Below, in pieces: positions 1-38,972 of a stretch of 38,972 nt of DNA (positions are counted from its first letter, which is position 1; every line of letters begins with the position of its first letter). Location: contig JAKBCO010000003.1 in the NCBI GenBank assembly GCA_021807785.1, positions 1-38,972 of the forward strand, written 5' to 3'. Source of the DNA: Pseudomonadota bacterium (GTDB lineage: Bacteria; Pseudomonadota; Alphaproteobacteria; Acetobacterales; Acetobacteraceae). A program made the position numbers and the translations under genes. Below the pieces are notes generated by a model, which did not search any database, was not told where the DNA came from, and worked only from the letters and a program-made list of their open reading frames with translations.

Positions 1-864
1 TCATCGCGCGAGCTCCGCCAGCACCCGGCCCAGCTCGGTCTTGCCCAGCCGCGCGGCCTGGGCGCGCAGCGCGGCGGCATCGATGAAGCCCATGCGGAAC
101 GCCACCTCCTCCGGGCAGCCCACCAGCAGGCCGGTGCGGGTCTGGATGGTCTGCACGAAGGTCGCGGCTTGCAGCAGGCTGTCCGGGGTGCCGGCGTCGA
201 GCCAGGCGCAGCCGCGCGACAGCCGCTCCACATGCAGCGCCCCGGCTTCGAGATAGAGCCGGTTGAGGTCGGTGATCTCGAGTTCGCCGCGCGCCGAGGG
301 GCGGATGGTGGCGGCGAGATCGGAGACCCGGGAATCATAGAAATAGAGTCCGGTGACCGCCCAGTTCGATTGCGGCTGCGTGGGTTTTTCCTCGAGCGCC
401 ACCGCGCGGCCGGCGGCATCGAAAGTGACCACGCCATAGCGTTCCGGATCGCGCACCTCGTAGGCGAAGACGCTGGCGCCCGCGGGGCGGGCCGCGGCGG
501 CGCGCAGCAGCGCCGAGAGATGATCGGCGTGGATCAGATTGTCGCCCAGCGCCAGCGCGCAGGCTTGCCCGCCGATCCAGTCCCGCCCGATCAGGAACGC
601 CTGGGCGAGCCCGTCCGGGCGCGGCTGCTCGGCATAGTCCACGCGGATGCCGAACTGCGTCCCGTCGCCCAGCAGGCGGCGGAACTGCGGCAGGTCGGTG
701 GGGGTGGAGATCAGCAGGATGTCGCGGATGCCGGCCAGCATCAGCGTGCTGAGCGGGTAATAGACCATCGGCTTGTCATAGACCGGCAGCAGCTGCTTCG
801 AGGACGCGAGGGTCGCCGGATGCAGCCGGGTGCCGGAGCCGCCGGCGAGGATGATGCCCTTCAT
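1..864 (-). CDS. rmlA: Glucose-1-phosphate thymidylyltransferase
   Basis: [55 protein letters not shown] nucleotidyltransferase signature. The native start is probably internal (ATG ending at 864), giving an ATGA overlap with rmlB. Confidence 0.96.
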
Positions 865-1916
865 GCGCCCTTTCCCAAACGCTCGCCGCCGTAGCGCGCG
901 GCGCGCACGCCTTCCCACCAGGACCGGTGGGCCAGGTACCAGTCGATGGTGCGGGCAAGACCGGTTTCAAAATCGTGCGGCGCTCGCCAGCCCAGCGCCG
1001 CCTCGGTGGCGGAGGGGTCGATCTCGTAGCGGAAATCATGTCCCGGCCGGTCGGGCACGAAGCGGATCAGCCGGTCGCGCGGCCCGGCCGGGTCGGGCGC
1101 CACGCGGTCCAGATGGGCGCAGATGGCGCGCACCACCTCCAGATTGCTGCGCGGCTGGCGGGCGCCGATGGCATAGGTGGCACCGGGCGCGCCGTGCTCG
1201 GCCACGCGCACCAGGGCGGCGGCATGATCCTCCACGAACAGCCAGTCGCGGATGTTGGAGCCGTCGCCATAGACCGGCAGCTCCCGCCCTTCCAGGGCGT
1301 TCAGCGTGACCAGCGGGATCAGCTTCTCCGGGAACTGCCAGGGGCCGTAATTGTTACAGGTATTGCTGACCATCGTGGGCAGGCCGTAGGTGTGGAACCA
1401 GGCTCGCGCCAGATGGTCGGAGGCTGCCTTGGAGGCCGAATAAGGGCTGCGCGGATCGTAGGCGGTGGCCTCGGTGAAGGGGGGATCGGCGGGATCGAGC
1501 GCGCCGAAGACCTCGTCGGTGGAGATATGGTGGAAGCGGAAGGCGGCGCGGCGGTCGGCGGGCAGGGCGGACCAGTAGCCGCGCGCGGCCTCCAGCAGGG
1601 TGAAGGTCCCGAGCACGTTGGTGCGGATGAAGTCGCCCGGCCCGTCGATGGAGCGATCGACATGGCTCTCGGCGGCGAGATGCATCACCAGGTCGGGCTG
1701 GTGGGCGGCGAAGGCGGCGCGCATCGCCGCCGCGTCGGCGATGTCGGCGCGGATCAGCCTGTGCCGCGGATCGGTGCGCGCGCCTTCGAGCGCCTCTTCC
1801 GAGGCGGCGTAGGTCATCTTGTCGATGTTGACGACGCTGTGCCCGGTATGGCGCAGCACGTGGCGCACCACCGCCGAGCCGATGAAGCCGCAGCCGCCGG
1901 TAAGCAGGATGCGCAT
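861..1916 (-). CDS. rmlB: dTDP-glucose 4,6-dehydratase
   Basis: [19 protein letters not shown] Rossmann motif, [17 protein letters not shown] (YxxxK) and [15 protein letters not shown]. Confidence 0.97.
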
Positions 1917-2012
1917 CCGGGATCCCTGAAAACGACGGGCGGAGAGACCATGCCGGCGGGTCCGCGGTCAACCGCGAACCGTGTTAGAGCGTCGGAAAAC
2001 CACGAGGTCCCG

Positions 2013-3227
2013 ATGTCGCCCTGTCCCCGCCTGCCCGAATTCCTGCCCCGCCGCCGCGACGGGGTGATCGAGTTTCCGGTCCATCACATGCGCGGCGGCA
2101 CCTCCACCGGCCTCGTCATCCTCGACCGCCTCGCCCCGGCGGCGATCGAGCTGCGCGAGGAGCTGCTGCGCCACCTGATGGGCCTGCCGCTCGCCGGCAC
2201 CCGTGCCGGCAATCGGCAGATCACCGGCCTCGGCCGCGGGCCGGCGACGTCCAACAAGGTGTTCTTCGCCGACCTGGACGAGCAGGGCCGGATCGTCAGC
2301 ACCCTGGCGCAGCTGGCCGCCGATACCGCCGCGGTGGACTGGTCGGTGAACTGCGGCAACATGTCGGCCGCCCTGCCGCTCTGGGCGCTGGATACCGGGC
2401 TGTTGTCCCGCCCGGCCGGGCCGGGGGCGTTCACCCCGGTGATCCGCAACACCAACACCGGGGTGCTGACCGCGAGCCGGATGGTGTTCGGCGCCGGCGG
2501 GCTGCCGGTCACCACCGAGATCCCGGGCGTCGATGGCGCCTTCGCCGCGGTCGATCTGGCGCTGGCCGACCCGGTCGGGTCCAAGACCGGCAAGCTCTTG
2601 CCCACCGGCAACCGCACCGACCGCTGCGCCGGGGTCGAGGTGTCCTGCGTCGATGTGGCGGTGCCGATGGTGATCGCGCGGGCGGAGGATTTCGGCCGCT
2701 CCGCGCAGGACCCGATCGGCGATCTGGACGGCGATCCGGCGCTGATGGCGCGGCTGCGCGCGGTCTGGGTGGCGGCCGGGCTGGCGATGGGCCTGCGCGG
2801 ACGGGACGGGCAGCCGCTTTCGGCCGAGGCGCTGGCCCGGTCGGAGACCATCCCCAAGCTCTGCCTGGTGGGGAAACCGATGGCGGGGGGGCATATCGCC
2901 GCCCGCTATTTCACCCCCCAGCAGGGGCACCGGTCGATGGCGGTCTCGGGCGGCTGCTGCCTGGCCGCGGCGGCGCTGATCCCGGGGACGGTGGCGCACG
3001 CCGCGGCGGTGGGGCTGGAGGCGCCGGGGACGGACGCGCGGCCGATCGCGGTGGGGATCGAGAATCCGGCCGGCATCCTGGGCGCCAGCATCACCGCCGC
3101 GGCCGCCCCCGACGGGCTGCTTCTGACCGAGGCGGCCTATGTCCGCTCGGCGCAGATCCTGCTGCGCGGGCATGTTCCGCTGCCGCGCGCCTCGTCGGCG
3201 CTGACGGCGGCGCTGCTTCCGGGATGA
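2013..3227 (+). CDS. PrpF-family protein (isomerase fold; 4-oxalomesaconate tautomerase / PrpF-like)
   Basis: Motifs MRGGTSTG and DWSVNCGNMSAAL. The start at MSPCPRLPEFL is preferred over the longer 927..3227 ORF, whose N-terminus is antisense to rmlB. Confidence 0.85.
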   Translation: MSPCPRLPEFLPRRRDGVIEFPVHHMRGGTSTGLVILDRLAPAAIELREELLRHLMGLPLAGTRAGNRQITGLGRGPATSNKVFFADLDEQGRIVSTLAQLAADTAAVDWSVNCGNMSAALPLWALDTGLLSRPAGPGAFTPVIRNTNTGVLTASRMVFGAGGLPVTTEIPGVDGAFAAVDLALADPVGSKTGKLLPTGNRTDRCAGVEVSCVDVAVPMVIARAEDFGRSAQDPIGDLDGDPALMARLRAVWVAAGLAMGLRGRDGQPLSAEALARSETIPKLCLVGKPMAGGHIAARYFTPQQGHRSMAVSGGCCLAAAALIPGTVAHAAAVGLEAPGTDARPIAVGIENPAGILGASITAAAAPDGLLLTEAAYVRSAQILLRGHVPLPRASSALTAALLPG

Positions 3228-3490
3228 TCGGGGCGGCAAGGAGAAATGCTTTATTCCCCATGGGTTGAACGGTGGATAAAACGCCGGCGTGACGATAAAG
3301 TCACGGTATCCGTATAAAAATAGAGTCTGTAGCCGATTTTACCGACACGCCGCGGTGCCGGCACGCGAAAACCCCGCGCCAACAACCGCGTGTCGGCGAT
3401 GGTGCGTCATTCTTTGAACTGGTACCACGATTCGTCTCATCGTTTTACCTATCGCTTTCGATCCGCGATTCGTGCAATGCTGTGTCTGGC

Positions 3491-3514
3491 GGATAACGTA
3501 ACATTACGTAATCC
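3491..3514. promoter_or_regulatory. Near-perfect inverted repeat upstream of rpfF-like gene (candidate operator)
   Basis: GGATAACGTAA-CA-TTACGTAATCC: 11-nt arms with one mismatch, about 31 nt upstream of the predicted ATG. Confidence 0.45.
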
Positions 3515-3545
3515 ACCGGAACCGGAGACGGCAGGAGCCGAAACG

Positions 3546-4532
3546 ATGACGTCCGCCCTGGACCAGGCCATGGCGCGCCCGGAGGCGCAGACTGCGCGCG
3601 ACCCGGGCCAGATGCTTCGCGCCATCGTCGGTCACGGCCCGATACCCCGCACGCCGTCCAGCCCCGCCGCGATCGTTGCCGGGCAGGATTTCAGCGACCT
3701 CGACGTGATGCTGGACGAGCAGGACCGCGCCTTCTGGGCCTGGATGAAACCGCGCGGCCGGCCCAGCTTCACCCTGCCGCTGCTGCGCGACCTCGCGCAT
3801 ATGCAGGCGCTGATCGACGCGCTCTTCCGTGCCCGCCCCGCCGGGACACCGCCGCCGTTCGACTATTTCGTGCTCGGCTCACGCGTACGTGAAGTCTTCA
3901 ACCTCGGCGGCGACCTTACCTTGTTCGCGCAGAAGATCCGCGACGGCGACCGTGAGGGGCTGCGCGCCTACGCGCAGTCCTGCGTCAGCATCGGCTACGC
4001 CAACTACACCGGCTGGGGCCACGGCGTGGTCACCATCGCCCTGATCCAGGGCGACGCGCTCGGCGGCGGGCTCGAGGCGCCGCTCTCGTGCGACGTGATG
4101 GTGGCGGAACGTCAGGCGAAATTCGGCCTGCCCGAGATCCTGTTCAACCTCTTCCCCGGCATGGGGGCCTACACCTATCTCGCGCGGCGGATGGGCATGG
4201 TGAAGGCCGAGGAGATGATCCTCAGCGGCAAGCTCTATTCCGCGGCCGAGATGAAGGCGATGGGGGTGGTCGATATCCTCGCCGAACCCGGCGAGGGCGA
4301 GCAGGTGGTGCGCGACCTCATCGCCCGCGGCCGGGCCCGCCAGCGCGCCCAGTCGGCCATCTACAAGGCGCGGCGGCGGGTGATGCCGATCGACATCGCC
4401 GAGCTGCGCGAGATCGCCGACATGTGGGTCGATTCCGCGCTCAATCTGACCGAGCAGGACCTGCGACGGATGGCGCGCATCGCCGCCGCCCAGGACCGCA
4501 CCCTGGGGCTGCGCGGGCGGGCGGCGGAGTAG
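3546..4532 (+). CDS. rpfF: RpfF-type crotonase-fold protein, putative DSF (diffusible signal factor) synthase
   Basis: FNLGGDLTLFAQKIRDGDREGLRAYAQSCVSIGYANYTGWG; GDALGGGLEAPLSCDVMVAERQAKFGLPEILFNLFPGMGAYTYLARRMG. The two Glu are 20 residues apart, as in Xanthomonas RpfF E141/E161. RBS-like aggag lies upstream of ATG 3546. Confidence 0.85.
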   Translation: MTSALDQAMARPEAQTARDPGQMLRAIVGHGPIPRTPSSPAAIVAGQDFSDLDVMLDEQDRAFWAWMKPRGRPSFTLPLLRDLAHMQALIDALFRARPAGTPPPFDYFVLGSRVREVFNLGGDLTLFAQKIRDGDREGLRAYAQSCVSIGYANYTGWGHGVVTIALIQGDALGGGLEAPLSCDVMVAERQAKFGLPEILFNLFPGMGAYTYLARRMGMVKAEEMILSGKLYSAAEMKAMGVVDILAEPGEGEQVVRDLIARGRARQRAQSAIYKARRRVMPIDIAELREIADMWVDSALNLTEQDLRRMARIAAAQDRTLGLRGRAAE

Positions 4533-4538
4533 CGCGGG

Positions 4539-5498
4539 TCACGTCGGGGGGGAACCGAAAAACCCCTCGCCCAGCGCGCGCGCGGTGGCGGCGAGCCGCA
4601 GCTGCACCATGTCCAGGAACTCGTGCAGCCCGCCGATCAGCACGTCCTCGATCGTCATCGCGCTCAGGATGCCGCGCAGCGCGTCCAGCTCCTCGGCCGC
4701 GGCCCGCCCGTTGCGCAGCCCATAGCGCGCGGTCAGATCCGCCAGGGCCAGCTCGGCCTCGCGCACGCAGAGATAGACCGAGCGCGGGAACCGCCGGTTG
4801 AGCAGCAGGAATCCCGCCACCTGCGCCGGCGCGATGCCGCGCGGGTGCAGCCGGCGATAGGCGTGATACCCGGCCGCCGAGCGCAGCAGCGCGTTCCACT
4901 GGCTGGCATCGACCGGGCTGCCCACTTCCTCGGCGCGCGGCAGCAGCACGTGATATTTCACGTCGAGCAGCCGGGTGGTCTGGTCGGCGCGTTCCAGGTA
5001 GCGGCCGAGCTGGCAGAAATACCAGCCCTGATCGCGGAAGAACGTGCCCTCGGTGATCCCGGTATGGGTCTGGCAGGCTTCCTTGATCTCGGACAGCAGG
5101 GGGGCCAGGCGGCCGGGGGCGAGCTCCTCGGCGGCAAGCCCGGCCAGGCGGGCGTGGAAGCGGTTGAGCTGCACCCACATCTCGGTGGAGATCAGCGGGC
5201 GCAGGGTGCGCGCATTCTCGCGCGCGGCGCGCAGGGCGCTCAGGATGGAGGTGGGGTTGGCGGCGTCGGTGACATAGAAGGCGATCACCGCGGCCGGATC
5301 CGCGAGCGGATGGCGGGCGAAGAAGGCCGCGTTGTCGGTGTTGATCTGCACCACCGACAGCCAGTTGCGCGCCCCGGCGCGGTCGCGGGAGAAGCTCTCG
5401 TTCACGTCCAGGATGCGCGCGAGATTCTCCGCCCGCTCGACATAGCGCGACAGCCAGAACAGCGCCTCGGCCGAGCGCGAGAGCAGATCGTTATTCAA
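4539..5498 (-). CDS. Alpha-E domain-containing protein (DUF403)
   Basis: LLSRSAEALFWLSRYVERAENLARILDVNESFSRD; probable TTG start overlapping the TAA of the upstream ATP-grasp gene (TTGAATAA). Confidence 0.88.
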   Translation of the reverse strand: MNNDLLSRSAEALFWLSRYVERAENLARILDVNESFSRDRAGARNWLSVVQINTDNAAFFARHPLADPAAVIAFYVTDAANPTSILSALRAARENARTLRPLISTEMWVQLNRFHARLAGLAAEELAPGRLAPLLSEIKEACQTHTGITEGTFFRDQGWYFCQLGRYLERADQTTRLLDVKYHVLLPRAEEVGSPVDASQWNALLRSAAGYHAYRRLHPRGIAPAQVAGFLLLNRRFPRSVYLCVREAELALADLTARYGLRNGRAAAEELDALRGILSAMTIEDVLIGGLHEFLDMVQLRLAATARALGEGFFGSPPT

Positions 5499-6906
5499 GG
5501 ACCCAGGTATCCTTCGAGCCGCCGCCTTGCGAGGAATTGACCACCAGCGATCCCCGCCGCAGCGCGACGCGGGTGAGGCCGCCCGGCAGCACCCAGGTGC
5601 CGGCGCCGGTGATCGCGAACGGGCGCAGGTCCACATGCCGCGGCTCGACCTTGCCGTCGATCAGCGTCGGCGCGACCGAGAGCGCGATGCAGGGCTGGGC
5701 GATGTAATTGGCCGGGTCGGCCAGCAACTGCGCGCGGCAGGCCGCGAGCTCGGCGGCCGAGGCGCGCGGGCCGATGGTGATGCCGTAGCCGCCCGCCTCG
5801 CCCACCGGCTTGACCACCAGCTCGGCCAGATGATCGAGCGTATAAGCGAGCCCCTCCGGCTCGCGGCAGAGATGGGTCTCGACATTCGGCAGGATCGGCT
5901 CCTGCCCAAGATAATAGCGGATGATGCGCGGCATGTAGGCATAGACCGCCTTGTCGTCGGCGACCCCGGTGCCGATCGCGTTGGCGAGCCCCAGGTTGCC
6001 GGCCCGGTAGGCCCGCATCAGTCCCGGCACCCCCAGCAGACTGTCCGGGTTGAAGACCTCGGGGTCGAGGAAATCGTCGTTGATGCGCCGATAGATCATC
6101 TCGACCGGGGCCAGGCCGCCGATGGTGCGCATGAAGACCCGATCGTCCCGCACCACGAGATCGCGCCCCTCGACCAGCGGCACGCCCATCTCGCGGGCCA
6201 GGAAGACATGTTCGAAGAACGCCGAATTATAGGCCCCGGGCGACAGCAGCACGATCTGTGGATCGGCCGCAGCGGGGGGCGCGCAGGCGCGCAACGCCGC
6301 GCGCAGGCGCAGCCCATAGTCATCGACGGCGCGCAGACCGATGCCATCGACGAGATCGGGAAACGCCCGCAGCATCATGTGCCGGTTCTCGATCACATAG
6401 CTGACGCCGGAGGGGGTGCGGGCATTGTCCTCCAGCACCATGAAGCCGCCGTCGGCGCCGCGGATGATGTCGGTGCCGCAGATATGCACATAGGTGCCGT
6501 GCGGCAGATCGACGCCGATCATCTCCGGGCGGAACTGCTTGTGCCCCAGGATCAGCGCCGGCGGCAGCACGCCGTCCTTCAGGATGTGCTGGTCGTGATA
6601 GAGATCGGCCAGCAGCAGGTTGAGCGCGGCGACGCGCTGGATGACCCCGGCCTCGATATGTCGCCACTCCTCGGCCGCGATCACGCGCGGGATCACGTCG
6701 AACGGCAGGATGCGGTCGATCGCGTCCTTGTCGGAATAGACGGTGAAGGTGATGCCGAGATTGTAGAGCTCGGCCTCGGCCGCGGCGGCGCGGGCCTGCA
6801 GGGCGTCGATGCTGAGCCGTTCCAGCCGGGCGCGAATCTCGCCCCCGGCCGGATTGTCGGTCAGTTCGCAGTGCAAGCCCGGGGCGGCGTAGTCGGTCAG
6901 GATCAC
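5491..6906 (-). CDS. Circularly permuted ATP-grasp protein (DUF404/DUF407 type)
   Basis: GVLPPALILGHKQFRPEMIGVDLPHGTYVHICGTDIIRGADGGFMVLEDNARTPSGVSYVIENR; LVVKPVGEAGGYGITIGPRAS. GTG start at 6906 inferred from where family-like sequence begins. Confidence 0.92.
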   Translation of the reverse strand: MILTDYAAPGLHCELTDNPAGGEIRARLERLSIDALQARAAAAEAELYNLGITFTVYSDKDAIDRILPFDVIPRVIAAEEWRHIEAGVIQRVAALNLLLADLYHDQHILKDGVLPPALILGHKQFRPEMIGVDLPHGTYVHICGTDIIRGADGGFMVLEDNARTPSGVSYVIENRHMMLRAFPDLVDGIGLRAVDDYGLRLRAALRACAPPAAADPQIVLLSPGAYNSAFFEHVFLAREMGVPLVEGRDLVVRDDRVFMRTIGGLAPVEMIYRRINDDFLDPEVFNPDSLLGVPGLMRAYRAGNLGLANAIGTGVADDKAVYAYMPRIIRYYLGQEPILPNVETHLCREPEGLAYTLDHLAELVVKPVGEAGGYGITIGPRASAAELAACRAQLLADPANYIAQPCIALSVAPTLIDGKVEPRHVDLRPFAITGAGTWVLPGGLTRVALRRGSLVVNSSQGGGSKDTWVLE

Positions 6907-6971
6907 GTCTTGCCTCGGCGGAGAGGACGCGGGCCAGAATGCAACCACCGGGCCAGCCCGGAAAGAGGAGG

Positions 6972-7631
6972 TCAGCTGCGGATCGCCGGGTTGCCCGGCT
7001 CGGTGGCGCGCAGCAGGAACTCGCCGGTGAGCGGGGCGAAGCGGGTCCAGAGCGCGCGCAGGGCGGCCACCGGCGTCGGGTCGAAATCGACGCGCAGATC
7101 CACCAGCGGCAGGTCGGGCGCGGCCATCACGCGCAGCATCGCGCTGTGCTCGCCATCGCCGTTGCCGCCGGCGCCGAGGCCGGCTTCGAGCGCGCGCATC
7201 AGCCGTTCCGCCAGCGGCAGCGCCGGGTCGGCGCCGATCGCGCGCAGCATCGCCGCCGCCGCCAGGGCGCTGGCGATCCCGGTGCCGATCACGCAGGCTT
7301 CGCGGCCCGGGGCCTCGCTGACCTCCGGCTTGCAGCGCGCGCCCGACCAGGCGGCGGAGCGGCCGGCGAGATCCAGCACCGCGATCTGCCGCCAATGCGC
7401 ATAGGGCGTTGACGCCACCAGCAAGTCGATTGTCTGCTGGGCGTCATGCCCCGCCCGCAGCAGCCGCAGCCCTTCCGGACCCAGCCTGGGGTCGGTGCGA
7501 TGCTGGATCAGCACCGCGCCGGCGTCGGTGGCGCAGTGCAGCACGCGCGCGCCGACGGCCATCACCCGCGCGCAGCTTGCGCCGCCGATCTGGCCGCTAC
7601 GCGGATCGCGGGCAATCACCGAAAAGGCCAT
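6972..7631 (-). CDS. DUF1028 family protein (predicted Ntn-hydrolase superfamily)
   Basis: MAFSVIARDPRSGQIGGASCARVMAVGARVLHCATDAGAVLIQH...GPEGLRLLRAG typical of DUF1028. Confidence 0.85.
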   Translation of the reverse strand: MAFSVIARDPRSGQIGGASCARVMAVGARVLHCATDAGAVLIQHRTDPRLGPEGLRLLRAGHDAQQTIDLLVASTPYAHWRQIAVLDLAGRSAAWSGARCKPEVSEAPGREACVIGTGIASALAAAAMLRAIGADPALPLAERLMRALEAGLGAGGNGDGEHSAMLRVMAAPDLPLVDLRVDFDPTPVAALRALWTRFAPLTGEFLLRATEPGNPAIRS

Positions 7632-7639
7632 TCTCGATC

Positions 7640-8560
7640 ATGTCACGCGCGATTGACGCTTCGCAACCGGTTTCCGCCACCTCGGCCGCGCGGGGCTTCG
7701 GCTATCTGCTGATTTCGGTGACCCTGCTGTCATCGGGCTGGCCGCTCACCAAGCTGGCGATCGACCATGGCGCGGCGCCGCTCTGGTTCGCCGAGGGCCG
7801 CGCCGTGCTCTCGGGGCTGGTGGCGGCGGCGCTGCTGGCGGCGAGCCGACGGTTGGTGCTGCCGCGCCGGGGCGACTGGCCGGTGATCCTGGCGGTCGGC
7901 GCCTTCCAGCTCGGCATCTATTTCGCCCTCGCGCATCTGGCGGTGGCCTGGGTGGCGGCCGGGCGCACCGCGGTGCTGGCCAACACCACCACCATCTTCG
8001 TCGTGCCGCTCTCGCTGATCTTCCTGCGCGAGCCGATTCCGCCCGCCCGCTGGGTCGCCACCCTGATGGGGCTCGGTGGCATCGCGGTGCTGGTGGGGCC
8101 GTGGGCGATCGACTGGGCCTCCCGCCGCGCCCTGGTGGGCAACGCGCTGCTGCTGGGGGCGGCGCTGTCCTGGAGCATCGCCATCCTGGTGCTGCGCCGC
8201 TTCCCGCCGGTCTCGCCGATGGCGAGCCTGCTGCCCTGGTGCTTCCTGGTGGCGGCGCTGATCCTGGCCCCGCTGCTGCTGCGCGAGGCGCCGCGCGGCG
8301 GGCTCGGCGACCCGTCGGCCTGGGGGTGCCTCGCCTATGTCGGGCTGCTCGCGGGACCGCTGGGCACCTGGGGGGTGATCGAGGCGACGGTGATCCTGCC
8401 GGCGGTGGTGGCCTCGGTCGGGTTCCTGGCCACGCCGGCGTTCGGCATCCTGCTGTCGAACTGGATCCTGGGCGAACCCATCACTCCCGACCTCGTCGCC
8501 GGCACGGCGCTGATCCTGGTCGGGGTCGGGATCGCGGCGGTCTCCGGACGGCGGCGATGA
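7640..8560 (+). CDS. DMT-superfamily transporter (EamA domains)
   Basis: Ten-TM-like hydrophobic pattern; FGYLLISVTLLSSGWPLTKLAI and WVATLMGLGGIAVLVGP repeats. Start MSRAIDAS. Confidence 0.85.
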   Translation: MSRAIDASQPVSATSAARGFGYLLISVTLLSSGWPLTKLAIDHGAAPLWFAEGRAVLSGLVAAALLAASRRLVLPRRGDWPVILAVGAFQLGIYFALAHLAVAWVAAGRTAVLANTTTIFVVPLSLIFLREPIPPARWVATLMGLGGIAVLVGPWAIDWASRRALVGNALLLGAALSWSIAILVLRRFPPVSPMASLLPWCFLVAALILAPLLLREAPRGGLGDPSAWGCLAYVGLLAGPLGTWGVIEATVILPAVVASVGFLATPAFGILLSNWILGEPITPDLVAGTALILVGVGIAAVSGRRR

Positions 8561-9339
8561 GGCTGCACGCCGTCGAGGCTGGCCCGGGGGTAGGGCAGCG
8601 GACGCCGGTGGTGCTGCTGCACGGGCTGTTCGGCTCGGCGCGCAATTTCGGCCTGGTGCAGAAGCGGCTGGCGGGGCGGTGGCGGGTGATCGCGCTCGAT
8701 CTGCGCAATCACGGCGCGAGCGGGCATGACCCCGACATGTCCTACGCGGCGATGGCGGCGGATGTGGCGGACTCGCTGGCGGCGCTGGGGGCCGCGCCGG
8801 CGGCGGTGATCGGCCATTCCATGGGCGGCAAGGTGGCGATGCGCCTCGCGCTGGATCAGCCCGCGCTGCTGCGCGCGCTGGTGGTGGCCGATATCGCCCC
8901 GCGCCCCTATCCGCCGCATTTCGCCGCCATCGCCGCCGCCATGGCGGGGCTGCCGCTCGCGGCGGGCATGACGCGCGCCGAGGCCGACGCGGCGCTGGCC
9001 GGCGCGGTGCCGGACACGGCGCTGCGCGGCTTCCTGATGCAGAACTTCCTCCCCGGTCGGCCGGCCGGCTGGCGCATCGGGCTCTCCGAGATCATCGCCG
9101 CGCTGGAGCACGACATCGGCGGCTGGGACGCGCCGGCGGGGGCCAGCTGGCCCGGCCCCACCCTGGTGCTGACCGGGGCGCTCTCGGACTACGTCACTCC
9201 GGAGGATCGCGGGCCGATCCGGGCCTGGTTCCCCGCCGCCCGCTTCGCCGCCCTGCATCGCGCCGGGCATTGGCTCCATGCCGACAACCCCGAAGGCTTC
9301 CTGGCCGCGGTGGGCGCCTTTCTCGACGCGGTGCTATAG
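8557..9339 (+). CDS. Alpha/beta-fold hydrolase (YbfF-like esterase)
   Basis: [25 protein letters not shown] (nucleophile elbow), [12 protein letters not shown] (catalytic His); ATGA overlap with the transporter. Confidence 0.9.
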
Positions 9340-9346
9340 GCGCCCG

Positions 9347-9805
9347 ATGCCAAGCCGCCCGCGCCTGAGCCAGCTCGGAACGCCGACCAGGCTGCCCGCC
9401 TCGCCGGCGGCGGCGGTGCTCGAGCGCGTGGCCAACCCGGCGCCGGAACGCGCCTATGTGATCCGTTTCACCTGCCCGGAATTCACCTCGCTCTGCCCGA
9501 TCACCGGCCAGCCGGATTTCGCGCATATCGTGATCGACTACATCCCCGCCGGCTGGATCGTGGAGAGCAAGTCGCTCAAGCTGTTCCTCGGCGCGTTCCG
9601 CAACCACGGCGCGTTCCACGAGGCCTGCACGATGGAGATCGCGGCACGGCTCGTCGCGGTGCTGGCGCCGGTGTGGCTGCGGATCGGCGCCTATTGGTAT
9701 CCGCGCGGAGGGATGCCGATCGACGTCTTTCACCAGACCGGCGCCCCGCCGGAGGGAGTGTGGATTCCCCCCCAGGAGGTGCCGGCCTATCGCGGACGCG
9801 GTTGA
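9347..9805 (+). CDS. queF: NADPH-dependent 7-cyano-7-deazaguanine reductase
   Basis: [52 protein letters not shown]: QueF signature with catalytic Cys. Confidence 0.96.
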
Positions 9806-9839
9806 TGCGCGCGGGCGCCGGATGTGGCATGAAGGCGCC

Positions 9840-10412
9840 ATGACCGCCGCGCAGCGCCAGCCCGCGATGACGATGGACGGCTTCCTGGAGTGGGAGGCCG
9901 CGCGCGCGGAACGGTGGGAGTTCGACGGGTTCGCCCCGGTGGCGATGGTGGGCGCGAGTCCCCGTCACAACCGCATCGCCGGGAATGTGGAATTCGCGCT
10001 GCGGAGCCGGTTGCGCGCGCCCTGCGTGGTCTATCGGGAGACGGTGCGGCTGCGCTTGGCCGATGCCGTGCGCTATCCCGATCTGATGGTGGTCTGCCGG
10101 GCCGAGCCGCCGTCGGGCCTCGATATCACCGACCCGGTGGTGGTCTTCGAGGTGCTCAGCCCCGCCACCGCGCGCACCGACCGCATCGCCAAGAACCGCG
10201 AATACGCCGCCCATCCCGCCATCCTGCGCTACATCCTGCTGGAACAGGACGCGATCGCGGCCGAGATCTACGCCCGCGAGGCCGGCCGCTGGGTGCGCGC
10301 CACCGCGACCGGCGCCGAGACGGTGCTCGACCTGCCCGAGATCGGCGCCAGCTTCCCGCTGGGCGAGGCCTATGCCGGGCTCGACGTCACGGAGCCCGAC
10401 CCCGGCCCTTGA
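9840..10412 (+). CDS. Uma2 family (DUF820) putative endonuclease
   Basis: [40 protein letters not shown]...YPDLMVV...[37 protein letters not shown]. Confidence 0.92.
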
Positions 10413-10465
10413 GCGCGCCCCGGTCCCGGGGCAAACCGGCCGTCCGTCGCCCCAGGAGCCCCGCC

Positions 10466-11308
10466 GTGTCGCTTCCCGAACCGCCGCCGCGCGTGATCCA
10501 GCTGGGGCCGCTCGCCATCGGCAACCAGCTGCCCTTCGTGCTGATCGCCGGCCCCTGCCAGATCGAATCCCGCGCCCATGCGCTGGAAGTCGCCGCCGCG
10601 CTGCGCGAGATGTCGGACGCGACCGGCGTCGGGGTGATCTACAAATCCAGCTACGACAAGGCCAACCGCACCTCGGCCACCGCCGCGCGCGGGGTGGGGA
10701 TGGCGGCCGGGCTGGCGATCCTGGCCGAGGTGCGGGAGGCCACCGGGATGCCGGTGCTGACCGATGTCCACGCCCCCGAACACTGCGCGCCGGCGGCCGA
10801 GGCGGTGGATGTGCTGCAGATCCCGGCCTTCCTCTGCCGCCAGACCGATCTGCTGCTGGCCGCCGGCGCCACCGGCCGCGCGATCAACGTCAAGAAGGGC
10901 CAGTTCCTGGCGCCGTGGGACATGGCGAACGTGGCCGAGAAGATCGCCGCCACCGGCAATTCGCGCATCCTGCTCTGCGAGCGCGGCGCGAGCTTCGGCT
11001 ACAACATGCTGGTGAGCGACCTGCGCGCGCTGCCGATCATGGCGCGCACCGGCTATCCGGTGGTGTTCGACGCCACCCATTCGGTGCAGCTGCCGGGCGG
11101 GCAGGGCACGTCCTCGGGCGGGCAGCGGGAATTCGCCCCGGTGCTGGCCCGCGCGGCGCTGGCGGTCGGCTGTGCGGCGGTGTTCATCGAGACGCATCCC
11201 GATCCGGACCGGGCGCCCTCCGACGGCCCGAACATGATCGCGCTCAGGGAGATGCCGGCGCTGGTGGCGCGGCTGGCGGCCTTCGACCGGCTGGCCAAGG
11301 CGGGGTGA
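10466..11308 (+). CDS. kdsA: 3-deoxy-8-phosphooctulonate synthase
   Basis: [70 protein letters not shown] start. Confidence 0.97.
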
Positions 11309-11310
11309 GC

Positions 11311-11341
11311 CGCGCGCCGGGCTGGCGGGCGGCGGCGCGCG
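11311..11341. terminator. GC-rich inverted repeat between convergent kdsA and DNA methylase genes
   Basis: CGCGCGCC ... GGCGCGCG, 8-bp perfect arms; no T-run, so a weak call. Confidence 0.3.
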
Positions 11342-11364
11342 AAAGCCATCCCGGCCGGACGCGC

Positions 11365-12555
11365 TCAGCAGCGGCGCAGCAGCACGATCCGGTTGCTGTT
11401 GGTGCCCCGGCTGTTGTTGTCCACCCCCCAGCACTTCGCGGTCTTGGTGAAGCTCTGGCGGTTCACCATCACCGCCAGCCGGACGAATGGCAGCCCCTCG
11501 GCGGCACGCCAGACGAGGCGTTCCAGCAGCAGCTTGCCCCCGCGCACCTCGCCCACCTCGAAGGCCACATGCCCGCCCGGCCGCACCGTCCGGGCCAGCT
11601 CGGCGAGGCTCGCGCGCACCATCGCCTCCCACGCCGCCTCGGTGCGGTGCATGGCGATCGGGATCGGCGCCGGGTCGATGCCGGCGAACCAGCAGCGCAG
11701 CCAGTTGTCGCGCGCGTAGTCCACCACGTCGAGGAACGGCGGCGAGGTGACGGCGAGGGCCGCCGCCGCGTCCGCGACATGCCCCATCGCGGTTGCCGGC
11801 CCCACCCCCAGCAGCGCCGGCGGGTGCGCGCCGGGCGGGCCGTCGCGCAGCAGCTGCGCGCTCTTGCGCAGGATGATGGCGATGATGTCGCGCGCCGGCG
11901 GCACCTGGTCGCGGGTGCGGTTGATCCGCTGCTGATCGGCGATCGAGGTCGCCTGGTTGGGCGGTAGGGTATAGACCGAGAAGAACCCCGGCGAATGGCC
12001 GGTCAGCCGGTTGAGCGCCACCATCCGCAGCCAGTCGGTGACCGGATCGGGATCGGTCCGCTCGGGCGGCGCCTCGCGCAGCAGCCAGGCGCGCAGCGCC
12101 GAGAGCCGGCGCAGGGTGGACGGGTGATAGAAGGCGAGCAGATCCTCCCGCACCGCCACCGGCGCGTCCCACGGCACCGCCTCCAGCCGGCGGAGGAGGG
12201 TCCCCAGCGCGGGCGGGGCCAGCCGCGGGCGGAGCATCAGCAGCGACAGCGGGTTGATGTCGTTGCCGAGCGGCCGCCGGCCGCTCAGCGCCGCCTGCAA
12301 CGGGGTGGTGCCGCGGCCCATGAACGGGTCCAGCACCGCCTCGCCCGGCGCCGTCAGCCGGTCGATGAAGAAGCCCGGCAGCTGCGGCTTGAAGCAGGCG
12401 CGGTAGCTGATCTCGTGCAGGCTGTGCCCCTGGCGCTGGCCGGCGGTCCAGAAGGCGTTGACCAGATAAGGGATGCCGGAATCGGTCAGCGCCTCGGTCC
12501 CCGCGCCGGCGGAGGTGAAGCCGCGCAGCTGGTCCAGGAAGGCCGCCGTATCCAT
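11365..12555 (-). CDS. Site-specific DNA methyltransferase (N4-cytosine/N6-adenine type), apparently orphan
   Basis: AVLDPFMGRGTTPLQAALSGRRPLGNDINPLS (AdoMet FxGxG region) and AVTSPPFLDVVDYARDNWLRCWF (SPPF catalytic motif). Confidence 0.88.
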   Translation of the reverse strand: MDTAAFLDQLRGFTSAGAGTEALTDSGIPYLVNAFWTAGQRQGHSLHEISYRACFKPQLPGFFIDRLTAPGEAVLDPFMGRGTTPLQAALSGRRPLGNDINPLSLLMLRPRLAPPALGTLLRRLEAVPWDAPVAVREDLLAFYHPSTLRRLSALRAWLLREAPPERTDPDPVTDWLRMVALNRLTGHSPGFFSVYTLPPNQATSIADQQRINRTRDQVPPARDIIAIILRKSAQLLRDGPPGAHPPALLGVGPATAMGHVADAAAALAVTSPPFLDVVDYARDNWLRCWFAGIDPAPIPIAMHRTEAAWEAMVRASLAELARTVRPGGHVAFEVGEVRGGKLLLERLVWRAAEGLPFVRLAVMVNRQSFTKTAKCWGVDNNSRGTNSNRIVLLRRC

Positions 12556-12566
12556 CCGCCCGGCCG

Positions 12567-13382
12567 CTATGGCGCCGTCATCGGTGGGCGCGGCCGGTCG
12601 CCGAGCAGCCGCGCCAGCACCGGCTCCATCGCCGCCGCCATCGCCGCCTGCGCCGCGGCCGTGGGGTGCAGCGGCGGGGCGGGCGGGTGCAGATGCGGGT
12701 CCAGGAACAGCGCCAGATCCAGCTTGCCGTGGCGATAGAACAGCCGGTTCAGGTCGAGGAAGGTGACGTAGGGGACCCGCCCCTTGCCGTAGCGGGCGGC
12801 CAGGACGCGGTTGATCTGGTGGGTGGTGCGGGTGATCCAGGCCGAGCGGTCGGAGGGCAGCACCGCCAGCAGCAGGATCCGCGTGCGCGGCAGATGGGCG
12901 TGCAGCAGCCGCAGCACCTCGGCGATGCCGGCGGTGGTCTCGGCGGCGTTCCAGTGCGGGGCGCCCATGTCGTTGGCGCCGATCAGCACCACCGCGGCGC
13001 GCGGGGCGATGCCGCTGGCCTCGCCATGGTCGATGCGCCAGATCAGGGAGGCGGTGGTGTCGCCGATGAAGCCGAGATCAACCGCCCGCCGCCCGCCATA
13101 ATAGTGGTTCCAGACCGGGCGGAAATCGGCCCAGGGCTGCGGGCCGGCGCGCTCCCAATCCTGGGTGATGGAGTCGCCGTAGAAGACCAGTTCGGGATGG
13201 ACGCGACGGAGCTCGGCCGCCTTGGCGGCGAAGCGGTCGCGCCACCAGGGCAGGTCGGTCCGCCCGATCGGCACCGCGGCCAGGACCACGCGCGGGTGCG
13301 CGCCGGCGGGCACGGCGCCTGGCGGCGACAGGAAGGGCAGCAGCAGGACCAGCAACAGCAGCAGCCACCGCCGCATTTGCAT
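12567..13382 (-). CDS. Secreted SGNH/GDSL-type hydrolase
   Basis: Signal peptide MQMRRWLLLLLVLLLPFLSPPGAVPAGA; LVFYGDSITQDW (block I), GFIGDTT, VVLIGANDMG, DPHLHP. Confidence 0.88.
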   Translation of the reverse strand: MQMRRWLLLLLVLLLPFLSPPGAVPAGAHPRVVLAAVPIGRTDLPWWRDRFAAKAAELRRVHPELVFYGDSITQDWERAGPQPWADFRPVWNHYYGGRRAVDLGFIGDTTASLIWRIDHGEASGIAPRAAVVLIGANDMGAPHWNAAETTAGIAEVLRLLHAHLPRTRILLLAVLPSDRSAWITRTTHQINRVLAARYGKGRVPYVTFLDLNRLFYRHGKLDLALFLDPHLHPPAPPLHPTAAAQAAMAAAMEPVLARLLGDRPRPPMTAP

Positions 13383-13466
13383 CTCCGGGTTGGGGCGCGC
13401 GCAGGATCGGCGGCGGGGGGCGGCGGGGCAAGAGGGGGATCGCGCGGACGGTTGTCTTGGCCTTTC

Positions 13467-13481
13467 GTTCTTTATATGTTC
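13467..13481 (+). promoter_or_regulatory. LexA (SOS) box of alphaproteobacterial type, GTTC-N7-GTTC
   Basis: gttc tttatat gttc, exact match to the alphaproteobacterial GTTCN7GTTC consensus, 22 nt upstream of the imuB ATG at 13504. Confidence 0.85.
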
Positions 13482-13503
13482 CACCTCCACGCGGAGGTGA
13501 ACC

Positions 13504-15018
13504 ATGCGGGTGGTCTCGGTCTGGCTGCCCTTCTGGCCCACCGAACGGCTGCGCCGCCCCGCCGGCGCGCGCCCCTGCGCCACCGTCATCAGCGAAGCCG
13601 GCCGGCGGGTGCTGGACGCGGTCGATCCCGCGGCCCGCCGGCTCGGCCTGCGCCCGGGCATGACCCTGGCCGCCGCCCAGGCGGTGCTGACCACCCTGGT
13701 CCCGATCCCGGCCGACCCGGCGGGCGAGGCCGAGGGCCTGGCCCGCCTGGCCCGGTGGGCGCTGCGCTATGCGCCGCTGGTGGCCCCGGCCGCCGACGGA
13801 TTCTGGATCGACATCACCGGAGCGGCGCACCTGGCCGGCGGGGAGGCGGCGCTGCTCGCCGACCTCGCCGCCCGGCTGGCCCGGTTCGGCCTGACCGCGC
13901 GGGCGGCGGTGGCGGATACGCCGGGCGCGGCCTGGGCGGTGGCCCGGTATGGCGAGGTCGGCATGGTGCCGCCGGGCGGGGCGGCGGCGGCGCTGGCGCC
14001 CTTGCCGGTGGCGGCGCTGCGGCTGGACGCGCCGGCGCTGGCGCTGCTGGAACGGCTGGGGGTGACACGCATCGCCGATCTGGCGGCCCTGCCGCGCGCC
14101 CCGCTCGCGCGCCGGCTGGGCGCGGTGGCGCTGCGGCGGCTGGATCAGGCGCTGGGGCACCTGGCCGAGCCGCTGTCGCCGCTGGCCCCGCCGGTGGCGC
14201 TGGCGGCGACGCGGACCTTCCCCGAACCGCTGACCGAGGCCGCCCCCTTGGTCCCCCTGCTCGCCGACGCCATCGCGGCGCTGAGCGCGACGCTCTGCGC
14301 GCGGCTGGAGGCGGCCGGGCTGGGCGCGCGGCGGCTCGCCCTGCGCGCCGAACGTCTGGACGGCACCGAGGCCCGCCTGACCGCCGGCACCGCCGCAGCC
14401 ACCCGCGCCGCGCCGCATCTGGCCCGGCTGCTGGTGGCGCGGCTGGAGCGGTTGGACCCGGGGCAGGGCATCTCCGCCCTGCACCTGGCGGTGATCCGGG
14501 CCGAGCCGCTGGCGCCCGAGCAGACCGGCCTCGCCGCCTCATCCCCCCCATCGCTGGCCCCGTTGCTCGATCGCCTGGCCGGGCGGCTCGGCGAGGGCCG
14601 GATCTGGCGCGTCGCCCCGACCTCCAGCGCGGTGCCGGAGCGCGCCGTCCGCCGCATCCCGCCGATGATCCCACCGATGATCCCCCCCCTGGCTCCGCCC
14701 GCGGGCGCCTGGCCCGCCGGCCTGCCGCGGCCACCCCGGCTGCTGACCCCGCCGCAGCCGATCGAGGCGCTGGCGCTGCTGCCGGACCGTCCTCCGGCCG
14801 CCTTCGTCTGGCGCCGCCGGCGCTTCCTGGTCCGCCGCGCCGACGGGCCCGAGCGGGTGCGCGGCGAATGGTGGCGCCGCGCGGCCGAGACCGAGGCGGT
14901 GCGCGACTACTGGCGGGTGGAGGATGCCGAGGGGCAGCGGTTCTGGCTCTATCGTCGCGGCGACGGGATGGCCGCGGCGAGCGGCGATCTCTGCTGGTTC
15001 CTGCACGGGATCGGGTAG
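13504..15018 (+). CDS. imuB: Y-family DNA polymerase-like mutagenesis protein ImuB
   Basis: MRVVSVWLPFWPTERL, DGFWIDITGAAHLAGGE (ImuB-type rather than DinB-type active-site region), RDYWRVEDAEGQRFWLYRRGDG...WFLHG C-terminal signature; strong RBS ggaggtga. Confidence 0.93.
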   Translation: MRVVSVWLPFWPTERLRRPAGARPCATVISEAGRRVLDAVDPAARRLGLRPGMTLAAAQAVLTTLVPIPADPAGEAEGLARLARWALRYAPLVAPAADGFWIDITGAAHLAGGEAALLADLAARLARFGLTARAAVADTPGAAWAVARYGEVGMVPPGGAAAALAPLPVAALRLDAPALALLERLGVTRIADLAALPRAPLARRLGAVALRRLDQALGHLAEPLSPLAPPVALAATRTFPEPLTEAAPLVPLLADAIAALSATLCARLEAAGLGARRLALRAERLDGTEARLTAGTAAATRAAPHLARLLVARLERLDPGQGISALHLAVIRAEPLAPEQTGLAASSPPSLAPLLDRLAGRLGEGRIWRVAPTSSAVPERAVRRIPPMIPPMIPPLAPPAGAWPAGLPRPPRLLTPPQPIEALALLPDRPPAAFVWRRRRFLVRRADGPERVRGEWWRRAAETEAVRDYWRVEDAEGQRFWLYRRGDGMAAASGDLCWFLHGIG

Positions 15019-15026
15019 TGTCCTGC

Positions 15027-15052
15027 CCCTGAAATGCCTAACCATTTCAGGG
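15027..15052. repeat. Perfect 10-bp inverted repeat (stem-loop) immediately after imuB
   Basis: CCCTGAAATG-CCTAAC-CATTTCAGGG; further CCTGC/GCAGG pairing possible outside it (15022-15026 / 15057-15061). Confidence 0.8.
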
Positions 15053-15078
15053 ACAAGCAGGCCACCGAAAATAAAAGA

Positions 15079-15125
15079 CTGGTGTCCCGATTCATGATAT
15101 CGGCATTTGCCGATCGGGACACCAG
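15079..15125. repeat. Perfect 13-bp inverted repeat with nested hairpin
   Basis: CTGGTGTCCCGAT ... ATCGGGACACCAG enclosing ATCGGCA-TT-TGCCGAT, which shares bases with the right arm. Confidence 0.85.
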
Positions 15126-15200
15126 CCGGGCCGGCGCATTGCCCGCGGCCCCGCCGCCGTCTATGCCTCCGCCCGTCCCGACCCCGAGGAAACCGCCGTC

Positions 15201-16601
15201 TTGGTCCCGTCGCTCCGCCCCCGCCGTGCCCGCCGCCTCGGCGCCGGCCTGCTCGCGCTGCTGCTTGCCGGCTGCGGCGGCCCCTCTGCCCCCCTTGGCG
15301 CCCCCGCCGCCACGACCGGCCCGTTCCGCGGCGCCGTGGTGGCGCCGGAACCCGAAGCGGCGCTGGTCGGCCGCCAGGTGCTGGCCGCCGGCGGAGATGC
15401 CGCCGATGCCGCGGTGGCGATGGGCTTCACCCTGGCGGTCACCTTGCCCTCCCGGGTCGGCCTCGGCGGCTCCGGCGCCTGCCTCAGCTTCATCCCCGGT
15501 GGGATGCCGCGGGCGGTGCTCTTCCCCCCGCAGGCGGCGCCGATGCCGCCGGCTGCCCCGGCCGACCGGCCGGCGGCGCTGCCGAGCTTCGCGCGCGGGA
15601 TGTATCTGCTGCACGCCGCCGCCGGGCATCTGCCATTCGGCACGCTGCTGCGCCCGGCCGCCGACGCGGCCCGGCGCGGCGTGCCGGTCTCGCGCGCGTT
15701 GGCGGCGGATCTCGCGGTGGTCGCCACGCCGCTGCTGGCCGATCCGGCGGCCCGCGCGATCTTCGGCCCCGCCGGGGTGCCGCTCGCCGCCGGCCAGACG
15801 CTGCGAAATCCGGCGCTCTCGGCCACGCTGGAACGGCTCAGCCGGGTCGGGGTGGGCGATCTCTACCAGGGGCTGCTGGCGCAGCGGCTGGTTCATGAAT
15901 CCGCCGCCGTCGGCGGGCCGATGACCGCTTCCGGGCTGCGCGCCACCAAGGCGTGGCTGGCGGCGCCGATCGTGCTGCCGGCCGGTGGCAGCGGAAACAC
16001 CGCGCGCGCCGCCTTCCTGCCGCCGCCGGCCGATGGCGGGCTGGCCGCCGCCGCCGCCTTCCAGGCGCTGCGCGCCGCCCCCGCCGATCTCGCCGCCGCC
16101 CAGGCAAGGGCGCTGGCGGTGGCGGCGGCCTGGCGAGCGGGGCAGGGGGCGCCGGCGACATTGCTCGCGGAGTCCAACCTGCCCGCCGCCGGGCTGGGAC
16201 CGCTGCCGGCCTCCACCAGTTTCCTCGCGGTGGACCGCAAGGGCGGCGCGGTGGCCTGCGCCACGACGCTCGGAAACCTGTTCGGCACCGGGCGGGTGCT
16301 GCCGGAGCTCGGCTTCCTGCCCGGCGCCTCGCCGGCGCGCACGCCGCCGCCGCTGCTCGCCGCGGCGATGGCCTGGGACCCCGGGCGCAAGCGGCTGCTG
16401 GCCGCCGCCGCCGGATCCGGGCAGGATGGCGCCGGCATGGCGGCCGGGGCGGCACTGGCCGATGCGCTGGCCGCCGGCGTGCCAATGCCGCGTCCGGTGC
16501 CGGCGCCGGGGCGCGCGCAGGTGATCCTCTGTCCGCACGGCGCCGATCACTGCATGGCCGCGCATGACCCGCGCGGCTTCGGTCTCGCGCTGCCCCGCTG
16601 A
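15201..16601 (+). CDS. Gamma-glutamyltransferase-like lipoprotein
   Basis: Lipobox [47 protein letters not shown] and [38 protein letters not shown] resemble GGT family blocks; TTG start. Confidence 0.75.
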
Positions 16602-16627
16602 CCCTCGCCGCTGGAAAGGCAAATCGC

Positions 16628-17404
16628 ATGAGCTATGAAACCATCCTGGTCGAGACCCATGACCGGGTCGGCCTGATCCGCCTCAACCGCCCGGCGGCGA
16701 TGAACGCGCTGTGCGACCAGCTGATGGGTGAGCTCGGCGTGCAGCTGCTGGCCTTCGACGCCGATCCCGCGATCGGCGCGATCGTGCTGACCGGCTCGGA
16801 CAAGGCGTTCGCCGCCGGCGCCGACATCAAGGAGATGCGCGATCGCACCCATCCCGCCGCCCTGCTCGAGGATTTCATCGGCGCGCAGTGGGAGACGGTG
16901 ACCCGGGTGAAGAAGCCGGTCATCGCCGCGGTGGCCGGCTTCGCGCTGGGCGGCGGCTGCGAGCTGGCGATGATGTGCGACATCATCCTGGCCGCCGATA
17001 CCGCGAAATTCGGCCAGCCGGAGATCAAGCTGGGCATCATCCCCGGCGCCGGCGGCACCCAGCGGCTGACCCGCGCGGTGGGCAAGGCGAAGGCGATGGA
17101 GCTGGTGCTGACCGGGCGGATGATGGACGCCGCCGAGGCGGAGCGGTCCAACCTGGTGGCAAGGGTGGTGCCGGCGGCCTCGCTGCTCGAGGAGGCGCTC
17201 AAGCTCGCCGCCAGCATCGCCGCGATGTCGCCGGTGGCGACGGTGGTGGCCAAGCAGGCGGTCAACCGCGCCTTCGAGACCGTGCTGGCCGAGGGCGTGC
17301 GCGCCGAGCGCACCCTGTTCCTGCCGCTGTTCGGCACCCCCGATCAGCAGGAGGGGATGGCGGCGTTCGTGGAGAAGCGCGAGCCGTCGTTCCGGATCGG
17401 TTAG
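16628..17404 (+). CDS. Enoyl-CoA hydratase
   Basis: [71 protein letters not shown]. Confidence 0.95.
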
Positions 17405-18177
17405 ACCCGCAGCACCGCGCTCACCAGCAGCTGCGAATACGGGTGCAGCGGATCGTCCAGCACCTGGTCGGTGAGCCCGGTCTCCACCACCCGCCCCGCC
17501 CGCATCACCGCGATCCGCTGCGCCAGCAGCCGCGCCACCCCGAGATCATGCGTCACCAGCACCGCGGCGATGCGGTGGCGCGCCACCAGCCGGCGCAGCA
17601 GGTCGAGGATGCGCGCCTGCACCGACACGTCGAGCCCGCCGGTGGGTTCGTCCATGAACAGCAGCCGCGGATGGGTCACCAGCGCGCGCGCGATCTGCAA
17701 GCGCTGGCGCATCCCGCCCGAGAACCGCCGCGGCGGTTCGTCGATCCGCGCCGGGTCGATCTCCACTTCGGCGAGCCAGTGCGCGGCGGTGGCGCGGATC
17801 GCACCGTAGTGGCGGCGCCCGGATTCCATCAGCCGCTCGCCGATATTGCCGCCGGCGCTGATCTCCATGCGCAGGCTCTCGCGCGGGTCCTGGTGGACGA
17901 AGCCCCAGTCGGAGCGGTGCAGCCGGCGCAACAGCGGCGCGGCCATGGCGTGGACCTCGCGGGTCGCGCCGGATTCGTCTTGATAAAGCACCGTTCCCGC
18001 ATCCGGCGTCCGCCGGCCCGACAGCACGTCGAGCAGCGAGGTCTTGCCGGACCCTGATTCGCCCACCACCGCCAGCACCTCGCCCGGCCAGAGCGCGAGG
18101 CCCACCTGGTCCAGCGCCGCCAGCGCGCCGTAGGAAAGGCACAGCCCCTCGGCGCGCAGCAGCGGCGGGGTGCTCAT
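17401..18177 (-). CDS. phnK: C-P lyase complex ATP-binding protein PhnK
   Basis: [17 protein letters not shown] Walker [16 protein letters not shown] signature, [26 protein letters not shown]; position directly after phnJ. Confidence 0.94.
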
Positions 18178-18998
18178 GCCGCCCGGCCGGCGCAGTAGTC
18201 GGTATCGGAGCAGACGAACATCCGCCCGCCGCGATCGTCGGTCAGCACCTCGTCGAGGTAGGAATCGCGGGCCCCACAGAGCGCGCAGGCGCCATCGGCG
18301 CGATGCGGGCGGAACGGATGATCCTCGAAATCCAGCGAGCGCACCTCGGTATAGGGCGGGATGGCGTAGATGCGCTTCTCCCGCCCGGCGCCGAACAATT
18401 GCAGCGCCGCCATCCGGTGCAGCTTCGGGTTGTCGAAGGCGGGGATGGGGCTGGGCGAGGTGATGTAGCGGCGATTGACCAGCACCGGATAGTCGTAGCT
18501 GATCGCCACCGCGCCGAGCCGGGCGATGTCCTCGTAGAGGCGCACATGCATGGCGCCGTATTCGGCGAGCGCGTGCAGCCGCCGCGCCGCCACGCGCGAG
18601 GGTTCCAGCCGATAGAGCGGCTCCGGCTGCGGCACCTGATAGACCAGGATCTGATCCGCCCGCAGTTTCGTTTCGGGGATGCGGTGGCGGGTCTGGATCA
18701 CGCTCGCCTCGGTGGTGCGGGTGGTGGTGGCGATGCCGGCGACGCGGGCGAAGAAGCGGCGGATGGAGACCGCGTTGGTGGTGTCGTCCGCACCCTGGTC
18801 GATCACTTTCAGGACGTCCTGGGGCCCGAGGATGGCGGCGGTGACCTGGATTCCGCCGGTGCCCCAGCCATAGGGCAGCGGCATCTCCCGCCCGCCGAAC
18901 GGCACCTGGTGACCGGGAATCGCCACCGCCTTCAGGATGGCGCGGCGGATCATCCGCTTGGTCTGCTCGTCCAGATAGGCGAAATTGTAACCCCTCAT
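18174..18998 (-). CDS. phnJ: Alpha-D-ribose 1-methylphosphonate 5-phosphate C-P lyase PhnJ
   Basis: MRGYNFAYLDEQTKRMIRRAILKAVAIPGHQVPFGGREMPLPYGWGTGGIQVTA; CALC-x21-C-x5-C cysteine spacing identical to the E. coli PhnJ cluster/radical cysteines. Confidence 0.97.
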   Translation of the reverse strand: MRGYNFAYLDEQTKRMIRRAILKAVAIPGHQVPFGGREMPLPYGWGTGGIQVTAAILGPQDVLKVIDQGADDTTNAVSIRRFFARVAGIATTTRTTEASVIQTRHRIPETKLRADQILVYQVPQPEPLYRLEPSRVAARRLHALAEYGAMHVRLYEDIARLGAVAISYDYPVLVNRRYITSPSPIPAFDNPKLHRMAALQLFGAGREKRIYAIPPYTEVRSLDFEDHPFRPHRADGACALCGARDSYLDEVLTDDRGGRMFVCSDTDYCAGRAA

Positions 18999-20071
18999 TC
19001 CGCCGCCTTCGCCAGGGCGGCCGCGCGCAGCCGGCGCACCGCCTCGGCCTCGGACTGGAAATCCACGTAGTGCGGCAGTTTCAGATGCTCGACGAAGCCG
19101 GTGGCCTCGATATTGTCGGCGTGCGCCAGCACGAACTCGGGATTCTGCGCCGGGGCGGTGACCGCCTCGCCGAGTTCCTCCGCCTGCATCGCGCGGTCGA
19201 GCAGCGCCATCGCCATCGCCCGCCGATCGGCCTGGCCGAACGCCAGACCGTAGCCGGCGGTGAAGCAGGCGGGTTCGGTCTTGCCGCCGTGGAACTGGTT
19301 GACCATCTGGCACTCGGTCAGCACCACCTCGCCGATGTCGATCGGAAAGCCGAGCTCGTCGGGAACCAGCTCCACGCTGACCGCGCCCATGCGGATCTCG
19401 CCGGCGAACGGGTGGCTGCCGCCATAGCCGCGCTGGGTGGAATAGCCCATGCCGAGCAGGAACCCCTCATCGCCGCGGGCGAGGCCCTGGAGCCGCGCAT
19501 CGCGCGGGGCCGGGTGCGCCAGCGCTTCACGGGTGAGGTCGAACGGGGTGACCTCGGAGGCCGGTTCCGGGCGCAACAAGCCCTCGGCGGCGAGCAGCTC
19601 GGCCACCCGCGGCATCGCCTCCACAGGGTCGGAGGCGCGCGGGGCGGCCGGCGGCGGGGCATCATCCAGCAGGGTGAAATCCAGCAGCCGATGCGTGTAA
19701 TCGGTGGTCGGGCCGAGGATCTGTCCGCCCGGCACGTCCTTGAAGATGGCGGAGACGCGCCGGCGCACCGCCATCCGCCCGGTCTCCAGCGGCAGGGCGG
19801 CGCCGAACCGGGGCAGGGTGGTGCGGAAGGCGCGCAGCAGGAAGGCGGCCTCGATCAAATCCCCCTCGGCCTGGCGGATCGCCAGCGCGGCGAGCACGGG
19901 ATCGTGCAGCGAGGCCTCCGCCATCACCCGTTCCACCGCCCGGCCGAGCTGGCCCGCGATCTGCGCCGTGCTCAGCGCCGGCACCGCGGGATCGCCGCGC
20001 CGCGCCGCTTCCCGCCAGGCATGGGCGGCGTCGATCGCGCGTTCGCCGCCCTTGACCGCGACATAGGCCAT
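18995..20071 (-). CDS. phnI: C-P lyase complex subunit PhnI
   Basis: MAYVAVKGGERAIDAAHAW; GYSTQRGYGGSHPFAGEIRMGAVSVE; GEVVLTECQMVNQF. Confidence 0.97.
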   Translation of the reverse strand: MAYVAVKGGERAIDAAHAWREAARRGDPAVPALSTAQIAGQLGRAVERVMAEASLHDPVLAALAIRQAEGDLIEAAFLLRAFRTTLPRFGAALPLETGRMAVRRRVSAIFKDVPGGQILGPTTDYTHRLLDFTLLDDAPPPAAPRASDPVEAMPRVAELLAAEGLLRPEPASEVTPFDLTREALAHPAPRDARLQGLARGDEGFLLGMGYSTQRGYGGSHPFAGEIRMGAVSVELVPDELGFPIDIGEVVLTECQMVNQFHGGKTEPACFTAGYGLAFGQADRRAMAMALLDRAMQAEELGEAVTAPAQNPEFVLAHADNIEATGFVEHLKLPHYVDFQSEAEAVRRLRAAALAKAAE

Positions 20072-20646
20072 TACGCCACCTCCAGCGCAGCCGAGCGGGG
20101 CAAGGCGGCAAGACGGGGACCGGCGCAGAGGAACACATCCACCCCGCGCGGGAAGAGCGCGTGGTTGGCCGCCCAGAAGGCGGCGAATCCTTCCGGCAGG
20201 GCGGCGGCGAAATCGGTGCTGGCGGCAAGCCCGGGGCCGGACAGGCGCCAGCGCGTGCCCTCCCCCAGCGCCGCCACCGGAAGGATCAGGCTGGCACCGT
20301 CCTGCGGGGCCTCGTCGCTGCCGAGCCCGATTGTATCCAGGGCGGGCAGACCGGCGGCCAGCACGAAGCCGGCGCGGGACAGCGGCACTTCGGGCGCGCC
20401 GGTGTGGAAGCGCAGCCAGGCGCGGGCGGGGGCGAAGATCGGGTCCAGCCACAGCCCGGTATCGGCGTCGGCCAGGGTCAGCAGCAGCGCGCCGGCGGCG
20501 ATCGGCAGCGGCGGCGGCACCGCCAGGGTGGGGGCCGGGGCGACGATGGCGCCGGGATGCGATTGCGCCCACAGAATGGCGCGGAACGCGGCCTGGGCGT
20601 CGGTGACCGGGTCGGGGAAACCCGGCAGGTCGGGGACCGCGCTCAT
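20071..20646 (-). CDS. phnH: C-P lyase complex subunit PhnH
   Basis: PGFPDPVTDAQAAFRAILWAQSHPG; ANHALFPRGVDVFLCAGPRLAALPRS; genomic position between phnG and phnI. Confidence 0.95.
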   Translation of the reverse strand: MSAVPDLPGFPDPVTDAQAAFRAILWAQSHPGAIVAPAPTLAVPPPLPIAAGALLLTLADADTGLWLDPIFAPARAWLRFHTGAPEVPLSRAGFVLAAGLPALDTIGLGSDEAPQDGASLILPVAALGEGTRWRLSGPGLAASTDFAAALPEGFAAFWAANHALFPRGVDVFLCAGPRLAALPRSAALEVA

Positions 20647-21089
20647 CCGCGCATCGTCTGCAAGGTGAAGAACGCGACCCTGGTGGCGGCGGCGCGGGCG
20701 GCGATGTCCGCCCGCGCCGCCGCCTGGGACGCGGCCAGGGGCGCGATCAGGGTCTCGCCGAGCGGGGCGGCGAAATCCGGGTGCTGGAGCAGCGCGTCGG
20801 CGAGCGCCGCCAGCTCGGCGTGATCGGCGTCGCGGCCCATGATGGTGGCGTGGCCCACCGGCCCGTCCCGCAGGCGAAGGGTGCAGCGGGTGACGGTGAT
20901 CTCGCCGAGATTGAACGGGGCGCCGGTGCCGCCCATGCGCCCGCGCAGCATCACCAGGCCGGTTTCCGGTCCGCGCAGGCGGCGGGCTTCGGGCCGGGCG
21001 TCGGGTGGCGGCAGGGCGGCGGCGATGCGCGCGGCATCGGCGCGGGCGAGCACCGCGATCCAGGCTTGGCGAGGGGTGGGCGCCGGCAT
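20643..21089 (-). CDS. phnG: C-P lyase complex subunit PhnG
   Basis: RQAWIAVLARADAARIAAAL, GLVMLRGRMGGTGAPFNLGEITVTRCTLRL, GHATIMGRDADHAELAALADALLQ. Confidence 0.95.
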   Translation of the reverse strand: MPAPTPRQAWIAVLARADAARIAAALPPPDARPEARRLRGPETGLVMLRGRMGGTGAPFNLGEITVTRCTLRLRDGPVGHATIMGRDADHAELAALADALLQHPDFAAPLGETLIAPLAASQAAARADIAARAAATRVAFFTLQTMRG

Positions 21090-21233
21090 GTCTAGACAAG
21101 TAGGGGAGCGAAGGGCGCCCGGTCAACCATCCGCGCATGACATTTCCGCGCCGGCCGCGCCGCGGCGCCGCGGTTTGCCGCCCCACCCCGACGCATGGCA
21201 CTCTGCCGCCCAACCCACCCGTCCAAGGCTGCC

Positions 21234-22109
21234 ATGCCCCTCCTCACCCTCCGCGCCGCCATCGCCGACTACCCGCATGTGCGCGCGCTGCGCGACGGCC
21301 GCGTCCGCTCCGATCGCGTCGCCTTCGACTTCGTTCCCATCAGCCCGATCTCCCGCGCTTTCCGCCCGATGGTCCGCGACCTCGCCTTCGACCTCTCGGA
21401 GATGGCGGTGGCCACCCTGGCTCAGGCCCATGCCCGCCAGGTGCCGATCATCGGCCTGCCGATCGTGCTGATGCGCGGCTTCCACCACGCCGCCCTGGTC
21501 TGCCGCGCCGACAGCACGCTGCGTCCGACCGCGCTCGCCGGCGCGCGCATCGGCGTGCGCGCCTTCTCGCAGACCACCGGCGTCTGGCTGCGCGGCATCC
21601 TGGCCGAGACCTACGGGCTGCGCCCCGAGCAGTGCCGCTGGATCACCACCGAGGGCGCCCATGTCGCCGACAGCCCGGACCCCGATTTCGTCACCCGCGC
21701 CCAAGCCGGGGCGGATCTCGCGGCGATGCTGCGCGCGGGCGAGATCGACGCCGGCATCGCGCTGGCCGGCCTCGCCCCGGGTGAAACCCGCAGCGTGATC
21801 CCCGATGCCGCCGCCGAGGCCGCGGCCTGGTACCGCCGCACCGGCATCTACCCGGTCAATCACGCGATGGCCCTGCAACGCCGGCTGGTGGACCAGCACC
21901 CGTGGCTGCCCGGCGAACTCGTCGCCCTCTTCGCCGCCGCCAAGGATGCCGCCCCGCCGGCCCCGGTGCCAGCGCTGGAGGGGGCCGACCCGCTGCCCTA
22001 TGGCCTCGCCGCCAACCGCGCCGCCATCGAAACCCTGATGCGCTACACCGCCGCCGACCGGCTGATCCCGCGCGCCTACGCCGCCGACGAGATCTTCCTC
22101 CCCCTCTGA
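21234..22109 (+). CDS. 4,5-dihydroxyphthalate decarboxylase-like / periplasmic-binding-fold protein
   Basis: ALRDGRVRSDRVAFDFVPISPISRAFRPMVRDLAFDLSEMAVATLAQAHA; LRGILAETYGLRPEQCRWIT; GIYPVNHAMALQRRLVDQHPWLPGEL. Confidence 0.75.
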   Translation: MPLLTLRAAIADYPHVRALRDGRVRSDRVAFDFVPISPISRAFRPMVRDLAFDLSEMAVATLAQAHARQVPIIGLPIVLMRGFHHAALVCRADSTLRPTALAGARIGVRAFSQTTGVWLRGILAETYGLRPEQCRWITTEGAHVADSPDPDFVTRAQAGADLAAMLRAGEIDAGIALAGLAPGETRSVIPDAAAEAAAWYRRTGIYPVNHAMALQRRLVDQHPWLPGELVALFAAAKDAAPPAPVPALEGADPLPYGLAANRAAIETLMRYTAADRLIPRAYAADEIFLPL

Positions 22110-22124
22110 TCCGGAGCCGCCACC

Positions 22125-22985
22125 ATGCCCGACCTGCCCCGCCTGAACGGCGCCATCCGCGCCCTGGAATCCGGCAAGCCCGCCTTCACCACCTTCGCCC
22201 CACCCGAGCTCGGCACCGCGATCTCGCTGGCCACCACCGCCTATGACGCGGTGGTGTTCGAGATGGAACACAATCCGTACGACATCACCGCGCTCCGCCA
22301 CTGCCTGCAATACATGCTCAACCGCGGCCAGATCGCCGCCGCCGGCAGCGTCGCGCCGGCGGTCACGCCGATGGTCCGCATCCCGCCCAACGGCGGCGAG
22401 AACAGCCAGTGGATCGCCAAGCAGGTGCTGGATATCGGCGTCTATGGGGTGGTCTGGCCGCATGTCTCGACGGTCGAGGACGCGCGCAACGCGGTCGCCG
22501 CCTGCCGCTATCCGCGGCCCGAGGGTGCCCCTCATTTCCACCCCGCGGGCCAGCGCGGCGACGCGCCCACCGCCGCGGCCCGCTACTGGGGCATCTCCGC
22601 CCAGGACTACTACAAGCGCGCCGATGTCTGGCCGCTGGCCCCGGACGGGGAGATCCTGGTCGCCATCATGTGCGAGGAGAAGCGCGCCATCGCCAACCTG
22701 CCGCGGATCCTGAAGGACGTCCCCGGCATCGGCGTGGTGCTGGTGGGCGAGGGCGACCTGTCGCAGGACCTCGGCCATCCGCGCCAGTACGAACATCCGA
22801 CCGTCGCCGCCGCCATCGCCGAGGTGGTTGCGATCTGCAAGGATGCCGGCGTGCCCTGCGGGCATCCGCATGTCGATACGAAGAACGTCGATGCGGTGCT
22901 GGCGCAAGGATTCCGCTGGCTGATGGCCGCTCCGGTGCCTTCCTACGCCGCGCTCGAACGCGGGCGGTCGGCGAGCGGGCGGTAG
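22125..22985 (+). CDS. HpcH/HpaI aldolase / citrate lyase-family protein
   Basis: AYDAVVFEMEHNPYDI, WIAKQVLDIGVYGVVWPHVSTVEDARNAVAACRYP, ILVAIMCEEKRAIANLPRILKDVPGIGVVLVGEGDLSQDLG. Confidence 0.88.
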   Translation: MPDLPRLNGAIRALESGKPAFTTFAPPELGTAISLATTAYDAVVFEMEHNPYDITALRHCLQYMLNRGQIAAAGSVAPAVTPMVRIPPNGGENSQWIAKQVLDIGVYGVVWPHVSTVEDARNAVAACRYPRPEGAPHFHPAGQRGDAPTAAARYWGISAQDYYKRADVWPLAPDGEILVAIMCEEKRAIANLPRILKDVPGIGVVLVGEGDLSQDLGHPRQYEHPTVAAAIAEVVAICKDAGVPCGHPHVDTKNVDAVLAQGFRWLMAAPVPSYAALERGRSASGR

Positions 22986-22988
22986 CGG

Positions 22989-23969
22989 TCAACCCGGCCG
23001 GTCCGCCGCCGCGCGGGCCAGCCGGTCGTTGATCGCCAGCCCCAGCCCGTGGCGTGGCACCGGCATCACCGCGATCCGCGCCATCCCCGACGCATCCAGC
23101 GCGCGCAGCCCGGCGAAGAGCCGCGCCGCCGCCTCGGTGAGATCCGCCGCCACGCTGAGCGCGAAGACCGCGCCGGCCCCGGGCAGGGGCGGGCCGAACG
23201 CCAGTAGCGCCTCGTCGGCTGCTACCGAAGTCGCTTCGAGGCGAACCGGCAGGCTGGGCGCGTAGTGCGAGGCGAGCTGGCCCGGCGCGCGCACCGCCTC
23301 CGGCGCGGCGATCGGGCCGGCCCGATCGAGCCGGCCGCCGAGCGCGGCGCGCAACGCCTCCGCCGCCACGCCGCCCGGGCGCAGCAGCACCGGCGTCGGC
23401 CCGGTCAGGTCGAGGACCGTCGATTCCACCCCCACCGCGCAGGGGCCGCTGTCCAGCACCGCGGCGATCCGCCCGTCGAGCTCGGCCAGCACATCCTCGG
23501 CGCGGGTCGGGCTGATCCGCCCGGAGCGATTGGCCGAGGGTGCCGCCACCGGCCGGCCCACCAACGCCAGCAGGGCGCGGGCGACCGGATGCGCGGGCAC
23601 CCGCACCGCGAGGCTGGGCAGCCCCGCCCCGGTCAGCAGCGCCACTCGGCCCGGTTCGCGGCGCGGCAGGATCAGGGTCAGCGGCCCCGGCCAGAACATC
23701 CCGGCCAGGCGCTCGGCGAGCGGGGTTGCCGCCACATCGGCGAACGGCGCCGCCGGGTCGGGATAGTGGCAGATCAGCGGGTTGAAGCGCGGTCGCTGCT
23801 TGGCGGCGAAAATGCCGGCCACCGCTTCCGCATTGGTGGCATCGGCGCCGAGGCCATAGACCGTCTCGGTGCCGAACGCGACCAGCGCGCCGGCGCGCAG
23901 CAGCGCCGCGGCCTCGGCGATGCCGGCCGACGTCGCGGGCAGGCCCAGGGTCGCCCGCAGGGTCGCCAT
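22989..23969 (-). CDS. L-threonylcarbamoyladenylate synthase (Sua5/YrdC-type)
   Basis: LRAGALVAFGTETVYGLGADATNAEAVAGIFAAKQRPRFNPLICH; GRPVAAPSANRSGRISPT; VGVESTVLDLTG; C-terminal Sua5 domain (APGQLASHYAP). Confidence 0.95.
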   Translation of the reverse strand: MATLRATLGLPATSAGIAEAAALLRAGALVAFGTETVYGLGADATNAEAVAGIFAAKQRPRFNPLICHYPDPAAPFADVAATPLAERLAGMFWPGPLTLILPRREPGRVALLTGAGLPSLAVRVPAHPVARALLALVGRPVAAPSANRSGRISPTRAEDVLAELDGRIAAVLDSGPCAVGVESTVLDLTGPTPVLLRPGGVAAEALRAALGGRLDRAGPIAAPEAVRAPGQLASHYAPSLPVRLEATSVAADEALLAFGPPLPGAGAVFALSVAADLTEAAARLFAGLRALDASGMARIAVMPVPRHGLGLAINDRLARAAADRPG

Positions 23970-23971
23970 GC

Positions 23972-24985
23972 TCAGCTGCCCGGGATGCCGGTGGTGGTGG
24001 AATAGGCGAAATGCAGCGCCTGGCCCGGGTGCAACAGGTCCCAGATGGCGTGCGCGGCCATCGCCGCCTCCGAGAAGCCTTGCAGGATCAGCTTGAGCTT
24101 GCCCGGATACTGCGCGACGTCGCCGATCGCATGGATGCCGGGCCGCGAGGTCGCGCAGGTCGCCGGATCGACGGTGATCCGGTGCTGATCCAGCGCCAGC
24201 CCCCAGGTCGCGATCGGACCCAGCTCGGCGGCGAGGCCGAAGAACGCCAGCAGCACATCGGCGGGCAGCATCCGGGTCTCGCCGGCCAGGGTCGCCACTT
24301 CCACCCCGGCCAGCACCCCCGCGTCCCCGTGCAGCGCGTGCAGCTGGTAGGGGATGACGAGCTCCACCTCGCCGCGCGCGGCGGCTTCTTCCAGCGCGGC
24401 GGCGGTCTCCGGCGCGGCGCGGAAGCGGGGGCGGCGATGCACCACCGCCACCCGGGCCAGGTCCTTGAGCGCCAGCGCCCAGTCCACCGCGGAATCGCCG
24501 CCGCCGGCGATCACCACCCGCCGGCCGCGCAAGCTTTCCCGGTCGCGCACGAAATAGCGCACCGCGCCGGTGGCCTCGTAGGCGGCGAGGTCCGCCAGCG
24601 GCGGGCGGTTGGGGCCGAACGCGCCGGCGCCGGCGGCGATCACCACCGCGCGCGCCGCGACCCGCGCGCCGGCATCGGTCCGCAGGACGAACGCGCCCGG
24701 CCCGCCGGACAGCGCCACCACCACCTGGCCCAGCAGACGCGGCGCGGCGAACGGCGCGATCTGGCGTTCCAGCGCCGCCACCAGCGCCCCGGCGTCGATC
24801 GCGGGATGGGCGGGGATGTCGTAGATCGGCTTTTCGGGATAGAGCGCCGCGCATTGCCCGCCGGTCTCGGCCAGCGCGTCGATCAGCACCGCGCGCAGCT
24901 TCAGCATCCCGAGTTCGAAGACGGCGAACAGCCCGGCGGGGCCGGCGCCGATCACGGCGACATCGGTTTCGAGCGTCTCGGGCAC
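23972..24985 (-). CDS. NAD(P)/FAD-dependent oxidoreductase, TrxR-like ferredoxin-NADP+ reductase
   Basis: DVAVIGAGPAGLFAVFELGMLKL, VLIDALAETGGQCAALYPEKPIYDIPAHP, VVIAGGGDSAVDWALALKDLA, GIHAIGDVAQYPGKLKLILQGFSEAAMAAH. Confidence 0.93.
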   Translation of the reverse strand: MPETLETDVAVIGAGPAGLFAVFELGMLKLRAVLIDALAETGGQCAALYPEKPIYDIPAHPAIDAGALVAALERQIAPFAAPRLLGQVVVALSGGPGAFVLRTDAGARVAARAVVIAAGAGAFGPNRPPLADLAAYEATGAVRYFVRDRESLRGRRVVIAGGGDSAVDWALALKDLARVAVVHRRPRFRAAPETAAALEEAAARGEVELVIPYQLHALHGDAGVLAGVEVATLAGETRMLPADVLLAFFGLAAELGPIATWGLALDQHRITVDPATCATSRPGIHAIGDVAQYPGKLKLILQGFSEAAMAAHAIWDLLHPGQALHFAYSTTTGIPGS

Positions 24986-25098
24986 GGGCGGGCTCCGCAG
25001 GCTGGCGGGGGGTTCTACGCAGGGCCCGGGGCGGCGCCAAGCGGGCTTGTCCGCCCGCCCGCCAGGCGGTAGCGAGCCCGGCGATCAGGAGGGTGACG

Positions 25099-25548
25099 AT
25101 GGACTGGAAGGAACACGGCGTGAAGGTGATCCCGGGCAGCAACCTGGACACCAACACCGCCCAGACGCCGGGGATGAACCGCGCCGCGGCGATCAACTAC
25201 GCCCGCGTCGGCGCGCAGAAGATCTGGGCCGGCACGGTGCATATCCACCCCGGCGCCAAGACCGGCGCGCATCATCACGGCGAGCTGGAAAGCGTGATCT
25301 ATGTCCTGAAAGGCCGGGCCCGGATGCGCTGGGGCGATCACCTGGAATTCACCGCCGAGGCCGGGCCGGGCGATTTCATCTACGTCCCGCCCTTCGTGCC
25401 GCATCAGGAGATCAACGCCAGCTCCGACGAGACCCTGGAATGCGTCCTGGTGCGCAGCGATAACGAGGCGGTGGTGGTCAATCTCGACATCGCCCCGGTC
25501 GAGGCGCCGGAGCCGGTGGCCTGGATCGACCCGATTCACAAGGCCTGA
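25099..25548 (+). CDS. Cupin domain-containing protein
   Basis: [38 protein letters not shown] ... [18 protein letters not shown] cupin motifs. Confidence 0.92.
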
Positions 25549-27461
25549 TCGGGCGGGCGCGCCTCGGCGGCCAGCGCCGCCGCCGCCGCTTCCAGCCCCA
25601 GCACCTCCTGCGCCGCCCCGCCAAGCCGGCGCAGCGCGACCTCGCGGGTCTCCGCCTCCTTCCTTCCGACCACCACCAGCACCGGCACATGCGCGAGGCT
25701 GTGGGTGCGGATCTTGGCGTTGATCTTCTGGTTCGAGGTGTCGAGCCGCACCTCCAGCCCCGCCCGCCGCAGCGTCTCGGCCACCTCGGCGGCATAGGTG
25801 TCGGCGTCGGAGACGATGGTCGCCACCACCGCCTGCACCGGGGCGAGCCAGAGCGGGAACCGGCCGGCATATTGCTCGATCAATATGCCGAGGAAGCGCT
25901 CGAAGCTGCCCAGGATCGCCCGGTGCAGCATGACCGGGCGGCGGCGGGCGCCGTCCTCGGCGGTGTATTCCGCGTCCAGCCGCTCGGGCAGCACGAAATC
26001 CACCTGCAAGGTGCCGCACTGCCAGTCGCGCCCGATCGCATCGCGCAGCACGAATTCCAGCTTCGGGCCGTAGAACGCGCCCTCGCCGGGGTTGAGCGTG
26101 TAGGCGACGCCGGCGGTGGCGCAGGCCTCGCGCAGCGCCGCCTCGGCGCGATCCCAGACCGCATCCTCGCCGGCGCGCACCGCCGGGCGGTCGGAGAACT
26201 TCACCGCGAAACTCTCGAAGCCGAAGTCGCGATAGATCGACGACAGCAGCGCCACGAAGCGCACGGTTTCGGAGGCGATCTGGTCCTCGGTGCAGAAGAT
26301 ATGCGCGTCGTCCTGGGTGAAGGCGCGCACGCGCATGATGCCGTGCAGCGCGCCCGACGGCTCGTAGCGGTGGCAGGCGCCGAATTCGGCCATGCGCAGC
26401 GGCAACTCGCGGTAGGAGCGCACGCCCTGGCGGAAGATCTGCACATGGCACGGGCAGTTCATCGGCTTGAGCGCGAGGGTCTTGTCCTCGTCCTCCACCT
26501 GCGCCACGAACATGTTCTGGCGGAATTTCTCCCAGTGCCCGGAGGCTTCCCACAGCGCGCGATCCACCAGCTGCGGGGTGCGCACTTCCTGATAGCCCGC
26601 CGCGTCCAGCCGCCGGCGCATATAGGCTTCCGTGGTCCGATAGAGACGCCACCCGTTCGGATGCCAGAAGATGCTGCCGACCGCTTCCTCCTGGATATGA
26701 AACAGGTCCATCTCCTTGCCGATGCGGCGGTGATCGCGGCGCTCGGCTTCCTCGAGCTGATGCAGATAGGCATCGAGCTCCTTCTGGTCGCGCCAGGCGG
26801 TGCCGTAGATGCGGCTCAGCATGGCGTTGCGGTGATCGCCGCGCCAATAGGCCCCGGCCACCTTCATCAGCTTGAAGGCGGGGCCGATATCGGAGGTCGC
26901 GCGCATATGCGGCCCGCGGCAAAGATCGACCCATTCGCCCTGGGTATAGAGGCTGATCGTCTCGCCCCTGGGCAGGTCCTGGATCAGTTCCGCCTTGTAT
27001 TTCTCTCCCTTGTCCTGGAAGAAGCGGATCGCGTCCTCGCGGTCCAGCACGCGGCGGCGGAACGGCGCGCCACGCGCGACGATCTCGTGCATCCGCGCTT
27101 CGATGGCGGGAAAATCCTCCGGGGTGAACGGCTCGTTGCGGGCGAAGTCGTAATAGAACCCGTGCTCGATCGCCGGGCCGATGGTCACCTGGGTGCCGGG
27201 GAACAGGCTCTGCACCGCCTCGGCCAGCACATGCGCGGCGTCGTGGCGGATCAGCTCCAGCGCCTCCGGGTCGCGCCGGGTGACGAACACCACCGCCGCG
27301 TCGTGCTCGATCTCGGTCGCCAGATCGACCAGCTTGCCGTCGAGGCGCATGGCCAGCGCGGCGCGGGCGAGGCCGGGGCCGATCGCCTCGGCCACCGCGG
27401 TGCCGGTGACGGGCGCGGCGAAATGACGCACGGAACCGTCGGGCAGGGTGATGGCGGGCAT
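25536..27461 (-). CDS. thrS: Threonyl-tRNA synthetase
   Basis: [100 protein letters not shown]. Confidence 0.98.
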
Positions 27462-27498
27462 GGGCGAGGGAGCTCCGAAGTTTTGAGGCCGGCCGGTT

Positions 27499-28929
27499 CT
27501 ATGGCGTCAGGCCCGCGGTCGGGCAAGGTGGGACGGGCGGGATCGGCCCCACCGCCCGGCGCAGCGCCGCGGCGATCGGCGCGGCGTCGGTCTCGGCGAT
27601 ATTGGTAAACCCCAGCAACAATCCCTGCGCGCGGGGCGGCCCCAGGAACTGCGCCGACAGCGCCGCCGGCCCGAGCCCGGCCGCCTCGGCCCGCCGCACC
27701 GCCGCCAGGTCCCACCCCGGGCGGGTGCCGTCGGGGCAGAGGGCCAGCAGCTGCAACCCGCCCGGCCGCGGCAGCACCGTCAGCCGCCCCGCGAACGCCT
27801 CGGTCACCGCCGCGGCCAGCGCCGCCCGCCGTACCGCATAGGCCGAGCGCATCCGGCGCAGATGGCGGGCGAAATGCCCCTCGGTCAGGAACGCGGCCAC
27901 CGCCGCCTGGGTCAGCGCCGGCGCGCCATGCGTCGCCAGCAGCGCCTGCCGGGTCGCCGCGACGAGCAGCTCCGCCGGCACCACCACATAACCAAGCCGC
28001 AGGCCAGGGAACAGCGTCTTGCTGAAGCTGCCGGCCAGGATCACCCGATCGCCGGTGTCCCGGCTTTTCAGCGCCGGCGGACGCACCCCGAGGTAGTGGA
28101 ACTCGGCATCGTAATCATCCTCGATCAGGAATCCGCCGCGGCGCGCCGCCCAGTCCAGCAGCGCCTGCCGTCGATGCGCCGAAAGCGCGACCCCGGTCGG
28201 GCTCTGATGGGCCGGCGTCAGCACCGCGACCCGCGCCCGATCATCGGGCGGGATGGTGGCGCCCTCCGCATCCACCGCCAGCGGCAAGACCAGCGCGCCG
28301 GCTGCCGCCAGCGCCCGCGCCGCCAGCTTGTAGCCCGGATTTTCGCACCACACCGCCGCGCCGGCGGGCAACAGCAGCCGCGCCAGCAAGGTCAGCGCGC
28401 CCTGGTAGCCCGCGGTCACGATCACCTGCGAGGCCGCGCAGGCGACCCCGCGCGCCACCGCGAGATAGGACGCGATCGCCGCCCGCAGCGCCGCAAGCCC
28501 GGCCGGATCCGGGTAGGCCAGCGCCGCGCCGGCCCCCCCGCGCGCCGCGCGCGCCACCAGCCGCGCCCACAGCGCGCGGGGAAACAAATCCAGCGCCGGA
28601 AGCCCCACGCGGAGCGGCGGCGGGCGGGCGGGCGGCGCAAGGGGCGGCCCGAGCGGCGACGAGACGGTCGGCGCGGCGCCGGGACGCGCCGCCGGCGAGA
28701 CGAGGGTGCCGCGGGGACCCTGGGTCATCAGCAGCCCCTCGCCGGCCAGCCGGGCATAGGCCGCATCCACCGTCCCGCGCGCGACGCCGAGCTGCGCCGC
28801 CAGCGCCCGCGCCGAGGCCAGCCGTTCCCCGGGCGCGAGGGTGCCGTCGGCCACCGCGGCGCGGATGCGCCCGGCCAGCTGGTCCTGCAGCGACCGCCGC
28901 CGGGTCCGGTCGAGGGTGAAGAGTGCCAT
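27499..28929 (-). CDS. MocR/PdxR-type transcriptional regulator (GntR HTH + aminotransferase class I)
   Basis: [99 protein letters not shown]. Confidence 0.95.
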
Positions 28930-29013
28930 GGCCCAATAATTTAGCCGAGTTTTGGTACTTTGCAGTGAGCCATCGGCGCGCCACCCTCACCCGGTTCCTC
29001 GGGAGCCGATGCC

Positions 29014-29466
29014 ATGCACACCGAACGCCTGTCCCCGCCCGACCTGTCGCCCGACGCCTATCGCGCCATCCGCGCCGTGGAAGCCGCCGCGCGCGCGCAT
29101 GGCCTGCCGGAACGGCTGATCGAGTTGGTGAAGCTGCGCGCCTCGCAGATCAACGGCTGCGCCTTCTGCCTCGACATGCATTCCCGCCTGCTGCGCGCCG
29201 CCGGCGAGCCGGAGCAGCGCCTGCATGTTCTTGCCGGCTGGCGCGACTCGCCGCTCTTCACCGCCGCCGAACGGGCCGTGCTGGGCTGGACCGAGGCGCT
29301 GACCCTGGTCGCCGAGACCCATGCACCCGACGTCGCCTACGCGCCGCTGCGCGATCATTTCTCGGACCGCGAGATCGTCGATCTGACCATCCTGATCGGT
29401 ACCATCAACCTCTGGAACCGGCTGGCGATCGGGATGCGCTACGTCCATGACGTGGCGGCGGCATGA
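29014..29466 (+). CDS. Carboxymuconolactone decarboxylase / AhpD-like peroxidase-fold protein
   Basis: ELVKLRASQINGCAFCLDMHSRLLRAAGEPEQRLHVLAGWRDSPLFTAAERAVLGWTEALTLV; CxxC-xxxH motif. Confidence 0.95.
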   Translation: MHTERLSPPDLSPDAYRAIRAVEAAARAHGLPERLIELVKLRASQINGCAFCLDMHSRLLRAAGEPEQRLHVLAGWRDSPLFTAAERAVLGWTEALTLVAETHAPDVAYAPLRDHFSDREIVDLTILIGTINLWNRLAIGMRYVHDVAAA

Positions 29467-29897
29467 CCGACACGATCCTGCGCGCGGCGGAGGATGCCGC
29501 CGCGCTTGCGGCGTGTTTCCCGGTGCTGCGCGCGTTGCGCCCGCACCTCGCGGACCCGGCCGCCTTCGCAGCCCAGGTCGAACGCCAGCACGCCCAGGGC
29601 TACCGGCTGCTCGCCGCCTGGCGGGATGGCCAAGCGGTGGGTGCGGCCGGGTGGCGGCTGACCGAGAACCTGATCCACGGCCGCTTCGCCTATGTCGATG
29701 ATCTGGTGGTGGCGGAGACGGAACGCCGCTCCGGCCTCGGCGCGCGATTGCTCACCGCCGTTGCCGACGCCGCCCGCGCCGCCGGCTGCCGGCGCATGAT
29801 ACTGGATACCGGGCTCGAGAACGCGCTGGCGCAGCGGTTCTATTTCCGCTTCGGGATGCTCGCGCGCGGGCTGCATTTCGGGATCGACCTGCGGTGA
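29463..29897 (+). CDS. GNAT-family N-acetyltransferase
   Basis: YVDDLVVAETERRSGLGARLLTAVADAARAAGCRRMILDTGLENALAQRFYFRFGM; ATGA overlap with the upstream gene. Confidence 0.92.
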   Translation: MTDTILRAAEDAAALAACFPVLRALRPHLADPAAFAAQVERQHAQGYRLLAAWRDGQAVGAAGWRLTENLIHGRFAYVDDLVVAETERRSGLGARLLTAVADAARAAGCRRMILDTGLENALAQRFYFRFGMLARGLHFGIDLR

Positions 29898-30502
29898 CCG
29901 CTGCCCTGGTGGTGGAGGCCAGCCCGCGCGGGGCGGCTTCGCTCGGCCGGCAGGCCACCGCGCTGCTGCTGGACCGGCTGCGCGCGCGGCATCAGCCCTG
30001 GCGCGAGATCCGCCGCGATCTGGCCGACACCCCGCCGCCCTGGGTCGATGCCGGCTTCGCCGCGGCGATGCTGACCCCGCCCGATGCGCGCTCGGCCGCC
30101 CAGCACGCGGCGCTGGCGGAGTCCGAGCGCCTGATCGCCGAGCTCGAAACCACCGACCTGCTGGTGATCTCCACGCCGATGCATAATTTCACCGTGCCGG
30201 CGGTGCTGAAAGCCTGGATCGACCAGGTGCTGCGGGTGGAGCGCACGTTCCGCCGCACGTCCGCGGGCAAGGTCGGCACCCTGGCGCCGCGGCCCTGCTA
30301 CCTGGTGGTCGCCGCCGGCGGCGTGATCTCGCCCCCGGCGGCGCGGCAGCCGGATTTCCTGCTGCCCTATCTGCGGGCGGTGCTGGCCACGCTCGGCGTC
30401 GGCGAGCCGCTCGTGCTGCGGCTGGAGGCGCTGAGCGGGGCGGCGGATGCGCCGGCCCAGGTGGCCGCGGCGACCGAGGCCTGGCTGCGCGGCCTGGGGT
30501 AG
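29894..30502 (+). CDS. FMN-dependent NAD(P)H oxidoreductase / azoreductase-like flavodoxin-fold protein
   Basis: VVEASPRGAASLGRQATALLLDRLR; DLLVISTPMHNFTVPAVLKAWIDQVLRVERTF; VVAAGGVIS. Confidence 0.9.
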   Translation: MTAALVVEASPRGAASLGRQATALLLDRLRARHQPWREIRRDLADTPPPWVDAGFAAAMLTPPDARSAAQHAALAESERLIAELETTDLLVISTPMHNFTVPAVLKAWIDQVLRVERTFRRTSAGKVGTLAPRPCYLVVAAGGVISPPAARQPDFLLPYLRAVLATLGVGEPLVLRLEALSGAADAPAQVAAATEAWLRGLG

Positions 30503-30506
30503 CGGC

Positions 30507-30854
30507 CTATGCCAGCGCGCGCGCCACCGCCTCCGGCTCGCGTTCGATGACCGTCAGATAGGCCTGCAAGGCGCTGTCCGCCCCGCTGCGGCCCTGTTCC
30601 AGGTCGCGCAGCCGCGCCAGCGAGATGTGATAGGCGCGGGCGAAGGCGGCCTGGCTGAGTCCCGCGCCGGCGCGCACCTGGCGCACCCGCATCGCCCCGC
30701 GCAGCCGGGCCAGCTCGGCCTCGGACAGCGGTGGGTTGTCGGGGTCGGCCTCGGCGCCCCGAGTGATGTCGGCATCCGTGAGCCCGTCGAGCTGCGCCTG
30801 GTCGGCCGGCGTCAGCGCCGGCGGGTGTCGGAGGTCAAGGGTGAACCGGGCCAT
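30507..30854 (-). CDS. HTH (XRE-like) antitoxin partner of BrnT-type toxin
   Basis: MRVRQVRAGAGLSQAAFARAYHISLARLRDLEQGRSGADSALQAYLTVIEREPEAV helix-turn-helix; overlaps the toxin 3' end. Confidence 0.82.
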   Translation of the reverse strand: MARFTLDLRHPPALTPADQAQLDGLTDADITRGAEADPDNPPLSEAELARLRGAMRVRQVRAGAGLSQAAFARAYHISLARLRDLEQGRSGADSALQAYLTVIEREPEAVARALA

Positions 30855-31155
30855 AGGCACGTGCCTCCGCGGCATTGCAGCGGCGCGCCGAGATCAGGCG
30901 GATCGCGCCGTCGCGTTCGGTGACAACCACGGCGAACACCAGCCCGCCGATCGCCCCGACCAGCTTGAGCCGTCGTTCCCCGTCCTCCGGCCGCGAGGCG
31001 TCCACCGCGACCCGATCTGGATCGAGAAACACGCGCGTCGCGTAGGCAAACGACACCCCGTGCTTGACCAGGTTGGCCGCGGCCTTGGCGTCGTCCCAGG
31101 CAAACCGGAGACCTGCCGCTATATACGGAATGCCCGTAGTTCTGTCCAGTCCCAT
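30835..31155 (-). CDS. BrnT-family toxin
   Basis: LRFAWDDAKAAANLVKHGVSFAYATRVFLDPDRVAVDASRPEDGERRLKLVGAIGGLVFAVVVTERDGAIRLISARRCNAAEARAY: canonical BrnT pattern. Confidence 0.93.
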   Translation of the reverse strand: MGLDRTTGIPYIAAGLRFAWDDAKAAANLVKHGVSFAYATRVFLDPDRVAVDASRPEDGERRLKLVGAIGGLVFAVVVTERDGAIRLISARRCNAAEARAYGPVHP

Positions 31156-31493
31156 CACGGCTCGCCGGGTTTGATCGCCACCGGGTGGAGAAGCAGGATC
31201 GGGGTTGGCGCCACCCAGCCCCCATCGGCGAGCTGCGGCGGATGGTCGCGGAGTTTCGCCGGATCGGACCAGCAATCGGCATCGCCCAGGCTGCGGGTGC
31301 AATAGGGCGCGGGCGGCGGCGGGGGGGGTGGGCAGGGCAGGCCGGCCAGGGTCATGCGCACCGCGGTCACCACGTCGCAGCCGGGGGAGCCGGCGTAGGA
31401 CAGCGGCCCCGATGCCGCGCAGCCGGACAAGGCCGCGAGGCAGAGTGGGGCCGCGAGGCAGAGCAGGGCCGGAACCAAGGAAAGGCGGCGCAT
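31155..31493 (-). CDS. Small proline-rich putative lipoprotein
   Basis: MRRLSLVPALLCLAAPLCLAALSGCAASG signal/lipobox, PCPPPPPPPAPYC; stop overlaps the brnT start as TGATG read on the minus strand (ATG 31153-31155, TGA 31155-31157). Confidence 0.65.
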   Translation of the reverse strand: MRRLSLVPALLCLAAPLCLAALSGCAASGPLSYAGSPGCDVVTAVRMTLAGLPCPPPPPPPAPYCTRSLGDADCWSDPAKLRDHPPQLADGGWVAPTPILLLHPVAIKPGEP

Positions 31494-31548
31494 GGGCAGA
31501 GCATCGCGCCCCCGGGTGAACGAGAGGTTTCCGCGCCGGTACGCGAAC

Positions 31549-31574
31549 GGGGCGGGCCCCGAGGGACCCGCCCC
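31549..31574. terminator. Strong GC hairpin downstream of amtB
   Basis: GGGGCGGG ... CCCGCCCC perfect 8-bp arms, with CCC/GGG inner pairing possible; no strong T-tract. Confidence 0.5.
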
Positions 31575-31603
31575 GCGCATCCGGGCGATCAGCCCCGGAA
31601 GGG

Positions 31604-32923
31604 TTACTCGCCCTCCACGCCGATCGCGTAGGCGGTCTCGCCGTGGACGGCGTCGTCGCCCACTTTCAGCGTCGCCTCGTCCATCCGGAGCGGGGTGAAG
31701 AACGAGATCACCTTGAGGATGATGAAGGTGGCGACCACGTTATAGACGATGATGAAGATCGCGGCGTAGATCTGCACCAGCAGCTGGTGCGGGTTGCCGT
31801 AGAGCAGGCCGGTGACGTTCACGCCCGGCGCGTCCTTGGCGGTGCCGACATATTCCAGCATGTCCGGGGTCGCCAGGACGCCGGTCAGCAGCCCGCCCAT
31901 CAGCCCGGCGACGCCATGGGTGGAGAACACGCCGAGCGTGTCATCGACCTTCATCATCAGCGCGGTCTTCTGGATCTTGTTCATCGCGAACCAGGGAATG
32001 ATGCCCGCGCAGACGCCGATGATGAGCGCGCCCCAGCCGCTCACGTAACCGGCCGCCGGGGTGATGGCCACCAGCCCCGCGATCATGCCGTTCACCGCGC
32101 CGATGACCGAGGGCTTGCCGTAGGACATGTAGTCCATCAGCGTCCACACCATCACGCCCACGCAGGAGGCGATGTTGGTGTTCAGCACCGCCGCCCCGGC
32201 ATCGGCATTGGCGAAGTAGGGGTCACCGCCGTTGAACCCGTTCCAGCCGAGCCAGAGGATGCCGGCGCCCACCAGCGCCACCAGCAGGCTGTTGGGCGGG
32301 AAATGGTCGCGGTCCTGTTGCAGCCGCGGACCGATCACCGCCGCGGCGGTGAAGCCCGAGGCGGCGGCGGCCAGATGGATGACGTAGCCGCCCGAGAAAT
32401 CCGCCGCCCCCATGCCGGCGAGCCAGCCGCCGCCCCAGATGCTGAACGCCCCCACCGTATAGACCAGGGTCATCCAGACCGGGCAGAAGATCATCCAGGC
32501 CTTGAAACTCATGCGGCCCAGCACCGATCCGGCAAGGATGATGACGGTGATGGCGGCGAAGACGAACTGGAAATAGACCAGGGTCGCCATCGGGAAGCCC
32601 ATCGGTGGCATCCCCGAGGCCGCCGCCGGCACGGTGGCCTGGCCGAGTTCGAAGGCCGCCGACAGCGCCGGGAACGGCTTGCCGAGGAATGGAAACCATT
32701 GTGGTCCGAAGGCGAGATTATAGTCGAACAGAATCCAGACCACGAGCACCGAGGCGAAGGCATAGATCGACATGAAGGCGGAATTGATCGCCCATTTCTT
32801 CTTGACCACGCCGCCGTAGAGCACGACCAGCCCGGGGATGCTTTGCAGGCTGACGAAGGTCGCCGCCGCAAGCTGCCAGGCATTGTCGCCGGTATCGAGC
32901 CATTTGGGTGAGGGTACGAGCAC
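31604..32923 (-). CDS. amtB: Ammonium transporter
   Basis: NAWQLAAATFVSLQSIPGLVVLYGGVVKKKWAINSAFMSIYAF; DFSGGYVIHLAAAASGFTAA; LGWNGFNGG; STHGVAGLMGGLLTGVLA. GTG start at 32923 with GGAGG upstream. Confidence 0.96.
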   Translation of the reverse strand: MLVPSPKWLDTGDNAWQLAAATFVSLQSIPGLVVLYGGVVKKKWAINSAFMSIYAFASVLVVWILFDYNLAFGPQWFPFLGKPFPALSAAFELGQATVPAAASGMPPMGFPMATLVYFQFVFAAITVIILAGSVLGRMSFKAWMIFCPVWMTLVYTVGAFSIWGGGWLAGMGAADFSGGYVIHLAAAASGFTAAAVIGPRLQQDRDHFPPNSLLVALVGAGILWLGWNGFNGGDPYFANADAGAAVLNTNIASCVGVMVWTLMDYMSYGKPSVIGAVNGMIAGLVAITPAAGYVSGWGALIIGVCAGIIPWFAMNKIQKTALMMKVDDTLGVFSTHGVAGLMGGLLTGVLATPDMLEYVGTAKDAPGVNVTGLLYGNPHQLLVQIYAAIFIIVYNVVATFIILKVISFFTPLRMDEATLKVGDDAVHGETAYAIGVEGE

Positions 32924-33050
32924 GAATCTTCCTCCAGACCTGTTGATAAAGGTTCCGACGGCATCGTCGGCCGAAGCGCCGGCACCCTGACCCCGCGGGT
33001 TTTTCCCAATCGGCAGGAACGCCGGTACGATCGCGCCGCCGGGAGGGTAA

Positions 33051-33065
33051 GCAAGGCACATGCCA
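33051..33065 (-). promoter_or_regulatory. Putative sigma54 (-24/-12) promoter for amtB
   Basis: Minus strand reads TGGCATGTGCCTTGC, against consensus TGGCACG-N4-TTGC; GG/GC spacing correct; about 130 nt upstream of the amtB start. Confidence 0.65.
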
Positions 33066-33149
33066 TCCACCCCAGGGCGGGCGGTTTGCACGCGGCTTGC
33101 TTGACAAAAGAAGCGCCCGCGCGGCGCCATCACAGCCGAAGGCCACCCC

Positions 33150-34859
33150 ATGACCCCGACCGCGGAGGAAGCATCGGTCCCACGCGCCGGCATCGGCGTC
33201 GCCTCGCTGCCCGGCCCGCGTCCGCGCAACGAGGATTTCGCCGGCGCCATCCTCGGCGCCCGCCCGCCGGCGGAACGCCGCGACGTCGCCTGCGCCATCG
33301 CCGACGGCATCGGCAGCGCCCGCGGCGGGCGCGAGGCGGCCGAGACCGCGGTGCGCGGCTTCCTCGACGGGCTCTGGGACGTGCCGGAGACGGTGGAGCT
33401 GCGCCGCGCCGGGGCCCGCATCCTCAACGCCCTCAATTCCTGGATCCATTCCCAGGGCCGGGCCGATGCCGGCCTGGTCGGCATGGGCTGCACCTTCACC
33501 GCGCTGGTGCTGCGCGGGCGGCTCGCGCATCTCTTCCATGTCGGGGACTCGCGCGCCTATCGCCTCAGCGCCGACCGCCTGACCCGGCTGACCGACGATC
33601 ACGTCCGCGACGATCGCGGCCGGTCGCCGATGCTGACCCGCGCCCTCGGGATCGAGGCCGAGCTGCGGCTCGACTACACCACCCTCGCGGTGGCGCTGCA
33701 TGACCGGTTCCTGCTCTGCACCGACGGCGTCCACGGGGTGCTGGTGGACGAGACCATCGCCGACATCCTGCGCATCCGCTCCGCCCCCGAGGACACCGCC
33801 CGCGCCCTGGTCGCCGCCGCCCTGGACGCCGGCAGCACCGACAACTGCACCGCCCTGGTGCTGGACGTGGTCAGCCTGCCCGACCTGCGCTCGGACGACG
33901 TCGGCAGCGCGATCCGCGCCCTACCCCTGATCCCGACCCCGAATGTCGGTGAGTCCGTCGATGGGTTCGTGCTCAACACGCTGGTCTCGGACGGCACCTA
34001 CTCGCGCCTGTTCGGCGCCATCGACGAGGCCGACGGGGCGACGGTGGTGCTGAAATTCCCCAAGCCGCAGGTGGCCGCGGACGCCACCTTCCACGCCGCC
34101 TTCGTGCGCGAGGCCTGGGTGGGCAGCCGGGTCACCAGCCCCTGGGTCGCGCATGTGATCGCGCTGCCGCCCGGGCGGCAGACCTGCCTCTATACCGTCA
34201 TGCCGCTCTATGTCGGCGAATTGCTGGAAACCCGCCTCGCCCGCGCCCCCTCGATCGGTCTCGAGGAAATCCGCGGCATCGGGGTGCGCCTGGCGCAAGG
34301 GCTCGGCAGCCTGCACCGGGCGGGGATCATCCATCGCGACGTCAAGCCGGACAATGTGATGCTGGAGGCCGGGGGCAAGCTCCGGCTGCTCGATCTGGGC
34401 GTGGTCCGGCTGCCCGGTCTCGAGGATTTCCCCCCCGAGGCGATCCCCGGCACCCGCGCCTACATGGCCCCCGAGATGCTGCGCGGCGAGGCGGGCAATG
34501 TGGCGACCGACCTGTTCGCCCTGGGCGTCACCCTGTTCCGGGCCCTGACCGGCGTCTTCCCTTACGCCAACCCCGATGCGGTGACGCCGCCGCGCCTGGA
34601 GCGCCCGCGCGAACTGGCGCCGCTGCGCCCGGACCTGCCGGCCTGGCTCGGCGCGGCGCTGGCGCGCGCGATGGCGCCCGACCCGGCCGAGCGCTTCGCC
34701 GACATGGCGGAGTTCGCCGCCGAGCTGGATGCCGGACCGGCGCACGCGCCGGCGGCGCCGCGCCCGCCGACCCCCTACGAGCGCTACCGCCTGCCGTTCT
34801 GGCAGGGGCTGGCGGCGGCGCTGGCGCTGGCGCTGGCGGCCTCGCTCTGGTGGCGCTGA
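33150..34859 (+). CDS. Bifunctional PP2C-type protein phosphatase / Ser-Thr protein kinase with C-terminal membrane anchor
   Basis: PP2C: PRPRNEDF, ADGIGSARGG, GMGCTFTALVL, VGDSRAYRL, LLCTDGV, STDNCTALVL. Kinase: VVLKFPKP, IIHRDVKPDNVMLEAGGKLRLLDLGVVRL, GTRAYMAPEMLRGE. Terminal hydrophobic ALAAALALALAASLWWR. Confidence 0.94.
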   Translation: MTPTAEEASVPRAGIGVASLPGPRPRNEDFAGAILGARPPAERRDVACAIADGIGSARGGREAAETAVRGFLDGLWDVPETVELRRAGARILNALNSWIHSQGRADAGLVGMGCTFTALVLRGRLAHLFHVGDSRAYRLSADRLTRLTDDHVRDDRGRSPMLTRALGIEAELRLDYTTLAVALHDRFLLCTDGVHGVLVDETIADILRIRSAPEDTARALVAAALDAGSTDNCTALVLDVVSLPDLRSDDVGSAIRALPLIPTPNVGESVDGFVLNTLVSDGTYSRLFGAIDEADGATVVLKFPKPQVAADATFHAAFVREAWVGSRVTSPWVAHVIALPPGRQTCLYTVMPLYVGELLETRLARAPSIGLEEIRGIGVRLAQGLGSLHRAGIIHRDVKPDNVMLEAGGKLRLLDLGVVRLPGLEDFPPEAIPGTRAYMAPEMLRGEAGNVATDLFALGVTLFRALTGVFPYANPDAVTPPRLERPRELAPLRPDLPAWLGAALARAMAPDPAERFADMAEFAAELDAGPAHAPAAPRPPTPYERYRLPFWQGLAAALALALAASLWWR

Positions 34860-34924
34860 GGTCGCGGCGCCTGAATAATCGGCAATCTCGGCTTCATTAA
34901 TGACCAGACACCTGAGTCGGCCGA

Positions 34925-35338
34925 TCAAACCTCGACCACCACGTAGTCGTCCTCCAGCGTGACCGGGATCGTCTCGGCGACATAGGGGCCTTTCGCCACC
35001 GCCGCCCCCGGCGCGACCTCCACCTTGTAGGCTCGCAGCCCGACATGCGCCGGGTCGCACCAGGACTGGCCGGTGCGGATGTCGAACTCCCAGCCATGCC
35101 AGGGGCAGCGCAGCACCTCGCCCTGGCGGGTGAAGCGATAGGCGCCGGGGGTGTCGGCCTCGATCAGTCCGGTCAGGACGCCCTCGCACATCGGCCCACC
35201 CTCGTGCGGGCAGCGGTTGAGCAGGCCGAAAAATTCGCCGCCCAGGTTGAACACCGCGATCGGCCGGCCGCGCACGGTGACCAGCTTGCGCGCCCCGGGG
35301 GGGATTTCGGCCACGCGCGCGATGACGTGCCTGGACAT
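34925..35338 (-). CDS. Rieske [2Fe-2S] ferredoxin-like protein
   Basis: NRCPHEGGPMCEG ... VLRCPWHGWEFDIRTG Rieske CxH/CxxH motifs. Confidence 0.95.
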   Translation of the reverse strand: MSRHVIARVAEIPPGARKLVTVRGRPIAVFNLGGEFFGLLNRCPHEGGPMCEGVLTGLIEADTPGAYRFTRQGEVLRCPWHGWEFDIRTGQSWCDPAHVGLRAYKVEVAPGAAVAKGPYVAETIPVTLEDDYVVVEV

Positions 35339-35475
35339 GCGGGGCCTCCTTCGTCCCGAGGGAGGCTACCGGGCGGCCGGGGCCGCGGCAATGGCGGCCG
35401 GACGAGAATGCTCTTGCGCATATCGGGCGATTGAGGGAATATCATACCACTGAAACCCCAGGGAGGAGATCAGAA

Positions 35476-35967
35476 ATGCGCATTTCCCGTATCTTTGGCG
35501 CCTTGGCGCTGCTGGCGGCATTGGCCGCGCCGGCGGCGGCCCGGGCCGACGATCGCTCGATGCTGAAAAGCTTCGATTTCGCCAAGCCGGGCTTCGCCCA
35601 CCCGCATCCGTTCGCCATCGCCCATGCGGTGATCCAGGTGAGTTCGGGCAGCCCGGCGGTCTGGACGCAGACGCTCAACAACGTCACCAACATGCTGCAG
35701 AACCTGGGCACCGACAAAGTGCAGATCGTGGTGGTGGCCTATGGGCCGGGGCTGATGATGCTGTTCCGCGACAGCATCATGGCCCGCCGCATCGCCTCGC
35801 TCGACTCGCAGGGGGTGGAGTTCGATGCCTGCCACAACACCATGCTGGCGATGGCAAAGATGACCGGGCATCTGCCGGCGTTGCTGCCGCAGGCGGTGGT
35901 GGTGCCGGGGGGCGTGATCCGGATCATGCAGCTGGAGCAGCACGGATTCGATTATCTGAAGCCGTGA
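35476..35967 (+). CDS. Exported DsrE-family protein
   Basis: Signal peptide MRISRIFGALALLAALAAPAAARA; VVVAYGPGLMMLFRDS, GVEFDACHNTMLAM, LPQAVVVPGGVIRIMQLEQHGFDYLKP. Confidence 0.87.
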   Translation: MRISRIFGALALLAALAAPAAARADDRSMLKSFDFAKPGFAHPHPFAIAHAVIQVSSGSPAVWTQTLNNVTNMLQNLGTDKVQIVVVAYGPGLMMLFRDSIMARRIASLDSQGVEFDACHNTMLAMAKMTGHLPALLPQAVVVPGGVIRIMQLEQHGFDYLKP

Positions 35968-35981
35968 GGGGAGGGGGCGGA

Positions 35982-36470
35982 TCAGGCGATATCGCCGCTC
36001 TTGATCTGCCGGCCGACGAACTTGATGCCATTCTGCGCCAGACGGAGGGTCGCCGGTTCGAGCGGATGCAAATCCACGCGCCCCGAGGCTACCCAAAGCC
36101 AACGCGAAACCCGTGCTCCGTCCCTCAGATGATCGCGCAGCTGGGTCAGCGCGGCTTCTCGCTTGTCGATGACCCTGCGGACTTGATCGTTCCTGGCCGA
36201 GTGGGTTTCCACCGCGATCAGCTGGCGGGTGGGGTCATGCCCGAGCAGGTAATCCCATCGGTTTGCCTGGGGATATTGGGGTTTAAGCTCCGTATCGATA
36301 TCCAGGCTGTCGCCGAACGACGTCCGGATGTCGTCGGCAAAACAGCCGCGATGGGGCGCGGCGATTGCCCCGAGCCCGTCCTTGACGGATCGATGTAACA
36401 TGGACACCGCCCTGAGCGCGGCGCGAACGGGAGTGGCGGCAGCGGGCTTCGGATGACGGGACCGGCTCAC
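35982..36470 (-). CDS. Uncharacterised small protein, translationally coupled partner of ABC-type ATPase
   Basis: GTG start in a 4-bp overlap (GTGA) with the ATPase stop; coherent globular sequence WDYLLGHDPTRQLIAVETHSARNDQVRRVIDKREAALTQL ... RWLWVASGRVDLHPLEPATLRLAQNGIKFVGRQI. Confidence 0.8.
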   Translation of the reverse strand: MSRSRHPKPAAATPVRAALRAVSMLHRSVKDGLGAIAAPHRGCFADDIRTSFGDSLDIDTELKPQYPQANRWDYLLGHDPTRQLIAVETHSARNDQVRRVIDKREAALTQLRDHLRDGARVSRWLWVASGRVDLHPLEPATLRLAQNGIKFVGRQIKSGDIA

Positions 36471-37669
36471 GGGGTGCTCATGTTCACCGCATCACGGACC
36501 GCATCGGCGAAACGGGCGGAATAGCTGGTAAGCCCACCCCATCCGGCAACGCGCGGATCATCCGAGCTCGGGTCAAGGGTTGAGATATCGACCGAGGTCA
36601 CCTTGCCGTCGTCACGGAACTGCATCAGGAACGCGCGGTAATCCTTGGCCAACGCCGTCTCGGCGACGGCACGCATCGGCTGCTGCTTCACGTCGAATGC
36701 CTCGCATACACTTTTCCACTGGGCGGACCGCGTCCGCAATTGCCGCATCAACCAGACCAACGAAAGGACGTGCGGAGAATGGGTCGAGAGGACGACCCGG
36801 TAGCCACGCCAGATCAGATCGAGGACCAGCAGCAGAACCGCGGTGATCGCCTGTGGGTGCAGGCCCATTTCGGGCTCCTCTATCACCACCCAGTTGACCA
36901 AGTCGATCTTGCGCTTGCTTGTCCGCGGCAGCAGATGATAAAGGCCCAACAGCAGCGGCGTGAATTCCCGTTGTCCGGCGGTCCAGGTCATGAAGGGCAG
37001 ATGGATCTCCCCGTGGACCAGCCGCAGCCGCAAGGCATGGTTCGTATCTTCCTCAATTCCGACGGTGCCGCCGTGAAAAACGGCGGCGTCGATCTTTTCA
37101 CGGATTTCCTGCTTTAATCTCCGTTCTACGGGGAACAGGGTTCCGGCATCCTTGGTCTGGAAACGATCATAGAGATTCTGGCTGAAGAGACGCGCAACAA
37201 CCGGTACATCCGCGGTCAGCTTCTGAAACGGAGCAGCCCAGCCATCGCTGATCAACAACGAGCGATGCGCGGGAATGAAGAAAAGTTCTTCCTGCCCCGT
37301 CCCGCGCCGCGCGATGCCGCTTGGTGTAATGGACACGTTATCGAACCGGATCTCGGTCGACCCCGAATGCCAGTCCTTTGCCATCCCGGAACCGAAAATT
37401 AGATCGATCAACGCATCCGGCCGATCGGTCGGATGCCCGGCGTCACGCAACGCCTCGACGATCTGCCGTCCGTCCATGGCGATCTTGAGCCACTGCAGGG
37501 CCAAGCTTTTGCCCGCGCCTTGCGGCCCTACGAGGATCGTCAGATCCCCGAACGAAAGATCGACCTCGGCCAGATGCGCGAAATTCTTGATCCGCAGCGA
37601 GACAGCCGTGTCGGGTTGCGCCCGTGCGGTCCGTCTGGTCCTTGTCGTCGCTTGTCTGGGGGGCCGCAT
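36467..37669 (-). CDS. ABC/SMC-type AAA family ATPase (defence-like)
   Basis: LTILVGPQGAGKSLALQWLKIAM (Walker A), MTWTAGQREFTPLLLGLYHLL (signature-like), VVIEEPEMGLHPQAI (Walker B), VVLSTHSPHVLSLVWLMRQL. Confidence 0.9.
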   Translation of the reverse strand: MRPPRQATTRTRRTARAQPDTAVSLRIKNFAHLAEVDLSFGDLTILVGPQGAGKSLALQWLKIAMDGRQIVEALRDAGHPTDRPDALIDLIFGSGMAKDWHSGSTEIRFDNVSITPSGIARRGTGQEELFFIPAHRSLLISDGWAAPFQKLTADVPVVARLFSQNLYDRFQTKDAGTLFPVERRLKQEIREKIDAAVFHGGTVGIEEDTNHALRLRLVHGEIHLPFMTWTAGQREFTPLLLGLYHLLPRTSKRKIDLVNWVVIEEPEMGLHPQAITAVLLLVLDLIWRGYRVVLSTHSPHVLSLVWLMRQLRTRSAQWKSVCEAFDVKQQPMRAVAETALAKDYRAFLMQFRDDGKVTSVDISTLDPSSDDPRVAGWGGLTSYSARFADAVRDAVNMSTP

Positions 37670-37810
37670 CCGGAGGAGTCCGCTCGCAATCTAGTCGGCC
37701 TTGTAGCGCCCTGCCGGATGATTGGCCACTTGCGCCCGGAGCCCCCCACCCTTCCCCCGCCGCCGCGAATCCCCCACCCTGCCGCCAACAGGTCCGGGGG
37801 AAGCAGTCTC

Positions 37811-38972
37811 ATGTCCAGCTACGACACCATCATCGTCGGCGGCGGCTCGGCCGGCTCGGTGCTCGCCAACCGCCTCTCGGCCCGCTCGGCCAACAAGATC
37901 CTCCTGCTCGAGGCCGGGCGGGACACGCCGCACGGCAAGGTGCCCGCCGAGATCCTCGATACCTACCCCGGCACCGCCTATCTCGACCCGCGCTTCCACT
38001 GGACCGACCTCAAGGTCACCACCGAGGTCATCCCCCACAACCGCCCCGACGCCGCGCCGCCGCCCTTGCGCAAATACGAGCAGGCCCGGGTGCTCGGCGG
38101 CGGCTCCTCCATCAACGGCCAGCTCGCCAATCGCGGCGCGCCGACCGATTACGACGAATGGGAAGCCCGCGGCGCCGCCGGCTGGGCGTGGAACGACGTC
38201 TTCCCGTTCTTCAAGCGCGTCGAGCGCGACATGGACTACACGAACGAATGGCACGGCAGCGAGGGCCGCATCCCGGTCCGGCGCATCATGCCCGATCTCT
38301 GGCCGGAGCACGCGAAGGCGGTCGCCGAAGCCTTCCGGCAATCCGGCTTCGATTTCGTCCCCGACCAGAACGCCGAATGGCGCGACGGCCATTTCCCGAT
38401 CACCATCTCCAACGCCTATGAGCGCCGGGTGTCCGCCGCCATCGGCTATCTCGACCCCGGCACCCGCCTGCGCGAGAACCTGACCATCGCCACCGACACC
38501 GCGGTGACCGGCCTGACCTTCGAGGCCAATCGCTGCACCGGTGTCACCGCCCGCGTCGGCGGACGCAGCGAAACCTTCCAGGCGCGCGAAGTCATCCTGT
38601 CCTGCGGCGCGATCCATTCGCCGGCGCATCTGCTGCGCGCCGGCATCGGCCCCGCGGCTGAACTGCGGGCCCTCGGCATCGAACCGCGCCTTAACCTGCC
38701 CGGCGTCGGCACCAGGCTGATGGACCACCCGGCGGTGGCGATCGCCGCCTTCATCCGCCCGCACGCGCGCATCCTGCACGACTGGACGCGCCGGCACATG
38801 TATGTGGCGCTGCGCTATTCCTCGGGCCTGCCCGCCATCCCGCCGGGCGACATGTTCATCGGCGTCACCAACAAGACCTCCTGGCACGCGGTGGGCGAGC
38901 AGATCGGCTCCTTCATCGTCTCGGTTTACAAGACCTATTCCGAGACCGGATCGGTCACGCTGGCCTCGTCCG
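37811..38972 (+). CDS. GMC-family FAD-dependent oxidoreductase, truncated by window end
   Basis: MSSYDTIIVGGGSAGSVLANRLSARSANKILLLEAGRD; ARVLGGGSSINGQLANRGAPTDYDEWEARGAAGW; EVILSCGAIHSPAHLLRAGIG. Absent from the ORF track, presumably because no stop codon falls in the window. Confidence 0.95.
   Translation, partial: MSSYDTIIVGGGSAGSVLANRLSARSANKILLLEAGRDTPHGKVPAEILDTYPGTAYLDPRFHWTDLKVTTEVIPHNRPDAAPPPLRKYEQARVLGGGSSINGQLANRGAPTDYDEWEARGAAGWAWNDVFPFFKRVERDMDYTNEWHGSEGRIPVRRIMPDLWPEHAKAVAEAFRQSGFDFVPDQNAEWRDGHFPITISNAYERRVSAAIGYLDPGTRLRENLTIATDTAVTGLTFEANRCTGVTARVGGRSETFQAREVILSCGAIHSPAHLLRAGIGPAAELRALGIEPRLNLPGVGTRLMDHPAVAIAAFIRPHARILHDWTRRHMYVALRYSSGLPAIPPGDMFIGVTNKTSWHAVGEQIGSFIVSVYKTYSETGSVTLASS

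Follow-up and report, generated by a model that had tools for sequence, protein, structure and literature searches.

A Septu-like ATPase and its small, predicted PD-(D/E)xK-type partner from an Acetobacteraceae genome match the candidate defence system PDC-M56

Described systems and the gene pair in the window

In PARIS, a neutralising ATPase (AriA) acts together with a toxin (AriB) that is released on infection. Other described systems close to the present locus are Gabija (GajA) and OLD, in which an ATPase of the same superfamily carries a Toprim nuclease domain, and Septu, in which a short ABC ATPase without Toprim (PtuA) is combined with a small, separate HNH nuclease (PtuB); the PtuAB of retron Ec78/Eco7 were grouped with Septu for comparison. 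Septu cleaves tRNA-Tyr upon infection (PMC13096335).

The locus lies on contig JAKBCO010000003.1 from a member of the Acetobacteraceae, positions 1 to 38,972 of which, the whole stretch of 38,972 nucleotides analysed, are called the window. Two overlapping genes, designated A and B, were read from its minus strand:

36467 to 37669, minus strand: gene A, ORF with ATG start, 400-aa ABC/OLD-type ATPase (PDC-M56A)
35982 to 36470, minus strand: gene B, ORF with GTG start, 162 aa, predicted PD-(D/E)xK-type core (PDC-M56B)
36467 to 36470, minus strand: GTGA overlap of the A stop and the B start, read from the sequence

The initial annotation had described an ABC-type ATPase followed, across a GTGA overlap, by a protein of about 162 aa, without giving the strand, and both reading frames were present. 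Its further suggestion of a stoichiometric pair was not sustained, the overlap being support for translational coupling only. A drop in G-C relative to the flanking genes, first noted by eye, was confirmed: the pair had 61.7% G-C against 72.0 ± 3.4% for the contig in 1.7-kb windows, the lowest of 373, while third-position G-C was 0.74 in both A and B against 0.88–0.93 in their neighbours. Recent acquisition, also proposed in that annotation, was counted as supported.

The genes flanking the pair were ordinary, namely those for a DsrE-like protein on the left and for a GMC oxidoreductase on the right. The GMC gene of a congeneric genome (G668) is preceded by RNase E/G-like, Maf-like and HisD-like genes (named by eye), and DNA homology to this genome started at window position 37,732, which is 63 bp upstream of the A start; synteny is therefore broken at the right edge of the cassette. 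The search for an empty site among relatives of the host found some with the DsrE-like gene of the left side and others with the GMC oxidoreductase of the right side, but none with both, and so only the right boundary of the cassette was defined. The DsrE-like protein itself (window 35476–35967, plus strand) had relatives, 54–59% identical, in few genomes of the family only. Also close to the pair (window 33150–34859, plus strand) was a gene for a 569-aa protein that appeared by eye to join a PP2C-like phosphatase to a Ser/Thr kinase and to carry a membrane segment at its C terminus.

Comparison with PADLOC-DB 2.0.0 identified A as PDC-M56A (E = 8.3e-117, 388 bits; profile positions 3–378 of 382, residues 24–395 of 400) and B as PDC-M56B (E = 2.2e-22; profile positions 9–147 of 151, residues 16–155 of 162). 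Gene order was the same and the matches were near full-length; nothing distinguished the window pair from PDC-M56 at the family level. All 70 scanned homologues of B matched PDC-M56B, the window copy being divergent (2e-22, against 3e-63 for the best). For B, the candidate is represented in none of Pfam, NCBIfam and PDB: no family was found in the first two, and PDB sequence searches, with the single sequence and with a profile, returned nothing credible. PDCs were proposed through 'guilt-by-embedding', and validation is reported to be pending for most PDCs of the core defensome (PMC12988326). A search of the open literature for the PDC-M56 names found no paper naming it and no experimental test; the pair is thus named, but as a candidate only. 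The initial annotation had held that the pair fits none of the named systems, and had listed identity with one as evidence against its reading. The first statement stands for Septu, PARIS and Gabija and fails for the PADLOC catalogue; an identity was indeed found, solely with PDC-M56, a candidate for which the search found no experimental test.

Predicted structures and the candidate active site of B

The ATPase motifs that had been quoted for A were all found, and the catalytic residues were invariant across 63 homologues, to which the conservation given below refers:

37505 to 37528, minus strand: Walker A, G48PQGAGKS55; G48, Q50, G53, K54 and S55 invariant
36962 to 36982, minus strand: signature-like motif TAGQREF (residues 230–236); G232, Q233 and E235 invariant
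36854 to 36889, minus strand: Walker B, VVIEEPEMGLHP region (residues 261–272); E264, E265, E267, G269, L270 and H271 invariant
36770 to 36787, minus strand: H-loop STHSPH (residues 295–300); H297 and S298 invariant
36530 to 36544, minus strand: C-terminal family motif GWGGL (residues 376–380); W377 and G379 invariant, G378 and L380 conserved in at least 90%

Pfam assigned A to AAA_15 (1.5e-15) and also to AAA_21. The AF2 model of A (pLDDT 93.7) was a compact ABC ATPase head, for which the best PDB fold match was PtuA of Septu (E = 6.4e-10), followed by the heads of SMC, Rad50 and RecN. This model ended at residue 398, beyond the ATPase fold, and no Toprim family was matched, which agrees with the earlier reading that the ATPase lacks a C-terminal TOPRIM domain. 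Similarly, B had no match to any HNH or Toprim family, as had been anticipated from the lack of either motif.

The AF2 model of B was of high confidence (pLDDT 97.0, pTM 0.89). Its beta-beta-beta-alpha-beta order of elements was that of PD-(D/E)xK proteins, and the alpha-beta-beta-beta-alpha-beta core was found when looked for in the model. The features concerned were as follows, with conservation given for 70 homologues:

36090 to 36317, minus strand: core of B, by DSSP on the AF2 model; strands 52–57, 74–78 and 83–89, helix 94–112, strand 121–127
36252 to 36254, minus strand: D73 (in RWDY), candidate metal ligand, invariant in 70 of 70
36201 to 36209, minus strand: E88-x-H90, with E88 a candidate metal ligand and His at the usual place of the (D/E)xK Lys; E88 and H90 invariant in 70 of 70
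36162 to 36164, minus strand: K103, in helix 94–112, candidate relocated basic catalytic or substrate-contact residue, invariant in 70 of 70

Mean column identity in the B family was 27%, and D73, E88, H90 and K103 were among the most conserved residues across these homologues; W126 was also invariant, and K103 stood 14–16 residues past E88 in every sequence. PD-(D/E)xK sites normally have a catalytic Lys two residues after the Glu. This hallmark was absent from B, where His occupied the position in 70 of 70. APOBEC and other deaminases, which were also returned as fold matches of B, require H-x-E plus zinc-binding Cys residues; these are missing from B, and the matches were rejected. The best PDB fold matches were nucleases of the PD-(D/E)xK superfamily, namely Cdn1 (prob 0.99), Card1 (0.96), the Avs4 nuclease, Can2, PspGI and EcoT38I, and those from the viral library included Mrr, RecB-family proteins and restriction endonucleases. 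Scores were modest (best E = 7e-3, none below 0.001; TM-score 0.34 for the best and about 0.3–0.4 overall, for the core only), and identity to solved PD-(D/E)xK effectors was 9–16% in the aligned core. The conserved site of Cdn1 consists of E274, D310, E323 and K325 (PMC12825302), and the D73...E88-x-H90 of B, in which E88 stands 15 residues after D73, shows the same spacing pattern as D310...E323-x-K325.

Judged from the model, the fold matches and the comparison with Cdn1, the predicted fold and the positions of the metal ligands support the PD-(D/E)xK reading, and one defining residue is replaced. The initial annotation had speculated about a divergent PD-(D/E)xK-like core of the form 'D...ExH', and both the predicted fold and the invariance of D73, E88 and H90 now speak for it. 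The best reading of B is that of a putative PD-(D/E)xK-type nuclease subunit whose site, D73 / E88-x-H90 / K103, is non-canonical; however, catalysis is not guaranteed, because every member has His in place of the canonical catalytic Lys. Should B prove to be active as a nuclease despite this exchange, the catalytic repertoire of the PD-(D/E)xK fold would be extended.

The same substitution, found in 70 of 70 members, would also fit a B that has a PD-(D/E)xK-like fold but is not a nuclease, and that instead binds DNA or serves as an adaptor through which A recognises or blocks DNA in the manner of SMC/Wadjet or RecF; defence would then be independent of cleavage by B. Non-catalytic nuclease-like domains do exist, for instance in Can1, where the domain is without canonical active-site residues (PMC7969007), and A also resembles SMC and Rad50 heads. 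Yet D73, E88, H90 and K103 are the most conserved positions in a family of 27% identity, which is typical of an active site and not of a scaffold, and a non-catalytic B is regarded as unlikely.

With both proteins characterized as above, the pair shares with Septu a short ABC ATPase without Toprim and a small, separate nuclease-like protein, and PtuA is the best structural match of A. However, the PtuA models were distant (PADLOC 4e-9; NCBIfam 7e-6, 25 bits, below the cut-off of 500), and PtuB is an HNH nuclease whereas B is without the HNH motif and has a predicted PD-(D/E)xK-type fold. The two-gene plan of PARIS, ATPase plus effector, is also similar, and A matched the AriA models at 1e-17 through the common AAA_15 domain; this was far below the score for PDC-M56A, while B lacks the Toprim of AriB (DUF4435) and matched PDC-M56B only. 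Similarity to Gabija and OLD extends to the ATPase superfamily (GajA 2e-11; OLD 1e-15), but A, at 400 aa, has no Toprim nuclease domain and no UvrD-like GajB stands beside the pair. B resembles Cdn1, Card1, Can2 and the Avs4 nuclease domain in its predicted fold and D...E-x-(K/H) spacing, and differs from them in having no CARF or STAND sensor attached and in the replacement of Lys by His. By analogy, A-B would work most like Septu, but it is not Septu.

Pairing, spread and defence-operon contexts

Loci with A were collected by scanning one genome per species. The 80 close A loci came from Pseudomonadota, Myxococcota, Planctomycetota, Cyanobacteriota, Bacteroidota, Verrucomicrobiota, Chloroflexota and other phyla. 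B followed A directly in 75 of 83 loci, and 52 of these 75 had the identical 4-bp overlap. Among the remaining eight, three (L041, L044 and L084) had degraded pieces of B, one (L047) had B in another frame and one (L024) was cut by the contig end; no B was detectable at L038, at L058 and on the fragmentary L093. The distances between A sequences were correlated with those between B sequences (Mantel r = 0.79; highest value among 2000 permutations, 0.16), the permutation not correcting for shared ancestry. The A tree required 28 changes of phylum, against a minimum of 12, and placed A of the window as sister to a phage-borne A (support 99/98). In the order, one genome in 250 carried B, and in the class, two in 385. 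Pairing, co-divergence, the cross-phylum tree and sparse spread together are what two genes that are mobile and dispensable would show, and A-B is a real, mobile, co-evolving pair.

Decayed copies were also observed: A had 10 internal stops in L041 and 13 in L044, and B was truncated in L041, L044 and L084, consistent with gain and loss. At L038 (5582–7702), a PDC-M56A-type ATPase without detectable B was followed by a PDC-M41A protein (E = 3.6e-121), a possible swap of partner.

Strict pairing, with the weak match of A to the AriA models (PADLOC E = 1e-17), could also be expected of a module resembling toxin-antitoxin systems, with B as a toxin that the ATPase A neutralises until infection releases it, as in PARIS. 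This explanation overlaps the one preferred below, but the killing falls on the host. B is without a Toprim motif or family match; loci with A but not B are rare, among them L038 and L058, where no B was detectable. Such a module is thought fairly unlikely. The likeness of A to Rad50, RecN and SMC heads, and the many copies among ordinary genes, would fit a housekeeping pair for DNA repair or chromosome maintenance, of RecN/RecF/Rad50 type and unrelated to phage. However, the sparse distribution in the order and class, the cross-phylum tree, the G-C drop, the decayed copies, the copies on phage and plasmid, and the insertions into DISARM, Hma and R-M operons all conflict with that role, which is largely refuted and retains only a minimal probability.

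Most copies of A-B were solitary among ordinary genes and not in defence islands. One observation that the initial annotation had listed as counting against its reading, a housekeeping neighbourhood for every homologue, was nevertheless not borne out, since several copies lay inside defence operons. All of these were on the same strand as the genes around them: DrmD-DrmMI-A-B-DrmA-DrmB in a DISARM operon (L036), HmaA...HmaB-A-B-HmaC in an Hma operon (L090), and HsdR-HsdS-A-B-HsdM (L080) and HsdR-HsdS-A-B (L081) in type I R-M operons. Also on the same strand, A-B followed a type IIG R-M enzyme in L062, and a DpdE-like helicase and methyltransferase in L017. Matches to PD-T4-6 and mad6 kinases among neighbours were discounted as generic kinases. 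These scans were simple tallies without a matched background, from which no enrichment statistic is claimed; even so, the presence of A-B inside several unrelated defence systems is hard to explain otherwise than by a shared role in defence.

The likely explanation is that A-B is a mobile anti-phage (or anti-mobile-element) module of PDC-M56 type, a Septu-like, ATPase-gated pair with B as its PD-(D/E)xK-type effector. A would be a Septu/Rad50-like ATPase, probably assembled in an ATP-dependent manner into a dimer or a larger ring and holding B in the way that PtuB is held by PtuA. Infection may alter the ATP state of A, or A may bind a phage feature; either event would release or position B, and the activated B would then cut DNA or RNA, so stopping the phage or the infected cell. 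Given the cleavage of tRNA-Tyr by Septu and of RNA by Cdn1 (PMC12825302), RNA and DNA are equally plausible as substrates. More tentatively, PDC-M56 may possibly constitute a distinct class of ATPase-gated nuclease defence, with the Septu plan, a PD-(D/E)xK-type effector and a rearranged D / E-x-H / helix-K site, occurring both as phage or plasmid cargo in its own right and as an addition built into DISARM, Hma and type I R-M operons. The A-B pairing counts, co-divergence, cross-phylum tree, defence-operon and phage-cargo contexts, and the fold and invariant residues of B are new here; a catalogued candidate thereby acquires a testable mechanism, with a predicted fold and active site for B, a defined partner ATPase and natural contexts.

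Phage and plasmid copies

The phage copy of A-B is known from one metagenomic contig in IMG/VR (L007/L122), which encodes a head-tail adaptor, the major head protein and tail proteins. Intact A-B lay in inverse orientation between the scaffold-like and major-head genes (L122:4831–6814). Three further contigs (L123, L124 and L125) were 80–87% identical to L122 on both sides of this position, and L125 (6743–6817) displayed the empty site, with only 73 bp between the scaffold-like and major-head genes. The interval is a swappable cargo site, and A-B moves as a unit; it also offers a practical place to seek other defence genes. At the same site, L123 (5067–6814) contained 1.7 kb of unrelated sequence, by eye an FRG-domain-like protein and a small membrane-like protein, and L124 (4022–6796) contained 2.8 kb, also unrelated, by eye a BRO-N-like gene and a further gene of no assigned function.

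Since the copy nearest to that of the window in the tree is carried by a phage, at a variable cargo site, A-B might be a selfish or phage counter-defence module, for superinfection exclusion or directed against the host, that is only secondarily present in genomes. Most copies are chromosomal, however, and several belong to operons of host defence systems; A was on just two viral contigs in the viral search and in none of the INPHARED phages. Superinfection exclusion would itself be defence against competing phages. A phage module is accordingly very unlikely. Searching the 385 genomes of the class for the phage head protein, as a clue to host range, found nothing.

In the plasmid collection, A occurred on one plasmid, CP007054 (Opitutaceae), with B downstream; searching the same collection with B gave no match. 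The B homologue after A on this plasmid (L008:8243–8740) had no CDS in the PLSDB gene table, and small B genes may thus escape annotation.
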